From assembly GCA_019636615.1 (NCBI GenBank), contig JAHBXF010000001.1:1240001-1304000 (forward strand): 64,000 nt of DNA. Reading direction: 5' to 3'. Positions within the stretch are counted from its first letter, which is position 1. The number at the start of each line of letters is the position of its first letter. A program made the position numbers and the translations under genes. Shown one piece after another: positions 1 through 64,000 of the stretch. Origin of the DNA: Phycisphaeraceae bacterium. Lineage in GTDB: Bacteria; Planctomycetota; Phycisphaerae; Phycisphaerales; UBA1924. The notes beneath the pieces were generated by a model. It was not told where the DNA came from, did no database searches, and saw only the letters and a program-made list of their open reading frames with translations.

Positions 1-949
1 ACTACCTGGGAAAGCCGCGAGCCCCTCGCGGAGGAGGGGCGTCGTGACGCACGTACAGAATCAACTGCATCGGTCGCAGCGGCGCGTGTGCCGCGTGCTC
101 GGCCAGCGCGATCGACCCAGCGGTACAAGGCTGTGCCCAGAGACGATGATGCGCGGCTGGTGCAGCGGATGCACGAGCTGGTCCTCGGCATCCTCGGCGT
201 GGCTACCGGATGATGTGCGGGATGCTGCGGCTCGACGGGTTCCGCGTGAACTTCAAGCGTGTGCACCGGCTGTGGCGTCGTAGAGGGCTTCCAGAGTGCC
301 CCAGAAGCAGCACAAACGCAGGCGTCTGGGCCACTCGGAAGAACGGCATCGTGCGGCGTCGGGCAACAAAGGACCATGTGTGGTGCGTGGACTTCATCTA
401 TGACCGGGATGAGCGTGACCGTCAGCTCAAGTGCTTGAGCGTGATCGATGAGTTCACACGGAGTGCCTGGCGGCGGAGGTGGACCGGTGCATCACCGGCG
501 CGGACGTTGTTGATGTGCTGACGGAGTTGATGACCATCCGCGGGGTGCCGGTGCACATCCGCAGCGACAACGGGCCGGAGTTCGTGGCCAAGGCCCTCAG
601 GCGGATGGCCGAGATCACGGGCATAGAGAACCTGTACATCGCCCGGGAGCCGTGGAGAACGGGTACGCCGAGCTTCCACTCGCGGCTGCGGATGAACTGC
701 TCAACGCTGAAGAGTTCGCGGATGTGCGGGAGGCCAAGGCGCTGGCCGCGGCGTGGAAGAACGAGTACAACCATCGTCGGCCGCACTCGTCGCTGGGGTA
801 TGTCCCGCCGGCGGTGTACGCGGCGAATCTTGAGAGGGGAGACGAGGCCCCTCTCCCCTCTCAAACTCACCCCTCTACCCCCCACGAGACGGATTCGTTC
901 ATGATCGAGGCGATGGCCGGTACAATCAACCGACTCTCATAGGACCTGG
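1..949 (+). pseudogene. IS3-family transposase (orfB) remnant, multiply frameshifted
   Basis: Decayed DDE integrase-type transposase of an IS3-family element. The expected blocks occur in the right order but in different frames: VDFIYD with the first catalytic Asp (387-404), VIDEFTR (about 440-460), IRSDNGPEF with the second Asp (557-583), ENGYAE with the catalytic Glu (655-672) and NHRRPHSSLGY near the C-terminus (769-801). Small base losses break the frame close to 461, 673 and 708, and further breaks lie near 110, 195 and 295-345, so no active enzyme can be made. The 5' part (orfA and the left end) lies outside the window. The cluster of one- and two-base gaps could be genuine decay or, less likely, sequencing error. 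Confidence 0.85.
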
Positions 950-971
950 TACAGAAAGTGGGGGCAGATCA
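950..971. repeat. Probable right terminal inverted repeat of the IS3 element
   Basis: Directly after the transposase remnant the sequence ends in GTGGGGGCAGATCA, the inverse of a typical IS3-family terminus that begins TGATCTGCCCCC. The outermost TCA matches the family's usual TG...CA ends. The matching left end is not in the window, so the boundary is inferred. Confidence 0.55.
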
Positions 972-978
972 CCCCGCC

Positions 979-1178
979 CCCCCCCCGCCCGCACGCGACA
1001 TCCACAAGGGTTCGTGAACCACAACACGCACGCCCACTCCCAGCCGGTGGGGGTGCCGGGGGAGGGCGGCAAGCCCTCCCCGGCATGCGCGGCATCATCG
1101 CCGCTGGCTCTGCCATCGGTTCGCGCCGTTGAACCCCTCCTCAGCATGCGCGGCACGTTCGCCGTTGGCCTCGGATCG
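979..1178. repeat. 200-bp direct repeat, copy 1
   Basis: This stretch is repeated almost base for base at 3485-3684; I see one difference, in the CACAAGG/CACCAGG region near the start. It contains a strong GC-rich hairpin (left arm 1056-1067, right arm 1073-1083, five-base loop). Both copies read as an open frame on the minus strand, but that frame has no recognisable domain and composition can explain it. Copy 1 begins about 8 bp after the IS end. It is probably a dispersed non-coding repeat or a miniature element. Confidence 0.85.
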
Positions 1179-1264
1179 GCGGGTGGCATCGCTCATTTCA
1201 GGCCGAGAACTCGTGCCACCGCATCGCCGGTTCCTCCGGCGATCGGTGCGAATGCCCCCTCAAC

Positions 1265-1570
1265 TCACCTCCACGCGCGCCCGCCTTCCATGAACTTCTC
1301 GACCCACGACACGACATCGGCGGCCGTCAGGCCATGCGGCCACGCTGCATCGGCGTAAGTGGCCCTGTCCTTGATGATACCGAGCACCAGCGCGGCCTTG
1401 CGGCCCGATGCCCCCTGCTCTCACCGTCAGGGTGGCCGCCCTCAAACGAGCCGCCCATCCGGCCGCCTACTGAGCCCCCCATCGAATCACCTATAGAGCC
1501 TCCCTCACCCGCCGAGCCAGCCCCAACCGATCATGCCTCGCTCGCCAAGGTCAATCTCCAGTTCACCCAT
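1265..1570 (-). pseudogene. Frameshifted small protein remnant
   Basis: The minus strand keeps coding-like pieces in different frames. A start-like MGELEIDLGERGMIG segment lies near 1568-1520, a Gly/Ser-rich middle near 1500-1400, and a well-formed C-terminal piece containing ALVLGIIKDRATYADAAWP and VSWVEKFMEGG ends at a TGA at 1265-1267. The middle and the tail would join if the run of five G near 1410 had one more base. I recognise no family. This reads as a decayed gene in the accessory zone; the alternative is chance open frames in GC-rich DNA. Confidence 0.35.
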
Positions 1571-1751
1571 GATCGCGCGCCCAGCACTGATGGGGGAAGG
1601 GATACGGCAGAGGTATCGATACGGGCGTTTGCGGGCAGAAATCACCTCGTTCCGCCTTGGCGGTCAGTTGGTCCGCCGCCGTCTGCATTGATCGAACTGT
1701 CGCACGATTTGCGCGGACGCTCAGCCATGGCGAGCACGAGCCGCGTCCATG

Positions 1752-2705
1752 TCAGTCATACACAGCGGTGATCGTACAGTTGCACCAGTTGGAAGTAGAA
1801 CATGATTCCACTCGCTCGGGATCATCACAGTCATCGCATGGAATGCAGGGGCTAGAGACAAACTTGGCAGTCGCCACCCGGGTGCCGTGAAGGTCCGCCG
1901 AAGCCTTGCACGTTCCAGCGAGAATCTCGATGAACTCAACCCCCTGCGCGTCGTATAACATCGCCATTTCTTGAAAGGACCGGCGCTGCATCTCGCTGCA
2001 GTTCCGTCCTTCAATATGCAGGTGCCAAGCCATAGCCGAGCAGATTTGGTGCTTCGGCATGTTTGAGAACCCCTGGTCCAAGAATCGATTCAATGTGCGC
2101 CACGCCGCGTCTTGGGGTCTTGGCAGGCGTTTATGCTCCTCAGTAAACGCAACAACGTCGCCAGCAACTTCGCTAGTAGACAGCGCGTCGTTCGGTGTGG
2201 AGCGGAACAAGTGCTTGAGCAAACTGAACGCTTCTAGGGCGACGAAAACGCCGTCACTCCCGATGAAGCGATGCTCTTCTGCTAAAGTGGACAAGATTCG
2301 ATCCGACAGCAGATGCATGAGACGCTCAGTCGCCCCGTTTGCCCCAGTGCCGTTGCAGCGAGCGATCTGTGTCTGTTGTAGAATCTCCTCTTCTGTGATT
2401 CCCCAATGCCGCAATCTCGACAACCTTTGATGATATATATTAAGGTCTTCGTTCTGCGCCTTAGTAAGGATGATGCTGTCAAACAGTTCCTGATCTGAGT
2501 TGACAAAAAAGCGCTGTTGGCAGGTCTTGCATGTTCCGTACCGCTTGGGCAGCCGGGGGTTCAAGCTGGCTCGACAGTTGGGGCAAGTCGGTGAGCGACG
2601 GTCTTTGCACTCTCGGCATGCCTCTCGGCCATCAATCAAAAACCCGGCGACAAACCGCTGAATGGCACCGCAGTAGTGACAATTAAACGAAGCCGAGTCG
2701 CTCAT
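1752..2705 (-). CDS. Hypothetical protein with N-terminal zinc ribbons and C-terminal Cys cluster
   Basis: A 317-residue protein I cannot assign. Residues 1-70 hold repeated Cys pairs (CHYC, CREC, CPNC, CKTC) typical of tandem zinc ribbons. The middle (about 75-260) is helix-rich and mostly polar, without a membrane segment. The last 50 residues carry a second group of cysteines (CIPCDDC and CNC). The start is supported by a GGGAG ribosome site seven bases upstream of the ATG. Its codon use is less GC-biased than most of the window, and it sits between the two 200-bp repeats, consistent with acquisition by transfer. Paired Cys groups suggest metal or nucleic-acid binding, but this is inference only. 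Confidence 0.75.
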   Translation of the reverse strand: MSDSASFNCHYCGAIQRFVAGFLIDGREACRECKDRRSPTCPNCRASLNPRLPKRYGTCKTCQQRFFVNSDQELFDSIILTKAQNEDLNIYHQRLSRLRHWGITEEEILQQTQIARCNGTGANGATERLMHLLSDRILSTLAEEHRFIGSDGVFVALEAFSLLKHLFRSTPNDALSTSEVAGDVVAFTEEHKRLPRPQDAAWRTLNRFLDQGFSNMPKHQICSAMAWHLHIEGRNCSEMQRRSFQEMAMLYDAQGVEFIEILAGTCKASADLHGTRVATAKFVSSPCIPCDDCDDPERVESCSTSNWCNCTITAVYD

Positions 2706-2841
2706 GGCACTCCCTTCTGAGTATTCGCCAGCCGAAGCCCTTGGCTAAGCCTAACGATGCTCCCACGCTTGTGTACGTCCGCGCCAGAACGTCCCTGCGC
2801 ATCAAACACAGATGCACGGACCGGCATTGGCAACTGTTCAG

Positions 2842-3315
2842 TCACCGCAACTTCGCACTCCAAACGCCAATCACAATCGCAAAGAGAATGAGAAGTGCCA
2901 CGAGGCCGACACCGCCCCTCAATACTCCGGCGGCGATCACGCTGCGGAGTTCAATGCCAGTCATCTCGGCCACTCGTTTCGACTCAACACTATGTTGATA
3001 TCTCGCCTTTGCCCCTGTCGCTGGCAACTCCGTATTGAGGGCTCGGCGAGCGCTATCGCGAGCGACCTGCTGTGCCTGTGCCTCGGCCCGCTTCGCATCT
3101 TCCCGCCGGCGAGCGTCAGCCATTACCCCCCGTTTCCTCTCTGCCTCTGTGTTCTTCTCTGCTTCGCCAGGCACGCGGATGCTCACGGCGCACACGGGGC
3201 AAGGCGAGGCAGTGCCGGCATCGTTAAGGTCAAAGACCACGGGTTCCTTACAGATGGGGCATGTAAGATGAATCGACTGTGAGCCGGTCAATGATCGCTT
3301 GATCTTGTATTCCAC
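2842..3315 (-). CDS. Zinc-ribbon protein with C-terminal membrane anchor
   Basis: About 157 residues from a GTG start at 3315 (MEYKIKRS...). A longer reading to 3387 is open but looks unlike coding sequence. It has one zinc ribbon (CPIC...CPVC, residues about 19-45), then a charged helix rich in Glu, Arg and Ala (about 50-110) that may form a coiled coil, then one hydrophobic segment near the C-terminus (VALLILFAIVIGVW) ending SAKLR. This layout suggests a tail-anchored protein with a cytoplasmic zinc finger. It lies 136 bp upstream of, and on the same strand as, the other zinc-ribbon gene, so the two may be co-transcribed. The function is unknown. Confidence 0.65.
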   Translation of the reverse strand: MEYKIKRSLTGSQSIHLTCPICKEPVVFDLNDAGTASPCPVCAVSIRVPGEAEKNTEAERKRGVMADARRREDAKRAEAQAQQVARDSARRALNTELPATGAKARYQHSVESKRVAEMTGIELRSVIAAGVLRGGVGLVALLILFAIVIGVWSAKLR

Positions 3316-3484
3316 GCCGGGGTCTCCACGGGTTCGATTGGGCCATCTTAGCACGCCCAGCGATCCGAACACCCCATGGCCGCGCACGTCGGGTGGCCCC
3401 TATCGCTTCTTGGTTGCGACTCGTGCCCCCCCCCGTCCCCCGGCGATCGGTGCGTCTTCCCCTCACCATCAGTGCCCCCGCCCT

Positions 3485-3684
3485 CCCCCCCCGCCCGCAC
3501 GCGACATCCACCAGGGTTCGTGAACCACAACACGCACGCCCACTCCCAGCCGGTGGGGGTGCCGGGGGAGGGCGGCAAGCCCTCCCCGGCATGCGCGGCA
3601 TCATCGCCGCTGGCTCTGCCATCGGTTCGCGCCGTTGAACCCCTCCTCAGCATGCGCGGCACGTTCGCCGTTGGCCTCGGATCG
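3485..3684. repeat. 200-bp direct repeat, copy 2
   Basis: Second copy of the repeat at 979-1178, in the same orientation, offset by 2506 bp. The hairpin is conserved (arms near 3562-3573 and 3579-3589). Similarity stops abruptly after ATCG at 3684, where the sequence passes into the RHS remnant side. The two copies enclose the two zinc-ribbon genes. Confidence 0.85.
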
Positions 3685-3771
3685 CCGACACACCCTGTCC
3701 GGTGACGCGTGGGCGATGGCGCGGGCGGCCCCGCTGGAACCCGAGCCGAGCAGATCTGCACACCCACGCCG

Positions 3772-4236
3772 AGAAGTCTCCGGGTTGTCTAAGGGAACGG
3801 GGGTGACTACAAACGCCTCGGGCGACTTGGGAAGGAAGACCCAGCGTGTTACCTCCGCCCCGGCTTGCGCGGCGTCGATCTCCACGCCCTCGAACCGGGC
3901 GGACGTCGTGTTCGTCCACGAGAGGGCCTTTTGGTAGAACTCGCCCGATTGGAAGTCCGCGGCGACAGGCGTCCCGCCCGGGGGCGTGGCGAAGGTCACC
4001 GAGTTGGCAGCTGGTGCAAAGCCCATCAGGTCCACCGTTCCCGGTACGGTACGCGAGGTGTACTGGTTGAGGAGGTTGGGTGTGTTGGTGGCGGTGCGGA
4101 GGTTCTGGCCCGCGCTGTCGCCGCCCGACTTGGTCTGCGTGCGGTTGCCGATGTGGTCGAAGGTGTACTCGAACTGCTGGCCGGGCATGAGGATATCGCC
4201 GTCTGGGCCGGCCGGGGGAAGGTCGATGTGACGCTT
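3772..4236 (-). pseudogene. RHS/YD-repeat protein fragment
   Basis: About 155 codons match the style of planctomycete RHS-repeat proteins: FEYTFDHIGNRTQTKSGGD is a YD-type repeat (consensus-like YDxxGNR), followed by LLNQYTSRTVPG and a beta-rich stretch to about VTPVPLDNPETS. Nothing upstream or downstream extends the similarity: no signal peptide, no core barrel, no C-terminal toxin domain. RHS proteins normally exceed 1000 residues, so this is an internal fragment left by deletion. It abuts repeat copy 2 on one side and an unrelated membrane gene on the other. Confidence 0.7.
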
Positions 4237-4275
4237 GCCCCCGGTCATCCCGCACGCCCTCGTCGAACCGCAGCC

Positions 4276-4351
4276 CCCGCGCGGCACCGCGGCGCATGAG
4301 CCCATTGCTCATTCGCTCGCAAGTGTCCAGTTCCCGCGCGGCACCGCGGCG
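4276..4351. repeat. Short 19-bp direct repeat pair
   Basis: CCCGCGCGGCACCGCGGCG occurs at 4276-4294 and again at 4333-4351, 57 bp apart, in the gap between the RHS fragment and the next gene. Each copy contains the partly self-complementary CCGCG/CGCGG motif. The role is unknown; it may be a product of local duplication. Confidence 0.6.
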
Positions 4352-4411
4352 AGAGCGCCTGTGAGTGAGACCACTCCACCCGACTTCACACACGCGTCTG
4401 GGCCGCGCGGC

Positions 4412-4885
4412 TCAGCGGGCCACACGGCCGCACTCGGGGCACGCGCTTTGGCGAGCCAGCCCGGCCAGGTCGTACCCGCAGTTGGCGCACAATCCCGGCA
4501 CGCGCGGCCCATAGTGCGAAATGCCGAGCACGCCCCGGATGAGTGAACACATCACGTAGATGATGATCGTGATGGCCATGCACAGGAGAGGACCATCATT
4601 TGCAGGCGTGAGCACGCCGCCGACCAGCGCGGTGATGGCGGTAGGCACGGCGATGGACAGCATGCCCGAGCCCCACGGGCCGTGCCAGAGCCCGAAGACA
4701 AAGAACGGGGAGCAGAGGAACCCTACGGCGGCGCCGATCATCGCCGCGAACTCGACCAAGTGCCACAAGCCCATTCCCAGGCAGGCGATGGTTCCAAAGA
4801 TGGCCCCCAGGAGAACAGAGCACGCAAGCGTTGCGGCTATGCGCAAGAATCGCGACCTGAAAGTGCGCCACGTGTCCTGTTCCAC
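4412..4885 (-). CDS. Small membrane protein with C-terminal zinc ribbon
   Basis: About 157 residues from a GTG start at 4885; the open frame runs further upstream, but that part lacks coding character. Four hydrophobic segments (around residues 12-35, 38-60, 70-92 and 95-115) are followed by a cytoplasmic zinc ribbon CANCGYDLAGL...CPECG. A CxxCGYDLxGL ribbon after membrane helices is a very common architecture of uncharacterised planctomycete proteins. No ribosome site is visible, which leaves the start uncertain. The function is unknown. Confidence 0.7.
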   Translation of the reverse strand: MEQDTWRTFRSRFLRIAATLACSVLLGAIFGTIACLGMGLWHLVEFAAMIGAAVGFLCSPFFVFGLWHGPWGSGMLSIAVPTAITALVGGVLTPANDGPLLCMAITIIIYVMCSLIRGVLGISHYGPRVPGLCANCGYDLAGLARQSACPECGRVAR

Positions 4886-5454
4886 TCGGTCATGATACGT
4901 CGCGGTGCGCGATGTCGGCGATGCGGAGTCGGCGGCGCGGCACCGGGGTGCTGCGGGATGCCGCGCCGGGCGGACGATTCGTGTCATTCCAAACCAGCAC
5001 CACAATCGCCCCCGACCAATCCCGTTCCCATCCGCCGCCGGCGCATGCGGCCTCGTGCCCCCCCGCGCACGCAGATTCTGGACAATCAGAGGGGCTGGGC
5101 TGGGCGCGGCTGTAACGAAAAAAGGTATTATGGGGCGGCTCGAACACCGAGATGTTGCGGGCAGGGTGCCTACATTCCGGGCGATATAGGTGGCAGCGCA
5201 CATTCGTCGCGCTGTCGAGACGGCGGGCAACTCGGTAGCAATACGACATGGATACCCCACGACGCAGCGCCGTGGGGCGTAGGCGGATCAGCGTGGCGGG
5301 GCCTCTGACGGTGCGGCGCAGCGTGGCGCCTCGCGGGGCAAGCCGGCATGGTCATGCAGGGCGACTCCGCGGCGCAGCTCGCGGAACCACCCCGCAATGC
5401 CGTGGATATTCAATCTCGTTGGGGGTCGTCTCACTCTCTTGGGGGTAACATCAG
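4886..5454. other. Gene-free interval upstream of the M48 protease
   Basis: I see no convincing gene here. Open frames on both strands lack domain features. One clear hairpin lies at 5255-5277 (arms CCCCACG and CGTGGGG), about 180 bp before the protease start; it could belong to its leader. No RNA gene was recognised. Confidence 0.5.
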
Positions 5455-7698
5455 ATGCAGCAAAGCACCACGCTCTCGATCCACGAACAGATCGAGGGCT
5501 CGCAGGAGATGTTCGCCGGCGCGTTCACGGGCGAGTGGAAGCCGGTGTACCGCTCCGCGGCCTACCGCCTCGCGCTCTCGATCTCGGCGGTCTTCATGAT
5601 CGTCGTGATCGTCGCCTTTATCGCGGCGATCGCCGGGCTGGGCTGGCTCCTCTACTGGCACACCACCGAGAACACGTGGATGGTCACGCAGGGTCTGGGC
5701 GATTCGAAGCGCCTGGGGCTGCTCGCCTACAGCGCGGGCGGGGTCTTCGGCCTGGTGCTGCTCATCTTCCTCGTCTACCCGGTGGTGTGGCTCTTTGCGC
5801 CCAAGCCCCCGCCCCCGGATGTATCAGAGGTCTACGCGGGCGAAGAGCCGCGCCTCTTCGCGTTTGTCGAGATGGTGTGCGTCAAGATGAACGCGCCGGC
5901 GCCCAGGCGCATCTTTATCACGGGCGAGGCCAACGCCTCGGCCGAGATGATGGGCGGGCTGCTGGGCCTCTTCGGGCCGAGCCGCCTGGGGCTGCACATC
6001 GGCCTGCCGCTGGTGGCGGGCATGGACGCGACCTCCTTCGCGGCGGTGCTGGCGCACGAGTTCGGGCACTTCTCGCAAGGCGCGGGGATGCGCGCCACCG
6101 CCCTCCTGCACCGCATGTCGTACTGGATGCTGCAGGCCGCCTACCGCCCGGGCGGGGCCGACGCGATCATCGGCGGCATGCTCAAGCCCAACAGCCCCGC
6201 GGTCTTTAAACTGGTGGGGTTTCTGCTGGGCGCGGCGATCTGGGTCGTGCGGCTCATCCTCAAGATCGTGCTCATCGCGGGTTTCGCGATCGCGCAGGCG
6301 ATGTCGCGCCGCATGGAGTTCGACGCCGACGCGCACGCGGCCCGCTTCGTGGGCAGCGCGGCCGCGCAGGCCGTGTGGCCCAAGGTCTACGCGCTGGGCC
6401 TGGCCTCTGGCGAGGTAGACCAGATGATGGCCGAGCACTGGAAGAACAAGCGGCTGCCCGAAGACCTGCCCATGCTCATCGCCTCGTTCAGCAAGCGGCT
6501 GTCGCCCGACGCCCGCTCGAGCATCAAGCAGATGATGGAGGACAAGCGCACGGGGTGGTTCGAGTCTCACCCCGCCACGGGCCGGCGCATGGCGTACATC
6601 GACTCGCTGCGCGAGCCGGGCATCTTCAGGCTCGACGAGCCGGCGCGGTCGCTCTTTACCAACTTCGACGAAACGAGCAAACGCGCGTCGTACAACCACT
6701 TCAAGGAACGCGTGGGCGACGAGATCTTCACCGCCACCTTCGTGCCGGCCGAGACGATCTTCGCCGGCCTCAAGCAGGAGGAAGAACGCTCCGGCCTGTG
6801 CCTGAAATACCTGGGCTTTGAACCCGCCGAGTGGCGGCCCCTCGTGCTGGGCATGAAGGAACTCACGCCCAGCAGCGATCCGCAGAAGTCATGGGCACGC
6901 GTGAAAGAAGCACGCGCCACCCTCTCGCAGTCGGCCGGGGCGGCGCGCGCGGCGGTGGACGAGTTTGTCAAGGCCGACAAAGCCCTGCTCGACGCCGCCG
7001 CCTCGCCCGCGGCCTTCGATCTGGGCATCGGCAAGATCGATGATGGCCTTGGCTTTGAAGAGCGCACGCGGCCACGCGTCGGCGCCGCCGCGGCCAAGGC
7101 GCAGCCGGCCCTCATGGCCTCGGCCGCCGCGATGGATGTCGCCCTGGACGCCGGCGCGGCCCGCGTCGGCGCGTGCCTGCGCCTGCTCGCGTCGCGGGGC
7201 ATCGAGTCTCGCCTGCCCGGCGCGGCCGCGCTGCGCGAGCGGGCGGCCGTGCTGGTGACGGCGCACGCGGCCCTGGCCAACGCGTTCATGGAGATGAAAC
7301 AACTGCGCGAAGAGTCGCGCCGCCTCCTGGTGTATTGCTATTACAGCGACCACCCCAAGCACAAGGAATCGGTGAAGGAGCCGCTGAGGGCCCTCTCCGA
7401 CACCGTGCGCGACCGTCTCGCTTCGCTTCGCGCCGACCTCGGGGCTGTTTCCTCGGCCTTTGACGGGGTTGACGGCGTGCCCACCAACCTCGGCGAGGCG
7501 GTGGTGCGCGATTCGCCGGGGTGGCGCGAATACGGCCACATCTGCGAAACCGCGATGGGCGCGGTCAGCCGCTACGCCGTGGTCAACCGCCGCACCACGC
7601 TGGAACTGATCGAGATCGCCGCGAAGGTTGAGGCCGGCCTGACCAAAGCGGCCAACCGCAGCGCCCAGGGCGAGGCGAAGGCATCGCAGACGGCGTGA
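5455..7698 (+). CDS. M48-family membrane zinc metalloprotease
   Basis: A 747-residue membrane protein with an HExxH zinc site, HEFGH at residues 201-205. The likely third ligand is Glu288 in RRMEFDADAHA, the arrangement of the HtpX/Ste24 (M48) family. Two hydrophobic segments near residues 40-70 and 90-115 precede the catalytic domain, and one or two more lie at about 245-280. The C-terminal half (about 330-747) is an Ala-rich, mainly helical extension absent from HtpX (about 300 residues), so the protein is roughly twice the usual size. GGGGG eight bases upstream supports the ATG. It probably acts in membrane protein quality control, but the substrate is unknown. A hairpin terminator follows. 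Confidence 0.85.
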   Translation: MQQSTTLSIHEQIEGSQEMFAGAFTGEWKPVYRSAAYRLALSISAVFMIVVIVAFIAAIAGLGWLLYWHTTENTWMVTQGLGDSKRLGLLAYSAGGVFGLVLLIFLVYPVVWLFAPKPPPPDVSEVYAGEEPRLFAFVEMVCVKMNAPAPRRIFITGEANASAEMMGGLLGLFGPSRLGLHIGLPLVAGMDATSFAAVLAHEFGHFSQGAGMRATALLHRMSYWMLQAAYRPGGADAIIGGMLKPNSPAVFKLVGFLLGAAIWVVRLILKIVLIAGFAIAQAMSRRMEFDADAHAARFVGSAAAQAVWPKVYALGLASGEVDQMMAEHWKNKRLPEDLPMLIASFSKRLSPDARSSIKQMMEDKRTGWFESHPATGRRMAYIDSLREPGIFRLDEPARSLFTNFDETSKRASYNHFKERVGDEIFTATFVPAETIFAGLKQEEERSGLCLKYLGFEPAEWRPLVLGMKELTPSSDPQKSWARVKEARATLSQSAGAARAAVDEFVKADKALLDAAASPAAFDLGIGKIDDGLGFEERTRPRVGAAAAKAQPALMASAAAMDVALDAGAARVGACLRLLASRGIESRLPGAAALRERAAVLVTAHAALANAFMEMKQLREESRRLLVYCYYSDHPKHKESVKEPLRALSDTVRDRLASLRADLGAVSSAFDGVDGVPTNLGEAVVRDSPGWREYGHICETAMGAVSRYAVVNRRTTLELIEIAAKVEAGLTKAANRSAQGEAKASQTA

Positions 7699-7737
7699 GG
7701 GGCGCGATGTGCGGGGCGGCTGATGAAGAATCGAACA

Positions 7738-7768
7738 AGCCCCCGCCCTTCGCGGCGGCGGGGTCTTT
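7738..7768 (+). terminator. Probable intrinsic terminator after the M48 gene
   Basis: CCCCGCC (7741-7747) pairs with GGCGGGG (7757-7763) and is followed by TCTTT. The U-tract is short, so termination may be partial. Confidence 0.5.
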
Positions 7769-7906
7769 CGCTGCAACCGCACCCGGTAGAATCCCAAAGC
7801 AGTACACTACATGGGCGGCGCGGCCGCTCGAAAGGGGGCAACCCCTCCGCAGGCAGCCAGAAACCCGGCGCTCACCATCGGGCGCGTTCATTCGAGGAGG
7901 CGGGCA

Positions 7907-9910
7907 ATGACGTTGCAAACCAGAACAGGCGTGATGTCGGGCGTGGCGGGGCGGGCGATGGCTGGGTTGGTGTGCGCCGCCGCGCTGGCCGCCGCCGCCG
8001 GGCGGGCGAGTGCGCAGGACGCGCCCCAGGTGCAGTCGCTCATCGCCTGGAAGGCGGCCCCCCTGGCTCAGTTCACCGCCGACGAGCGCGATGCCGGGCT
8101 CGCCCGCGCCCTGGCGATGCTCCCCCAGCGTCTGGCCGAACTGCCCGACGAGACGCGCGGCGAGGTCGATGCCGAGGCGATCGAGATGTTCCTGGCCGGG
8201 CTGGACATTCTGTCGGGCGCGTCGAAGTTTGCCATTGTCTTCAACCCCACCAGCACGGCGGGGGGCGCGTTCGGCTATGGCATCATCGCCGGCGCGATGC
8301 TCGACGACGTGCGGCAGGGGCAGCCGCTGATGCGCAAGATCGATGATGTCATCCGCGAGCAGGGCGAGCGCCCGCCGCGCCGCAGCACGATCTATGTGGG
8401 CATGCGCGACGTGCGCTCTCCCGGCGGTCGGCTGTATTACGGCCCCCGCGAGGGGCCGGGCGGCGCGACGTTCGACCTCTTCTTCGGCACCGTAGACGAC
8501 CCCGACGCGCCCTTCGCCGCGATCCCCGAGCCCACGGTTGTGGGCCTGCGGCCGGTGGTGCACGGCACGTTCGACTTCCGTGCGCTCACGCCGCTGGCCA
8601 CCATGGGCCAGTTCGCCGCGGGGCAGGCCATGGCCCAGCAGGGGCAGCAGATCCCCAACATCGTGCAGCAACTGGGCCTGGCCGGGCTGGCGGGCGACGA
8701 CGCGATGCGCGGCACCTTTGAACTGGGGTTCACCGATGACGCGATGCGCTTCCGCGTGAACGTGGGCAAGGCCGCGGGCGCGCTGAGCGCGCTGGGCATC
8801 GGCCAAGGGCAACTCTCCGCGGCGGACCTGGCCTTGGTGCCGGCCGACGCGACGATGGCCTCGGTGAGCCTCTTCTCGCTCGAATCGCTCGAAAAGTCGA
8901 TCAACGAGATCAGGGCGCAGGCGTTCGAGGTTGACGAGGTCTTCGCGAAGATCGAAGAGCACACGGGCGTGAACATCGTCACAGACGTGCTGGGGGCGCT
9001 GGGCGGCGTGAGCACCTATTACACGTCTGACGCGACGGGCGGCGGCGGGCTGGTGTCGATGGTGGCCGCGCTCACCTTCACCGACCGCGCCAAGTTCATC
9101 AAGGCGCACGACCGCTTCCGCGTCGCGCTCGACAACGTGCGCGACGACCACATGGAAGACTGGGGCAAATACGTGGGCCTACGCCCGTGGCGTGCCGAGG
9201 GGCAGCCGGCGTTCAGCGTGGTCTTCACGGGGCTGCCCGTGCCGCTGGAGATCTCCTACGCGTTTACCGAGCGGCACGTGATCGCGGCGCTCACGCCCCA
9301 GTCGCTGGTGGCGGCGGTGCGTCAGGCGACGGGCAAGGGCGACGGCGGGCTTGGCTCGCGCCAAGACCTGCCGGGGCCGGATCTTGCCAAGGAACGCCTG
9401 GTGAGCGTGAACTTTGTTGACACGCCCCGCGCGATGCGCGCGGGGTATGGGTTTGTCTCGCTGGCGGGCAGCGCCCTGGCCAACGCCGTGCGCGCGCCCG
9501 GCGGCGAGGGCCGCGAGCCGGGCATCATCGTGCCCACCTATTCAGAACTCTCGCGCGGCGTGCGCCCCTCGCTGAGCATCACCTACCGGCGCGGCGAAGA
9601 GGGCCTCGTGCTCGATTCGTTCTCTGATCGCTCGGTGCTCGCCGGCGCCTGCGGCGCGGTGGGCACCGCCAGCGGCTTTGCGCCCCTTGTGCTGCTGGGC
9701 GCGGCCGTATTCGGGACGTCCAACTCGCGGGGCATGAACTTCGGCTCGGCCCTGCCCGACGAGGCCCGCGCCCTCGCCGCGCTCCCCGCCGGCGCACGCG
9801 CCGGGGCCGACGCGATGATGCGGCTTTCAGAAGGGCCCCTGGCTTCGCTCTCTGCCGGGCGATTGGCGGCGCTGGTGGCACAGGCCGCGCTCGCCGCCAA
9901 GCAGGAGTGA
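7907..9910 (+). CDS. Large secreted hypothetical protein
   Basis: A 667-residue protein from the ATG at 7907, which has GAGGAGG placed six bases upstream; this start is preferred over an open extension to 7811. Residues 1-38 form a signal peptide ending in ASAQD, so the product is exported. The mature part is Ala/Gly-rich and mixed alpha/beta, with no motif I recognise; sections such as the FNPTSTAGGAF and FDFRALTPLATMGQF regions look like ordinary folded sequence. It follows the protease on the same strand, separated by a terminator-like hairpin, so it may be expressed independently. It converges with phoR. The function is unknown. Confidence 0.75.
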   Translation: MTLQTRTGVMSGVAGRAMAGLVCAAALAAAAGRASAQDAPQVQSLIAWKAAPLAQFTADERDAGLARALAMLPQRLAELPDETRGEVDAEAIEMFLAGLDILSGASKFAIVFNPTSTAGGAFGYGIIAGAMLDDVRQGQPLMRKIDDVIREQGERPPRRSTIYVGMRDVRSPGGRLYYGPREGPGGATFDLFFGTVDDPDAPFAAIPEPTVVGLRPVVHGTFDFRALTPLATMGQFAAGQAMAQQGQQIPNIVQQLGLAGLAGDDAMRGTFELGFTDDAMRFRVNVGKAAGALSALGIGQGQLSAADLALVPADATMASVSLFSLESLEKSINEIRAQAFEVDEVFAKIEEHTGVNIVTDVLGALGGVSTYYTSDATGGGGLVSMVAALTFTDRAKFIKAHDRFRVALDNVRDDHMEDWGKYVGLRPWRAEGQPAFSVVFTGLPVPLEISYAFTERHVIAALTPQSLVAAVRQATGKGDGGLGSRQDLPGPDLAKERLVSVNFVDTPRAMRAGYGFVSLAGSALANAVRAPGGEGREPGIIVPTYSELSRGVRPSLSITYRRGEEGLVLDSFSDRSVLAGACGAVGTASGFAPLVLLGAAVFGTSNSRGMNFGSALPDEARALAALPAGARAGADAMMRLSEGPLASLSAGRLAALVAQAALAAKQE

Positions 9911-9998
9911 CCGATCGGTCGGTGGTGTGTCGCGCTCGCCCGTGCCGGCGCGGGCGCCGGCGCGGGCGTTGAGCACACGCGCGGGCGGCGTGCGGGGC

Positions 9999-11432
9999 TC
10001 ATGCGTGCGCGGCGTCGGGGGGCTGGGCGCAGCCGGGAAGGTCCACGGTCATCGTGGTGCCAGACTTCCACACGCTTTCCACGGCGATGGTGCCGCCCAG
10101 GGCCTTCACGGCGTACTTCACGATGGCCAGGCCCAGGCCGGTGCCGCGCTGCCGGCCGTCGCCGCTGCGCGCGGCATCGACCTGATAAAAGCGTTCAAAG
10201 ATGCGCTGCTGATGGCCGATGGGGATCCCGATGCCGCGGTCGATCACGCGCAGGCGCACGCCGCGCCGGCCGGCGCGCGAGGAAGGCCCCTCGGGCAGGG
10301 GTTCGCAGCGAACGCGCACGGTGGTGCGTTCGTACGCGAACTTCACGGCGTTGTCGATGAGGTTGCGCAGGATGGCCTCGAGCAGTTTGCGGTCGGTGCG
10401 CAGGCGCGTGAGGGAAGGATCGACCTCGACGGAGATGGTGACGGCGCGCTCTTTGGCCAGCGGCGCGATCGACTCTGCCAGCGAGCCGGCCAGGGCGTTG
10501 AGGTCGACATCGTCTTCGAGTGTGGGCGCGGGCTCGCCGGTGTCGGCCGATTCAAGGCGAGAGAGGTCGAGCAGGTCGCGCACCAGGTCTTCGAGCCGCT
10601 CCACGTTGGAGATCGCCATGCGTGACAGACGCTCGCGCATCGTCGGGTCGTTCCAGGCGCCGTCGGTGAGTGTTTCGAGCGCGGCCTTGATGGAAGACAG
10701 CGGCGTGCGCAGTTCGTGGCTGGCGTTGGCCACAAAGTCGGTCTTGAGTTGCAGCGCCATCGCCAGTTCGGTCACGTCGCGCATCATCACCAGCGAGCCG
10801 CCCCCGGCCGCGGTGCCCCCGGCGGGCATCGGCACGGCGTGCACCTGATAGACGCGCTGGCGGCCGCCGGTGCCCGGCAGGCGGATCTGCCCCTCGTGCC
10901 GCTCGCCGCGCAGCGCCCCGGCGATCATCGCCTGGATGCGCGCATGGGTGAAGAGGTCTTCGGCGGGCCGGCCCGAGAGGTCGCCGGTGCGGCCGCCGAA
11001 AAACTCGCGTGCCGCGCGGTTGGCCAGCACCACCTGCCCGGACGCGTCGGTGGCGAGCATCACGCTGTCGGCCGAATCAAAGGCGGCGCGCCGGCGGGCG
11101 AGTTCGAGCCGGAGCAGACGAAGGCGGGGCGAAAGGGCCTCGCGCGACTGGCGGAAGGTGTGGTCGGGCACCAGTTCCGTCTCGGTGAGTTGCGCGGCCT
11201 CGGTGAGGAGCGAGCCGGCCTCGGCCTGGCTCTGGGCGTGGGCCGACAGGCGTCGGCGAATCCCCAAGTACCAGACACCCACACACGCCAGGGCGGCGAC
11301 GCCGGCCGTGGCGCTGAGCCGCGCGGCGGGGGGAAGGTCGTGGAGCAGGAGCGCGGCCAAGGCCGGCGCGCTGGGCGAGGCGATGGCGATGAAGTCGGCC
11401 TTGGTCAGGCGCCGCGGCATGGCGGGCATCAT
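9999..11432 (-). CDS. phoR: PhoR-type sensor histidine kinase
   Basis: A 477-residue membrane sensor kinase that would phosphorylate the adjacent PhoB. One or two hydrophobic segments lie at the N-terminus (about residues 12-31 and 40-58). A PAS domain follows (about 118-215), then the HisKA helix with FVANASHELRTPLSS, whose phospho-accepting His is residue 239. The ATPase domain shows the N box (NLIDNAVKFA), G1 (DRGIGIP) and G2 (GTGLGLAIV). This order matches PhoR. It lies 68 bp downstream of phoB on the same strand, the usual phoBR order. Two ATG codons at 11432 and 11429 and one at 11420 are possible starts; the longest is given. Confidence 0.88.
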   Translation of the reverse strand: MMPAMPRRLTKADFIAIASPSAPALAALLLHDLPPAARLSATAGVAALACVGVWYLGIRRRLSAHAQSQAEAGSLLTEAAQLTETELVPDHTFRQSREALSPRLRLLRLELARRRAAFDSADSVMLATDASGQVVLANRAAREFFGGRTGDLSGRPAEDLFTHARIQAMIAGALRGERHEGQIRLPGTGGRQRVYQVHAVPMPAGGTAAGGGSLVMMRDVTELAMALQLKTDFVANASHELRTPLSSIKAALETLTDGAWNDPTMRERLSRMAISNVERLEDLVRDLLDLSRLESADTGEPAPTLEDDVDLNALAGSLAESIAPLAKERAVTISVEVDPSLTRLRTDRKLLEAILRNLIDNAVKFAYERTTVRVRCEPLPEGPSSRAGRRGVRLRVIDRGIGIPIGHQQRIFERFYQVDAARSGDGRQRGTGLGLAIVKYAVKALGGTIAVESVWKSGTTMTVDLPGCAQPPDAAHA

Positions 11433-11500
11433 ACTACTTATAGAGAGGGTTGAGGAAGGGGGGTGCGTGGGCTGTGGGGGGAGCGGCTGGCCCGGTCTGG

Positions 11501-12223
11501 TCAGACGACGCCGGAGAGTTCGTCTTCGGTTGAAGCATCGGCACTGACTTTGTACCCCACGCCCCGCACTGTTTTGATCAGGCCCGCGCAGGGACCGAGT
11601 TTCTTGCGCAGGGCGGTCATGTGGACATCAATGGTGCGCTCGGTGACGGTCACGCCCGCGCCCATCGCCCGGGTCATCAGGGAGAGACGGCTGAAGACGC
11701 GGCCATTGCCCGCGACGAGCGTGGCCAGGAGGCGGAACTCGGTGAGGGTGAGTTTGATCGACTCGCCGTGAACGAAGGCCTCGTGGGTGTCGGGGTTGAT
11801 CTCGAGGCCGTTGATCTGGAGGATCCCCGAGCCGGAGGTCTGGCGGTTGGTTCGCCGCAGCACGGCCTCGACGCGGGCGATGAGCACCTTCATCGAGAAG
11901 GGCTTGGGGATGTAGTCATCGGCGCCGACGGTGAGGCCGACGATCTGGTCAACCTCTTCGCCTTTGGCGGTGAGCATGACGATTGGTACGGATGCTGTTT
12001 GGGGATTGCCGCGCACACGTGAGGCGACCTCGGTGCCGCTGAGTTCGGGGAGCATGACATCGAGGATGATGAGGTCTGGGACGCGGTTGAAGATGCAGTC
12101 GAGGGCCTGGCGGCCGTTGAAGGCGGTGGAAACGTCGTAGCCTGCCCTTTTCAGGTTGTAGACGAGCAGTTCGACCAGGTCCCGCTCATCATCGACGACC
12201 AGGATGTGCTTGGCGATGGCCAT
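11501..12223 (-). CDS. phoB: PhoB-type phosphate response regulator
   Basis: A 240-residue OmpR/PhoB-family regulator. The receiver domain (1-115) has the acidic pair Asp11/Asp12, the phospho-accepting Asp55 in LIILDVMLPE, Thr85 and the conserved Lys107 in IPKPFS. The C-terminal winged helix (about 135-230) contains LTLTEFRLLATL, TVTERTIDVHMTALRKKLG and IKTVRGVGYK, typical of PhoB. It leads a phoB-phoR pair and faces away from a phosphate-type porin, which makes phosphate starvation the most likely stimulus. I found no clear 11-bp-period Pho box, so the regulon cannot be confirmed from sequence. Confidence 0.9.
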   Translation of the reverse strand: MAIAKHILVVDDERDLVELLVYNLKRAGYDVSTAFNGRQALDCIFNRVPDLIILDVMLPELSGTEVASRVRGNPQTASVPIVMLTAKGEEVDQIVGLTVGADDYIPKPFSMKVLIARVEAVLRRTNRQTSGSGILQINGLEINPDTHEAFVHGESIKLTLTEFRLLATLVAGNGRVFSRLSLMTRAMGAGVTVTERTIDVHMTALRKKLGPCAGLIKTVRGVGYKVSADASTEDELSGVV

Positions 12224-13100
12224 TGCGATGCCTAGACCCTTATTTGACCGGAACTTGCGCTGACGAGTGCCGCGGGTGTCAAGATCACAGGAACGATAAG
12301 CCCAGCGGGAAGAGGGGAGCCGGGCTGGGAGGTTTGGATCTGATTAAATCTCGGGCGACCACACGGGTGGGGTAGGTTGGTTTGAGTAATTGTGCTGGGA
12401 CGTGGCCGATCGCGCCGAAAAAATGGTTGACGGAGGTTTGCGTCTGCTTACTTGGGCGGCTACACTGCTCGCCCCAAAGGGACAGATCTCGGGGGGCGGG
12501 AGTCGCCCGAGCGAAGGAAAAACGCGGCGGATTGCTTGGAAAACAAGCGAATACCGGGCGTTGGGTTTGGGGGGTGAGTCTGGTTCGGGGCGGTCGCGGC
12601 GGGATGGGCGGGTCACAAAGACTTTTCCAGAGCCCGAGCGGGCGCAGCCGACAGAGAGGAATGCACCTGCCACAAGCAGGGGGCAGAAGACGGGTTGGGA
12701 GTTTGAAACGACAGAAAAGATCGGGTGCCGCGGGTTGGAGATGTGGGGAAGGGCGATGGGGGGTTCCCCCCGAGCCAAAGCCGTGGGTGGACGCGAAGGC
12801 GTCACGGTGTTCTTCACAGAGCCAGAGCATGCGGGCCCGTGACATCGGGGAGTCAGTGGGGGATGTGAGTCCCCCTTGAAAGTTCGACTGGTTGGTTGAA
12901 CGTCTGGGCAGGGCGTATACCTGTTCAGGTTCAGGAGCGGCGGTAAGCCGCTCCGCAGTTCGGTGAGCGTCCGGCACGTCGCCGGCGTTCACCCGGGCGG
13001 CCGGGCAAGGGCAGAGAACCCGCTGGCCGGCTGTTCGTGTGGCTGCCGGTTCGTGCCGACAGGTCACAAAGTCACATTCTCGTTCAAGGAGTTGGATCAG
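12224..13100. other. Long regulatory interval/leader between phoB and the porin gene
   Basis: This 877-bp stretch has no supportable gene. It is AT-richer and less codon-like than its surroundings. It holds two tidy hairpins on the porin side: GGGGGA...TCCCCC (12858-12863 with 12870-12875) and GAGCGGC...GCCGCTC (12935-12941 with 12947-12953). The tandem GTCACA-AA-GTCACA (13063-13076) is 25 bp before the porin ATG. It presumably contains the divergent promoters and a structured porin leader. Confidence 0.5.
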
Positions 13101-14414
13101 ATGAGTCAGACCAGAATGCTTGTGATGAGCGCGGGCGCTGCTCTGAGCATCGCCGCGTCGGCCTTCGCTCAGAACGTTCAGGACAAGGCCTACCAGGCCG
13201 AGTTGCTCTCGGATGCGGCCTCCCGCACCAGCCGCCTCGCGCAGGGCGGTTCCGGTTACGATGCCCAGGGCTTCATGATCGGCAGCGCTGACGGCAACAA
13301 CACGCTGTACATCTTCGGCTCTGCCCAGATCACCTACACCATGAACTTCCGCAACGAGGACGACGACCCCGCCGAGGGCGTGCCCGACGGCGAAGGCTTC
13401 ACCCACGGCTTCGAGAACAAGATGACCCGCATCGGTGTGCGCGGCTCGATCTGGGACAAGGCCTTCACCTACCAGGTCCGCGGCGAGTTCGGTAACACCG
13501 GCGACTTCGGCCTCGAGACCGCCTTCGGTCAGTACACCTGGGACAACGGCTTCGCCGTTCGTTTCGGTCAGTTCAAGCACGCCCTCCTCCGCGAGAGCAT
13601 GATCGACAACGAGTACCAGCTCGCTGCCGAGCGCTCCATCGCCGAAGGCGTCTTCGGTGGCGGCTATGTGCAGGGCATCATGCTCATGTACACCGCCGAG
13701 TCCTTCCGCATCTTCGGTGGCTTCACCGACGGCCTCAACACGGCCAACTCCCCCTTCAACTCGGGCGACGAGGCCGACTGGGCCTTCAACGCCCGCGGCG
13801 AGTTCAAAGTGATGGGCTCCGGTTGGGAGCGCTTCGATGACTTCACCTCCTGGCGCTCCGCCGAGGACAACGGCCTGATCATCGGCGCCGCTGTTCACTA
13901 CCAGCAGAGCGGCGACACCGGCGGCACGGGCGGCGTTGACGGCAACGGCGACCCGATCGAAGGTCGCGACATCCTCCGCTACACCATCGACGCGCAGTTC
14001 GAAGGCAAGGGCTTCAACGTGTTCGCCGCCTTCCTGGGCGACCACACCGACAACAACATCGAGGGCGCCGACTCGGTCGACACCTTCGGCGCTGTGATCC
14101 AGGCCGGCGTGTTCGTTACCGACCAGGTCGAACTCTTCGGCCGCTGGGATGCCATCTTCCCCGATGGCGATGCTGACGATCAGCACTTCGGCACCCTCGG
14201 CGTGAACTACTACCTCTCCCCCGAGAGCCACGCCGTGAAGCTCACCGCGCAGGTCGTCATGGCCTTCCAGGAGACCAACTCCCTCTTCGCCGCGGCCAAC
14301 CCGGAAGAAGAGTTTGAGGGCGGCCTCTTCGGCGGCGTGACCCGCTACGGCATCCTCGGTGGTCCCGATGACCCCGAGATCGCCCTGATCCTCCAGGCCC
14401 AGATCGTGTACTAA
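13101..14414 (+). CDS. OprP/OprO-type phosphate-selective porin
   Basis: A 437-residue outer-membrane beta-barrel protein. The signal peptide covers residues 1-24 and ends SAFAQ. The mature N-terminus is polar. The barrel follows as alternating aromatic/Gly-rich strands: TRIGVRGSIWDKAFTYQVRGEFG resembles the family's conserved segment, and the chain ends in QAQIVY with a terminal aromatic residue as expected for barrel insertion. AAGGAG nine bases before the ATG supports the start; upstream open frame is leader. Its position opposite phoB points to phosphate or polyphosphate uptake, though the specificity is inferred. Codon use is strongly biased (GGC, AAC, CTC), which suggests high expression. 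A strong terminator follows. Confidence 0.85.
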   Translation: MSQTRMLVMSAGAALSIAASAFAQNVQDKAYQAELLSDAASRTSRLAQGGSGYDAQGFMIGSADGNNTLYIFGSAQITYTMNFRNEDDDPAEGVPDGEGFTHGFENKMTRIGVRGSIWDKAFTYQVRGEFGNTGDFGLETAFGQYTWDNGFAVRFGQFKHALLRESMIDNEYQLAAERSIAEGVFGGGYVQGIMLMYTAESFRIFGGFTDGLNTANSPFNSGDEADWAFNARGEFKVMGSGWERFDDFTSWRSAEDNGLIIGAAVHYQQSGDTGGTGGVDGNGDPIEGRDILRYTIDAQFEGKGFNVFAAFLGDHTDNNIEGADSVDTFGAVIQAGVFVTDQVELFGRWDAIFPDGDADDQHFGTLGVNYYLSPESHAVKLTAQVVMAFQETNSLFAAANPEEEFEGGLFGGVTRYGILGGPDDPEIALILQAQIVY

Positions 14415-14470
14415 ACCACACGGTTTGACCTGAACCCACGCCGCGCGTCGGCGTGACACATGTTCCCATC

Positions 14471-14507
14471 GACCGGCCGCCTTTCACGGGCGGCCGGTTC
14501 TTTTTTG
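14471..14507 (+). terminator. Intrinsic terminator after the porin gene
   Basis: ACCGGCCGCC (14472-14481) pairs with GGCGGCCGGT (14489-14498) and is followed by C and six T residues. It is the clearest factor-independent terminator in the window. Confidence 0.9.
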
Positions 14508-14541
14508 GTTCGCGCCGCGCCTCTACCCTTTCTTCGAACAC

Positions 14542-16563
14542 ATGGCAACAAGCCCAGAGAGCAGCCGCGCGCGCTACAGGCGCTTCCGCGAGGTCGTCCG
14601 CACTGATCCCAACTGGTCGGCGAAGGGGGGGATCGATCAACCGGGCCAGAGCGAGAAGGCCTCTCGTCGCGCGCGGAGCCGCACCTTTGCGCAACTCTTC
14701 GGGGCCTTCTGGGGCTATACGCGTCCGCACCGTCCGTGGCTATACGCGGGCCTGGTGACACTCTCGGCCGTGACGGTGCTCTCGCTGGCGATCCCCGCGT
14801 CGACGAAGATCGCCATCGACTACATCATCACCGACAGCCCGGGCCCGGCGGGCATGCCTGAAGCCCTGCGCGCCCTGATGCCCGAATCGCGGGAGTCGAT
14901 GCTGTGGCGGCTGGGCGGGGTGATGCTGGTCATCGCCGCCGTGAGCGTGACGCTGGGCACCTTCGGGCGCTGGCAGTTCACGCGTGTGACCAAGCGCATC
15001 CAGGCGACGCTGCGCCGGGTCACGTTCGGGCACGCGTCGCGTCTGCCGCTGCACCGCATTCAGCACTATAAAAGCGGGGGCATGTCGAGCCTGCTGCGCG
15101 ACGACGGCACGCTGGCGGGCGAACTGCTCTTCAGCATCATCTACAACCCGTGGCGCGCCATCGTGCAACTCACGGGCACGCTGCTCATCCTCGCGTTTGT
15201 CGATTGGCGTCTGCTGCTGGGTGGGCTGGCCATCCTACCGGTGGTGTGGATCACCCACCGCACGTGGATCGCGCGCATCAGGCCGATGTTCCGCGATCAG
15301 AAGCAGGTGCGCCAGCAGATCGACGCCTCGGCCACCGAGGTCTTCGGGGGCATCCGCGTGGTGCGGGGCTTTGCGCGCGAGCGCGCCGAGCGGGCCAGGT
15401 TCAACACGGCCCAGCACTTCATGGCGCGCATCGAGGTGCTCACGTGGTGGTGGTCGCGGCTGCTCGAGATGGTGTGGACGGTGCTCATCCCCGCGGCGAG
15501 CGCGGCGATGCTCATCTACGGCGGCACGCGCGTGCTGCGCGCCGACCTGACCATCGGCGACCTCATGATGTTCACGACCTACCTGCTCATGCTGCTGGGG
15601 CCCATCGAGACGCTCACCAGCACGGCGGCGCAGGTGCAGGGCAACCTCGCCGCGCTCGACCGCGTGCTCGACCTGCTCGAAGAAACGGAAGAGTTTGAGG
15701 GCAACCGGGCCGGGGTGGCGCTCGACCGCGCCGCGGTGCGCGGGCGCATTGATCTTGAGGATGTGTGGTTTACCTATCCGCGCCCGAGGCGCGCCGCCCC
15801 GGGCGAGCCCGAGCCCGCCCCGGTGATCAGGGGCGTCTCGCTGAGCGTGCAGCCCGGCGAGACCATCGCCCTGGTGGGGCGCAGCGGCGGCGGCAAGACC
15901 ACGCTGTGCAACCTCATCGCGCGTTTCTACGACCCCACGCGCGGCGCGATCCGCCTTGACGGCGTGGACCTGCGCGAACTCGACGTTGATTCTTACCGCG
16001 CGCTGCTGGGAATCGTCGAGCAGGACGTGTTCCTCTTCGACGGCACCATCGCGCAGAACATCGCCTACGCCAGGCGGGACGCCGACGAGGCCGCCATCAG
16101 GCGCGCCGCCACGCTGGCCGGCGCGCACGGGTTCATCGCGGCGCTGGAGCGCGGGTACGGCACGTTCATCGGCGAGCGGGGCGTGCGGCTCAGCGGCGGG
16201 CAGAAGCAGCGCATCGCCATCGCCCGCGCCATCCTGGCCGATCCGCGCATCCTCATCCTGGACGAGGCGACGAGCAACCTGGACAGCGAGAGCGAGGGGC
16301 TCATTCAGCACAGCCTGCGCACGCTCATGCGCGGGCGCACCTGCTTTGTCATCGCGCACCGCCTGAGCACCATCCGGCACGCCGACCGCATCGTGGTCAT
16401 CGAAGAGGGCCGAATCGCCGAGAGCGGCACGCACGAAGAACTGCTGGCCCGTAGCGGACGCTATGCCCAGTTGCTGCGGGCGCAGGTCGAGGGCGGCGGG
16501 GCGGGGGACGAGGGGGGCATGGAGGGCATGGTGGGGGTGGGGGGTGTTGGGGGTGGCGGGTGA
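14542..16563 (+). CDS. ABC exporter, fused permease and ATPase (MsbA-like)
   Basis: A 673-residue half-transporter that would work as a homodimer in the inner membrane. Six transmembrane helices occupy about residues 60-380 (ABC transporter type 1 fold). The ATPase domain follows, with Walker A GRSGGGKTT (446-454), signature LSGGQ (550-554), Walker B ending in Asp574-Glu575 and the switch His in VIAHRLS. Type and length match lipid or peptide exporters such as MsbA and LmrA; the substrate is unknown. The last 25 residues are almost pure Gly/Val/Met/Glu, encoded by a G-rich tract at 16495-16563. It is a single gene with no membrane-fusion partner adjacent. Confidence 0.9.
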   Translation: MATSPESSRARYRRFREVVRTDPNWSAKGGIDQPGQSEKASRRARSRTFAQLFGAFWGYTRPHRPWLYAGLVTLSAVTVLSLAIPASTKIAIDYIITDSPGPAGMPEALRALMPESRESMLWRLGGVMLVIAAVSVTLGTFGRWQFTRVTKRIQATLRRVTFGHASRLPLHRIQHYKSGGMSSLLRDDGTLAGELLFSIIYNPWRAIVQLTGTLLILAFVDWRLLLGGLAILPVVWITHRTWIARIRPMFRDQKQVRQQIDASATEVFGGIRVVRGFARERAERARFNTAQHFMARIEVLTWWWSRLLEMVWTVLIPAASAAMLIYGGTRVLRADLTIGDLMMFTTYLLMLLGPIETLTSTAAQVQGNLAALDRVLDLLEETEEFEGNRAGVALDRAAVRGRIDLEDVWFTYPRPRRAAPGEPEPAPVIRGVSLSVQPGETIALVGRSGGGKTTLCNLIARFYDPTRGAIRLDGVDLRELDVDSYRALLGIVEQDVFLFDGTIAQNIAYARRDADEAAIRRAATLAGAHGFIAALERGYGTFIGERGVRLSGGQKQRIAIARAILADPRILILDEATSNLDSESEGLIQHSLRTLMRGRTCFVIAHRLSTIRHADRIVVIEEGRIAESGTHEELLARSGRYAQLLRAQVEGGGAGDEGGMEGMVGVGGVGGGG

Positions 16564-16657
16564 CGGCCCGGGGAGCATCAATCCCGAGGATGGCGCGGGG
16601 TACAGTTGGGTGTCGGCCGTCGCGGCGGGCCAGCGGGCCTTGTCATGCCGCGCGTGC

Positions 16658-16675
16658 CGTGAAGTCGACTTCACG
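16658..16675. promoter_or_regulatory. 18-bp perfect palindrome upstream of the metal-binding lipoprotein
   Basis: CGTGAAGTCGACTTCACG is a perfect inverted repeat ending 23 bp before the ATG at 16699. Its size and place fit a dimeric repressor site overlapping the promoter or leader; as RNA it would be a loopless stem. Regulation by metal is only a guess from the downstream gene. Confidence 0.5.
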
Positions 16676-16698
16676 CGTTTCACGAAGAGGAGATAGCC

Positions 16699-16992
16699 AT
16701 GTCCGTCCGCCGCGCCGTTGCCATGAGTTTTCTTGCCGTTGCCTGCTGCTCGCTGATGGCGTGCAAGAGCGGGAACACGTCGGCCAAGGGTGATTCGGGG
16801 CAGGCCCCCCGCCAGGCGAGCATGGGTGTGGTGAACACCAAGTGCCCGATCGTTCCCAGCCACGCGCTCGACCCGAAGGTGACGCGCGAGTTCCAGGGCA
16901 AGAAGGTTGCCTTCTGCTGCGCGGGGTGCGTGCCGGCGTGGGACAAAATGTCCGACGCGGACAAGGCCGCCGCGCTCAAGCGGGCGATGTAA
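16699..16992 (+). CDS. Small lipoprotein with YHS/TRASH-like metal site
   Basis: A 97-residue exported lipoprotein. The N-terminal signal ends in a lipobox-like SLMAC, so Cys22 is probably lipid-modified. The mature domain contains CPI, then VTREFQGKKVAFCCAGCVPAWDKM, which resembles YHS/TRASH-type small metal-binding domains in which a Cys motif (CCxxC) follows a GKKVxF strand. It likely binds a heavy metal such as copper at the envelope. AGAGGAG seven bases upstream supports the start. It is flanked by a palindrome upstream and a terminator downstream, so it is probably monocistronic. Confidence 0.75.
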   Translation: MSVRRAVAMSFLAVACCSLMACKSGNTSAKGDSGQAPRQASMGVVNTKCPIVPSHALDPKVTREFQGKKVAFCCAGCVPAWDKMSDADKAAALKRAM

Positions 16993-17023
16993 GCCCGGAA
17001 CAGCCCGGACACACAGCATGAGA

Positions 17024-17052
17024 AACCCGGCTCAGGGCGAGCCGGGTTTTTC
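17024..17052 (+). terminator. Intrinsic terminator after the lipoprotein gene
   Basis: AACCCGGCTC (17024-17033) pairs with GAGCCGGGTT (17039-17048), followed by a T-rich run. Confidence 0.85.
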
Positions 17053-17258
17053 GGCACGCGCCACGGTGTAGGTCGCGGCGCACCCGGGCGACTCGGTCAT
17101 GCGCACGCCGGCGAATGGAGATCGAGTGCGCGGCACAGAAAACCGTGCCGATGGCGAGGTGGTACGTACGGCGTGACCGTAGCCGCATGCCCGTGCATGC
17201 CCGTGCGTGGCCGTGTGTGGTCGCCGGTGGCGGGGCGCGCCTTCTACCCTGCTGGCCT

Positions 17259-18740
17259 ATGGCAAGTCCGCTCATGTTGTCGGTTTCGGGGTGCCGCGGG
17301 GTTGTGGGTGAATCGCTCACCCCCGAGGTGGCGTGCCGCTTTGCGGGCGCGTTCGGCGCGTGGCTCAAAGCGCGGGCCGGCGAGAAGAAAGTGTGCGTGG
17401 TTGTCGGTCGAGACGGGCGCGCGGGCGGGCAGATGGTGCACGCCGCGTCGTTGGCCGGGCTCATGGGCGCGGGGTGCGATGTCATCGACCTGGGCGTGGC
17501 CACCACGCCAACCACGGCCATCGCGACCGATGCGCATGCCCGCGCGACCGCCGGCGGCGTGGTCGCCGGCATGGTGCTCACCGCCAGCCACAACCCGCAA
17601 CCGTGGAACGGCCTCAAGTGCCTGCTGGCCGAGGGCGGGGCGCACGGCAGCGCGGCGTGCGCCCCTCCGGCGGCCTGCGCCGAAGAGATCATCGCGCTTT
17701 TCAAGAGCAACGCGTCGCGCCCCGTGCCCTGGGATGGCGTTGGCCGCGCGCACGCCGATCAGCACGCCACGCGGACGCACGTATCGAGGGTGCTGCGGGC
17801 GATGACAGACTTTGGGGTGTGCGCCGATCCTGGGCAGGTGGGCGGGCGGGTGAGGGTGGCGGTAGATTCGGTCAACGGCTCGGGGAGTGTGGCGGCCAAG
17901 GCCATGCTTGACGCGCTGGGCTGCCACGGGATAGAGCACCTGAACAACTCGGATTCGGGCATTTTTCCGCACCCGCCCGAGCCGACCGAAGAAAACCTCA
18001 CCATGGCGGGCGGGCTCAGCGAGGCGACGCGCCAGCGCGGGTGCCACGTGGGCTTTGCGCAAGACCCCGACGCGGACCGGCTGGCGATCATCGACGAGCA
18101 GGGCCGGTATGTGGGCGAGGAGTACACGCTGGCGCTGGGAGTGCTGGCCCTCTTCGAGGCGCAGAAGCGTGCCGGAAGGAAGACGCAGGGCCTCACGCTT
18201 GTGACCAACCTCTCGACCAGCCGGATGCTCGATGACCTCGCGGCCAAGTACGGCGCGGCGGTGAAGCGCACGCCCGTGGGAGAGGCGAACGTGGTGGAGA
18301 CGATGAAGGCCCACGACGCCCTGGCGGGGGGCGAGGGCAACGGCGGGTTGATCTGGCCTCGCGTGTGTTATGTGCGCGACTCGCTGGCGGCGATGGCGAT
18401 GGTGCTGTGGCTGATGTCGCCGTCGGGCGGTGGTGACGGCGGCGTGAGGCCGCTGAGCGCGCTGGTGTCCGGGATGCCGGCGTACGCGATTCGCAAGCGC
18501 AAGGTGGAGATTGCTTCGCGGGAAGAGGCCGCGCCGGCGGTGGCGAAGATCGCGGCGGCGTATAAAGACGCCCGGGTAGATCTTCAGGACGGTGTTCGGG
18601 TGGACTGGGACGACCGCCGCACGTGGCTGCACGTTCGGGCGAGCAACACCGAGCCGATCATGCGTCTGATCGCCGAGGCGCCGACGATGGCCGAGGCCGA
18701 CCGGGCGCTGGACGCGGCGGCGAAAGTGATCGGCGGGTGA
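17259..18740 (+). CDS. Phosphohexomutase (phosphomannomutase/phosphoglucosamine mutase family)
   Basis: A 493-residue alpha-D-phosphohexomutase that interconverts sugar 1- and 6-phosphates in the cytoplasm. All four family loops are present: catalytic phosphoserine Ser110 in TASHNP, metal-binding DPDADR (269-274), sugar-binding GEGNGG (in place of GEMSGH), and phosphate-binding RASNTEPIMR near the C-terminus. The sugar-loop variant fits the GlmM/PMM-like branch, so the substrate could be glucosamine, mannose or glucose phosphate. The ATG at 17259 is chosen because homology begins there (LSVSGCRGVVG); the open frame to 17115 lacks coding character. Confidence 0.88.
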   Translation: MASPLMLSVSGCRGVVGESLTPEVACRFAGAFGAWLKARAGEKKVCVVVGRDGRAGGQMVHAASLAGLMGAGCDVIDLGVATTPTTAIATDAHARATAGGVVAGMVLTASHNPQPWNGLKCLLAEGGAHGSAACAPPAACAEEIIALFKSNASRPVPWDGVGRAHADQHATRTHVSRVLRAMTDFGVCADPGQVGGRVRVAVDSVNGSGSVAAKAMLDALGCHGIEHLNNSDSGIFPHPPEPTEENLTMAGGLSEATRQRGCHVGFAQDPDADRLAIIDEQGRYVGEEYTLALGVLALFEAQKRAGRKTQGLTLVTNLSTSRMLDDLAAKYGAAVKRTPVGEANVVETMKAHDALAGGEGNGGLIWPRVCYVRDSLAAMAMVLWLMSPSGGGDGGVRPLSALVSGMPAYAIRKRKVEIASREEAAPAVAKIAAAYKDARVDLQDGVRVDWDDRRTWLHVRASNTEPIMRLIAEAPTMAEADRALDAAAKVIGG

Positions 18741-18794
18741 AAGAGCGGCCCCGCGAGGGGCGAAAGGGCACTCGGGGATCGCTACTGTTGGCGC

Positions 18795-19049
18795 ATGCAA
18801 CTGATGACCTACGCCCCCGGGCAGCGAGTGAAGGTGACGCAGCAGGTGCCGCGCCTGTCGGGCGTGATGGTGACCTCGGTGGAGGGCACGGTGGTGAAGT
18901 TTGAGCAGGTCAAGACCGGCTCGTGGTATGCGCACAGCAAAGACCACAAACTGTGGATGGACCGGCTGGTGCTGCGCAAGGACGACGGGGAGATCGTGGT
19001 GCTCAACCTAGATCAGTACAGCGCGGTGGAAGTGCTGACCCGGGCCTGA
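18795..19049 (+). CDS. Small conserved hypothetical protein
   Basis: 84 residues, soluble and beta-rich (RVKVTQQ, SVEGTVVKFEQ, IVVLNLD), reminiscent of an SH3-like barrel. No catalytic motif is seen. It lies 54 bp after the phosphohexomutase on the same strand and may be translated from the same message. I recognise no named family. Confidence 0.65.
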   Translation: MQLMTYAPGQRVKVTQQVPRLSGVMVTSVEGTVVKFEQVKTGSWYAHSKDHKLWMDRLVLRKDDGEIVVLNLDQYSAVEVLTRA

Positions 19050-19064
19050 AGCGTTCGCGGCGTG

Positions 19065-19478
19065 TCAGGGCAGGGCCGGGATCGGTGCCCTGGCGGCGTC
19101 TTTCATGTCGCTCTTGAGTTCACCCCACAGGCGACGCAGGATGTTGCGCAGGAAGAGGCGCAGCACCGACTCGCGCTTGTTCCACGAAAGCACCCAGGCG
19201 ACGTTGCGGGCCTGCCACGCGCGGTCGATGTGCGCCTGACAGACAAAGTCGTCGCCGCAGGCTCGGTGCAGGTCGGCGACGTAGAGGGAGAGAACCCCGC
19301 GGGTTTCTTCCGCGGCGCTGACCAGGTCGGCCCCGGTATCGAGGGCCCATTGCAGCCGGTTGAGGGCGCGGGTGAGGTCGGGCATCCGCCCGCCCAGGCG
19401 TTCGACTTCCTGCACAAACTCGCGCAGCGTGCGAAGGTCTTGTGCGACGGCTTTGGGGTCTGGCTTTGGCGACGTCAT
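19065..19478 (-). CDS. Hypothetical helical protein
   Basis: 137 residues, predicted almost entirely helical with charged amphipathic stretches (DLRTLREFVQEVERLGG, RESVLRLFLRNILRRLWGELK). Two Cys are present in CGDDFVC. There is no signal peptide or membrane segment. It is convergent with the gene at 18795 (16 bp between stop codons). I do not recognise it. Confidence 0.6.
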   Translation of the reverse strand: MTSPKPDPKAVAQDLRTLREFVQEVERLGGRMPDLTRALNRLQWALDTGADLVSAAEETRGVLSLYVADLHRACGDDFVCQAHIDRAWQARNVAWVLSWNKRESVLRLFLRNILRRLWGELKSDMKDAARAPIPALP

Positions 19479-19546
19479 GGAGACTCCTGCGGTGGTGATG
19501 GGCGCAAGGGGCCGGCCAATGTCGGTCGCACGCGCGGCCGCACGGG

Positions 19547-19747
19547 TCAGTGATTCTGCGGGCCGCCGGTCGTCTTGGCGCTCATCATCGCCGCCGTGAT
19601 GAAGACGACAAAGCCCATGAGCACCACGCTCAGCGCGATCATGCTGGGAACACCAAAGACCAGCAGCACGATGCCCAGCAGGCCCACGCCGATGCCGATG
19701 AAGCCTGTCGCCGCGGAGACCGGGTTGAGTTCAGATGGTGCGCTCAT
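19547..19747 (-). CDS. Small two-helix membrane protein
   Basis: 66 residues from the ATG at 19747 (MSAPSELNPVS). Two strongly hydrophobic segments (about 12-33 and 37-58) are joined by a short turn, and the C-terminus is polar. It lies directly downstream of the SRP RNA gene on the same strand. An open extension to 19807 would overlap the RNA and is rejected. The function is unknown. Confidence 0.55.
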   Translation of the reverse strand: MSAPSELNPVSAATGFIGIGVGLLGIVLLVFGVPSMIALSVVLMGFVVFITAAMMSAKTTGGPQNH

Positions 19748-19807
19748 GCCCCAGTATAGAAAGGCGAGCCACGCGAAAGCGGGCGCGCCGGGCGCCCAAA
19801 AAACCAA

Positions 19808-19932
19808 CCCCCGGGATCGACGGCCAGGACACCGGCGGCACCGGGTCGCGACCGCTTATGGCTGCTGCGGTCAAGCCCTGACCAGGTTCACGGCACAACC
19901 CGTGCACCGGGCCCGGCCGTCGATCTCGGGGG
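19808..19932 (-). ncRNA. ffs: Small bacterial signal recognition particle RNA (4.5S type)
   Basis: The minus strand carries the SRP RNA core: GUGAACCUGGUCAGG, then ten bases, then AGCAGCC and AUAAGCGG, the invariant elements of domain IV that bind Ffh. The ends form a long helix: the 5' arm (19916-19932) and 3' arm (19808-19824) are complementary over 17 positions with one mismatch, and inner arms pair too. Six T residues at 19798-19803 provide a tail. The RNA pairs with Ffh to target membrane proteins. Unusually, the ten bases between GGUCAGG and AGCAGC are GCUUGACCGC rather than the common form with a GGAA tetraloop. Exact ends are approximate by a few bases. Confidence 0.9.
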
Positions 19933-19952
19933 CTGGGAACCAAGGTTAGGAG

Positions 19953-19969
19953 GCGTGCGACCCGCACGC
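19953..19969. promoter_or_regulatory. Inverted repeat between SRP RNA and the Cys-rich gene
   Basis: GCGTGCG-ACC-CGCACGC is a perfect 7-bp inverted repeat with a three-base spacer in the divergent intergenic region. It could be an operator for either side or a small hairpin. No further evidence. Confidence 0.35.
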
Positions 19970-19994
19970 CGGGCCGCCCGCCCCTTTCCCCCGG

Positions 19995-20447
19995 ATGAAC
20001 ACCGGGAAGTTTGAGACGTATGATCGTTTCGTGAGGTTCGTTCTGGTCATTCTCGCACTCCTGCTCTGCGGCCGGCTCTGGCCGGCGGCGGGCATCGCCC
20101 GGGCCTGCGATGGCGGGGCGAGGTTCGCCGCGGTTGCCTGCGGGTGCTGCGCGGCCGGGGCAGTAGAATCGGCCTTGGCGTGCTGCGAACTTTTGAGCGA
20201 CCCTGCGCCGGCCCCTGTTGAACCGCACCGCCCCGGTTGCGGGTGCGAGGCCGGCGTAGCCCCGGAAGTCACCCTGCCGCAGGGTGTTGCCATGCCGCGC
20301 CCGGACCACGGGCAACCCTTGCCGCCCATCCCGGCTGCGGTGGGGGTGGCGGCGGCGGAGCGTGCCCCCGCTCGTCGCATGGGGGCCGAGTCTCGCCCGC
20401 CCACAGGGCCGCCCGGGCGTGCGGCGCTGTGCGTCTGGCGGCTTTAG
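19995..20447 (+). CDS. Exported Cys-rich hypothetical protein
   Basis: 150 residues. A hydrophobic N-terminal segment (VRFVLVILALLLCGRLWPAAG) acts as a signal or anchor. It is followed by a Cys-rich region (ACGCCAAG, ACCELL, GCGCEAG) and a Pro-rich tail. A GTG at 20031 is an alternative start. It lies upstream of the HMA lipoprotein and the outer-membrane gene on the same strand, so a role in binding metal at the envelope is possible. I know no family match, and the Pro/Ala-rich tail leaves some doubt that the whole frame is coding. Confidence 0.5.
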   Translation: MNTGKFETYDRFVRFVLVILALLLCGRLWPAAGIARACDGGARFAAVACGCCAAGAVESALACCELLSDPAPAPVEPHRPGCGCEAGVAPEVTLPQGVAMPRPDHGQPLPPIPAAVGVAAAERAPARRMGAESRPPTGPPGRAALCVWRL

Positions 20448-20654
20448 CACACGGGCTCTGGTTGTTCGCCGCGCGCGTTCTGTGCGCGGCGGGTGAAGGT
20501 CTTGCGCTTGCCCGCTCAGCCGGGCGGGCGCGCTGTGACACACAAGGTTGATCTTGGCGATGCGGGCCGGGCCACCATGGCGCCGGGCGGCATTGGCGAG
20601 TCGGAACAAGAGCCCAGGCCCCGCGCCCAGCGCGGGCGATTGGAGTAGACACAC

Positions 20655-21092
20655 ATGCGAACGAAGCAATGGAAGACACTCGCCCGACGTGGCGCAATGG
20701 CGGGCGCAGGGTTGGTTGTGAGCGTGATGCTGCTGGGGTGCGCCGGCGGGGGCCAGCCGCGCGGAACGATGGCCGAGGGGGTGGTTCATCAGGTCACGGA
20801 CGATGAGCGCGCGATGACGCGCAGCGCCGCCCCTCTGGAGTGGGATTCGGCGGTGCTGTGGGTGAACGGGCTGGGGTGCCCGCAGTGTTCGAACAACGTT
20901 GACCGCCAGTTGAAGCGCATCTCGGGCGTGCAGGATGTGCACGTTGATCTGTCCGGGGGCAAGGTAACGGCGAGGTTTATGCCCGGGCGGCGGCCGTCGG
21001 GGCAGCGGCTCTCGCAGGCGATGGAGAACGCGGGCGTGACGCTGGTGAAGATTGAAAAAGGCCCGGAGGCGGGCTGGGTGGGTGCGCCATGA
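20655..21092 (+). CDS. HMA-domain lipoprotein
   Basis: 145 residues. The signal peptide has a lipobox (VMLLGC), predicting a lipid-anchored protein. Residues about 65-135 form a heavy-metal-associated (HMA) fold: VNGLGCPQCSNNVDRQLKRI, then VQDVHVDLSGGKVTARF. The metal motif is GLGCPQC, a variant of GMTCxxC that keeps the CxxC pair. HMA domains carry Cu(I) or other soft metals; a lipoprotein form would act in the periplasm. A GGAG lies about 10 bases before the ATG. Its stop overlaps the next start by four bases (ATGA), showing translational coupling to the outer-membrane protein. Confidence 0.85.
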   Translation: MRTKQWKTLARRGAMAGAGLVVSVMLLGCAGGGQPRGTMAEGVVHQVTDDERAMTRSAAPLEWDSAVLWVNGLGCPQCSNNVDRQLKRISGVQDVHVDLSGGKVTARFMPGRRPSGQRLSQAMENAGVTLVKIEKGPEAGWVGAP

Positions 21093-21955
21093 GCCGCGCT
21101 GCGCACCGTGGGCGCACCGTGCAGGTGCTGGGGGGCGTGGGAGTGGTGGCGGCGGCGCTGGGCGTTACGCAGGCCGCGGCGCAAGAGGTGATGCACACCG
21201 AAGCGGCCACGATGCCCTCGCCGGGCACTGGGGTGATCCGTCCGCAGTTTCACGTGTATGAATACGGCACGCGTCCGGGCAGCGACGAGAAGTCGGTGCG
21301 TGAGTATGAAGCGCTGACACGGATCAGTTACGGCCTGGCGCGGGCGTGGGCCGTGAGCCTGGATGTGCCCGTGCGCTGGACCGACACGCTGATGACCGAC
21401 GGCACGCGTGAGGATGATGAGGGCGTGGGGGACATCGACGCGGTCTTCAAGTGCCGGGTATACCGCGACGACTCAGACCCCATCAGCACGCTTCGGGCAG
21501 TGGTTCTGGCGGGCGCCGGGATCACCAGCGGGGATGCGCGCCCGTTCGGCAGCCAGAGCGTGAACCCCAAGATCGGCGGGGCGCTGACGATGGTTCGCGG
21601 GCGATGGGGCTTCAATCAGGACGTGATCTACACCTTCAACACGGGCGGCCGCCGCGAGACCAACATGGGCGGAGAGGGGCCGGATGATGCGCTGGCGTAC
21701 AACAGCGCGGTGGTGTACCGGGTGTGGCCGCCGCGGTTCAGCAGCGAGACGCACGGCGCGTGGTATGTGTTTGGCGAGGTGAACGGGCTGTATGAAACAA
21801 ACGGCGACAACGAACTGCGGTTCACGCCGGGCGTGATGTACGAGGGCCGTCGCTGGAGCGCGGAGGTGGTGGTGCAACTGCCGCTGGCGGACAGCCTGGA
21901 CCACAGGCCGGAACTGGACTGGGCGGTGGGCGGCGGGTTGCGGATCAGTTTCTAG
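21089..21955 (+). CDS. Outer-membrane beta-barrel protein, MetA/phenol-degradation-like family
   Basis: A 288-residue exported protein with a signal peptide ending TQAAAQ. The mature part is made of amphipathic strands rich in Tyr, Arg and Gly (FHVYEYGTRPGSDE, WAVSLDVPVRWTD, INPKIGG-type turns) and ends with RISF, as an outer-membrane barrel should. The pattern resembles the Phenol_MetA_deg/putative transporter family, whose members are often found beside metal-handling genes. It is translationally coupled to the HMA lipoprotein, which suggests a shared role in metal efflux or sensing at the cell surface. The assignment to this family is by pattern only. Confidence 0.65.
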   Translation: MSRAAHRGRTVQVLGGVGVVAAALGVTQAAAQEVMHTEAATMPSPGTGVIRPQFHVYEYGTRPGSDEKSVREYEALTRISYGLARAWAVSLDVPVRWTDTLMTDGTREDDEGVGDIDAVFKCRVYRDDSDPISTLRAVVLAGAGITSGDARPFGSQSVNPKIGGALTMVRGRWGFNQDVIYTFNTGGRRETNMGGEGPDDALAYNSAVVYRVWPPRFSSETHGAWYVFGEVNGLYETNGDNELRFTPGVMYEGRRWSAEVVVQLPLADSLDHRPELDWAVGGGLRISF

Positions 21956-21968
21956 GCCGCGTGGCCTG

Positions 21969-23660
21969 TTACAGGTTGAGGTCGTCATCGTCGTCGCGGT
22001 CGGGGCCGCCGCCGTCGCGGTGGTTGTCGATGGGGCCGGAGCGTTTGCCGGGCGAAAAGCCGCCGCCGCCGCCGGGCGTGAAGGGGGGCGGCGGGGCGTT
22101 GAAGGGGTCGCTGGGGGGCGACGGGGCGTCGAAGACATCGAACGCGCCGGCGATGTTGCCGTAACTGCCGGGCGGGGTGCCGTGGGGGTCAAGGTCGGCG
22201 AAGCGGGTGAAGTCGCTGTTCCAACTGAGGCGCACGACGCCGGTGGGGCCGTTTCGCTGCTTGGCGACGATGACCTCGGCGAGCCCGACGCGGTCGGGGT
22301 TGGCGTCGAGCCATTCCTGGTCGTCTTTGTGGTAGTAGTCTTCGCGGTGGAGGAGGAGGATGACGTCGGCGTCCTGCTCGATGGAGCCCGACTCGCGCAG
22401 GTCGCTCATGCGCGGGCGGTTTCCCTCGCGCTGCTCGGCGGCGCGGTTCAACTGGGCGAGGCAGACGATGGGCACGTTGAGTTCGCGGGCGAGGGCCTTG
22501 ATGCTTCGGCTGATGGCCGAGACTTCCATCTGTCGGCTTTCGCGGGCGGCGCCGGGCGAGGTGAGCAACTGGAGGTAGTCGATGAAGAGCACGCGCACGT
22601 CGTGCTGCTGCACCATGCGGCGGGCGCGGGCGCGCAGGTTGAGCACGGTCAGGCCCGGGGTGTCGTCGATATAGATGGGGGCTTCTTTGAGGTCGTCGGC
22701 GGCCATGCCCAGGTTGTTGAGTTCCTGCTTGTTGAGGCGTCGGCCGCTGCGCAGGTCCTGGCTTTTCACGCGGGCGCGGGCGCAGAGCATGCGCAGGGTG
22801 ACCGAACTCTTGGACATTTCAAGGCTGAAAAAGCCCACGGGCACGCGCCGCTTGGCGGGTGCGCCGGCCAGGGGCAGGCCGCCGGTGGAGATCTGCTCGG
22901 CCAGGTTGAGGGCGAGGGCCGTCTTGCCCATGCTGGGGCGCGCCGCGAGGATGAGCAGTTCGCCCGGCTGCAGGCCCAGCAGCATGCGGTCCATGTCGTG
23001 ATAGCCTGTCGAGAGGCCCGTCATCGAGCCCCCGCCCTCTTCGATGGCCTGGATGCGCTCCATCTCGACCTGGAGGAGTTCGGTCAGCGCCTGCACCTCG
23101 GAGGTGTTGCGTTCCTGCGCGATCTCGAAGATCGCGCTCTCGGCTTTGTCCAGCACTTCGCGGGCGCCGTCGGGGCCCAGTTCGCCGGTGTGATAGGCGT
23201 CGTAGAGGATGGCCCCGCACGCGTCGATGAGGCGGCGGAGTTTGGCCTTTTCGGCGACGATGCGCGCAAAGTGCGGCGCGTTGGTGTGCGTGGGCACCGC
23301 GTTGGCGAGTTCAACGAGGTAATCTTCGCCGCCGCATGAATCGAGCACGCCCCGGTCGCGCAGCAGCGTGGTGGCCTGGATCAGGTCGCCCGCGTCGTGC
23401 CGGTCGTAGATCTCGACCAGCGCACGGTAGATCTCGCCGTGCGCCTCTTTGTAGAAGTCGTCTTTGCTGTTGATGGTGCCCAGGATGTCGGTGATGATCT
23501 TGGGCTCGAGGATCATCGACCCCAGCAGGGCCTTCTCGGCCGGTACCGATTGCGGCGGCTCTCGGTTGAAGAGTTCCTGGAGGGACGGTGGGGCCGCGGC
23601 CATGCGCCGCCGCCCGCCGCCACCGTTGCGAAAACCGCCGTTGTCTTCGTTCATCGCCAT
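21969..23660 (-). CDS. dnaB: Replicative DNA helicase DnaB
   Basis: A 563-residue hexameric 5'-3' helicase that unwinds DNA at the replication fork. The N-terminal primase-interacting domain begins SVPAEKALLGSMI. The RecA-type domain has Walker A ARPSMGKTA (240-248), FFSLEMS, VLFIDYLQLL (Walker B) and DLRESGSIEQDADVILLLHR. No intein is seen. The C-terminal 70 residues are Pro/Gly-rich and end in an Asp run (DRDDDDDLNL), a disordered tail longer than in E. coli DnaB (471 residues). The ATG at 23660 (MAMNEDNGG) is chosen because nothing upstream looks coding; no Shine-Dalgarno sequence precedes it. Confidence 0.92.
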   Translation of the reverse strand: MAMNEDNGGFRNGGGGRRRMAAAPPSLQELFNREPPQSVPAEKALLGSMILEPKIITDILGTINSKDDFYKEAHGEIYRALVEIYDRHDAGDLIQATTLLRDRGVLDSCGGEDYLVELANAVPTHTNAPHFARIVAEKAKLRRLIDACGAILYDAYHTGELGPDGAREVLDKAESAIFEIAQERNTSEVQALTELLQVEMERIQAIEEGGGSMTGLSTGYHDMDRMLLGLQPGELLILAARPSMGKTALALNLAEQISTGGLPLAGAPAKRRVPVGFFSLEMSKSSVTLRMLCARARVKSQDLRSGRRLNKQELNNLGMAADDLKEAPIYIDDTPGLTVLNLRARARRMVQQHDVRVLFIDYLQLLTSPGAARESRQMEVSAISRSIKALARELNVPIVCLAQLNRAAEQREGNRPRMSDLRESGSIEQDADVILLLHREDYYHKDDQEWLDANPDRVGLAEVIVAKQRNGPTGVVRLSWNSDFTRFADLDPHGTPPGSYGNIAGAFDVFDAPSPPSDPFNAPPPPFTPGGGGGFSPGKRSGPIDNHRDGGGPDRDDDDDLNL

Positions 23661-23808
23661 GAAGAAGGAAGGTATCAGCCGCCCGCGGGGCGAACGACCG
23701 GCGCGCGGGCAAAGTCGCGCAAGTGTCAGCATCTCCACGGGTTATCCACGCGGGTTTTGGGCTTTGGGCGGGGGCGGGCGCGGCGGGGGGCGTGCGGCTT
23801 TGGCGCGG

Positions 23809-24915
23809 TCAGCCCACGCGCTCGGTTTTCTGTTCTCGCGCCATGAGTTGGCTGATGGCCTCGATGGGGTCGAGCCCTTCGAAGAGAATGGCGTGCACCG
23901 CGCCGGTGATGGGCATGTCGACGCGGTAGCGCTGCGACAGGGCGATGACGCTCTTGCAGGTGGCCACGCCCTCAACCACGTACGGGATGCTGGCCAGGTA
24001 TTCGTCCAGTCGGCGGCCCCGGCCCAGCGCCTCGCCGCAGGAGCGGTTGCGCCCCTCGGGCGAGAAGCAGGTGGTGGCCAGGTCGCCCACGCCGGCGATG
24101 CCGAAGAAGGTGTCGTGGTTGGCGCCCATGGCCTCGCCCAGCCGAGCGATCTCGGAGAGGCCCCGGGCCAGCAGTGCGCTCTTGGCGTTGTTGCCGGCCT
24201 GCAGGCCGTCGACGATGCCCGCGGCGATGGCGATGATGTTCTTGACCGCGCCGGCGAGTTCGACGCCCAGCAGGTCGGCGTTGGTGTAGATGCGCATCCA
24301 CGAGTTGCCGAAGAGTTGCTGGATCTCACGCGCAAAGGCGGCGTCGTCGCTGGCGGCGATCATCGCGGCGGGCAGGCAGCGGGCCAGTTCTGCCGCGATG
24401 GTGGGCCCCGAAAGGCAGCCCACGCGCCGGGGTCGGCCGTCGGGGTCGTCGCGGCCGGTCTGGCGAAGCACCTCGGCGATGATCTGTGTGGGCCGCAGCA
24501 GCGTGGAGTTTTCGATGCCCTTGGCCACCGAGACCACCCCCGCCCCGCGCGGCACGTGCGGGGCCAGGCGCGTCCAGGTGTCGCGGATGTACTGCACGGG
24601 AATAGCCGAGACAATAAGCGAAGCGTCTTCGAGGGCGGGCGCATCTTTCAGAACGACATCGACCTCTTCGGGCAGTTCAAACCCATCGAGGCGTGCGCTC
24701 TTGCGGCTCTGGGCGATGCGGCCCGATTCCTCGATGCTGTGCCCCCACAGCCGCACACGCACCGGGCGTCGCAGGCCGGCCTCGGCGTCGCTGATGCCGT
24801 TGAGGCGAGAGGGCTCGGGGCTGGCCAGGATGCCGGCGCACACCAGCCCCATCTGCCCCACGCCCAGCACGGTGATCACCGGGGGCTTGGCGGCGGGTGT
24901 GTTGGGCTGGTTCAT
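23809..24915 (-). CDS. gpsA: NAD(P)-dependent glycerol-3-phosphate dehydrogenase
   Basis: A 368-residue cytoplasmic enzyme that reduces dihydroxyacetone phosphate to sn-glycerol 3-phosphate for phospholipid synthesis. It shows the nucleotide-binding GVGQMG loop, the SVAKGIE segment, the SGPTIAAELA motif, the catalytic Lys in AGAVKNIIAIAAGI, and NNAKSALLARGLSE followed by FFGIAGVGDLATTC. The ATG at 24915 (MNQPN) is preferred over a TTG at 24939. It lies 149 bp upstream of dnaB on the same strand, with a G-rich gap between them. Confidence 0.92.
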   Translation of the reverse strand: MNQPNTPAAKPPVITVLGVGQMGLVCAGILASPEPSRLNGISDAEAGLRRPVRVRLWGHSIEESGRIAQSRKSARLDGFELPEEVDVVLKDAPALEDASLIVSAIPVQYIRDTWTRLAPHVPRGAGVVSVAKGIENSTLLRPTQIIAEVLRQTGRDDPDGRPRRVGCLSGPTIAAELARCLPAAMIAASDDAAFAREIQQLFGNSWMRIYTNADLLGVELAGAVKNIIAIAAGIVDGLQAGNNAKSALLARGLSEIARLGEAMGANHDTFFGIAGVGDLATTCFSPEGRNRSCGEALGRGRRLDEYLASIPYVVEGVATCKSVIALSQRYRVDMPITGAVHAILFEGLDPIEAISQLMAREQKTERVG

Positions 24916-25207
24916 CGTGCGTGGCTGGCTGGGCGGCAAGGGTCACCTTTCGACACGCCGCGCCGAGGAGCCGGTGCGGGGCCAAGCATAGGTGAAAAAC
25001 ACTCCCGGGGCCGCCCATTCATGCCCGGGCCTGGGTGAAAGAAGTGCCGCGCGGCGTGTTTTTCCGGGGCCGGCGGCATGGCCCGGGCCGGGAGTGCGAG
25101 CAAAGGTGCATGGAGCATGGCGAGTGGGGTGGGGGGTAGGTGGGGGGGTTATCATGGCAGCGGGGCGCGGCCGCGCTGATGCGGGGCAGAACACGGGAGA
25201 AACACAC

Positions 25208-25723
25208 ATGGCCTCGAGCAAGGACAATGTGCTCAACGAAACGCTGAGTTCGCCGGGGGTGAGCCACGCCAACTTTGTGCGCTGGCAGAAGGTTCGCATC
25301 GAGCAGGGCACGGAACTCTTCAAGTTCACCGAGCACGGCCTCTTTGCGGGCGGGGCGGTGTCGCCGTGGTGGGCGTATGTCAGAGGGGGCCAGCAGCCGG
25401 GCGACCCCGGGCTTGACGCCGTTCTGAGCCGTGCGCGTCAGATGGGCGGGGGCCTTGAGGCGTGTGTGCGGGACTCATTCGCGGTGATGTTCGGGTGGAA
25501 CGCGATGAAGAACACGCAGAGCGGGCTCGTGCGTGTTCAGCGCGTGCGCTTGCTCGTGCCCGCGTTCGGCTTTCACGGGCCGTGCCGGCGTATGCCCGGG
25601 AAGACGCCGCCCCTGGCCTCGCCCGAGAAGGACCAGGACTGGTTCGCCGGCGGCGCGATGCAGTTGTACATCCCCAACCTCACGGGCGAGCACGTGATGG
25701 GCACCGGGCTGAACATGCTCTGA
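25208..25723 (+). CDS. Conserved hypothetical protein
   Basis: 171 residues from an ATG preceded by GGAG nine bases upstream. The sequence is soluble, with aromatic-rich segments (FVRWQKVRIEQGTELFKF, SPWWAYVRGG, GAMQLYIPNLTG), and looks like a compact alpha/beta domain. There is no signal peptide or catalytic motif I can name. It converges with the permease gene (24 bp between stops). A G-rich tract, GGGG-T-GGGGGG-TAGGT-GGGGGGG, sits about 60-80 bp upstream. Confidence 0.65.
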   Translation: MASSKDNVLNETLSSPGVSHANFVRWQKVRIEQGTELFKFTEHGLFAGGAVSPWWAYVRGGQQPGDPGLDAVLSRARQMGGGLEACVRDSFAVMFGWNAMKNTQSGLVRVQRVRLLVPAFGFHGPCRRMPGKTPPLASPEKDQDWFAGGAMQLYIPNLTGEHVMGTGLNML

Positions 25724-25747
25724 GCGGCCCCGGGGGCGGCGGCGGGC

Positions 25748-26902
25748 TCAGTTCCTGGCCCGCTGCACAAGCACGGCGGCGATGATGATGAGCCCTTTGA
25801 CAAGCCCCTGCAGGTGGGTGATGTTGATGTCGGGCAAACTCAGGCGGCGCAGCGTGTCGGGGTTCGAGATCATGTTGAGCATGTTGTTCACCACGCCCAG
25901 GATGAGCACGCCGACGACCGTGCCGAAGATGCGGCCGCTGCCGCCGCGCATCGAGGCCCCGCCGACGACCACGGCGGCGATGGCATCGAGTTCGTAAAAC
26001 TGGCCGGTCATGGCGCTGGAGACGGAGTTGAGGCGGGCGCTGACCATGAAAGCGGCGATGCCGCAGAGCAGGCCCATGAGGGCGTAGGTCGCCAGGCGGA
26101 TTCGTGCGATCTTCAGGCCCGAGTATTTCGCGGCCAGTTCGTTGTCGCCCACCGCGTGCACGCACAGGCCAAAGCGGGTCTTTTTCAGCACCACGTGCAG
26201 CACCACCGCCAGCAGCAGAAAGACAACGACCGGGTAGAAGAGGCGCAGGTCGCCCGCGCCCTCGGGCTTGGCCCAGGCGAAGACGAAGGAAGAGCCGCCT
26301 TCTTCGGCGAAGACGCGGTGCACGAAGGGGAGGGGGAAACTGCCCCCGCCCAGGTCGCGCAGCAGTGTCACGTCGGAGCGGTATTCGCCGCCGTCGCGGA
26401 AGACGAGCGCCAGCGACCTGAAGATGGCCATGCCCCCCAGCGTGGCGATGAACGGCGTGAGACGACCGAAGGTGATGAGCAGCCCGTTGAACGAGCCCAG
26501 CAGCGGCCCGCCCAGGATCATCACGCCCGCGGCCGTGGTGACGCTCAGCCACGGGGGCGCGCCCGCCGCCGCCGCGGCGTTCATCGCGAGAATGCCCAGG
26601 CCCCCCAGCAAGGCCACCATGGAGCCCACGGAGAGATCGATCCCCCCGCTGATGATGACGAAGGTCATGCCCAGGGCGACGACCCCGACGAAGGAGTTCT
26701 GCCGCAGGATGTTCATGAAGTTATCGACGGTGAGAAAGCGGCCGTCTTGATCGAGCCAGGCGGCCAGCGCGATGAGCAGTGCCAGGGCCAGCAGGGGCCC
26801 GAGGCGTTCGAGCAGGCCCGTGAGCGAGAAGCCGCGGCGCAGCGGGGTGGGGGTGTGTGCCGCGCGCGATGATGTGTGGTGGGGTGCTGGTGGTGTGCTC
26901 AT
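25748..26902 (-). CDS. RbsC-type ABC sugar transporter permease
   Basis: A 384-residue inner-membrane permease of the branched-chain/ribose superfamily (BPD_transp_2). It contains about nine hydrophobic helices and the family signatures GMTFVIISGGIDLSVGSMVAL and NGLLITFGRLTPFIATLGG, with the coupling segment AVGDNELAAKYSGL. Permeases of this kind need an ATPase (RbsA type) and a periplasmic binding protein; neither is adjacent, so partners must be encoded elsewhere. An insertion near residues 180-215 (GGGSFPLPFVHRVFAEEGG) is longer than in E. coli RbsC (321 residues). The substrate is unknown. Confidence 0.85.
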   Translation of the reverse strand: MSTPPAPHHTSSRAAHTPTPLRRGFSLTGLLERLGPLLALALLIALAAWLDQDGRFLTVDNFMNILRQNSFVGVVALGMTFVIISGGIDLSVGSMVALLGGLGILAMNAAAAAGAPPWLSVTTAAGVMILGGPLLGSFNGLLITFGRLTPFIATLGGMAIFRSLALVFRDGGEYRSDVTLLRDLGGGSFPLPFVHRVFAEEGGSSFVFAWAKPEGAGDLRLFYPVVVFLLLAVVLHVVLKKTRFGLCVHAVGDNELAAKYSGLKIARIRLATYALMGLLCGIAAFMVSARLNSVSSAMTGQFYELDAIAAVVVGGASMRGGSGRIFGTVVGVLILGVVNNMLNMISNPDTLRRLSLPDINITHLQGLVKGLIIIAAVLVQRARN

Positions 26903-26986
26903 GCGGAAAATCTCACCCCTCCGTGGGCCACGGTGGGCGGTGGATTCTACTGCGCCGGGGCGCGGCGCGGGGGGCGGGCGGGCGAC

Positions 26987-27610
26987 TCACACCGCCGGCG
27001 CGGCCGGCTGGCCCGCGGTCTGCCATTCTTTGATCGCCTCGATGGGCCACAGCAGCATCACCACGTTGAGCGTGAGGTTGTCGCGGATGAACCAGAGCAG
27101 GAAGAGTTCTGATGCCGCGAAGAGCGCGCAGGTCTTGAGCACGCCCAGCCGGTGGGCGATGACAAAGCCGATCGCGCAGGAGATGAGGTCGCCCAGCGCG
27201 TTGAAGACGCTGTCGCCCAGGTATTCGAGCGACATGGTCACGCTGCGGTAGCGGTCGATCACCCAGGCCGAGTTCTCGACGCCCTCCCACAGCGCGGCCG
27301 TGGCGATGGCCGCGACGAACTGCCAGCGGCGCTCGCCCGCCCACGCCCACCCCGCCCGGCGGGCCGCCACGCCCCCCAGCCAGCCGAAGAGGCCCGCGAA
27401 GATGAGCCCGTGAGAGAGGTGCGTGAGGCTGTAGGGGTCGAAGAGTTGCTGCGAGCACTCGCTCGACCAGACATCCGGGTGCCACAGGGCGACGTGCCCG
27501 GTGGTTGAAAACCAGACGCGGACCTGCGCCAGCATGGCGACCACCATGGCCAGTGTGACCCCCCCGACAGCCGCGGCGGGCCACACCCACCGCCCTCGCT
27601 CGTTGTTCAT
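26987..27610 (-). CDS. DUF2585-family membrane protein
   Basis: 207 residues from the ATG at 27610 (MNNERGR). Four or five hydrophobic helices are present. The DUF2585 (UPF0314) features are GHVALWHPDVWSSECSQQ, FDPYSLTHLSHGLIFAGLF, WEGVENSAWVIDRYR and the C-terminal WFIRDNLTLNVVML segment. The conserved His, Asp and Glu residues near the membrane surface hint at a metal site, but no function is known for the family. It is transcribed away from the SbtA gene, with 86 bp between the starts. Confidence 0.8.
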   Translation of the reverse strand: MNNERGRWVWPAAAVGGVTLAMVVAMLAQVRVWFSTTGHVALWHPDVWSSECSQQLFDPYSLTHLSHGLIFAGLFGWLGGVAARRAGWAWAGERRWQFVAAIATAALWEGVENSAWVIDRYRSVTMSLEYLGDSVFNALGDLISCAIGFVIAHRLGVLKTCALFAASELFLLWFIRDNLTLNVVMLLWPIEAIKEWQTAGQPAAPAV

Positions 27611-27696
27611 GGGCAGAGCGTATCGCGGGCGGGCGTACGCTTGCGGGCCGCCGCGAGCGCGGCACCGAGCACACACTTTCCGGGGGTAAGACCGCC

Positions 27697-28710
27697 GTGC
27701 CCGCACTTTTCCTTGCAGCCGATGCCGCGCCTTCGGGCGCGGGGCTCGTGACGCTGAGCCCGCCGGTGCTGTTTTTCATTCTCGGGGTGGTGGCGTCGCT
27801 GGTGCGCTCGAACCTGCGCATGCCCAAAGCGCTGACCAAGTCGCTCTCGCTCTATCTGATGTGGGCGATCGGGTTCAAGGGCGGGGTGGAACTCACGCGC
27901 GAGGGGCTGCCGCCCGGCGGGCTCACGGCCATCGCGCTGGCCCTGGCCCTGGCGGTGGTGGTGCCCCTCTATTCGTTCGCCATTCTGCGGCGGTGCACCG
28001 ACCGGCTCAACGCCGCGGCGCTCACGGCGGTGTACGGCTCGGTGAGCGTGGTGACGTTTCTCACCGCGGGGTCGATGCTCGAAGACCGCGGCGTGCGCAC
28101 GGGCGGGCACATGGTCGCGGCGATGACGCTGATGGAGTTTCCGGCCATTGTCATTGCGCTGATCCTGGCGCGTGTGGGCGAGCCCGCGGCGGGTCAGGGG
28201 GCTCAGAAGGGCGGCGGGCACCGGGGCTGGCCCGCGCTGCTGCACGAATCGCTGCTCAACGGCCCCGTGCTGCTGTTGCTGGGCAGCCTGGCCATCGGCG
28301 CGCTCACGGGCACGCGGGGTCAGGCGGTCTTCAAGCCGCTGGCGACGGATGTCTTCCCCGGGGTGCTGGCCTTTTTTCTGCTTGATATGGGCCTGCTGGC
28401 CGCGGCGAGGCTGCGCGAGGTGGTCACGCTGCCCAAGGCGCTGCTGGTCTTTGCGGTGGCGGGGCCGCTGTTCAACGCGGCCATCGCCGGGGTGGCGGCC
28501 AGGCTGCTGGGGGTCTCGCAGGGAGATGGGGTGCTGCTGATGGTGCTTGCGGCGTCGGCGTCGTACATTGCCGCGCCGGCCGCGCTGCGACTGGCGCTGC
28601 CGCAGGCGAAACCGTCGATGTATATCGCGCTGGCGCTGGGGGTGACGTTCCCGTTCAACATCGCGGTGGGGATACCGCTGTACATCGCGGTGGCGCAGCG
28701 GTTGTGGTGA
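27697..28710 (+). CDS. sbtA: SbtA-type sodium-dependent bicarbonate transporter
   Basis: A 337-residue inner-membrane protein with about ten helices in two inverted halves. It matches SbtA (DUF897) in LSPPVLFFILGVVASLVRSNLRMP, the GFKGGVEL segment, YGSVSVVTFLTA and the C-terminal PAALRLALPQAKPSMYIALALGVTFPFN region. SbtA imports bicarbonate with sodium in cyanobacteria; many heterotrophs carry homologues that probably feed carboxylases. The PII-like regulator SbtB is not adjacent. The start is GTG at 27697. Confidence 0.85.
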   Translation: MPALFLAADAAPSGAGLVTLSPPVLFFILGVVASLVRSNLRMPKALTKSLSLYLMWAIGFKGGVELTREGLPPGGLTAIALALALAVVVPLYSFAILRRCTDRLNAAALTAVYGSVSVVTFLTAGSMLEDRGVRTGGHMVAAMTLMEFPAIVIALILARVGEPAAGQGAQKGGGHRGWPALLHESLLNGPVLLLLGSLAIGALTGTRGQAVFKPLATDVFPGVLAFFLLDMGLLAAARLREVVTLPKALLVFAVAGPLFNAAIAGVAARLLGVSQGDGVLLMVLAASASYIAAPAALRLALPQAKPSMYIALALGVTFPFNIAVGIPLYIAVAQRLW

Positions 28711-28910
28711 GGGGGGCCTGTCGCGGTTTGTGTTTTGGGAGGGGCCCGACTTCGGTGACGCGGGCCTGCTGGCGGTTTGGCTCGTCGACGAAGGCCCCGG
28801 CCGGGCTCGAAAAATGCCCCGAACGAACCAGAGGCGGGTGAGAATGACCGATCAACGCTACGATTGCGGCCCCGCACGTCGTGCGCGCTCCATCTGCGTA
28901 AGGACCACCT

Positions 28911-29762
28911 ATGAAGACCTCGACCATCCGTGTTCTCGCCGTATTCGCCACCTGTATGGGTGTGGCCTCGGTCGCCACCGCTCAGTTGGTGATGCCCCCG
29001 CCGGCCAAGAACCCCGAGATCGATGCCAATATTCCCAAGGAGGCGGCGTTGCCCCCGGCGACGACCCAGCCGGTGCCCCCGCCCGAGCCGGTGCGTGCCC
29101 GCCCGGCCCGCGAGACGGTGCCCAACCTGCCCTGGAAGGAGTGGGAGTTGGATGGCGAGGGGAAGGTGCTTCCTCTGAACGAACCCCTCGACCTGGCCTC
29201 GCTGCGTCGCAACCCCTACGTCACGCCGGACATGATGTCCAAGATCGAGGCGTACCTGCCCATGCGCAAGCAGTCGATCCGCCGCGTGGTGATCGAGAAC
29301 CTCGACCTCATCGAGCGCGTTGACAAAGGCCTGTTCGAACAGGCCGACTTCACCAAGCGTGAGAGCGTCAGCCAGGTTGTTCAGACCACCCGCCCGCTCA
29401 ACACCGTCTCGCTGGTCAACGACCTCAAGAACCGCCAGATCATCGACGAGCGCGCCCACGCCTTCAACGGCCGCATCGTGAACGCCTATTCGCGCGGCGT
29501 GATCGGCCCGGCCCCCGCCGATGCCACCGACGAAGACCGTGCCGCGCGCACGAACCTGGCCATCGGTGTCATCTACAAGAGCGCCGTGAACGAGCAACTG
29601 TGGACGTACAACGACCTTGTGCTTGATGCCGCGAAAGAGTTCCCGCAGATCAAGGCGGGCGCCTCAGAAGATGATCGCCGCGCCGCGGTGAAGGCCGAAC
29701 TGGCCAAGATGGACATCGACGCCCGCAAGGCCTTCCTGCGCCGGGTCGCCGGGCTGGAATGA
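28911..29762 (+). CDS. Exported hypothetical protein
   Basis: 283 residues with a signal peptide (residues 1-25, ending VATAQ). A Pro-rich linker (about 28-65) precedes a polar helical domain (LASLRRNPYVTPDMMSKIE, QSIRRVVIENLDLIERVDKG). AAGGA lies nine bases before the ATG. Codon use is strongly biased toward C-ending codons, as in the porin, suggesting good expression. A clear terminator follows. No family recognised. Confidence 0.7.
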   Translation: MKTSTIRVLAVFATCMGVASVATAQLVMPPPAKNPEIDANIPKEAALPPATTQPVPPPEPVRARPARETVPNLPWKEWELDGEGKVLPLNEPLDLASLRRNPYVTPDMMSKIEAYLPMRKQSIRRVVIENLDLIERVDKGLFEQADFTKRESVSQVVQTTRPLNTVSLVNDLKNRQIIDERAHAFNGRIVNAYSRGVIGPAPADATDEDRAARTNLAIGVIYKSAVNEQLWTYNDLVLDAAKEFPQIKAGASEDDRRAAVKAELAKMDIDARKAFLRRVAGLE

Positions 29763-29797
29763 CACTCGCGCCGCACGCGAACGCACAACAGAATATG

Positions 29798-29831
29798 AAG
29801 ACCGGGGCGATGGCGGCCCCGGTCTTTCTTT
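29798..29831 (+). terminator. Intrinsic terminator after the exported protein gene
   Basis: AAGACCGGGGC (29798-29808) pairs with GCCCCGGTCTT (29816-29826), followed by TCTTTTT. Confidence 0.88.
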
Positions 29832-30167
29832 TTGGCGCGGCATCCTGGCGCGTGGCCACCCGGTAGACCCACGTGACGCGCAGCGTGCGTGCGCCGCGGC
29901 GTGTTTGTGCCGCACGCCGTATGGGCGCAGGGCACGTGTGTGGGGTTCTCTGGGTGGGGGTAATCTGGGTGGGGGTTGTGGAATGGTGTTGGCGTGAAGA
30001 AGAAAATCTCACGAAACTGGGCGGTGAATCGGTACGGCGTGCGTTGGCCGGCATCTCTGTGGTGTGCCCTGCACGGTGCGGGCCCCTGCCGGGGGCGAGC
30101 GCGTGCGGCGCAGCACAGGCACGCATCTGTTCAGGCGGCCACGGCCGCGCTTTCAGAAGATGGAGCG

Positions 30168-31259
30168 ATGATGATGAAGAAGTCACTGGCGATGACGGCG
30201 GTTCTGGTGGCCCTGGCGGGCGCGGCGGTGGGTGTCGAGGTTTCCGCGGCGGCGCACCAGCCGGCGCACGAGCGTGTGAAGCCCGAGGATCGCAACGCGG
30301 CCATCCGCTATCTGTGGGGCGCGTCGCTCATTCCCGCGAACTTCGCGGATCTTTACAGCGCGGTCGACTTCGACGCCGTGGGCTTCACGGTGGAGCAGGC
30401 CCAGAAGTCTGAGGCGTTCAAGGCGGCGTGCGCAGCGATCAACGACGGCAGCGCCGCGGGCGTGGTGATGCAGGCCACCCGCCTGGCCAAGTGCGACTTT
30501 GAGGTTGATTACGAGAACGGCATCGGCACATTGCTGCCGCACCTGGGGAAGATGCGCAGCGCGGCGAGGCTGCTGCGGCTCGATGCGCGCCGGCTGGCGG
30601 TGATGGGCGATATCGAAGGGGCGGCCGGGCGACTTGAGGGCATGGTGAACATGTCGCTGCACGCGTCGGGAGACGGCTACCTGATCTCGAGCCTGGTGGG
30701 CATCGCGATTGTGATGCTCTCGACGCAGGAGATCAAGGCGATGGCCGAGGCCGAGGTGCTCACGCTGGCGGCGCGCGACAGGCTGCTCGAATCGCTGCGG
30801 GGGCTCGATCCGAAAGATTCGATGCGGATGCGGGGCGCGCTGGTGAATGAGCAGACGACGATGATCGACTGGATGGAGCGGTACTTCGCCGACGCCGACG
30901 CCGGGGCTCGCTTCGCGGCCGAGGTCGGCGGCGCCGAGGGCAACGGGCAAGAGGCCGTGCTGCTGGCCGCGGTGGAGAAGTTGAGCGCCAAGAACTTCCG
31001 CGACGAACTCGCCAAGTTGCGCTCGGCGTACGACGTGCTGCTGGACGCGTGGGACAAGGCGGACCGCGCGGCGGCCATCGCCGACTTCGACGCCCGCGTG
31101 CAGAAGCAGGAGTTCGGCCTGCTGGCGGGAATCCTGGCCCCCTCGCTGGGCAGGCTCGCGGCGAACAGCGACCGCCTGAACGCGAACATCGCCGAGACGA
31201 TCGAGGTTCTTGAGAAAGCGAGGCTCGCGCCCGACGCCGAGCCCGCGATGCGCCGGTGA
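30168..31259 (+). CDS. Exported helical hypothetical protein upstream of the sigma factor
   Basis: 363 residues from the first of three ATGs at 30168 (MMMKKSLAMTAVLV), with a GGAG just upstream; a long open extension to 29976 has no coding character. The signal peptide ends near ETSAAA-like VSAAAH. The mature part is a long all-helical chain (EQAQKSEAFKAACAAIND, LGKMRSAARLLRLDARRLAV) with no catalytic motif. It ends 25 bp before the sigma-factor gene on the same strand, so it may be a regulated or regulatory partner. No family recognised. Confidence 0.65.
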   Translation: MMMKKSLAMTAVLVALAGAAVGVEVSAAAHQPAHERVKPEDRNAAIRYLWGASLIPANFADLYSAVDFDAVGFTVEQAQKSEAFKAACAAINDGSAAGVVMQATRLAKCDFEVDYENGIGTLLPHLGKMRSAARLLRLDARRLAVMGDIEGAAGRLEGMVNMSLHASGDGYLISSLVGIAIVMLSTQEIKAMAEAEVLTLAARDRLLESLRGLDPKDSMRMRGALVNEQTTMIDWMERYFADADAGARFAAEVGGAEGNGQEAVLLAAVEKLSAKNFRDELAKLRSAYDVLLDAWDKADRAAAIADFDARVQKQEFGLLAGILAPSLGRLAANSDRLNANIAETIEVLEKARLAPDAEPAMRR

Positions 31260-31284
31260 AGATCGGCACGCACCGGCCCACGCC

Positions 31285-31908
31285 ATGCACACCGATGATG
31301 ACAAAGCCCTGCTGCTGGCCATGCACCATGGGCACGAGGCGGCGGCCAGGGTGCTGTGGGAGCGGCTCGCGCCGGGCATGAAGGCCTACGCGGGCTCGCT
31401 TCTGCGCGCCGGGGCCGCCTCGGCCGACGACATCGTGCAGAACGCGGTGCTGAAAGTGCTTTCGCTGCCGGCGCGCCGGGTGCGCGAGGTGCGCGACGTG
31501 CGCGCCTTTCTTCTGGCTGTCACACGGCGCGAAGCGGCCGCGGCGCTGCGGTCGGCGCGGCGCGAATCGGCGAGGCTGGCGGCGGCGGCGCGGATCGCGC
31601 CCTTCGGCGCGGCGGGCGAGCCTTCGGGCGGGCGGGTGTGGCTCGCGCTGGGCGCGCTGCCCAGAAGGCTGCGTGAGCCGGTGGTGCTGCGCCACGTGGT
31701 CGGGCTGACCTTTGACCAGATGGCCCTGGCCACGGGCATCAACCGCAGCACGCTGGCCGGGCGGTATCAGAGCGCGCTGGGCCGCTTGCGGGCCGCGATG
31801 GGGGATGAACTTCTCGCCGGGGGCGAACAATCGCACCCCGGGAGCGAAGAAGTATCATGGGGTGTTGGAACCGGGGTGGGTGCGCGGCAGGAGCCAGGCC
31901 ATGTCTGA
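31285..31908 (+). CDS. ECF-like RNA polymerase sigma factor
   Basis: A 207-residue sigma-70 family regulator that would redirect RNA polymerase. Region 2 is recognisable around residues 10-80 (HHGHEAAARVLWERLAPGMKAY, then ADDIVQNAVLKVLSL), and region 4 around 118-175 (LGALPRRLREPVVLRHVVGLTFDQMA, then STLAGRYQSALGRLRAAM with a helix-turn-helix). The length fits the ECF class; the 30-residue C-terminal extension does not belong to the fold. Its end overlaps the next start by eight bases, the arrangement typical of a sigma/anti-sigma pair. Confidence 0.8.
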   Translation: MHTDDDKALLLAMHHGHEAAARVLWERLAPGMKAYAGSLLRAGAASADDIVQNAVLKVLSLPARRVREVRDVRAFLLAVTRREAAAALRSARRESARLAAAARIAPFGAAGEPSGGRVWLALGALPRRLREPVVLRHVVGLTFDQMALATGINRSTLAGRYQSALGRLRAAMGDELLAGGEQSHPGSEEVSWGVGTGVGARQEPGHV

Positions 31909-32383
31909 AGAATCCCGCGACACAGATGGTCTTGCGTCGTTGAATGGGCGTTGCGGCGGCGCGCCACCCTTCCCCGATGCGCTGCGGGGCGCGCTGCGGC
32001 GCACCCGCGTGAAACGCCGCGTGAAGACGGGGTTGTGGCTGGGCCCCTGCCTGGCGGCTGTGGCGCTGCTGCCCGTGGCGCTCTCGGGCATGCGCGATCG
32101 GGGCGAGCCAGGCACGAGCCCTCTGGCCGATCAAAGCCCGGCGGCCGGCGTTGGTCCGGCGGTTGGTGAGGTTTCGCCGCGCCGCGTGGCCTCGGGCGAA
32201 GATTCACGCCCGCGCGGGCTGACGGTGGTGACGGTGGGGTATCTGCGGCGTCACGTTTCGAGCCCCGAGATGGTGCTGACCGATGCGGCGGCGTTCGCGC
32301 CCGCGGATGGCGCGGAGCGGGGCGAGGCGGGGGCGAAGCGTGTGACGCCCCTCTCGCGCGAGCCGGCGCTGCTGGACCTGTAA
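31901..32383 (+). CDS. Single-pass membrane protein, putative anti-sigma factor
   Basis: 160 residues. A short cytoplasmic N-terminus (about 45 residues) is followed by an Arg/Lys-rich stretch, one transmembrane segment ([19 protein letters not shown]) and a roughly 90-residue periplasmic tail. This layout and the eight-base overlap with the sigma gene are what a membrane anti-sigma factor shows. A zinc-type anti-sigma HxxxCxxC motif is absent, so the assignment depends on context. The start is ATG at 31901. Confidence 0.55.
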
Positions 32384-32612
32384 CCCGCCTTTGATTGCCG
32401 GCGCGATGTCGGCGCGACACAGACGCGAAGCCGGCGCGTTGCCGCTCTCGTGCGGGTGGGTGAAGCACCACGCGCCGCGGGCGTGGGCGGGCCGGGCCGG
32501 CGTAGGTGAGGGTGTGGTGGGGAGTGTGGGGGAGCGGGGTGGATGTGGGCGGGGGCGGGTGCGTGGCAGAGCCGCTATCATCGAGGCCCTTTTTTGCACG
32601 GAAGGACACCTC

Positions 32613-33716
32613 ATGGAAGCCGGTATTGTCGGTCTGCCCAACGTGGGCAAAAGCACGCTCTTCAACGCCCTGACAAAGGCCAACATTCTGGCCGCGAACT
32701 ACCCGTTCGCGACGATCGAGCCCAACGTGGGTGTGGTGCCGGTTCCTGATGCGCGGCTGGATCGGATCTGCGCGTACATCAAGACGCAGAAGGTGATTCC
32801 CACGGCGCTGCGTCTGGTAGACATCGCGGGGATTGTGAAGGGCGCGAGCGTGGGCGAGGGGCTGGGCAACAAGTTCCTGAGCCACATCCGCGAGGTTGAT
32901 GCGATCATCCAGGTGGTTCGGTGCTTCACCAAGGCGCCGGGCGGCGAGGAGATTCTGCACGTCTCGGGGAGTGTTGATCCGCTGCGCGACATCGAGATTA
33001 TCAATACCGAACTGATCCTGGCGGACCTGCAGACGGTGGAGGGGTCGATCGGCAAGGCCGAGCGAGCCGCCAAGAGCGGGCGCGCGGAAGACATTGCGCG
33101 TTATGAGGTGCTCAAGAAACTGCAGCCGGCGCTCTCGGAGGGCAAGCCCGCGCGGGCGCTGAAGATCGACGACCCGGACCAGGTCAAGCAGGTGAAGCAA
33201 CTGGGGCTGATCACGGCCAAGCGGGTGCTGTATGTAATGAACGTGGACGAGGACGATCTGCACGGCCAGAGCGAGGCGTGCCAGCGCGTACGCAAGCACG
33301 CGCAGGACGAGGGCTCGGAGGTTGTCGCGGTGTGCGCCAAGATCGAGAGCGAACTGGCCACGATGGACGAGGCCGACCGCAAGGAGATGCTCGCCGCGCT
33401 GGGGCTTGAAGAGCCCGCGCTGGCGACTGTTGCGCACGCGGCCTACCGGCTGCTGGGGCTGCACAGTTACTTCACGGCGGGCGAGAAGGAAGTGCGCGCG
33501 TGGACGATTCCTGTGGGGGCGACCGCCCCGCAGGCGGCGGGTGTCATTCATACGGATTTCGAGAAGGGGTTCATCCGCGCGGAGATCTACACGCTGGCGG
33601 ACCTTGAGAAGCACAAGACGGAGAAGGCTATTAAAGAGGCCGGGCGGCTGCGGATCGAAGGGCGCGATTACGTGATGGCGGATGGGGATATCTGTCACTT
33701 CCTGTTCAATGTGTGA
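32613..33716 (+). CDS. ychF: Redox-regulated ribosome-associated ATPase/GTPase YchF
   Basis: A 367-residue Obg-family P-loop NTPase. P-loop GLPNVGKST at residues 7-15, switch [12 protein letters not shown], and the YchF-specific NVDE in place of NKxD in VLYVMNVDE explain its ATP rather than GTP preference. The C-terminal TGS-like domain contains [21 protein letters not shown], and the protein ends ICHFLFNV, almost invariant in the family. YchF binds ribosomes and influences stress responses. The ATG at 32613 has GGA 11 bases upstream; the longer open frame to 32391 is rejected. Confidence 0.93.
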
Positions 33717-34152
33717 GGGTGGTCCCGCCGCACGGCATGGCGGAGCGAGATTGCCACGAGCCACACCACATCAGCCGCGACACCAAGTCTTCTCGGCACC
33801 GGGCGCGTGTGCGCACGCGCTGCGGTTGGCAGCGTGCTCTTCTTCACCCGCTTCGGTCGCACGATAGTTACCGGTGCCGCAGTGAGGGCCGGGTTTTGAC
33901 GGCCCGCGCCAGTCCCCGGTCAGCACGCCTCTATGTTCTTCTCTTTGCCAGTCTGCCCGTCGAAGGGGAGCACTTCTTCCACGCCCTGCCGCCCCCTCTC
34001 GCCCACTGTCCTCACCCCATTCCCCCCATCTTCACCCATAAACAGGTGGTTTTCGGCCTTCTGCGCCTATTCCGGACGATTTTCGTGGCACCCAGCCCCT
34101 CCATGTGGCATATTCCCTTCAGGCGCACCCTCCCCGCCCACGGGCTCTCCCC
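33717..34152. other. Gene-free interval before the SUMF1-like pair
   Basis: No gene or RNA seen. The strand is C-rich (runs of CCCC/CCCT) and AT-richer near 34030-34110, where the promoter for the tandem secreted proteins probably lies. No terminator for ychF could be identified. Confidence 0.45.
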
Positions 34153-35211
34153 ATGCAGTCACGTCTTTGCACATCCCTCTCAGCCCTGGCCCTCTTCGCC
34201 CCGTGCGCTGTCGCGCAGGTTGACCCCAGCGGCATCGACTTTGTCACCATCGGGGCGGTCAACAACCCGGCCTATTCCGGGCCGGACAACAACTTCGCCG
34301 TCACCGGGCGCGGCAGCGTCTCCTACGAGTACCGCATCGGCCGCACCGAGGTGACCACCGCCCAATGGCTGGAGTTCTACAACCTCTTTTACGGCAGGGT
34401 GCCCCACGTCACGATCCCGGCACGCTGGGGCGCTTCAGACCGCGGCGCGGGCGCTTCGCCCCGCTTTGTGCTGAGCAACGCACCGGATGCGGGCCTTTTC
34501 CCCGTCAGCGGGGCATCGTGGCGTGCCGCCGCGATGTTCTGCAACTGGCTGCATAACGACAAAAGCACCGACCTCAGCGCAGTCATGAACGGTGCCTATG
34601 ACGTGAGCACCTTCGGCTACGCACCGGGAACCAACGTCTTCACCGACCAGCACACGCGCAACCCGGATGCAAAATACTGGATTCCATCCCTCGATGAATG
34701 GATCAAGGCGGGGTTCTACGACCCCAACCACGGCGGCCAAGGTGTGGGCGGGTGGTGGTGGAACACACCCGCGGCCACCAACGTGCCACTCATCCACGGC
34801 CCGCCGGGCCAGGGGCAGGCCAACACCGGGTTCGATCTTCCAGGGGGTGGGCACTTCAGGATTCCGCTGGGTGCCTACCCGGATGTGCAATCCCCATGGG
34901 GCCTCCTCGATATGGCGGGGGCAACATCCGAGTTCACTGAAACGGTACGAACGGTCGGTGGCGTCAAATACCGCACCATCGCTGGCACACACTGGACGGC
35001 GGGAGTAACAGGATCGGACGCGATTTACATGATCGGCGGCGAGTTCCCGAGTGCGCCGAGTCTGTTTGATGGTCTGCGAGTAGCAGCCGCTGTGCCCGCA
35101 CCGGGTGCCGCCGTGGCACTAGCTGTACCGCTTGTGGGGTCTGCGCTCCGCAGGCGGCGGTGTTGCGCGGCGTCTTGTCATAATAAGCCCGTGGGCAAGG
35201 CCACGCCATGA
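34153..35211 (+). CDS. SUMF1/FGE-fold secreted protein with PEP-CTERM tail (copy 1)
   Basis: 352 residues: signal peptide (1-21, FAPCAVAQ), then a formylglycine-generating-enzyme (SUMF1) fold and a C-terminal PEP-CTERM sorting signal (VPAPG, hydrophobic stretch, RRRR). Family landmarks are YRIGRTEVTTAQWLEFYN, AAMFCNWLHND, YWIPSLDEWIKAGFYDP and SPWGLLDMAGATSEFTE. Proteins of this type in planctomycetes are mostly uncharacterised surface proteins and need not be oxidases; the catalytic Cys pair of true FGE was not found. Its stop codon overlaps the start of a second copy by four bases. After the PEP tail an Ala/Cys-containing extension (CCAASCHNKPVGKATP) is unusual. Confidence 0.8.
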   Translation: MQSRLCTSLSALALFAPCAVAQVDPSGIDFVTIGAVNNPAYSGPDNNFAVTGRGSVSYEYRIGRTEVTTAQWLEFYNLFYGRVPHVTIPARWGASDRGAGASPRFVLSNAPDAGLFPVSGASWRAAAMFCNWLHNDKSTDLSAVMNGAYDVSTFGYAPGTNVFTDQHTRNPDAKYWIPSLDEWIKAGFYDPNHGGQGVGGWWWNTPAATNVPLIHGPPGQGQANTGFDLPGGGHFRIPLGAYPDVQSPWGLLDMAGATSEFTETVRTVGGVKYRTIAGTHWTAGVTGSDAIYMIGGEFPSAPSLFDGLRVAAAVPAPGAAVALAVPLVGSALRRRRCCAASCHNKPVGKATP

Positions 35212-36302
35212 CCACGCGCTCCACCCATCGCCGCGAGAAGGCGCTCACCACCCTCGCCTCTCTGGCTCTCTTCGCCCCGTGCGCTGTCGCACAGAACGAC
35301 CCCAGCGGTATCGAGTTCGTCGCCATCACGCACCCCGGCAACGCGCCGTACCAGTCGATCTTCCCCTCCGACTTCGTGAACGGGCGGGGCAGGGTGGACT
35401 ATGAGTACCGCCTGGGCAAGTTTGAGGTCACCACCGCGCAGTGGGTCGAGTTCTTCAACGCTGCCTACGACCGCTCGGATGGGTTCTTTCCGCACCTGCG
35501 GCCACCGGGTCACTGGGGCGCCACGGCCACAACACCAAACACGCCGGGCGGCCTGCGCTGGGCAGTGCCCGCGGGCAACGAGATGATGCCTGTCGGCAAC
35601 ATTTCGTGGCGCATGGCCGCGATGTACTGCAACTGGCTGCACAACGACAAGAGCACCGACCGCAGCGCGTTCATGAACGGCGCGTACGACGTGAGCACCT
35701 TCGGCTTCAGCGGCGGGATCTTCACCGATCAACTCACGCGCCACGCCGACGCGCGCTACTGGATCCCGACGTGGGATGAATGGCTGAAGGCCGCCCACTA
35801 CGACCCGAACAAAGTGAACGCCGATGGCACCACCGGCGGCTGGTGGCAATACAGCAATGGGAGCGACACGCCGTACGTGTACGGCCCGCCGCCGTCGATG
35901 GGGGGAGTCGGCGAAGCGAACGCGGGGTTCACGACCCCCAGCCCGTTTGCGATCCCGCTGGGCTCATACGCAACCACCTCCCCCTGGGGCCTGTACGACA
36001 TGGCGGGGGGCACGACCGAGTGGACGGAGAGTATCTTCACGATCAATACTGGCCAGCACTATCGCATTTTTGATGGATCCTTTTGGAGTAGTAACGCGTT
36101 TCAGGCATCATTAGTAGATCAAGCAAGGAACGCGGGATCTGAATTCCCGCACATACCAACGTACGAGTTTGGTTTGAGAATCGCATCCATTATCCCCGCA
36201 CCTGGCCCGTGGGCCCTTGGTGCGAGTGCGTTTTGCACCCTTGGCCTACGTCGAAAACGAGGAAGTTCATGGCAAGATTCGGATCAGTCGCGTTCACCGT
36301 GA
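35208..36302 (+). CDS. SUMF1/FGE-fold secreted protein with PEP-CTERM tail (copy 2)
   Basis: 364 residues, clearly a paralogue of the preceding gene: the same FAPCAVAQ signal end, DPSGIEFVAI, YRLGKFEVTTAQWVEFFN, AAMYCNWLHNDKSTD, YWIPTWDEWLKAAHYDP and PWGLYDMAGGTTEWTE. The C-terminus has IPAPG, a short hydrophobic segment and RRKRG, a PEP-CTERM form, then a polar extension. The two genes are translationally coupled (ATGA), so they arose by tandem duplication and are probably co-exported and anchored together. Its 3' end overlaps the next gene start by 34 bases. Confidence 0.8.
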   Translation: MTTRSTHRREKALTTLASLALFAPCAVAQNDPSGIEFVAITHPGNAPYQSIFPSDFVNGRGRVDYEYRLGKFEVTTAQWVEFFNAAYDRSDGFFPHLRPPGHWGATATTPNTPGGLRWAVPAGNEMMPVGNISWRMAAMYCNWLHNDKSTDRSAFMNGAYDVSTFGFSGGIFTDQLTRHADARYWIPTWDEWLKAAHYDPNKVNADGTTGGWWQYSNGSDTPYVYGPPPSMGGVGEANAGFTTPSPFAIPLGSYATTSPWGLYDMAGGTTEWTESIFTINTGQHYRIFDGSFWSSNAFQASLVDQARNAGSEFPHIPTYEFGLRIASIIPAPGPWALGASAFCTLGLRRKRGSSWQDSDQSRSP

Positions 36303-37202
36303 TGGCGGTTGTTGGATTAACTGCCGCAGCGCATGCGCAATGCACCAGTTGCGCCTCTGGCTCGGGCGACATTCGAGTGGTGCGGATTCCAAGCGCGTCA
36401 GGTCAGCCGGGCATGGGTACACCTCAGGATCTCTTTTGTACCGCCGCCGGCACCGACTTCACGATCAACCTCGCCGCCTACTCGTGGAGCACCGACGACT
36501 GGGTTATTCACGTCTACGACTGTGCCTCTTCGAGCACGCCGACGCAAAGCATCGGCAAGATCTCGATCATTGGCGATCCGGCGGGCATTATCAGCCTTGC
36601 AATCTTTGTGGCTGGATCAAACGATCTGTGGTCGGAGTCTGAAGTGACGGGTCTGACAAACGCGGCTGTCAACTTCTCCGGCTTGACCATCGACGACCCA
36701 GACGTTCGCGCCAAGACTCGCGTCTCCGTCGCCATCGCTGGCGACCTCACACAGGTCCACACAGCATCTGCTGGCATCCACGCCAACCAGATCGTGCGAA
36801 TCCAGGCGGAAGGCCGCGCCGGCCCGAACGACACATGGATCGGCGGCAACATCGCGGGCGATATAACGGCAGATGGAGCGTACCCGCTCCTTGGCGGCAC
36901 TCTTGACGCCATCGGCAATGTCCGCGCGTGGAACTCCATCTCGGGCACAGTTGCCGCGATGTCCGAGTACATCGGCGCCGTACGCGTCGTCGGTGACCCC
37001 GGGAGCACGCCCGCGATCGGTGGTATTTCGGGCGACATTCTCGCACTCGGTTCTACCGCCCGCATCAGCGGCATCTACTCCACCGGCCCCATCGGCAATG
37101 GCGAGCCCGACGCGGCCAGCCGACTTCTGTCAGCCGCGCGGCGTTGACGGCAACGACGTCGAAGTCTTCTTCGTGGCATGGGAGGCCGGCCGCTGCGACT
37201 GA
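36269..37202 (+). pseudogene. Broken secreted protein with GC-type dockerin tail
   Basis: The ATG at 36269 (GAGGAAG upstream) opens a 292-codon frame with a signal peptide (AAAHAQ) and a repetitive beta-rich body (GNIAGDITADG, GAVRVVGDPGSTPAIGG, GDILALGSTARISGIYSTG). It stops at 37147. In another frame the sequence continues PADF...VDGNDVEVFFVAWEAGRCD and ends at 37202. That is the last EF-hand-like half of a GC-type dockerin domain such as the one at 62062. The body and dockerin therefore belong to one gene broken by a deletion that removed its middle and shifted the frame near 37105. The intact gene would have been longer. Confidence 0.7.
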
Positions 37203-37533
37203 TTGTGCTGCCACGCTTCCGCCGGCCAGCCCCCCACCCCCCACATCTCCCCGTCTCTCCAACTGGGTTCGCAAAATGTTTGGAAGAATCTTCTGGTCCT
37301 GAGGCAACACCCGGGCCGACTCTCCCGAACAGGAGTGGGGCGGGCACGATCCGCCGGCACGTCGTGGGGGGTCTGCCCGCGTGGCCCCGGAGCGACGGGC
37401 CCTGTTCCTGCCCTTTCCGGGCGGGATATCTTGTTGATCTGTTCCCGGGTTTCTTCAACCCGGTCTATGGTGTTGATGTATGCCTGAGTGTGCCAGCCGC
37501 CGCGCCTGTCGCGCGTCCAGTCGGAGCCAAGCC
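37203..37533. other. Interval before the pseudopilin gene
   Basis: No gene supported. It contains a small hairpin CCGGGTT-TCTTC-AACCCGG (37445-37463) about 70 bp before the pseudopilin ATG, possibly part of its leader. No terminator is visible for the broken gene upstream. Confidence 0.45.
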
Positions 37534-38595
37534 ATGTCCGCGACCAAACGATCCCTCTCCCGCCGCGCGCTGCCCATCACCAGGGGCTTCAGCCTTGTCG
37601 AACTGCTGGTGGTCATCGCGATCATCGCGCTGGTGGTCTCGATTGTCATCCCGGCGGTGGGTTCGGCCCGTCGCCAGGCGAAGCGCAGCGACACGATCAA
37701 TCTGGCCAACTCGCTCTCGCAGGCCTGCAGCCAGTTCAACCTGGACCAGCGCCGCCTGCCGGGCTATTTCACGGCCCGCGAGATGGGCGCGGCCGAGAAC
37801 GCCGCGCGGGGCATGAGCGCCCTGCAGAACGTGATGCTCGACCTTGCCGGCGGCATCATCGAGGGCAACGCGACCGGGCCCAACATCGCCCAGAACGTGG
37901 GCCCCACCAATGCCTCGACGGTGAACGTGGATGTCAACCTCATCGGCACCCCGACGGGCACGAACAAGGCCTATTTCGCGCCGCGGGCGCGGAACTTCAA
38001 ATCTCAGGACCCCAGCGGGCCAGACGCCAACGACGCGGGCGACCGCGCCTCGAGCATCCCCGGCCACAAGCGCCTGCCCGAACTGGTCGACTCTGACGGC
38101 ACCCCCCTCATGATCTGGGTTGAAGACCAGACCGCCACCACGCCCATCACCAGCCAGACGACGTTCAGCAACAACTTCGTGCAGAAAGACTCGTCCAACT
38201 CGGCGCGCCTGGCCCGTTACTACTGGAACAGCAACGCGGCCTTCCTCTCGGCCGTTCCGTCCGGCGTGGGCAAGAAGCGCAAGAACCAGGTGGAAGAGTC
38301 GCTCATCGGCGAGAACGGCGGCGGCTGGCAGAACCTCGCGGCGTTCATGGGCAACCCCGCCTCGCCGCTGCCCTACTCCAGCACCGCCACCGCGCAGCAG
38401 ATCTACCCCACCGGAGGCCGCGGGGCCTTTGTCATCCACGCCGCGGGCAGCGACGGCATCTTCTTCGGGGCCGACGACCGCGGCGGCAAGCGTCTGCGTT
38501 CGACGGGCAACCAGGTGTATTACGGGCAGAACTTCATCCCCACCACCGAAGACATCATCCTCAACTTTGACGATGTCGTCATCCCCGGCGGCTGA
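37534..38595 (+). CDS. Type II secretion/type IV pilin-like protein (pseudopilin)
   Basis: 353 residues from the ATG at 37534, preceded by GGAG. The N-terminus has the prepilin cleavage and methylation motif RGFSLVELLVVIAIIALVV: a basic leader, Gly before Phe+1, and Glu at +5. A GspO/PilD-type peptidase would cut between Gly and Phe. The rest is a globular head with no recognised domain, including IGENGGGWQNLAAFMGNP. It is much longer than GspG (about 145 residues). The gene stands alone, 14 kb from the secretin cluster, so it may be a minor pilin. A terminator follows. Confidence 0.85.
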   Translation: MSATKRSLSRRALPITRGFSLVELLVVIAIIALVVSIVIPAVGSARRQAKRSDTINLANSLSQACSQFNLDQRRLPGYFTAREMGAAENAARGMSALQNVMLDLAGGIIEGNATGPNIAQNVGPTNASTVNVDVNLIGTPTGTNKAYFAPRARNFKSQDPSGPDANDAGDRASSIPGHKRLPELVDSDGTPLMIWVEDQTATTPITSQTTFSNNFVQKDSSNSARLARYYWNSNAAFLSAVPSGVGKKRKNQVEESLIGENGGGWQNLAAFMGNPASPLPYSSTATAQQIYPTGGRGAFVIHAAGSDGIFFGADDRGGKRLRSTGNQVYYGQNFIPTTEDIILNFDDVVIPGG

Positions 38596-38626
38596 GCGGG
38601 GCCGCCCGATCAACGTTCAACACCGG

Positions 38627-38651
38627 GGCCCGGGTCATCCCGGGCCTCTTT
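38627..38651 (+). terminator. Intrinsic terminator after the pseudopilin gene
   Basis: GGCCCGGG (38627-38634) and CCCGGGCC (38639-38646) form an eight-pair stem with a TCAT loop, followed by TCTTTG. Confidence 0.7.
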
Positions 38652-38690
38652 GCTTCACCCGCGCCGCGGCGCCCCTACGCTCCACCCCGC

Positions 38691-39596
38691 GTGACCAGCA
38701 GCGCAATTACCATCGAATCGCTCACGCGCCGGTACGGCAGTCGGCGCGGCGTCGAGAACATCAACCTCTCGATTCCCCCCGGCTCGCTCTACGGCTTTTT
38801 GGGCCCCAACGGCGCGGGGAAAACCACGGCCATCCGCGTGCTGCTGGGCTTTCTGCGGCCCACCTCCGGGCGTGCCACCGTGCTGGGCCTTGACTGCTGG
38901 TCGCAGTCGGCTCGCATCAAGCACGACGTGGGCGCCATCCCCGGCGACCTGCGCCTCTGGCCCTGGCTCACCGGCCGCTCGGCCCTCGCCCTCTTTGGCC
39001 GAATCCGCGGACGCGACATCCGCCGGCGCGGCGAAGAACTCGCCGAAGAACTCAGCCTCGACCTCTCCGTGCCGGTGCGCAAGATGTCGCGCGGCACGCG
39101 CCAGAAACTCGGCCTGGTCCTCTGCATGGCCCACCAGCCCAGGGTTCTCATTCTCGACGAACCAACCACCGCCCTCGACCCGCTCGTGCAAGACCGCCTG
39201 CGGGGCATCCTGCGCAGGCTCGCGGCCGGCGGCGTCACCGCGTTCTTCAGCAGCCACACCCTGAGCGAGGTCGAAGACCTGTGCGAGCGAATCGCTATCG
39301 TGCGCGAGGGCCGCATCGTCGCCGACAGCACGCTCGACGCCCTCAAACAGCAGGCCCACCACGAGGTCTTCATCCGCTGGGCGCCCGGGGGCGCGCCGCA
39401 CCAGGCACCGCCCTTCCTCTCGCTCAGCGTGCACACGCCCGAGTGCTGGCGGGGCAGGCTCTCGGGCCCCGTGGGCCCGCTGGTGCGGTTCCTCGGCGAG
39501 TGCCGTGTTGACGACGTGCGCATCGCCCGCCCTGACCTCGAAGAAATCTTCGCGCGTTATTACGAGAACGCCCCGCCGGAGAGGGGGCGGCCATGA
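38691..39596 (+). CDS. ABC transporter ATP-binding protein (ABC-2 type)
   Basis: A 301-residue cytoplasmic ATPase from a GTG start. Walker A GPNGAGKTT (38-46), signature KMSRGTRQKLGL (a degenerate form common in ABC-2 exporters), Walker B VLILDEPTTALDP and the H-loop SSHTLSEVEDL. The last 80 residues form the extension that contacts the permease. Its stop overlaps the permease start (ATGA), so the two make one transporter. CcmA/NatA-like members export drugs, ions or polysaccharides; the substrate is unknown. Confidence 0.88.
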   Translation: MTSSAITIESLTRRYGSRRGVENINLSIPPGSLYGFLGPNGAGKTTAIRVLLGFLRPTSGRATVLGLDCWSQSARIKHDVGAIPGDLRLWPWLTGRSALALFGRIRGRDIRRRGEELAEELSLDLSVPVRKMSRGTRQKLGLVLCMAHQPRVLILDEPTTALDPLVQDRLRGILRRLAAGGVTAFFSSHTLSEVEDLCERIAIVREGRIVADSTLDALKQQAHHEVFIRWAPGGAPHQAPPFLSLSVHTPECWRGRLSGPVGPLVRFLGECRVDDVRIARPDLEEIFARYYENAPPERGRP

Positions 39597-40432
39597 ACCT
39601 CGGGCCCATCAACATCGGCCTTGTGCAGCGGTCGCTGCGCGAGGTCATCTGGACGACCCTGGTGCTGGCGCTCATCTCGGGCACGGTCTCGGGGCTGCTG
39701 GCCTATGCCCTGCCGCGCGTGCAGGCGCGGTTCATGCAGCGCAACTTCATCCCGCCCGGCGTGCGGCAGTTCCGCGATGCCATCTTCGGGTTTGATTCCA
39801 CGGGGTCTTCGGTATCAGACATCGCCTTCGCGCTGGCCTGGAGCCACCCCATCGTCATCGCGCTGCTCGCGGCGCACGCCATCATCGTGTGCACGCGCAC
39901 GCTCGCGGCGGAGGTTGAGCGCGGCACCGTGGATGTTCTGCTGGCCCTGCCCGTCTCGCGTGCGAGGCTGTTCTTCAGCGAAACCGCGGCGTGGCTGCTG
40001 ACCGCGGCCGTGCTTCTGGGCGCGGTGTACGCCGGGAGTTGGACGGGCGCGAGGTTCATCCCGCCCGAGCACCGCCCGGACTTTGGCCGCCTGCTGATGG
40101 TGCTGTGCAACCTGTCGCTGGTGTACGGCGTGATCGGCGCCACGGCCATGCTGGGGGGCGTGCTCACCGATCGTCGCGTGCGCGCCGTGCTGGCCACGAT
40201 CATTCTCACCATCGGCTCGGTGCTGATCAACTTTCTGTACACGCTCGATCCGTCGCTTGAGTTCACCAAACACCTGAGGTTCCTGAGCGTGCTTGATTAC
40301 TACCGCCCGGTGCGCATGCTCATGGAGGGTGCCTGGCCGCTGCGCGACATGGCCATCCTGGGCGGGGCGATCGTCGCCCTGTGGACGGCGGCCCTGGCCG
40401 TGCTCTCTCGCCGCGACGTGACGACAACATAG
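39593..40432 (+). CDS. ABC-2 type transporter permease
   Basis: A 279-residue inner-membrane protein with six hydrophobic segments (about 20-40, 75-95, 125-150, 165-190, 200-218 and 245-268). The stretch AAEVERGTVDVLLALPVSRARLFFSE, between the second and third segments, is the family's typical cytoplasmic loop. It is translationally coupled to the ATPase. Together they form an exporter of unknown substrate. Confidence 0.85.
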   Translation: MNLGPINIGLVQRSLREVIWTTLVLALISGTVSGLLAYALPRVQARFMQRNFIPPGVRQFRDAIFGFDSTGSSVSDIAFALAWSHPIVIALLAAHAIIVCTRTLAAEVERGTVDVLLALPVSRARLFFSETAAWLLTAAVLLGAVYAGSWTGARFIPPEHRPDFGRLLMVLCNLSLVYGVIGATAMLGGVLTDRRVRAVLATIILTIGSVLINFLYTLDPSLEFTKHLRFLSVLDYYRPVRMLMEGAWPLRDMAILGGAIVALWTAALAVLSRRDVTTT

Positions 40433-40445
40433 GAGATTCCATCGC

Positions 40446-40853
40446 ATGGTCACCATCAATGTGCGGTATTCCGGCGGCAAGAAGTGCGACCTGGCGCACC
40501 CCGAGGGGGCCGCGCTGCGCACCGACGCCCCGCGCGACATCGGGGGCGACGCCAGCGCGTTCAGCCCGACAGACCTGATCGCCGCGGGGCTGGCCAGTTG
40601 CATCCTCACGACGATCGCGATGTGGGCCGAGCGGCAGGGCATCGACATCACCGGGGCGACGGCGCACGTCGAGAAGCACATGAGCGTGCCGCCCGCGCCG
40701 CGGCGCATCGCACGCCTGCCGGTGGTGGTCACGCTGCCGGCGGGCCTTGCCCCCGAGGTGCGCGAGCGCGCCGAGCGCGTGGGGCACGCCTGCCCGGTGC
40801 ACGCGAGCCTTCACCCCGAGGTTGATGCGAGTATCGAATACCGCTACGCCTGA
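40446..40853 (+). CDS. OsmC-family peroxiredoxin-like protein
   Basis: A 135-residue protein of the OsmC/Ohr superfamily, which reduces organic hydroperoxides with two active-site cysteines. Cys52 lies in the GLASCILTTI helix and Cys116 in VGHACPVHASLH; both are in the expected places. It begins 14 bp after the permease on the same strand, so it may belong to the same transcript. The start codon follows GGAG eight bases upstream. Confidence 0.9.
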   Translation: MVTINVRYSGGKKCDLAHPEGAALRTDAPRDIGGDASAFSPTDLIAAGLASCILTTIAMWAERQGIDITGATAHVEKHMSVPPAPRRIARLPVVVTLPAGLAPEVRERAERVGHACPVHASLHPEVDASIEYRYA

Positions 40854-40859
40854 AGCGCG

Positions 40860-41339
40860 TTATTCGGGCGAGAAGAGGGGCGCGGGGGGCGGGTCGTCTT
40901 CGGCGCGGGCCAGGTGCCCGACGTGCTCGAAGAGCCCCTCGAAGAAGTCGGAGACGAAGCCGTCGGGGTTGTCTTGCAGGCGCTTGGACATCGCGTCGAA
41001 GATCGCAACGACGACGGGCGCCTCATCGCCGCCGACCAGCGCGAGGTATTCGTCCTCCCCGTCGCGCACATACTTCCAGTCGAACCACGCCGCGTGCCGC
41101 AGCAGGTCGCCCACGACCGCGCCGAGCATGCTCACCAGCGTGTGTTCGTCCGGGCGGTCGTCTTCGGGCGCCGCGTGCCACCAGCGCACGAGTTCATCGC
41201 AGACCTGGCAGGTGTCGGGCTCGGCCTCCGGGGCCAGCCCCTCGGCCTCGATGACGGAGAAGAAAAACGCGATGGTGTCGCACAGGGAGATGCGCTCTTC
41301 TTCGGTCAGGTCCCGCGTGATCAGGTTGTGTTCAGACAT
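40860..41339 (-). CDS. Acidic hypothetical protein
   Basis: 159 residues, very acidic, soluble and helix-rich (DLTEEERISLCDTIAFFFSVIE, SMLGAVVGDLLRHAAWFDWKYV). The pattern of a short domain with VVGDLLRH...DWKYVRDGEDEYLAL slightly resembles DUF3806. It is convergent with the OsmC gene and divergent from the carboxylase gene. Function unknown. Confidence 0.65.
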   Translation of the reverse strand: MSEHNLITRDLTEEERISLCDTIAFFFSVIEAEGLAPEAEPDTCQVCDELVRWWHAAPEDDRPDEHTLVSMLGAVVGDLLRHAAWFDWKYVRDGEDEYLALVGGDEAPVVVAIFDAMSKRLQDNPDGFVSDFFEGLFEHVGHLARAEDDPPPAPLFSPE

Positions 41340-41458
41340 CGGGGCTCCTTGTTCACGCCGCGGGGCGGGGCGCCGTTTCGGGCGCCGCGACCTCGCGGGA
41401 AGGCGTGCATCTGGGCGTTCTTGGGGGCGGTGGCGTGTGAAGACGATGGGTGGGTCGT

Positions 41459-41486
41459 GGGGTCGCGGGGACGTGGGGACGTGGGG
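41459..41486 (+). other. G-quadruplex-type tract upstream of the carboxylase gene
   Basis: Four runs of four G separated by TCGC, ACGT and ACGT, placed about 40 bp before the carboxylase start on the non-template strand. The motif satisfies the standard intramolecular quadruplex pattern; folding has not been shown. Confidence 0.5.
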
Positions 41487-41527
41487 ACGGCGCGGGGTTG
41501 AAGCGCACCCCGCTACTCTAGCACCCT

Positions 41528-43408
41528 ATGAGCACGCCCCAGACCGCCGCGAGCGCGCTGCGCACCATCACCCAGGAGACCCTGCTCGCCGAGGCGAAGA
41601 TCCGCGAAGGCGGGGGGGCCAAGGCCATCGACCGCCAGCACGAGAAGGGGCGGCTGACCGCGCGCGAGCGTGTCGACCGGCTGATAGACCCGGGCACGTT
41701 CTTCCAGGAGTTTGGCCTGTGGGCGGCCTATGGAATGTACAAAGAGCACGGGGGGGCGCCCGCGGCGGGCGTGGTGACGGGCATCGGCGTGGTGCAGGGG
41801 CGGCGGTGCATGATCATCGCCAACGACGCCACAGTGAAGGCGGGCGCGTTTTTCCCGATGACGTGCAAGAAGATCATCCGGGCGCAGACCATCGCCATGA
41901 TGGCGCGCCTGCCGCTGATCTATCTGGTCGACAGCGCGGGCGTCTACCTGCCGCTGCAGGAGGATGTCTTCCCGGACACGGACGACTTCGGGCGGATCTT
42001 CCGCAACAACGCGGTGATCTCCGCGGCGGGCATCCCGCAGGTCGCGGCGATCATGGGGTATTGCGTGGCGGGCGGGGGCTACCTGCCCGTGCTGTGCGAC
42101 ACGCTGCTGATGACCGAGGGGAGCGGGCTGTACCTGGCGGGGCCCGCGCTCGTGAAGGCGGCGATCGGGCAGGTGGTGACCGATGAGGAACTCGGCGGGG
42201 CCGAGATGCACGCGGCCATCAGCGGGACGATTGACTTCAAGGAACCGACAGACGAGACGTGCATCGCGCGGCTGCGCGAGTTGATCAGCAAGTATCCGCG
42301 CACGCGGACCCACGGCCTGCTGAAGGATCTCAACGAAGAGTTGGCGAGCCTGCAATGGGTGGCGAGCCACGGTCTGGCATGCTCGGGCGAAGACGGCGCG
42401 AGCGAAACAAAAGATTACATGGCATGGTACCGGGAAAAGTGCGGCGAGGTGGTTTCAGAAGGCGAGATGGCCCGCCGGTTCAAGCGCATCGACGAGATCC
42501 TTGAGCGTCAAGCCCCGAAGGTGATGCAGCCCTTTCGCGGCGTCGATGATGTGTACGCCTTGTTCACCGACAAGGCGGGCGCGCAGTACGACGTAAAGGA
42601 CGTGATTGAATGCTTGGTGGATGCCAGGGCCGGGGCCCGGGCGAGCACAGGCGGGGCCACCCCGGAGCCGGACTTTGACGAGTACAAGGCCGAGTATGGC
42701 CAGTCGATCGTGTGCGGCTACGCGAAGATCGGCGGGCACCCGTGCGGGATCGTGGCGAACCAGAAGAAACTGGTGCAGCGGACGATGCCGGGGGGCAAAG
42801 ACGGGCCGACGAAGGCGGTGCAGATGCCCGGGGTGATTTATGATGACTCGGCGGGCAAGGCCGCGCGGTTCATCATGGACTGCAATCAGCGGAAGATCCC
42901 CATCATCTTCCTGCACGACACCACGGGCTTCATGGTGGGGCGCGACAGCGAGCAGGGGGGGATCATCCGCGCGGGCGCGAAGATGGTCAACGCGATGAGC
43001 AACTGCATCGTGCCCAAGATCGTGGTGATCATGGGCGGTTCGTACGGCGCGGGCAACTACGCGATGTGCGGCCGAGCCTTCGACCAGTTCCTGGCCTTCG
43101 CGTGGCCCGGCGCCAAGTGCGCCGTGATGGGCGCCAATCAGGCCACGGGCGTGCTGACGACGATCGAAGAGGCGAGCCGCAAGCGCAAGGGCGAGGCCAT
43201 CGACGAAGAAACGCACAAGGCGATCTACAGCGCGATCCACGCGGGGTATACCGAGCAGGCCGACATCCGCCACGCCGCGGCGCGCGGCTGGCTCGACCGC
43301 ATCATCGAGCCCCACCGCACACGCGAAGAACTGATCGCCGCGCTGGCGGCGGCGGCGCAGGGGTGGGACTACAAGCGAGATTTTAAAACGGGCGTGTTGC
43401 AGACGTGA
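41528..43408 (+). CDS. Acyl-CoA carboxylase, carboxyltransferase (beta) subunit
   Basis: A 626-residue enzyme that transfers carboxyl from biotin to an acyl-CoA (propionyl-CoA or methylcrotonyl-CoA type). Domain 1 has KGRLTARERVDRLIDPGTF, DATVKAGAFFPMTCKKIIRA, LIYLVDSAGVYLPLQ and MGYCVAGGGYLPVLCD. Domain 2 has HPCGIVANQKK, PIIFLHDTTGFMVG, VIMGGSYGAGNYAMCG and the C-terminal IDRI-like WLDRIIEPHRTRE. The usual length is about 535. The excess is an insertion of about 85 residues between the domains, from LISKYPRTRTHGLLKDLNEE to KVMQPFRG. No biotin carboxylase or carrier gene is adjacent. Confidence 0.9.
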   Translation: MSTPQTAASALRTITQETLLAEAKIREGGGAKAIDRQHEKGRLTARERVDRLIDPGTFFQEFGLWAAYGMYKEHGGAPAAGVVTGIGVVQGRRCMIIANDATVKAGAFFPMTCKKIIRAQTIAMMARLPLIYLVDSAGVYLPLQEDVFPDTDDFGRIFRNNAVISAAGIPQVAAIMGYCVAGGGYLPVLCDTLLMTEGSGLYLAGPALVKAAIGQVVTDEELGGAEMHAAISGTIDFKEPTDETCIARLRELISKYPRTRTHGLLKDLNEELASLQWVASHGLACSGEDGASETKDYMAWYREKCGEVVSEGEMARRFKRIDEILERQAPKVMQPFRGVDDVYALFTDKAGAQYDVKDVIECLVDARAGARASTGGATPEPDFDEYKAEYGQSIVCGYAKIGGHPCGIVANQKKLVQRTMPGGKDGPTKAVQMPGVIYDDSAGKAARFIMDCNQRKIPIIFLHDTTGFMVGRDSEQGGIIRAGAKMVNAMSNCIVPKIVVIMGGSYGAGNYAMCGRAFDQFLAFAWPGAKCAVMGANQATGVLTTIEEASRKRKGEAIDEETHKAIYSAIHAGYTEQADIRHAAARGWLDRIIEPHRTREELIAALAAAAQGWDYKRDFKTGVLQT

Positions 43409-43442
43409 GGGGAAGGCACGCCGCGCGGCAAGGTGAAGTGGG

Positions 43443-43515
43443 ATGGGTGCGTCACCCAGTAAGAAACAGTGGCACTCGCAAGAGTTCAAGATGGAGGTGA
43501 TGCGGGCGGGAGAGG
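43443..43515 (+). pseudogene. Possible IS3 orfA N-terminal fragment
   Basis: About 24 codons from an ATG read MGASPSKKQWHSQEFKMEVM, which resembles the start of IS3-family orfA proteins (KKxWSxEFKxEVV). The frame then loses similarity and runs into the 3' end of the toxin gene on the other strand. Probably the scar of an IS3 insertion; too short to be certain. Confidence 0.35.
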
Positions 43516-43857
43516 ACTCTCACGGCGCCCCATCTCGACGAGTGCAACGCCGCTCTTCATGAGGTCCAGAGCCTTGGGAAGAGTCGTGGACAGATAGTCG
43601 CGAAGAGCGCGATTTGTGACGTTCCCGACTCTCAGCCACAGAATCTGTGGTGGCGCATCAAGGCGAGTGACCAGGTCCGCAAAGTCGTCGTCCTTGGAGA
43701 GAATCACATGCCCGGATGTTCTTAGCGCGGCGAAGATCCGGGCATCATCTTCGGTTGCGAACGGCGTTGCCCGGATATGCACGCATTCCACGCCGAACGT
43801 CGCCTCGATCCACGGCGCAATAGCGGGAGGGAGCTGGGCATCGACCCAGATTTTCAC
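43486..43857 (-). CDS. PIN-like toxin, DUF5615 family
   Basis: A 123-residue protein of the DUF5615 group, a VapC/Mut7-C-like PIN nuclease fold. Visible features are MKIWVDAQLPPAIAPWIE with the first conserved Asp, ARIFAALRTSGHVILSKDDDFADL with the acidic KDDDF cluster, and PPQILWLRVGN. These acidic residues form the metal site in PIN enzymes, which cleave RNA. It overlaps the DUF433 gene by four bases; DUF433-DUF5615 pairs are a known toxin-antitoxin arrangement. Confidence 0.85.
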   Translation of the reverse strand: MKIWVDAQLPPAIAPWIEATFGVECVHIRATPFATEDDARIFAALRTSGHVILSKDDDFADLVTRLDAPPQILWLRVGNVTNRALRDYLSTTLPKALDLMKSGVALVEMGRRESPLPPASPPS

Positions 43858-44087
43858 GCCGCGACCTCACCGTGCGATGCCCTGCGGGATGCAAAAACGA
43901 GCGAGGCCCGGATATCTTCGCGCTCGAGATCGGGGAAGTCGGCCAGGATTTCATCTTCGCTGACGCCTTCGGCAAGCATCTGGAGGATGTCCATGACTCT
44001 GATCCGCATGCCGCGGATGCACGGCCTGCCGCCGCACACGCCTGGTTGCTGTGTGATCCGGGTGAGCAGTTGGTCGGCGTTGGTCAT
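43854..44087 (-). CDS. DUF433 antitoxin
   Basis: A 77-residue DUF433 protein: ITQQPGVCGGRPCIRGMRIRVMDILQMLAEG, then SEDEILADFPDLEREDIRASLVFAS. The fold carries a helix-turn-helix and acts as antitoxin to DUF5615 toxins; it probably also represses its own promoter. It precedes the toxin and is coupled to it (ATGA). Confidence 0.85.
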   Translation of the reverse strand: MTNADQLLTRITQQPGVCGGRPCIRGMRIRVMDILQMLAEGVSEDEILADFPDLEREDIRASLVFASRRASHGEVAA

Positions 44088-44265
44088 GAGAGATCTTATG
44101 CATCGCCGCCGAGATGGTCATCGCGTGCGGACCGCGCCGTTTCGCGGCAAAGTGGCAGGGGCCGGTGGTTTGTGCCGCGCCGTGAGGCGTTGCAACCCGG
44201 CGGGTGCGACGGCGGTACAACCCCGCGACGGGCTGTGGGTACACCTATACAACCAGGAGAGAGCG

Positions 44266-44904
44266 ATGAGCAGTATGAGAGGATGCGCGGCGGCGGTCGG
44301 CATCGCGGTTGCGGTTGCGGCCGGTCTATCGCACGGCGCCGTGGTCTACGACGCGATCACGAACAACACGCGACGAAGCACGCTCTTCACAACGGATGAA
44401 TACGCACAAGACCTGACCCTGTCGACGGGCGCCGGAACCGCTATCCGGCTGGTGGAGGTCGGCGTGAGCCGGAACGTCGCGTTCCCCGGGGTGTATACCG
44501 GCGTGATGACGGTCCGGCTCTGGGCGGATGCGGGCGGCGGCCCCGGCGCTCTGCTGGGTGTCGCCACGGCGCCCGTGACCCTCGAAGAGAACCTGCTGGT
44601 GCACATCTTCGCGGCCGACTTTGGCCCAAACGGCGTTGAAGCGCCCATGGGCAAGGTCTGGGCGGGCGTGCAGTTCTCCTATACCAACCCGCTCGGCGCG
44701 GGGCTCGTGTATGGTCGCAGACAGCCGGAGATTGGTCAGTGGGGGCGTCACGATGCGCGGCGGTACCCCGACGGCACCTGGGTTCTTCACACAGACCGCA
44801 GCGACCCGGCGTATATCAGGATCACGACGGTGCCCGCCCCGGGCACGCTGCCGGCGTGGCTGGCGTTGCTTGCCGTGACGGCGGTGCGGCGCAGATCTGT
44901 CTGA
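44266..44904 (+). CDS. Secreted PEP-CTERM protein
   Basis: 212 residues from the ATG at 44266, with AGGAGAG seven bases upstream. The signal peptide ends near LSHGAVVYD. The middle is beta-rich (IRLVEVGVSRNVAFPGVYTG, TVRLWADAGGGPGALLG). The C-terminus is VPAPGTLPAWLALLAV followed by TAVRRRSV, a PEP-CTERM signal for an exosortase-dependent anchor. Function unknown. It lies divergent from the toxin-antitoxin pair, 178 bp away. Confidence 0.8.
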   Translation: MSSMRGCAAAVGIAVAVAAGLSHGAVVYDAITNNTRRSTLFTTDEYAQDLTLSTGAGTAIRLVEVGVSRNVAFPGVYTGVMTVRLWADAGGGPGALLGVATAPVTLEENLLVHIFAADFGPNGVEAPMGKVWAGVQFSYTNPLGAGLVYGRRQPEIGQWGRHDARRYPDGTWVLHTDRSDPAYIRITTVPAPGTLPAWLALLAVTAVRRRSV

Positions 44905-45084
44905 ACGTTGCACACCCGCGTCGATCTCAATGCATAAGAACTGGTCGTAAGTTCACGCGCGGCGTCTGACCCGCACGGCGGCCCGGTCCCGGCGCGGCGG
45001 TTGTCGTGGCGTGGCTTGCGTGGATATTCTCTGGCGCGTTGTCGTCTATTCTCGGGATGCCGTGTGTGCAGGAAGGGGGCTCGT

Positions 45085-45870
45085 GTGGCGAAGAAGAGCG
45101 ATGGTGAAGTCGCGGGGCAAGGGGCCGGCGGAGAAGACCTGCCGCGCGAAATCACACCCGGCGGCAGCGAGGTCATCCGTCATGAACTCGGCGGGCAGGA
45201 TCAGCACCCGGGAGTGGCGTATCTGAGCGAGGAGGAGATGCTGGCCATTGAGGCGCACATCGAAGCCTGCTTTGGCCCCGTGAACAATGTGATCCATGAG
45301 ATTGTCTCAGAAGCGGTGCACATCGATCTGTTGCCGGCGATTTTAGAAGAAGATGAAGAAGTGGTTGTCATGCTGGCGACGATGGGCATGAGCGCTGTGC
45401 CGATGCACCTGCCGGACTTCGAGGATGTTCCCGAGGAGGAGCGGCCCTCGGCGTACGCGGAACTCATGATGCTGTTGCCGGGGCGGTGGAAGGCGATCGC
45501 AGAAGGAGACAAAGAGATAGAAGAGTGGGGGTGGTGGCCCGTCGGAGTCTTGAAAGACTGTGCGCGGCTACCGGTGTTGTTCGAGACGTGGCTTGGTCCG
45601 GGGCACACGGTGCCCAACGGCGACCCACCCGAGCCGTACCACGCATCGTGCCCGTTCGCGGGTGTGTTGGTCATTCCCATGGGCGGTGAGGCGTCGCGCA
45701 TGGAGGCCGGCGGCAAGGTGGTAGACTTCTACCTGCTCCTCCCGTTGTACCCGGCGGAGATCGAGTACAAACTCGAGCACGGCGCAGCGGCGCTGCTCGA
45801 GAAGATGGAAGAAGCGGGCATCTCTCCGCTGGAATACGCCGATCCCGAGCGGCCGTCGTGCGTTGGGTGA
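45085..45870 (+). CDS. Suppressor-of-fused (SUFU) domain protein
   Basis: A 261-residue cytoplasmic protein. From about residue 55 it follows the bacterial SUFU pattern: VHIDLLPAILEEDEEVVVMLATMGMSAVPM, YAELMMLLPGRW, WGWWPVGVLKDCARLPVLFETWLGPG, HTVPNGDPPEPY and the C-terminal YLLLPLYPAEIEYKLEHG. The start is GTG (MAKKSDGEV...), preceded by GGAAGG. Bacterial SUFU proteins are often immunity proteins of polymorphic toxin systems. No RHS or toxin gene is adjacent here, and the downstream gene is DUF4132, which makes that role uncertain. Confidence 0.82.
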   Translation: MAKKSDGEVAGQGAGGEDLPREITPGGSEVIRHELGGQDQHPGVAYLSEEEMLAIEAHIEACFGPVNNVIHEIVSEAVHIDLLPAILEEDEEVVVMLATMGMSAVPMHLPDFEDVPEEERPSAYAELMMLLPGRWKAIAEGDKEIEEWGWWPVGVLKDCARLPVLFETWLGPGHTVPNGDPPEPYHASCPFAGVLVIPMGGEASRMEAGGKVVDFYLLLPLYPAEIEYKLEHGAAALLEKMEEAGISPLEYADPERPSCVG

Positions 45871-46147
45871 TGCGGGTGGCGGGGCGATGCGTTCTGTGCC
45901 GCGCGGCCTGCAACACGAGATGACCTGCGCACCGAGACCGCCGCGGAGGTTTGTAATTGGTGCGGAGAAGCCCCATTGGAATCCACACCATGAAGTGATC
46001 AGGCCACGCCGGCCGATCCTGGCGGCACTCGGTGGGGGCGGACGGGATGTCGATGCGGCGCCCCGAACCGGGCCTCACCACGTATTGACTGTGTTTGCAA
46101 CGAAGCGGGCCGGGAATGCATACGCTCGGCTCTTGGAGGAATGTGCC

Positions 46148-46549
46148 ATGCCAACCCTGGTCGTGTGCGATGAAACAACGGGCGGTGCGCGGGGCGAGAA
46201 GATCTCGCTTGAGTTTCCCACCGAGCGCATCACGGTGCGAGAACTCATCCGCGAGCGTGTGTATCAGGAAGTGCAAGACTACATGCTCAAGCGCGCCACC
46301 AACGGCGGCGTCTTCAAGGGGCTGGTGAGGCCCGACGAGTCGGAGCAGACAGCGCAGGGGTACAGGGTCAAGGGTGGGCGTGAAATCGACTGGAAGGTTC
46401 AGTTTGCGCGGGCCTGCGCCGCGTACGAAGCCAACCGGGTGCTGGTTCTGGTGGGTGATCGTCAGACCGGCGGGCTTGATGAAGAGGTCGTGCTCGGACG
46501 GGGCGTTGAGGCGACGTTCCTGAAACTGGTGCCGCTGGTGGGGGGGTAA
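46148..46549 (+). CDS. Small beta-grasp-like protein with C-terminal Gly-Gly
   Basis: 133 residues from an ATG preceded by GGAGG nine bases upstream. The order TLVVCDE (strand), KISLEFP (strand), TVRELIRERVYQEVQDYM (helix), then later strands (RVLVLVGDR, EEVVLG), ends in VEATFLKLVPLVGG. The ending matches the tails of MoaD/ThiS/ubiquitin-like proteins, where a strand with hydrophobic residues leads into a terminal Gly-Gly. Proteins of this kind are found beside DUF4132 genes, from memory and not verified here. Only three bases separate it from the DUF4132 gene, so they are certainly co-translated. No E1-like (ThiF/MoeB) or JAB gene is in this window. The family name is unknown to me. Confidence 0.7.
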   Translation: MPTLVVCDETTGGARGEKISLEFPTERITVRELIRERVYQEVQDYMLKRATNGGVFKGLVRPDESEQTAQGYRVKGGREIDWKVQFARACAAYEANRVLVLVGDRQTGGLDEEVVLGRGVEATFLKLVPLVGG

Positions 46550-46552
46550 AGG

Positions 46553-49500
46553 GTGGCGAAGAAGAAAGTGTCAACCGGGCTCGACGCGGCGGGCGCGAGG
46601 GCGATGATTGACGCGTTTACTGGCACGACCCTGAGAGGTGCCAAGAGCGCTTCGAAAGTGAGAGACACGCCGGAGCTGCGTGCCATTCTTGGTCTGGTGG
46701 GTTCGGATCAACGAGTCGTTGCCTGCGAGATTGTGAGCCGGCTGGCCGACATTCAAAAGCGGCACATCAAGGCGGTGACCCAGGGGAGCACGAAAGGGCC
46801 AGAGCCATACTGGTTTCCATGGTTCGAGGAGTATGGGCTCCCGCTTTCATTCCTGTGCGCGCGACTGCTGGGGCGAAAGTTGTCGCTGAGCACCGATGAG
46901 GTTCTGAGCCTGATCGATTGCGTCTGTGGGGATGCGAGGCATGCCCGGAAGGTGCTTGTGATTCACGCGGTCAACGCCCTGGAAAGCCTCCCGCGACCAC
47001 TCGAGTCAAGGGTTGCGAGCGCGGCGATGCGTTTACGCGAGGAACTTCGCGCGGATCGTCGCGCGGCGAGCGCAAAACTTGCCACGCGAATATCCAAGTG
47101 TCTGGAGGGGTTCAAGGGTGGGCTTGACGCTCGGCCCAATGGCGTTCGCAAGGTCACACCATCGGAGCGTGTTCTGCTCCAGCGCGGCACAATCAAAGAC
47201 AGCACGCCGATGCTCCTCGACGCCATGCTGCGGGCGATGAGCATTCCCGAGGAGAATGATGCTGCGGGCGCGGTGCAGTTCGCCTGCCCGCCCGGTGCGC
47301 CCAAAGAAGTGATCGACGCGATCAACGATTCGCTCGAAGGGGCATTACTAAACTGCCCTCGAAGTTGGGTTGGCGGATTCGCCATGGATCCGACCGTCGG
47401 CAGCGTGGCGATCGCAGCGGGTGCGCCCGGGGTGGCGTGGCTGGCCTCGGCGCTGGCTGCCATGAGCCAGAAACAGATCAAGTATGAGTTTGAAGGCAAG
47501 AGGGCGCAGCGCTTCCACAAGGGTTTCGGCTCGCTCCTGAGTACGTTTGAGTTCGTGATCACGAAGATCAGCGGGGTCGATGCGCCTTCGCTGGCGTCGC
47601 TCTGCCACGCGTTGAGCCGTCTGCGCATTCCCGAGTACACCTACCCGGACTGGGTCAAGATCGCTGGGGAGTGTGCGCGGCTTGTATCCGCCTCCCCTGG
47701 GCCGATGGACAAACGCACCGTGCTCCACGCCATTCGCCTGCGCGAGCGGCTCGCCCGAACAGACGATGCGATGTACCGCGCGAGCGTGCGGGTGATGGAT
47801 GCGGCCCTGAACATCGGCGCGGACTTTCCGTTGGAACTGGGTGAGCGCTGGTCCGACCAGGCCTTCACGGATCTGATGGCGCTCAAACCGGCGGAGCGGG
47901 CCGTGTGGGTGCGCTTCATTGAGCACGGGCTGGGCGCCAAAGGTGGTGCGCCATCGGCCAAGTGGTGCAAGCAGGCCGATGAACTCGCCAGGTCGATGCC
48001 GCGCGAGCGGGTGGAAGAGTTTTTGGGTCGCTGGTTCCTGCTGGTTGGCAAGCCGCGCCCGGCGATCGCGGGCGGAAAGATCGCGGGGCGCGACCCATCG
48101 GTACCGACCGAACGTGGCGCGGATGGGCTTCGCTCCCTGGCGTTGATGGCTTCGCGGTGGGACACACCCGCCTCGGCCCGTGCCCTGGGCGACCTCGCCA
48201 TGGCCTGCTTCAAGATGGTTCCCGGCGTGGGCGCTCGCTGCATCCGCCCCGGCACCGCCGCGCTGTGGGGGCTGTCGCTGATGACCACCCCGGCGGCGCT
48301 GGCGCAACTGTCGCGGCTGCGTCAACTCGTGAAGTTCGGCACCGCCAAGAAGATGCTCGATACATCCCTTGGGAACCTGGCCGCGCGGCTGGGCGTGACG
48401 ACGAGCGAACTGCACGAGATGGCCTGCCCGGATTTCGGGCTCGATGCCGACGGGACGATGCACCAGGAAGCCGGCGACTTCACGCTGGAACTGGTCGCCA
48501 ACACGGGCGGGGCCGAGGTTCGCGTGCTCGACGCCAAGGGGGCGGTGCGCAAGAGCGTGCCCGACGCGGTGAAGAAGGAGCACGGCGAGGCGCTCAAGGC
48601 GATGAAGCAGGCGAGCGACGACATCGACAAGATGCTCAGCGCGCAGCGGGTGCGCATTGATTCGATGTTCGTTGATGATCGGTGTTGGGCCGTGCCCGCG
48701 TGGATCGATCGCTACATCCACCACCCGCTGGTGGGCGTGCTGGGCCGGCGCCTGATCTGGCGCATCGTCGATGATGCAAAGTCTGCAAACCCCGGGCGGG
48801 CCGTTCTGTGGCGCGACGATCGCGCCTGCTTTGCCGATCTTGACGGGAAGAGCGTGACACCCGCAGACTCGCAGCACGTTCGCCTCTGGCACCCCATCAC
48901 CGCCAGCGCCGACGAGGTTCGCGCCTGGCGCGACCTCATCGAGAAGTCCGGCATTCGACAGCCGGTGAAGCAGGCCCACCGCGAGGTCTACCCGCTCACC
49001 GACGCCGAACGCACGACCGCCACGTATTCGAACCGCTTCGCGGCCCACATCTTGAAGCAGCACACCTTCCAGCAACTGGCGGCCGACCGCGGCTGGAAGA
49101 GCAAACTGCGGCTCATGGTTGATGCCGAGTACCCCGCCCCATCGCGGGAACTCACCGGGTGGGCCATCCGGGCCGAGTTCTGGATTGAATCGGTCGGCGA
49201 TGACTACGGGGTAGACACCACGGATTCCGGCTCGTTCCTCTATCTGACGACCGACCAGATACGGTTTTACCGCGCCGGCGCTGCCGAGCCGCACGCGCAT
49301 GCGGGCGGTGGTGGCTACACCACCTACGGCGAAGATCGTGAAGAGAACCGGCCGCTGCCGCTGGAGAGCATCCCGCCGATTGTCTTCAGCGAGATGATGA
49401 GAGACTGTGATCTCTTCGTGGGCGGCGCCAGCGTGGGGAACAACCCGGAGTGGCAGGACGGCGGGCCCGAAGGGCGCTTCGTGAACTACTGGCAACTCTA

Positions 49501-49852
49501 CTCGTTCGGCGAACTCGCCGGATCGGGCCGCGCCAGGCGAGAAACGCTCGAACGCCTGATACCTCGCCTCCGCATCGCGGGAGTCTGCGAACTGGGCGAG
49601 CGGTTCTTGAGGGTGAAGGGCAGGCTGCGCTCGTACAAGATTCACCTGGGCAGCGGCAACATTCTGATGGAGCCCAACGACCAGTATCTGTGCATCGTGC
49701 CCAGCGCGGGCCAGATCGCGAACGAGGGGAGCGTCTTTCTGCCCTTCGAGGGGGACCGCACGCTCTCAATCATCCTGAGCAAGGCGTTCCTCCTCGCAGA
49801 GGATGACAAGATCAAGGACCAGAGCATCGTCAGGCAGATCAAGCGGAAATAG
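46553..49852 (+). CDS. Large DUF4132/DUF7737-type protein (MolR-like)
   Basis: A 1099-residue cytoplasmic protein from a GTG start three bases after the upstream stop, with G-rich ribosome-site sequence. The N-terminal two thirds are helical repeat-like. A DUF4132-like region covers about 810-900 (EKSGIRQPVKQAHREVYPLTDAE then FAAHILKQHTFQQLAADRGW). The C-terminal DUF7737 part has FLRVKGRLRSYKIHLGSGNIL and, near the end, the conserved VFLPFEGDRTLSIILSKAFLLAEDD. E. coli MolR is a relative, sometimes linked to MoxR ATPase/vWA genes. The biochemical role is unknown; the neighbour with a Gly-Gly tail is the best hint. Confidence 0.8.
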   Translation: MAKKKVSTGLDAAGARAMIDAFTGTTLRGAKSASKVRDTPELRAILGLVGSDQRVVACEIVSRLADIQKRHIKAVTQGSTKGPEPYWFPWFEEYGLPLSFLCARLLGRKLSLSTDEVLSLIDCVCGDARHARKVLVIHAVNALESLPRPLESRVASAAMRLREELRADRRAASAKLATRISKCLEGFKGGLDARPNGVRKVTPSERVLLQRGTIKDSTPMLLDAMLRAMSIPEENDAAGAVQFACPPGAPKEVIDAINDSLEGALLNCPRSWVGGFAMDPTVGSVAIAAGAPGVAWLASALAAMSQKQIKYEFEGKRAQRFHKGFGSLLSTFEFVITKISGVDAPSLASLCHALSRLRIPEYTYPDWVKIAGECARLVSASPGPMDKRTVLHAIRLRERLARTDDAMYRASVRVMDAALNIGADFPLELGERWSDQAFTDLMALKPAERAVWVRFIEHGLGAKGGAPSAKWCKQADELARSMPRERVEEFLGRWFLLVGKPRPAIAGGKIAGRDPSVPTERGADGLRSLALMASRWDTPASARALGDLAMACFKMVPGVGARCIRPGTAALWGLSLMTTPAALAQLSRLRQLVKFGTAKKMLDTSLGNLAARLGVTTSELHEMACPDFGLDADGTMHQEAGDFTLELVANTGGAEVRVLDAKGAVRKSVPDAVKKEHGEALKAMKQASDDIDKMLSAQRVRIDSMFVDDRCWAVPAWIDRYIHHPLVGVLGRRLIWRIVDDAKSANPGRAVLWRDDRACFADLDGKSVTPADSQHVRLWHPITASADEVRAWRDLIEKSGIRQPVKQAHREVYPLTDAERTTATYSNRFAAHILKQHTFQQLAADRGWKSKLRLMVDAEYPAPSRELTGWAIRAEFWIESVGDDYGVDTTDSGSFLYLTTDQIRFYRAGAAEPHAHAGGGGYTTYGEDREENRPLPLESIPPIVFSEMMRDCDLFVGGASVGNNPEWQDGGPEGRFVNYWQLYSFGELAGSGRARRETLERLIPRLRIAGVCELGERFLRVKGRLRSYKIHLGSGNILMEPNDQYLCIVPSAGQIANEGSVFLPFEGDRTLSIILSKAFLLAEDDKIKDQSIVRQIKRK

Positions 49853-49976
49853 CGGGGCGGGCGGTGCACGGGGGCTTCGCGCGGCGTAACGCTGGCCACG
49901 CAGTGATCACGGGCGTACAACAGCGCGCCGCCCTCCGGCGCGGCTCAGCCCCACGCCTTCACTACCATCGCCTCGT

Positions 49977-51836
49977 ATGCCCGCGAATCAGGAACTCGCA
50001 TCAACGCTGTCGGACATGGCCCGCATGATGGAACTGCTGGGGGAAGACTCCTTCCGCGCCGCGGCCCACAGCCGCGCGGCACGCGCGATAGAGGGGCTGG
50101 CCGGCGACATCGAGACAATCGCGGCCGACCGCGGCGCGCTGCTGGCGATCGAGGGCATCGGCGCCAAAATGGCCGACAAAATCATCGAGTTCTGCACCAC
50201 CGGCGTGATCAAAGAGCACGCCGACCTGCGCGCCCGCGTGCCCGAGGGGTTGCTCTCGGTGCTCGAGGTGCCCGGGCTTGGCCCAAAGACCGTGCGCGCG
50301 ATGTGGCAGCAACTGGGCATCACCTCGCGCGACGGGCTGGCCAGGGCGATCGAGGATGGTTCGCTGCTCACCCTGCCGCGCATGGGCGAGAAGGCCGTGG
50401 CCAAGATCCGCGACGCGCTCACGTTCGCGGCGGCCGCGGGGCAGCGCACGTGGCTGGGCAAGGCCCGCCCGGTGGCGGATGTCTTCATCGATCGCCTGCG
50501 CTCGCTCGCGGGCGTCGAGCGCGTCGAGGCGGCAGGCTCGCTGCGGCGCGGACGAGAGACGATCGGCGACGTGGACATTCTGGTGGGGATGGCCGCCGAT
50601 GCCCCGCCCGCGGCCACGCTGGCCGTGGGAGAGGTCTTCCGCACCACCCCGGGCGTGACGCACGTGCTCGCGGCGGGAGACTCGAAGAGTTCGGTGATGT
50701 TCTCGATCGATGCATCGCAGGGGCGGTGGCAGCCCACCCCAAACCCGGAGAAGGGCGAGTCTCTGCCGCCCCCGCCCCCGGGCGGCCCCGCGATTCAGGT
50801 TGATCTGCGCGTGCTGCCCGCCTCGGTCTACGGCGCGGCCCTCATGTATTTCACCGGCAGCAAAGAGCACAACGTGCGGCTGCGCGAGCGGGCCATCGCA
50901 CGAGGCATGACGCTCAATGAATGGGGCCTCTTCCCCGACACCCACAAAGACCTCGGCCCGCCCCAGTCGCGGGGCGTGACGCCCATCGCCGCGGCCACCG
51001 AAGAAGACGTCTTCCGTGCGCTCGATCTCCCGTGGATTCCTCCCGAGGTGCGCGAAGACCGCGGCGAACTCGATCACCCCCGCCCGTGGGCGCTGGTAGA
51101 CCTGGCGGATATCAAGGCCGAACTGCACGCCCACACCACGGCGTCTGACGGTGTGTTCACCATCGAGCAACTCGCGGCCGAAGCGCGCCGGCGCGGCTTT
51201 CACACCATCGCCGTGACGGATCACTCGCAATCTTCCACCATCGCCGGGGGCCTTCGGCCCGACCGCCTGCGACGGCACATCGACGCGGTGCGCGAGGCGA
51301 ACGAACGCACCGAGGGCATCACCATCCTCGCGGGGTCAGAGGTTGACATCCTGGCCGATGGACGGCTGGACTATGACGACGACCTGCTCGCGAGTTTGGA
51401 TGTGGTGGTGGCCAGCGCGCACGCCGCGCTGACACAAGACCCGGCCACGGCCACCAGGCGGCTTCTGGCCGCGGTCACGCACCCGCTGGTGCACATCCTG
51501 GGGCACCCCACCGGCAGGCTCGTGATCCGCCGGCCCGGGCTCTCGCCAGACATGAGCGAGATCTTCGCGGCCGCGCGAGAGCACAACGTGGCGATGGAGA
51601 TCAACGCGCACTGGATGCGGCTGGACCTGCGCGATATTCACGTGCGCGCGGCGGTCGAGGCCGGGTGCCTCATCGCCATCGACTGCGATGTGCACGAAGG
51701 CGCAGACTTTGACAACCTTCGCTTCGGCGTGCAGACCGCGCGCCGGGGGTGGGTCACGGCGGATCGCTGCATCAACACCTGGCCGGCCCGGCGGCTCCAC
51801 GCGTGGCTTCGTGCCAAGGGCCGCGGAGGGCAGTGA
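49977..51836 (+). CDS. polX: DNA polymerase/3'-5' exonuclease PolX
   Basis: A 619-residue repair polymerase. The N-terminus has helix-hairpin-helix domains ([35 protein letters not shown]). The polymerase X motif is [18 protein letters not shown] with catalytic Asp198 and Asp200, and the third carboxylate is Asp276 in IQVDLRVL. The C-terminal PHP domain begins [14 protein letters not shown] (His384 and His386) and continues with ITDHSQ-like AVTDHSQSS and metal ligands near SAHAAL and INAHW. It would fill small gaps in base-excision repair. A short hairpin (49924-49942, arms CGCGCCG and CGGCGCG) lies just before the start. Confidence 0.93.
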
Positions 51837-52177
51837 TGGTGCGCCCCCAGCGCAACACCAGGACGACGGGTTTCGTGGGCAGGTGAGCGCGGGGCGTGAA
51901 AAGGCATGAATCGGCATGGGAAGGCGTGGGGGTGCGTGTGCGTGCGTGGGGTGCGTGGGGTGCGTGGGCGTGCGTGGGGGGGGCGTGGGGTGTGGGGGTT
52001 GAGGGTGGAAGCCGGCGTGAAACCCGGTTCGGGGCACATATTGGTTGAATCCCGGGGGCGGCTGGTCCGTACCATTGAGTGGGCACGGGGGAATCTCCGG
52101 CCGTGCCGACATTATGTTCTGTATATGTTTGTATGTAGAACTGACGTCGGGGACACACGAAAAAGGCGGAGGCTGCC
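51837..52177. repeat. Simple GTGCGTGG-type repeat in the gap before the pseudopilin
   Basis: From about 51920 to 52010 the plus strand is built of GTGGGG/GTGCGTGG units with many G runs, and it can form quadruplex structures. The rest of the gap shows no gene. The pseudopilin start at 52178 is preceded by GGCGGAGG. Confidence 0.6.
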
Positions 52178-52987
52178 ATGAATCAACCGACCTTGTGCCG
52201 CGCTGCCCGCGGCGGATTCACGCTGATCGAACTGTTGGTGGTGATCGCCATCATCGGGGTGCTGTCGGCGATCGCGCTGGTGGCCGGGGGCAAGGTTTTC
52301 AGCAGCGCCAAGGCCTCTACCACGCAGGATGTGCTGCGTGTGCTCGATACGGCGATGGAGGCGTTCATCTCTGAGAAGGGGGCCATTCCGCCCGCGACGG
52401 TGGAACTCTCGCTGAACCCCGGGCAGGCCGCGCAGCAGCGGCGGGTCTTCGCGGCGGCCGATGCCTATGACGCGGACGGGCAGGGGATGATGAACAGCCT
52501 CGGGTACTTCATGGCGCAGGCCCGCGAGGTACCAAGCGCGAAGCGGCACCTCGACGGGGTGCCCCAGAAGTTCCTCAAGCGGCTGCGGCCGACGACCTCT
52601 CAGCCGGAACTTGAGACATTCGTGGACGCGTGGGACCGGCCCATCCGCTACGTGCACCCGGCCTTCCACGGGGTGATCGTGCAAGACACGGCCAACGCCA
52701 CGCCGGGCGGCCCGCGCGATATCACCACGCTCGAAGTGCCCTCGCTGCGTCAGGGCCAGCAGTGGGGCGTGCAACGGCTTCGCCGCAACAGCACATACCT
52801 GCTCACGCCGCCGGTGGTGGGCGCCCTGGGTGCCGATGGCGACGGCGGGCGGTGCCAGGGGGGGCGGCCCTACTTCTACTCGGCGGGCGAAGACGGCAAG
52901 GTGGGAACAGAGATCGATGGCACCCTCCGCACCAACCGCAACGCGGACAACGTGTACACCACGGTTCCCTCGCTGCCGCCGGTCTAA
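52178..52987 (+). CDS. Type II secretion/type IV pseudopilin (GspG-like)
   Basis: A 269-residue pseudopilin. The N-terminus has the cleavage motif RGGFTLIELLVVIAIIGVLSAI with Glu at +5. The rest is a globular part; the C-terminal Gly-rich segment (FYSAGEDGKVGTEID) resembles the calcium-binding loop of GspG. The protein is about twice the size of GspG. It is followed after 265 bp by the secretin and the assembly ATPase, which supports a secretion or pilus role. Confidence 0.85.
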   Translation: MNQPTLCRAARGGFTLIELLVVIAIIGVLSAIALVAGGKVFSSAKASTTQDVLRVLDTAMEAFISEKGAIPPATVELSLNPGQAAQQRRVFAAADAYDADGQGMMNSLGYFMAQAREVPSAKRHLDGVPQKFLKRLRPTTSQPELETFVDAWDRPIRYVHPAFHGVIVQDTANATPGGPRDITTLEVPSLRQGQQWGVQRLRRNSTYLLTPPVVGALGADGDGGRCQGGRPYFYSAGEDGKVGTEIDGTLRTNRNADNVYTTVPSLPPV

Positions 52988-53063
52988 GTTGGCATTGAGC
53001 CTGTGAATGGAAATGCTCGCGCCGCGGGTGGGTTTGTCGCGCGCGGGGCACGCCCGCGCGCAT

Positions 53064-53093
53064 GGGGGCGTGGGGGTGTGGGGGTGTGGGGGG
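53064..53093 (+). other. Perfect four-run G-quadruplex motif
   Basis: Runs of 5, 5, 5 and 6 G separated by CGT, TGT and TGT. The tract is on the plus strand in the gap between the pseudopilin stop (52987) and the secretin start (53253). Loops of three bases are near-ideal for folding. Confidence 0.6.
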
Positions 53094-53252
53094 TATTCTG
53101 CGCGCCCCGGGTTCGCGGCATGGCCCCAGGGGTGGATAAGCCTACCTTTTCGCGCGTTTCTGACGCCTTGCGGCCGATCCTTCGGGCGGTCAGCATGAAC
53201 AACCTGCCCGGTCGGGCAGTCTTGTTGACGACTGAAACGTAGGAGAAGGTGC

Positions 53253-56090
53253 GTGCAACACAACCGGTGGTCCCCGCGTTCTCGTCTTGGCGCCCGCACC
53301 CTGCGGGCAGGGGCGCTCACGTCGGGCCTGTTGGCCCTGGTCTGCGGCACGTCGATGGCCATCGGCCAGCCCACCCCGGCCAAGCCCCTCACCGAAGAAG
53401 AACTCAAGGCCCAGAAGGGCGAGCAACCCTCGACCATCATCGCGCCCTCATCCCCGGGCAAGCCACAGACACAGATCATCCCCTCTGCCACCGGCGCGGC
53501 ACGGGTGCAGCAGCCGGGCACTCAACCCGGCGCACGCCCAGGTGCACAGCCTGCCGCGCAACCCGGTGCCAGGCCCGGCGCGCTGCCCGCGGGTCAGCCG
53601 GTGCCCCCGACGGGGCCCGGCGCGGCCGATCCCGCGATGAACCAGCCCGCGCTCATCCCGGTCGATGATCTCGGTGAGTTTCGCCGCGACCCGGCGGGGT
53701 GGCCTGGCGATGGCGAGGCCGAGGGGGACATGATCACCCTGGCGGCCTTTTCTGAGCCGGTGCAACTCTCGGCGCTGGTGACGCTGCTGGCCGAAACGCT
53801 GACGATCAACATCACCATTATCGGTGATCTGCAAGGGTCGGTGGCCTTCAACGCGCCCGTGCCGGTGCGCAAAGATGAACTGCTCAACCTGGTCGACGCG
53901 CTCTTGAACCAGCAGGGGTGGACGATCACCCAAGACCGCACGGGCTGGTACACGGTGGTTCAGGAAGACAAAGTGCCCGTGAACTTCAGGGGCGACCGCG
54001 CGACCACGCGGGTCTTTTCGACGCCCAACATCCGCCCCAGCGCGATCCAGACCGCGCTGACATCTCAACTGGGTGCGGGCGGCGGCGTGGGCGGTCAGCC
54101 GGGCATGGGCGGGGTGGGCGGGCCGAAACTTCAGTTCATCGACGAACTGGGCATCATCATCGCCACGGCCAGCGCGCGCCAACTCGACACAATCCACGAA
54201 CTCATCGGCAAGATCATGGGCGAGTATGCCCGTGCGAAGTTCATCAGGATTGATCTTCAGAACGTGGCCGCGCCGGCCGCGAAAGAGCGTGTGCTCTCGC
54301 TGATCGGCCAGGGCGGGCGCGTCGGCGGCATGGGCGGGGCCGAGGGCGGGCAGCCGGGCATGGGCGGGGCGCGCCAGCCGGGCGCGGTGGGCGCGCTGGA
54401 CAACATCGGCGACCGCCTGACGGTCGACTCGCAGGGCAACGCGCTGATCTTCCGCGGGGTTCAGGAAGAGATCGACCAGGTGCGGGCGATTCTCTCGCTG
54501 ATCGACGTGACGAACACGCTGGTGCCCAAGCGGTATTACGCGGGCACCTACGCCGCGCAGATCGCCAACCTCGCTCGCAGTTACGGCCTGGGCGAGGTCA
54601 CGAGCATCAGCAACGCCGACGGCGGCGGGGGGGGGCAGTTCGGCGGGCAGTTCCAGCAGGGTGGTCGCGGCTTCCAACAGGGCATGCCGGGGATGCAGGG
54701 CCAGCAGGGGTTCGTGGGCGGCCCCGTGATGGTGGTCAACGAGGGCGACGGAACGATCATCTACTACGGCACCGAGGCGCAGCAGGCCCAGTTAGACAGG
54801 CTCATCCAGGAACTCGACACACAGTCCGAGCGCATCGTCATCCGCGAATACCGGCTCAAGAACAGCAAGGCCGAGGACGTGGCCGACGTGATCATGGGCC
54901 TGCTCAACAACCAGAGCCTGGTGGGCGATTCGCCGCTGATGCCCGACAGCGGGTTCGGCTTCGGCTCGCAGAGCGGCTCATCGAGCCGCTTCCGCAACGC
55001 GGGGTCGCGCAGCACGCTGCAGCCGGCCAACCCGCAGAACCCGCAGGGGCGGACGGGCGGCGATATGGAACTCGACGGGGCCAACGCCTTCGTCATCGCC
55101 GACATCAAGAACAACCAGGTGCTGGTGAAGGCCCCGGCCGGGCAGCAGAAAGACTTCGCACGCCTCATCGAGAAACTCGACCTGCGCCGCCCGCAGGTGT
55201 ACCTCGAGACCAAGATCATCGCCGTGTCGTGGAGCGACGAACTGAGGCTGGCCTTCGAGACGCAACTGATCAACGCCAACGGCAGCGGCGGCGCGCTGCA
55301 GACCAACTTCGGCCTGACCACGGCCGGCGCGTCGTTCACCGCGTCGCGCAACGTGGCGACCAACCTGTCGGGCTTCACCGCGGCGATCATCAAGTCAGAC
55401 CACATCCCCATCGTGATCAACGCCCTGCAGACCAAGGCCGACGCGCGGATTCTCTCGACCCCCGCCCTGCTGGTGGACGACAACGAAGAGGCCAAGATCG
55501 TGAGCGTCGAAGAGCAGCCCTACTCCACCACCCAGGTGTCGGCGGGCAGCCCCAACGTGACCTCGCTTGGCGGCTATGTCGAAGCGGGCACCACGCTCAC
55601 CATCAAGCCCAACATCTCGGACGACGGCTACCTGCGCCTCAAGTACGAGACGGAACTCTCCTCCTTCACAGGGGCCGCGCAGCCGGGCCTGCCGCCGCCC
55701 AAGCAGACGAACAACATCTCGTCGGACAGCATCACCGTCCCGGCGGATACAACGGTGATCGTCGGCGGCATCAACATCGACACCAACCGCAAGACGCGAC
55801 TGCAGATCCCGCTGCTGGGCGAGATCCCGCTCATCGGCTACCTCTTCCGCGACACCAACAACGTGCACCGGGTGACGACGCTGTACGTCTTCATCACCCC
55901 GCGCATCCTCCGCGAGCCCAACTTCGCCGATCTTCGGCTTCTCACGGCGGGCCCTCAGCAGCGCGCGATGGAGGAGGGAGACTTCCCCCCGCTGCGCCCC
56001 ACGGGCATCGACATCGTTCCCAGCATGGCCCTGCCGCCACCCCCCGAAGACGACGACACCGAAAACCCGCCCGCGGTGAGCGGACGCTGA
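53253..56090 (+). CDS. gspD: Outer-membrane secretin (GspD/PilQ type)
   Basis: A 945-residue secretin from a GTG start. The signal peptide ends near SMAIGQ. A Pro/Gln-rich linker (PGTQPGARPGAQPAAQPGARP) covers residues about 85-125. N0/N1-like domains follow (INITIIGDLQGSVAFN, VRKDELLNLVDALLNQQGW), interrupted by Gly-rich segments (VGGMGGAEGGQPGMGGA, GGQFGGQFQQGGRGFQQG). The C-terminal secretin domain (about 640-880) contains VEAGTTLTIKPNISDDGYLRLKYE, DTTVIVGGIN and IPLLGEIPLIGYLFRD, and ends with the lipid-anchored-type acidic tail (EDDDTENPP). It forms the outer-membrane pore; the ATPase gene begins ten bases later. Confidence 0.9.
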   Translation: MQHNRWSPRSRLGARTLRAGALTSGLLALVCGTSMAIGQPTPAKPLTEEELKAQKGEQPSTIIAPSSPGKPQTQIIPSATGAARVQQPGTQPGARPGAQPAAQPGARPGALPAGQPVPPTGPGAADPAMNQPALIPVDDLGEFRRDPAGWPGDGEAEGDMITLAAFSEPVQLSALVTLLAETLTINITIIGDLQGSVAFNAPVPVRKDELLNLVDALLNQQGWTITQDRTGWYTVVQEDKVPVNFRGDRATTRVFSTPNIRPSAIQTALTSQLGAGGGVGGQPGMGGVGGPKLQFIDELGIIIATASARQLDTIHELIGKIMGEYARAKFIRIDLQNVAAPAAKERVLSLIGQGGRVGGMGGAEGGQPGMGGARQPGAVGALDNIGDRLTVDSQGNALIFRGVQEEIDQVRAILSLIDVTNTLVPKRYYAGTYAAQIANLARSYGLGEVTSISNADGGGGGQFGGQFQQGGRGFQQGMPGMQGQQGFVGGPVMVVNEGDGTIIYYGTEAQQAQLDRLIQELDTQSERIVIREYRLKNSKAEDVADVIMGLLNNQSLVGDSPLMPDSGFGFGSQSGSSSRFRNAGSRSTLQPANPQNPQGRTGGDMELDGANAFVIADIKNNQVLVKAPAGQQKDFARLIEKLDLRRPQVYLETKIIAVSWSDELRLAFETQLINANGSGGALQTNFGLTTAGASFTASRNVATNLSGFTAAIIKSDHIPIVINALQTKADARILSTPALLVDDNEEAKIVSVEEQPYSTTQVSAGSPNVTSLGGYVEAGTTLTIKPNISDDGYLRLKYETELSSFTGAAQPGLPPPKQTNNISSDSITVPADTTVIVGGINIDTNRKTRLQIPLLGEIPLIGYLFRDTNNVHRVTTLYVFITPRILREPNFADLRLLTAGPQQRAMEEGDFPPLRPTGIDIVPSMALPPPPEDDDTENPPAVSGR

Positions 56091-56099
56091 ACCTCAACC

Positions 56100-57809
56100 A
56101 TGCCGGCACGCACCAACACTCTCGCCAGAGCACGCGCACGCGACGGGGCCGACGCAGAACCGGCCGGCCCCTCGCCCGCGCAACTCGCGCGCGTCGCCTC
56201 GGCCTTCGGCCCGCTGCCCCTCACGGCCGAGCAACTCAGGCAGTTCCCCGGCATCGAAGGCTCGGACGACGAACCGTGGGATGTCATGCTGCAGATGCTC
56301 GCCATGGACGAGCACCAGGGCCTCGAACTCTTCTCCCGCCGCACGGGGCTGCCCTTCATTCAAGAGCCGCGCGGCAGCGAATCGGCCAGCCGCTTCTACG
56401 AACTCGTGCCCCCCGACATGGCCCGCCGACACCTGTGCGCAGGGCTCGAGTCTGACGGCGTGAGCATGACCGTGGCCACCTCGCAGCCGATGCAGCCCGC
56501 GGCCTTCAACATCATCGAAGACATGCTGGGCATGCCCGTGCGCATCGCCCTCTCGCCGCGCGCCGCCGTGGCCAACCTCATCAACCGCGGCTACGAACAG
56601 CGGCAAGACCTCGTCACCGAGATCATCGAAGAGATGCCCCTGGACGAGCGGGCCATCGCCTCGGCGGCGGGCTCGGTGGGGCAATCGACCGACCTGCTGC
56701 AACTGGCCCGCCAGACGCCGGTGATCCGCCTGGTGAACATGATCCTGTTCGAGGCGCTGCGCCGGCGCGCGTCCGACGTGCACATCCACCCGATGGAGAC
56801 GCGGCTTGTCATCCGCTTCCGCATCGACGGCATGCTGGTCGACGCCTTCTCGCCCCCCCTCTCGCTGGCGCCGGCCATTTCGTCTCGCCTCAAGGTGATG
56901 ACCGAACTCGACATCGCCAACCGCCACACGCCCCAGGACGGCCACACGTCGGTGCGCGTGGGCAGCCGCAAGGTGGACATCCGCTTCTCGTGCATCCCCA
57001 CGGTCTACGGCGAGCGGCTGGTGCTGCGACTGCTCGACCAGACGGCGACGCAACTCTCGCTCGACGAGATCGGGATGACACGCGAGATGCAGGCGAGCCT
57101 GCTCGACCTGGTCGACCGCCCGACGGGCATCATCCTGGTCACGGGGCCCACGGGCTCGGGCAAAACCACGACGCTCTACGCCGCGCTCTCGCGCGTAGAC
57201 CGATCAAGCCGCAACGTGATGACCATCGAAGACCCGGTGGAATACCACCTCGACGGCATCAGCCAGATGCAGGTGAACGTGAAGCGCGGGGTGACCTTCG
57301 CCACGGGGCTGCGGGCGCTGCTGCGGCAAGACCCCGACGTGATCCTTGTCGGCGAAATCCGCGACAACGAAACGGCGCAACTGGCGATCCAGGCCTCGCT
57401 CACCGGGCACCTTGTGCTGGCGACGCTGCACACCAACGATGCGCCCAGCGCCATCCCGCGGCTTGTCGATATCGGCATCGAGCCCTATCTGGTCACGTCG
57501 TCGCTGCTGGCGGTGCTGGCGCAGCGGCTTCTTCGGCGGCGCTGCGCCTCGTGCCAGGGAAGCGGGCAGGCCCCCGCCGGCGGCCGGTGCGAGGCGTGCT
57601 ACGGCGTTGGCTACAAGGGCCGGCTGGCCGCGTACGAAATCATGACGATGGACGACGACCTGCGCCGCCTCACGGCCTCGCGCGCCGACGCCGTGAGCCT
57701 CTACGACATGGCGCTGGCCAAGGGCTTCAAACCCATGCGCGAAGACGCCATGGACAAAGCCCGGCGCGGGCTCACCGACGAGGCCGAGATCTACCGCGTG
57801 CTGCACTGA
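56100..57809 (+). CDS. gspE: Type II secretion/type IV pilus assembly ATPase (GspE/PilB)
   Basis: A 569-residue hexameric ATPase that powers pilin assembly. The N-terminal N1-like region (about 25-170) is followed by the ATPase core with Walker A TGPTGSGKTT (348-357), the Asp box, Walker B RQDPDVILVGEIRDNETA, the His box LATLHTNDAPSAIPR and the zinc tetracysteine CASC (482-485) with CEAC (497-500), a feature of GspE and some PilB. It begins ten bases after the secretin stop. It acts on the cytoplasmic face together with inner-membrane partners not found here. Confidence 0.92.
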   Translation: MPARTNTLARARARDGADAEPAGPSPAQLARVASAFGPLPLTAEQLRQFPGIEGSDDEPWDVMLQMLAMDEHQGLELFSRRTGLPFIQEPRGSESASRFYELVPPDMARRHLCAGLESDGVSMTVATSQPMQPAAFNIIEDMLGMPVRIALSPRAAVANLINRGYEQRQDLVTEIIEEMPLDERAIASAAGSVGQSTDLLQLARQTPVIRLVNMILFEALRRRASDVHIHPMETRLVIRFRIDGMLVDAFSPPLSLAPAISSRLKVMTELDIANRHTPQDGHTSVRVGSRKVDIRFSCIPTVYGERLVLRLLDQTATQLSLDEIGMTREMQASLLDLVDRPTGIILVTGPTGSGKTTTLYAALSRVDRSSRNVMTIEDPVEYHLDGISQMQVNVKRGVTFATGLRALLRQDPDVILVGEIRDNETAQLAIQASLTGHLVLATLHTNDAPSAIPRLVDIGIEPYLVTSSLLAVLAQRLLRRRCASCQGSGQAPAGGRCEACYGVGYKGRLAAYEIMTMDDDLRRLTASRADAVSLYDMALAKGFKPMREDAMDKARRGLTDEAEIYRVLH

Positions 57810-57823
57810 CGGCACCCATCGCC

Positions 57824-59641
57824 ATGTCACCCGCGATTCAGTCCAAACTGGCACAGGCCGACGCGCTCCTCCGGGCGGGCAGAGCCGCCGAGGCGCTCGC
57901 GCTGCTGCAGCCCCTCGCCGCCAGACACCCCAGAGAGGCCCACGTCGCCGGCCTGCTGGGCGTGGTCTTCTACGAACTGCGCCGGTTCGAGCAGGCGGCT
58001 TTCTACGCCCAGCGCGCGTCAGACCTCGCCCCCGACAACGCCGACTTCGCCTCAAACCTCGGCCTCGCGCTCGATGCACGCCATAAGTTCGACGCGGCAC
58101 GCGCCGCGTTCGAACGCGCCGTGCGCCTCAACCCCGCTCACCCCCGCGCCAGGCTCGCGCTCGCCAACCGGGCGCTGGCCGACAAGCGCGCCCTCGACGC
58201 CATCGAGCACTGCGCCGCGGCGCACGCCGCCGGCTGGGATGCCCAGGTCTGCATGACCTACGCCGGCGCGATGATGGCGCAGGGAGACGTGGCCCGCGCC
58301 GCGGCCTTCACCCGCGACGCGCTCGCACGCTTCCCCGGCGATGCCACGCTCTGGGGCGGCCTCGCCGCCGCGCTCAACTACATGCACGGCGACACCGTGG
58401 CCGAATCGGCCGCGGCGCACCGCCGGTTCGGCGAGATCCTCGACCGCTGCCGCCCCGCGGGCCTTGTCATCCCGCACCCGTCCGCCGACGACGGCGAACG
58501 TCGCCTGCGCGTCGGGCTTCTCAGCAGCGACCTGCGCGCCCACTCGGTGTCCTTCTTCATCGAGCCCTTCCTGGCCCTGCACGACCGCGCGGCCTTTGAC
58601 CTGTGCGTCTATTCAACCACGCGCCACCCGGACGAGGTGACACAGCGCCTGCGCGGGCACGCGCACCTCTGGCGCGACGCCGCCGGGATGATCGACGCCG
58701 AGATCGCCGCGCAGATCGGGCGCGACCGATGCGACGTGCTGGTCGAACTCGGCGGCCACACATTCAACAGCCAACTCACCGTGATGGCCTATCGGCCAGC
58801 GCCGGTGCAGGTGACCTATTGCGGCTACCCGAACACCACGGGCCTGAGCACCATCGACTGGCGCATCGTTGACAGCCTCACCGACCCGCCGCGCGATTCG
58901 CCCGAGGCGGCCGCGGCCCGCGCGGCCGGCGCGCCAGACTTCGACGAACGCTGCACCGAAAGGCTGTGGCGGCTCGACCCGTGCTTCCTGTGCTATCAGC
59001 CCCCGGCGAACGCGCCCGAGCCGGCCCGCCTCACGCCGTCCGGTGCGCCGCCGACCTTCGGCTCGTTCAACGCCAACCGCAAGATCGGGCCGGGGGTGAT
59101 CGCGCTGTGGTCGCGCGTGCTGCACGCATCGCCGGGCTCGCGCCTGCTCATGAAGTCTTTCGAACTGCGCGACCAGGGCGTGCAGGAGCGCATCGCGGGG
59201 GTCTTCGAGTCGTGCGGGGTGGCCCGCGAACGCATCGAGTTCCTCGGGGCCACCCAGGGGCTCGCCGAGCACCTGGCCACCTACGCGCGCGTCGATGTGG
59301 CCCTCGACACAACGCCCTACAACGGCACCACAACCACCTGCGAGGCCCTGCACATGGGCGTGCCGGTCGTCACGCTGCCGGGCCCAACCCACGCGTCACG
59401 CGTGGGCGTGAGCCTGCTCACGGCGATCGGCGCGGCAGACCTCATCGCGCCCGACGAAGACGGCTTCGTGCACCTGGCGGTCGGCCTGGCGCACGACAGC
59501 GCGCGCCTCGATGCGCTGCGTGCCTCGCTGCGCTCCGGGCTTGCGGCCTCGGCTTTGTGCGACCGAGAGGGGTTTGCGCGCCGTTTCGGCCAGGCCCTGC
59601 GCGCCATGTGGCGGGCGCACTGCGCCGGCGCGAAGGGCTGA
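57824..59641 (+). CDS. TPR and O-GlcNAc-transferase-like glycosyltransferase
   Basis: 605 residues from the ATG at 57824, 14 bp after the ATPase gene. Residues about 1-200 are TPR repeats (ADALLRAGRAAEALALLQPL, GLLGVVFYELRRFEQAAFY, ARAAFERAVRLNPAHPRARL). The catalytic part resembles SPINDLY/OGT (PF13844): LRVGLLSSDLRAHSVSFFIEPF, DVLVELGGHTFNSQL, RPAPVQVTYCGYPNTTGLSTIDW, GSFNANRKIGPGVIALW, and DTTPYNGTTTTCEALHMGVPVV. It would add a sugar to Ser/Thr of proteins. Its close coupling to a secretin and ATPase suggests that pilin or secreted proteins are targets, but this is inference. Confidence 0.88.
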   Translation: MSPAIQSKLAQADALLRAGRAAEALALLQPLAARHPREAHVAGLLGVVFYELRRFEQAAFYAQRASDLAPDNADFASNLGLALDARHKFDAARAAFERAVRLNPAHPRARLALANRALADKRALDAIEHCAAAHAAGWDAQVCMTYAGAMMAQGDVARAAAFTRDALARFPGDATLWGGLAAALNYMHGDTVAESAAAHRRFGEILDRCRPAGLVIPHPSADDGERRLRVGLLSSDLRAHSVSFFIEPFLALHDRAAFDLCVYSTTRHPDEVTQRLRGHAHLWRDAAGMIDAEIAAQIGRDRCDVLVELGGHTFNSQLTVMAYRPAPVQVTYCGYPNTTGLSTIDWRIVDSLTDPPRDSPEAAAARAAGAPDFDERCTERLWRLDPCFLCYQPPANAPEPARLTPSGAPPTFGSFNANRKIGPGVIALWSRVLHASPGSRLLMKSFELRDQGVQERIAGVFESCGVARERIEFLGATQGLAEHLATYARVDVALDTTPYNGTTTTCEALHMGVPVVTLPGPTHASRVGVSLLTAIGAADLIAPDEDGFVHLAVGLAHDSARLDALRASLRSGLAASALCDREGFARRFGQALRAMWRAHCAGAKG

Positions 59642-59655
59642 AGCCCGCGCGGGGT

Positions 59656-61863
59656 TTATTCGAGTTCCGCTTTCTTCTGGCGCGCATCGCGCACCGTGAT
59701 GCGCCGCTCGGGCATGAGAATGATCGGCCGCACACCGTCGTCGACGATGATGCGCAGCGACACGTCTCCCTGCCCGCCGCCCACGAGGGGCACGATGAAT
59801 CCGCCCGCCCCGCCGGGGATCGACGCGCCCACGACCACGCCGCCCGTGCCGGACTGCTCGACGATGATGCGCTGCGCGCCGTGCACGGGGTCGCCGGCCC
59901 AGTCGAACGGCTGGACGTGCAGCGCCCCTTTGCCGCCCGGGGTGAGCGAGCCGAGCACCGTGACGGTCGAGGTCACAGCGTCGGTGATGCCGCGCAGCGA
60001 CTCGCGCATCGCGTCGAAGGCGTCTTGCAACTGAAAGACAGGGTCGGGGCTGGATGACTGTTGAAAGGCGACGTTGAAGTTCATGTAGTAGTGGCCCGCG
60101 GCGAAGCCCACACCGCCGCCGAAAAAGCCGCGCCGATTGCCGATCACACGCAGCGCGCCGCTGTTGACGATGGCCTCGGGGTAAATGTCGCCGGTGAGTT
60201 CGGCCAGCAGCAGGGGCGCGCTGTTGACGCCCACCGAGAAGCGCGGGGCAAGGTCATAGGTGCCGTCGCCGCGCGAGATGGCCGCGCCCAGCGAGGCCGA
60301 GGAATCGAGCGTGGCCAGGTCGGGCAGGCCGTCGCCGTTGATGTCGCCCACGGCGACGCGGTTCACGAGCACGCCGTAATCAAAGGCGGGCCCGGCGACA
60401 AACCCGCCCGGGGTGTTCAGACGCGGGCTGATCGATTGCCCCGCGGGGCCGATGAGCGTGACAAGGTCGGTGTCGCCGTCGAGGTCGAGGTCTGCCGGCG
60501 CGGCGGCGCGCACAAGCACACCGGGCGAGACCGGGGTCTCCTGCGCGCCGAAGGCGCCGTTGCCCTGCCCAGGCAGCACGCGCACCGCCGCGGCCCCGGT
60601 GCCGATGATGATGTCTGGGTGGTTGTCCCCGTTCAGATCGGCGATGGAGAGGTTGTTGACCGAGCCCGGCGCGGCGACGAGTTCGGGGGCATCAAAGCCC
60701 GCGCCGTTGTTGCGGCACAGATAGATGGAAGACGAGGTGTGGAAGATGATGTCCGGGGCGCTGTTGCCCGTGACATCGGCCAGCGCCAGGCCGGTGACGC
60801 GGGCGGGGGTGGCAAAGTCAGCGCGGGTTGTCAGCACACCGGCGGGTGCGCCGCGATACGTCGTGATGGCCCCCAGGGCGCCGGCGCTGGTCGAGCCGCC
60901 GCCGATGACCACGTCGGGCAGGCCGTCGCCGGACCAGTCCGCCACCGCGACAATCGCGGGGCTGGTCATGCTGTTGTACGGGGCCGAAGGGGCGAAGACC
61001 GGCATGGCCATGCCGGGCGTGGTGCGGTTGAGATAGACGAGGATGCGCCCCGGCGTCGAGCCGACGGGAACAAGCAGATCAGTCCGGCCGTCGCCGTCGA
61101 GGTCTGCCGCGGCGGGGATGGCGGTGCCGCCGGCGGAGAGATTGAGCGACGCGGCGTCGGCGTCGCCGGCGCGTGACACAAGGTAGTAGCCGATGTCGGC
61201 GCTCTTGGTGAATGAGGGCGGGGGCGCGCCGCAGGCGGTGGGCTCGCCGGTGGTGCATGAGCAGCGGCCATCGCCACCAAAGACGCGCGCCGCTTCCATC
61301 GAAGCCATGAGGCGCGCGGGCAGATCGCCCTCGCTGTTCATCGCCGCGTTGAGCGCGGCATCGAGCACGGCCTGCCCGGTGATGACGTTGCCCTGGATCG
61401 CGTACGCGATGGTGCCCTGCCGGCCAAGGTAGGAATAGTCGAATGAGCCGGTGATGCCAGAGGCGTACCCGCCCGCGCCCGTGCCGGTGAAGGTGAGCGT
61501 GCGGCCGGAGAGATCGACGATGCCGTACTGACGGGACTGGTGCCCGCTGTCGGTGGCGGCGAGTTCGGCGAGGATGAGGGCGGGGTCGACTCCGGCGGCG
61601 AGTCGGTCGCGCAGGATGGTGCGGTTGTTGCCGGTGGAATCGACGAACGACTGCGCCGCGGCCGCGCCCTTGCCAACGACGACGACAGAAGCCCCGGCCT
61701 GCAGATCAAAGTTGGTCAGGCAGGTGGCCGAGGCGATGCCGATCTCCCCGGTGGTGGTATCAACAAAGATGATGGACCAGGTAGCCATCGCGCCGGGCGC
61801 CGCGGCCAGCGAAGCGCCGAGGGCGGCGCGGCGGAGGAGACGTGCGGCAGAGGAAAGGGGCAT
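59656..61863 (-). CDS. DUF1028 protein fused to FG-GAP/VCBS repeats
   Basis: 735 residues with a signal peptide ending near PGAMA. The N-terminal 200 residues are DUF1028 (NTN-hydrolase-like): TWSIIFVDTTTGEIGIASAT, KGAAAAQSFVDSTGN, IVDLSGRTLTFTGTGA and QGNVITGQAVLDA. From about residue 235 come repeated FG-GAP/VCBS units with Asp-rich loops: ADLDGDGRTDLLVP, ADWSGDGLPDVVIG, ADLNGDNHPDIIIG and GDINGDGLPDLATL, forming a beta-propeller that binds calcium. The C-terminal part (about 600-735) is beta-rich. It is exported and probably acts on or near the cell surface; the substrate is unknown. Converges with the glycosyltransferase (14 bp apart). Confidence 0.85.
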   Translation of the reverse strand: MPLSSAARLLRRAALGASLAAAPGAMATWSIIFVDTTTGEIGIASATCLTNFDLQAGASVVVVGKGAAAAQSFVDSTGNNRTILRDRLAAGVDPALILAELAATDSGHQSRQYGIVDLSGRTLTFTGTGAGGYASGITGSFDYSYLGRQGTIAYAIQGNVITGQAVLDAALNAAMNSEGDLPARLMASMEAARVFGGDGRCSCTTGEPTACGAPPPSFTKSADIGYYLVSRAGDADAASLNLSAGGTAIPAAADLDGDGRTDLLVPVGSTPGRILVYLNRTTPGMAMPVFAPSAPYNSMTSPAIVAVADWSGDGLPDVVIGGGSTSAGALGAITTYRGAPAGVLTTRADFATPARVTGLALADVTGNSAPDIIFHTSSSIYLCRNNGAGFDAPELVAAPGSVNNLSIADLNGDNHPDIIIGTGAAAVRVLPGQGNGAFGAQETPVSPGVLVRAAAPADLDLDGDTDLVTLIGPAGQSISPRLNTPGGFVAGPAFDYGVLVNRVAVGDINGDGLPDLATLDSSASLGAAISRGDGTYDLAPRFSVGVNSAPLLLAELTGDIYPEAIVNSGALRVIGNRRGFFGGGVGFAAGHYYMNFNVAFQQSSSPDPVFQLQDAFDAMRESLRGITDAVTSTVTVLGSLTPGGKGALHVQPFDWAGDPVHGAQRIIVEQSGTGGVVVGASIPGGAGGFIVPLVGGGQGDVSLRIIVDDGVRPIILMPERRITVRDARQKKAELE

Positions 61864-61998
61864 GGCGGTGCTCCGGGGGGCCGGCGGGCGAATGGTGTCG
61901 ACCAGTGGGATCGGACGAGTTGATGGTACAGATGCGGCGCAGGGCGGGGAAATGAGTTCTCGGACGGGTCAACGGGGCGGGGAGGGTTGCGGGCGCAG

Positions 61999-62033
61999 CA
62001 AAAGGCCCCGGCGCAGGTGATCGCGCCGGGGCC
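61999..62033 (-). terminator. Intrinsic terminator for the dockerin gene
   Basis: On the minus strand GGCCCCGGCGC and GCGCCGGGGCC form a stem of 11 pairs followed by TTTTGC. It lies 29 bp after the stop codon of the dockerin gene. Confidence 0.85.
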
Positions 62034-62061
62034 GGGTATGTGGGTCAGGATGTGCGGCGGT

Positions 62062-64000
62062 TCAGCAGCCGCCGTTTTCCCACGCGGCGAAGAAGAAGTC
62101 AACGTCGTCGCCATCGACACCGCCGTCGTAGTTCACGTCGGCGGTGGGGTCGCCCTGTTCCCAGGCGTCGAAGAAGGCCTGAACGTCCGAGCCGTCGATG
62201 CCGCCGTCCTGGTTGAAGTCGGCCGGGCAGGGCACGGGAAGGACAAAGAGGGAGACGCGGTTGGAGAAGGCGTTGCCGCAGGGGCTGGTGATGAAGCACT
62301 GGAAGAGGTCGCCGTCGTCGTCTTCGGTCACGCCGAAGACTTCGAGGGTGTTGGTGAAGGAGCCGGAGATGTTGCCGCCGTCGACGAGCAGGTCGCCGTT
62401 GCGGCGCCAGCGGAAGGATGTTGCGCCCGCGGCCTCCACGGTGAAGGTGGCGGTGCCGCCCACCACGACGTACTGATCCTCGGGTTCAAGGTCAAAGATG
62501 GCCTCGGTGCCGGCGAAGCCGGAGTCGGAGAGGCTCATGGGGCTGATGCCGCAGGGGCTGATGGCCTGCACCCAGTAGAAGTAGACGGTGTCGCCCACCG
62601 TGGTGAGGTCGGAGTAGGGGGAACTGTTCTTGGTGCCCAGCAGGGTTGCGGTGCCTGAGTTGTTGACGGTGTTGCGGAAGATGCGGTAGTTGGTGGCGTT
62701 GGGCGAGGCGTTCCAGGAGATGGAGACGCTGTTGCAGTTGCGGCCGTCTGACGCGCGAACGTTGGTAGGCGCGGCGGGCGGGCCCTGGCGGAAGCCTTCG
62801 TCGGGGCCGACGAGCGGGCTGGCGAAGCAGTTGTTGGCCGAGTTGATCCAGTAGAAGTAGGTGGTGCCGACGGCGGCGGTGTTGTCCTGGTAGATGTTGC
62901 CGACGACGTTGTTGGCCACGACGGCGGCGTCATTCACGTTGTTGGTGGTGCCGCGCAGGATGCGGTAGAACTGAGCGTTGTTGCCCGAGTTCCAGGTGAG
63001 GGTGACGGTGTTGCAGTTGGTGCCGTCGCTGGCGGCGAAGTTGGAGGGTGAGTTGGGCGGGTACTGCCTGTAGCCGAAGTCCGGGCCCGCGAGCGAGCCG
63101 TTGCCGCAGGCGTTGGAGGCGCGGACCCAGTAGCGGTAGTTGAAGGCGGGCAGGCCGGTGGCGTCGGTGTAGAAGAGATTGTTGGTGTTGGCGAGCACGG
63201 CGGGGACGCCCGGCAACTGCGGGGAGTCGCGGAAGACGGTGTACGAGGTGGCGGTGAAGGCGGCGGTCCAGGTGATGGTGACGCCGTCGCAAGTGGTGCC
63301 GTCGGTGGCCTGAACGTTGCCGGGCAGGCCTGGCGTCGAGGTCCGCGAGCCGGTGACGGCGGAGGAATAGGCGCTCACGCCGCAGGAGTTGTTCGCGCGG
63401 ACCCAGTAGTAGTAGACAATGTTGGCCGTGGCGGTGCTGTCGAGCAGCGAACTGGAAATGGGGCTGGCGATGAGGGTGGCGGTGCCGCTGTTGTTGACGG
63501 TGTTGCGGTAGACGCGGTAGTTGCTGGCGCCGCTGACAGAGTTCCAGGTGAGGTTGACGCCGCTGCAGCCTGAGCCGAGTGTGGAGAGCCCGGTGGGCGT
63601 GCCCGGGATGACGAGGCGAGCGCCGGAAGCGCTGGAGGAATAGCCGCTGAGCGTGCAGGCGTTCTCTGAGCGCACCCAGTAGAAATACGTGGTGCCTGCA
63701 ACGGCCGAAGAGTCGGTGTAGGAGGTGCCCGAGGGGGAGGCGATCTGCGTCGCAGAGCCGCTGCTGTTGGTGGTGTTGCGGTAGACGCGGTAGTTGCTCA
63801 CGCCGCTGACGCTGTTCCACGTGAGGCCGATGTTGGAACAGGTGGGGTTGGTTTGGAGGTTGCTGGGTGTCGAGGGCGCGAGGCAGGCCTGAACGGTGAT
63901 CTGCTGGGCGTCCCAGGTGTCGGTGTCGTTGTTGTTTGAGTTGCCGTCGGTGCCCGAGTCGAGGACGACGCCGACCCAGTAGGTTCCCGGCGCGACGGAG
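62062..64000 (-). CDS. Fibronectin-type repeat protein with GC-type dockerin, partial at the 5' end
   Basis: The C-terminal 646 codons; the start lies beyond the window edge. The visible part starts in a beta-rich domain (VAPGTYWVGVVLDSG). Then come five fibronectin III-like repeats of about 92 residues, each with a CxxVxLTWN core, NYRVYRNT and YFYWVRA segments and a Cys near the end. An Ig-like domain (DQYVVVGGTATFTVEAAG, then TSFRWRRNG) follows. The GC-type dockerin has two EF-hand-like halves: GGIDGSDVQAFFDAWEQGD and GGVDGDDVDFFFAAWENGGC. It is exported and anchored at the surface. The repeats are close enough in DNA to recombine. Confidence 0.85.
   Translation of the reverse strand, partial: SVAPGTYWVGVVLDSGTDGNSNNNDTDTWDAQQITVQACLAPSTPSNLQTNPTCSNIGLTWNSVSGVSNYRVYRNTTNSSGSATQIASPSGTSYTDSSAVAGTTYFYWVRSENACTLSGYSSSASGARLVIPGTPTGLSTLGSGCSGVNLTWNSVSGASNYRVYRNTVNNSGTATLIASPISSSLLDSTATANIVYYYWVRANNSCGVSAYSSAVTGSRTSTPGLPGNVQATDGTTCDGVTITWTAAFTATSYTVFRDSPQLPGVPAVLANTNNLFYTDATGLPAFNYRYWVRASNACGNGSLAGPDFGYRQYPPNSPSNFAASDGTNCNTVTLTWNSGNNAQFYRILRGTTNNVNDAAVVANNVVGNIYQDNTAAVGTTYFYWINSANNCFASPLVGPDEGFRQGPPAAPTNVRASDGRNCNSVSISWNASPNATNYRIFRNTVNNSGTATLLGTKNSSPYSDLTTVGDTVYFYWVQAISPCGISPMSLSDSGFAGTEAIFDLEPEDQYVVVGGTATFTVEAAGATSFRWRRNGDLLVDGGNISGSFTNTLEVFGVTEDDDGDLFQCFITSPCGNAFSNRVSLFVLPVPCPADFNQDGGIDGSDVQAFFDAWEQGDPTADVNYDGGVDGDDVDFFFAAWENGGC

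Follow-up and report, generated by a model that had tools for sequence, protein, structure and literature searches.

The locus and its two genes

The window is a 64,000 nt stretch of DNA from a Phycisphaeraceae bacterium whose genome comprises 3.84 Mb in 2 contigs and whose relatives are Phycisphaeraceae and other Planctomycetota. On the forward strand, a small ORF at 46148–46549 starts with ATG at 46148 and ends with TAA at 46547–46549. It is followed by a large DUF4132 gene, the GTG start of which, at 46553, lies 3 bases past the TAA, so that the codons across the junction read GTG GGG GGG TAA AGG GTG. The features of the two genes are as follows (basis in brackets).

46135–46139, + strand: GGAGG, Shine-Dalgarno-like, 8 nt upstream of the ATG (sequence)
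46148–46549, + strand: predicted ubiquitin-like protein of 133 aa with a Gly-Gly tail (AlphaFold2 model, fold matches and 44 homologues)
46526–46546, + strand: flexible C-terminal tail LVPLVGG, residues 127–133, ending in a free Gly-Gly (pLDDT and conservation)
46553–49852, + strand: partner protein of 1099 aa with a helical-repeat N-terminal part, DUF4132 and DUF7737 (Pfam, adjacency and the model of the orthologue at locus L009)
48539–49096, + strand: DUF4132 domain, residues 663–848 (Pfam limits; conservation over 36 proteins)
49532–49840, + strand: DUF7737 domain, residues 994–1096, the portion of DUF4132 proteins that accompanies the ubiquitin-like gene (Pfam and comparison of DUF4132 proteins)

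A sequence-only reading had proposed a 133-residue protein here, and the ORF is borne out by its ATG, its stop codon, the ribosome-binding-site-like GGAGG and its homologues. Conservation marks it as a real gene under selection, because it has 44 distinct homologues, which in the aligned set are 22–66% identical to it. A TTG-start ORF at 45863–46549 was rejected as a mere upstream extension; the homologues start at the ATG or 1–2 residues off. The 133-aa protein received no name in Pfam, NCBIfam and PDB sequence searches, and its sole match in the PDB was one de novo design (E 1.2). The PADLOC anti-phage models gave just a weak pAgo match (E 0.005), which we take as chance.

The gene that directly precedes the small one, at 45082–45870 (+), encodes a protein with a SUFU domain (PF05076, E 4e-34); this gene is not conserved beside the pair at other loci. 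On the other side, a PolX-type DNA polymerase gene (HHH, Pol beta thumb, PHP) at 49977–51836 (+) starts 124 nt past the DUF4132 gene. This neighbour is suggestive in that it fits the DNA-damage link found in Deinococcus (see below), yet the neighbourhood is not conserved.

The partner had been named DUF4132/DUF7737 from its sequence, and the name is confirmed by matches to PF13569 (7e-51, 173 bits; cut-off 27) and PF24879 (7.5e-40, 135.5 bits; cut-off 27). Among 36 partners, residues H780, Q803, P804, K806, Q807, R810, E811, Y813, E819, R828 and R846 of the DUF4132 domain are invariant, as are D953, S1034 and D1068, while H832, E947, D951 and H1031 are nearly invariant. From its residues, the invariant polar cluster in DUF4132 looks enzyme-like. 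A conserved catalytic Cys was also sought in the 36 proteins; the best column, Cys1047, is occupied by Cys in 31 of them and none is strictly invariant, and thus a strictly conserved thioester Cys in the partner is unsupported. The model of the L009 partner, with pLDDT mostly >90, consists of helical repeats in its N-terminal part and of an alpha/beta part at the C-terminal end. Its fold search matched helical-repeat proteins over residues 169–507 and, dominated by such repeats, returned no match for the alpha/beta part. A PDB sequence search with the partner yielded nothing.

Homologues, Gly-Gly ends and pairing with DUF4132

Homologues of the small protein were collected from relatives, a phylum sample, genome contigs and plasmid records. 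They belong mostly to Planctomycetota; others were found in Deinococcus radiodurans, D. ficus, D. psychrotolerans and D. sp. D7000, and further ones in Bacteroides finegoldii, Nonomuraea gerenzanensis and Novosphingobium humi, the reach beyond Planctomycetota being based on plasmid-type records only. The family can be classified into two types: type 1 resembles the protein of the window, and the divergent type 2 consists of planctomycete paralogues and the Deinococcus and Bacteroides members. Neither a profile scan of viral contigs nor the phage collection contained a relative of the small protein. A Fusobacterium match (E 0.6), surrounded by no DUF4132 and no profile match, was discarded as chance.

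The Gly-Gly ending claimed from the single sequence withstood comparison with the homologues, as it is the exact chain end in 40 of the 44 (39 of the 43 tallied plus that of Deinococcus sp. D7000). Both types share the conserved end F[LVI][KR][LM]xxL[VA]GG-stop, in which Deinococcus has L replacing F and the residue preceding Gly-Gly is V or A. Across the family, GGG, GGC, GGA and GGT all occur at the final two positions. The C-terminal Gly-Gly is not a chance feature. The exceptions end in FLSG (L032), in LAGA (L033 and L038) and in LSGRLW (Bacteroides). L033 and L038 are two paralogous pairs of a single planctomycete genome, whose small proteins carry LAGA and not LAGG. The member on a Bacteroides finegoldii plasmid (L078:9980-10399) continues for three residues past Ser-Gly, and its LSGRLW looks like a short, pro-form-like extension past the tail in need of trimming.

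A same-strand DUF4132(+DUF7737) gene adjoins the small gene, upstream or downstream, in 42 of the 44 loci. The two unpaired loci lie near contig ends, which are 0.14 and 1.8 kb away from the small gene (L010, L047/L076). The order is swapped, with DUF4132 first, at L011, L013, L014, L017 and L041. In a sample of 392 Planctomycetota genomes, DUF4132 occurs in 19 of the 20 genomes with the small gene versus 37 of 392 overall. The divergence of the two proteins is correlated (r = 0.93 overall), and within type 1 the distance correlation is 0.69, against a shuffle maximum of 0.45. The small protein and DUF4132 are never fused at any locus, and no other neighbour is conserved around the pair. The earlier description of the two as "fused in operon" therefore stands for the adjacency and fails for the fusion, since they are always two separate proteins, and the proposed partnership is strongly supported by the 42/44 adjacency, the occurrence of both gene orders and the correlated divergence. 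We found no paper linking DUF4132 with a ubiquitin-like protein in the open-access full text of PMC.

In the sampled genomes, DUF4132 proteins lacking the small-gene neighbour are mostly devoid of the DUF7737 end. Three divergent proteins (Acetobacter L082, L121 and L124) have a DUF7737-like end and no recognisable ubiquitin-like neighbour; these may have another or an unlinked partner. A longer DUF4132 type of about 1630–1840 aa pairs with type-2 small proteins (L042–L045, L072 and L074).

Predicted fold, E1 genes and the Deinococcus counterpart

An AlphaFold2 model of the 133-aa protein was built with 35 homologues (pLDDT 79, pTM 0.70). It consists of strands at residues 3–10 and 15–22, a long helix at 30–52, a poorly ordered insert, a helix at 82–94, three strands at 98–102, 113–115 and 121–126, and a disordered tail, of which residues 130–133 have pLDDT <50. 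The strand-strand-helix order guessed from the sequence agrees with this model, and the predicted structure includes the strand-strand-helix-strand-strand-strand core of ubiquitin-like folds. Among PDB structures, Foldseek ranked human MOCS2A (MoaD in molybdopterin synthase) first, with probability 0.99 and E 9.5e-3, and most of the next matches are ubiquitin-like proteins. Structural realignment (VIA) again placed MOCS2A at the top (Z 8.1, 81 residues, 3.4 Å), and almost all 50 rows are ubiquitin-like folds covering approximately residues 1–131. A second model, obtained from a pseudo-fusion at L009 in which the stop codon was read through as a modelling device that brings the two proteins into a single prediction with the tail tethered, re-found these matches (MOCS2A Z 7.7), although a Z of 7–8 by itself can reflect a common arrangement. 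As the matches are uniform, extend to the tail and recur in the second model, the small protein is likely to adopt a beta-grasp (ubiquitin-like) fold, and the structural proposal of the sequence-only reading thus survived prediction. The tethered pseudo-fusion gave no confident docking (tail pLDDT ~30, pTM 0.63), and we claim no interface from it.

The sequence link of the small protein to ThiS/MoaD is only suggestive. PF02597 (ThiS/MoaD) remained below its curated cut-off against the family, with a best E of 0.17 and matches in 2 of 37 members. Alignment by hhalign with 20 ThiS/MoaD proteins of the same genomes was weak (probability 4.5%, E 0.009), its register placing residues 95–125 on ThiS/MoaD 43–74, just ahead of the tail. 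The ThiS/MoaD tails in genomes with the gene pair read LVGGG, FVGGG, AIAGG and PVSGG; ThiS of the window's genome ends in SLVGGG and the 133-aa protein in PLVGG.

The sequence-only reading had noted no E1, E2 or JAB gene in the window, and this holds at every locus, the operon search across other genomes included. A ThiF/MoeB-type E1 is present elsewhere in all 22 genomes tested that carry the pair, and this presence is not discriminating because ThiS also occurs in 22 of 22, ThiS/MoaD proteins being found in every one. The genome of the window has exactly one such E1 (G000:C2:784284-785027, −; open frame of 362 aa), which would have to serve ThiS, MoaD and, in the favoured model, the 133-aa protein. 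Prok-E2_A and Prok-E2_B were each found in 1 of the 22 genomes and are both absent from 20, and Prok-JAB is present in 14 and absent from 8; all three are missing from the window's genome. The absence of linked E1, E2 and JAB genes together with the scarcity of the E2 families argues against a full ubiquitin-type cascade, and the genome counts indicate that an E1-E2-JAB set of these families, linked or unlinked, is not required.

In the radiation-resistant D. radiodurans, the genes are ordered trxC, small gene, DUF4132. This locus contains a single copy of the RDRM published for DRA0165 (GGTTATGCTATTTACATAAC), immediately 5' of the small gene, which is therefore DRA0165, and the partner is DRA0166. 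All four Deinococcus species examined have the DdrO/RDRM palindrome ahead of the ubiquitin-like gene (L077:9895-9914; L079, L080 and L081); a search upstream of the window's gene turned up no DdrO-like box. DRA0165-DRA0166 is a published DdrO/IrrE target: DdrO depletion strongly up-regulates this putative operon, and DRA0166 accumulates after mitomycin C in an IrrE-dependent manner (PMC8533742). Cells deleted for DRA0165 (SEP068184) show higher antioxidant capacity and catalase activity, and in pull-down the protein binds thioredoxin Trx1/DR_A0164 (PMC9650054). In Deinococcus, and for Deinococcus only, we conclude that the module serves the DNA-damage/oxidative-stress response. The same study, the text of which does not contain the word "ubiquitin", held DRA0165 to be Deinococcus-specific and devoid of an RDRM (PMC9650054). 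Both statements are contradicted here, because homologues exist outside Deinococcus and the RDRM palindrome was found. Co-immunoprecipitation recovered the same 157 proteins with the tag on either end of DRA0165 (PMC9650054), and those contacts thus need no free C-terminus. Thioredoxin lies beside the pair in D. radiodurans and is absent from the other Deinococcus loci and elsewhere.

Interpretation and comparison with known systems

E1-only ubiquitin-like proteins (MoaD, ThiS, TtuB, Urm1 and SAMPs) form a dedicated carrier-partner pair and borrow their E1. The module shares this anatomy, with a carrier, one large, enzyme-like partner, no fusion, which leaves the C-terminus free, and no E2, and activation by a shared E1 is therefore favoured. 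We propose, with a probability of about 0.5, a two-gene module in which a GG-tailed ubiquitin-like protein is activated by the shared E1 and has DUF4132-DUF7737 as its obligate partner, with no E2. The tail would be adenylated by the cell's MoeB/ThiF-type E1, in the manner of Thermus TtuC, one E1 common to TtuB, MoaD and ThiS; TtuB carries sulfur and also modifies proteins (PMC3980101). No E2 would take part: the DUF4132 protein would then use the activated tail, accept it or mediate its attachment, by way of sulfur donation to this protein or of conjugation by or onto it. We infer tail activation, tail chemistry and a catalytic role of DUF4132; as to the chemistry, the small protein may be a sulfur carrier, a Urm1/TtuB-like modifier or both, and we lean slightly towards the sulfur carrier. 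The predicted fold, the match of the tail to ThiS/MoaD, the pairing, the presence of E1 without E2 and the TtuC precedent favour E1 activation. Against it, ThiS/MoaD already account for the E1, 4 of 44 homologues lack the exact Gly-Gly, PF02597 stays subthreshold, no confident docking was obtained, and the co-immunoprecipitated contacts do not require a free C-terminus. A bolder version, which we put forward as speculation, is a DNA-damage-induced ubiquitin-like system that runs on the housekeeping E1 and is active in irradiated D. radiodurans, with DUF4132-DUF7737 as a new ligase or sole acceptor without E2/E3 homology.

The main rival, possible but rather doubtful, is a non-covalent subunit whose tail is never activated and instead docks in a narrow pocket of DUF4132, gating or completing the active site. 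Strict one-to-one pairing with DUF4132 as the sole conserved neighbour, correlated divergence of both proteins and the lack of linked E1, E2 and JAB genes would all be expected of such a subunit, and the members ending in GA or SG would still suit a pocket for small residues. However, a buried structural tail need not be the exact chain end in 40 of 44 proteins, nor match the ThiS/MoaD tails that E1 recognises, and the pseudo-fusion model failed to place it.

The published view of DRA0165/SEP068184 as a small thioredoxin-binding regulator that reduces antioxidant activity, without any ubiquitin-like chemistry, draws on the deletion phenotype and the Trx1/DR_A0164 pull-down (PMC9650054). We regard it as an improbable account of the family, since thioredoxin adjoins the pair in D. 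radiodurans alone but DUF4132 always does, the fold and the terminal Gly-Gly are left unexplained, and the Deinococcus-only and no-RDRM claims of its source are contradicted. Less plausible still, and very unlikely, is a complete E1-E2-JAB conjugation system in the style of Bil or CBASS type II acting in trans: the Gly-Gly ubiquitin-like protein, the JAB family in 14 of 22 genomes and the many E1s in some of them would suit it, but no locus links an E1, E2 or JAB gene, each E2 family appears in a single genome of the 22, and the genome of the window lacks both of these and Prok-JAB. Finally, the chance that Gly-Gly merely reflects a Shine-Dalgarno sequence serving a DUF4132 gene that overlaps or follows, as the junction codons of the window might suggest, is negligible, because Gly-Gly is kept where DUF4132 lies upstream (L011, L013, L014 and L017), so that the order-swapped loci refute this origin, and because all four Gly codons are in use and L[VA] and F..L are conserved too.

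If the E1-activated module is real, it represents an unrecognised Gly-Gly ubiquitin-like family in five phyla, and DUF4132, a domain widely distributed but functionally uncharacterised, gains its first firm partner. A ubiquitin-like protein and DUF4132 would also be tied to the Deinococcus DNA-damage regulon, and this counterpart puts a candidate ubiquitin-like system within reach of experiments in a laboratory strain. Whether the tail forms a conjugate or a thiocarboxylate or simply docks could be decided quickly, as D. radiodurans is genetically tractable, its DRA0165 gene has already been deleted and co-immunoprecipitation mass-spectrometry data exist.

Among known proteins, E. coli MolR/YehI has the same DUF4132 domain (PF13569); DUF4132 proteins without a ubiquitin-like neighbour mostly lack DUF7737 in the sampled genomes. 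Pup and UBact are likewise small bacterial modifiers with a Gly-rich end, but they are disordered, whereas the protein described here is predicted to be folded. Bil and CBASS type II operons encode an E1, an E2 and usually a JAB. The module may share with them a bacterial ubiquitin-like chemistry as its eventual outcome, and no E1, E2 or JAB occurs at any of its loci.

ThiS/MoaD (PF02597, including human MOCS2A) share the predicted beta-grasp and the flexible (V/A/S)GG tail, and a ThiS/MoaD carrier gene often adjoins that of its partner enzyme. This partner is MoaE or ThiG in ThiS/MoaD systems and DUF4132 here, and there is no Pfam-level sequence match. The small protein is indeed larger than MoaD, as noted earlier, with 133 aa versus about 65–90 aa, because it contains an insert (about residues 50–95) after helix 1. 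Thermus TtuB, Urm1 and the archaeal SAMPs are likewise Gly-Gly ubiquitin-like proteins with a connection to stress and no E2, and they use an E1 common to ThiS and MoaD, such as is present in 22 of 22 genomes here. No tRNA thiolase (TtuA/Ncs6) was noticed near the pair. In contrast to TtuB, Urm1 and the SAMPs, the ubiquitin-like protein of the module is of another family and size and is always tied to one large protein.
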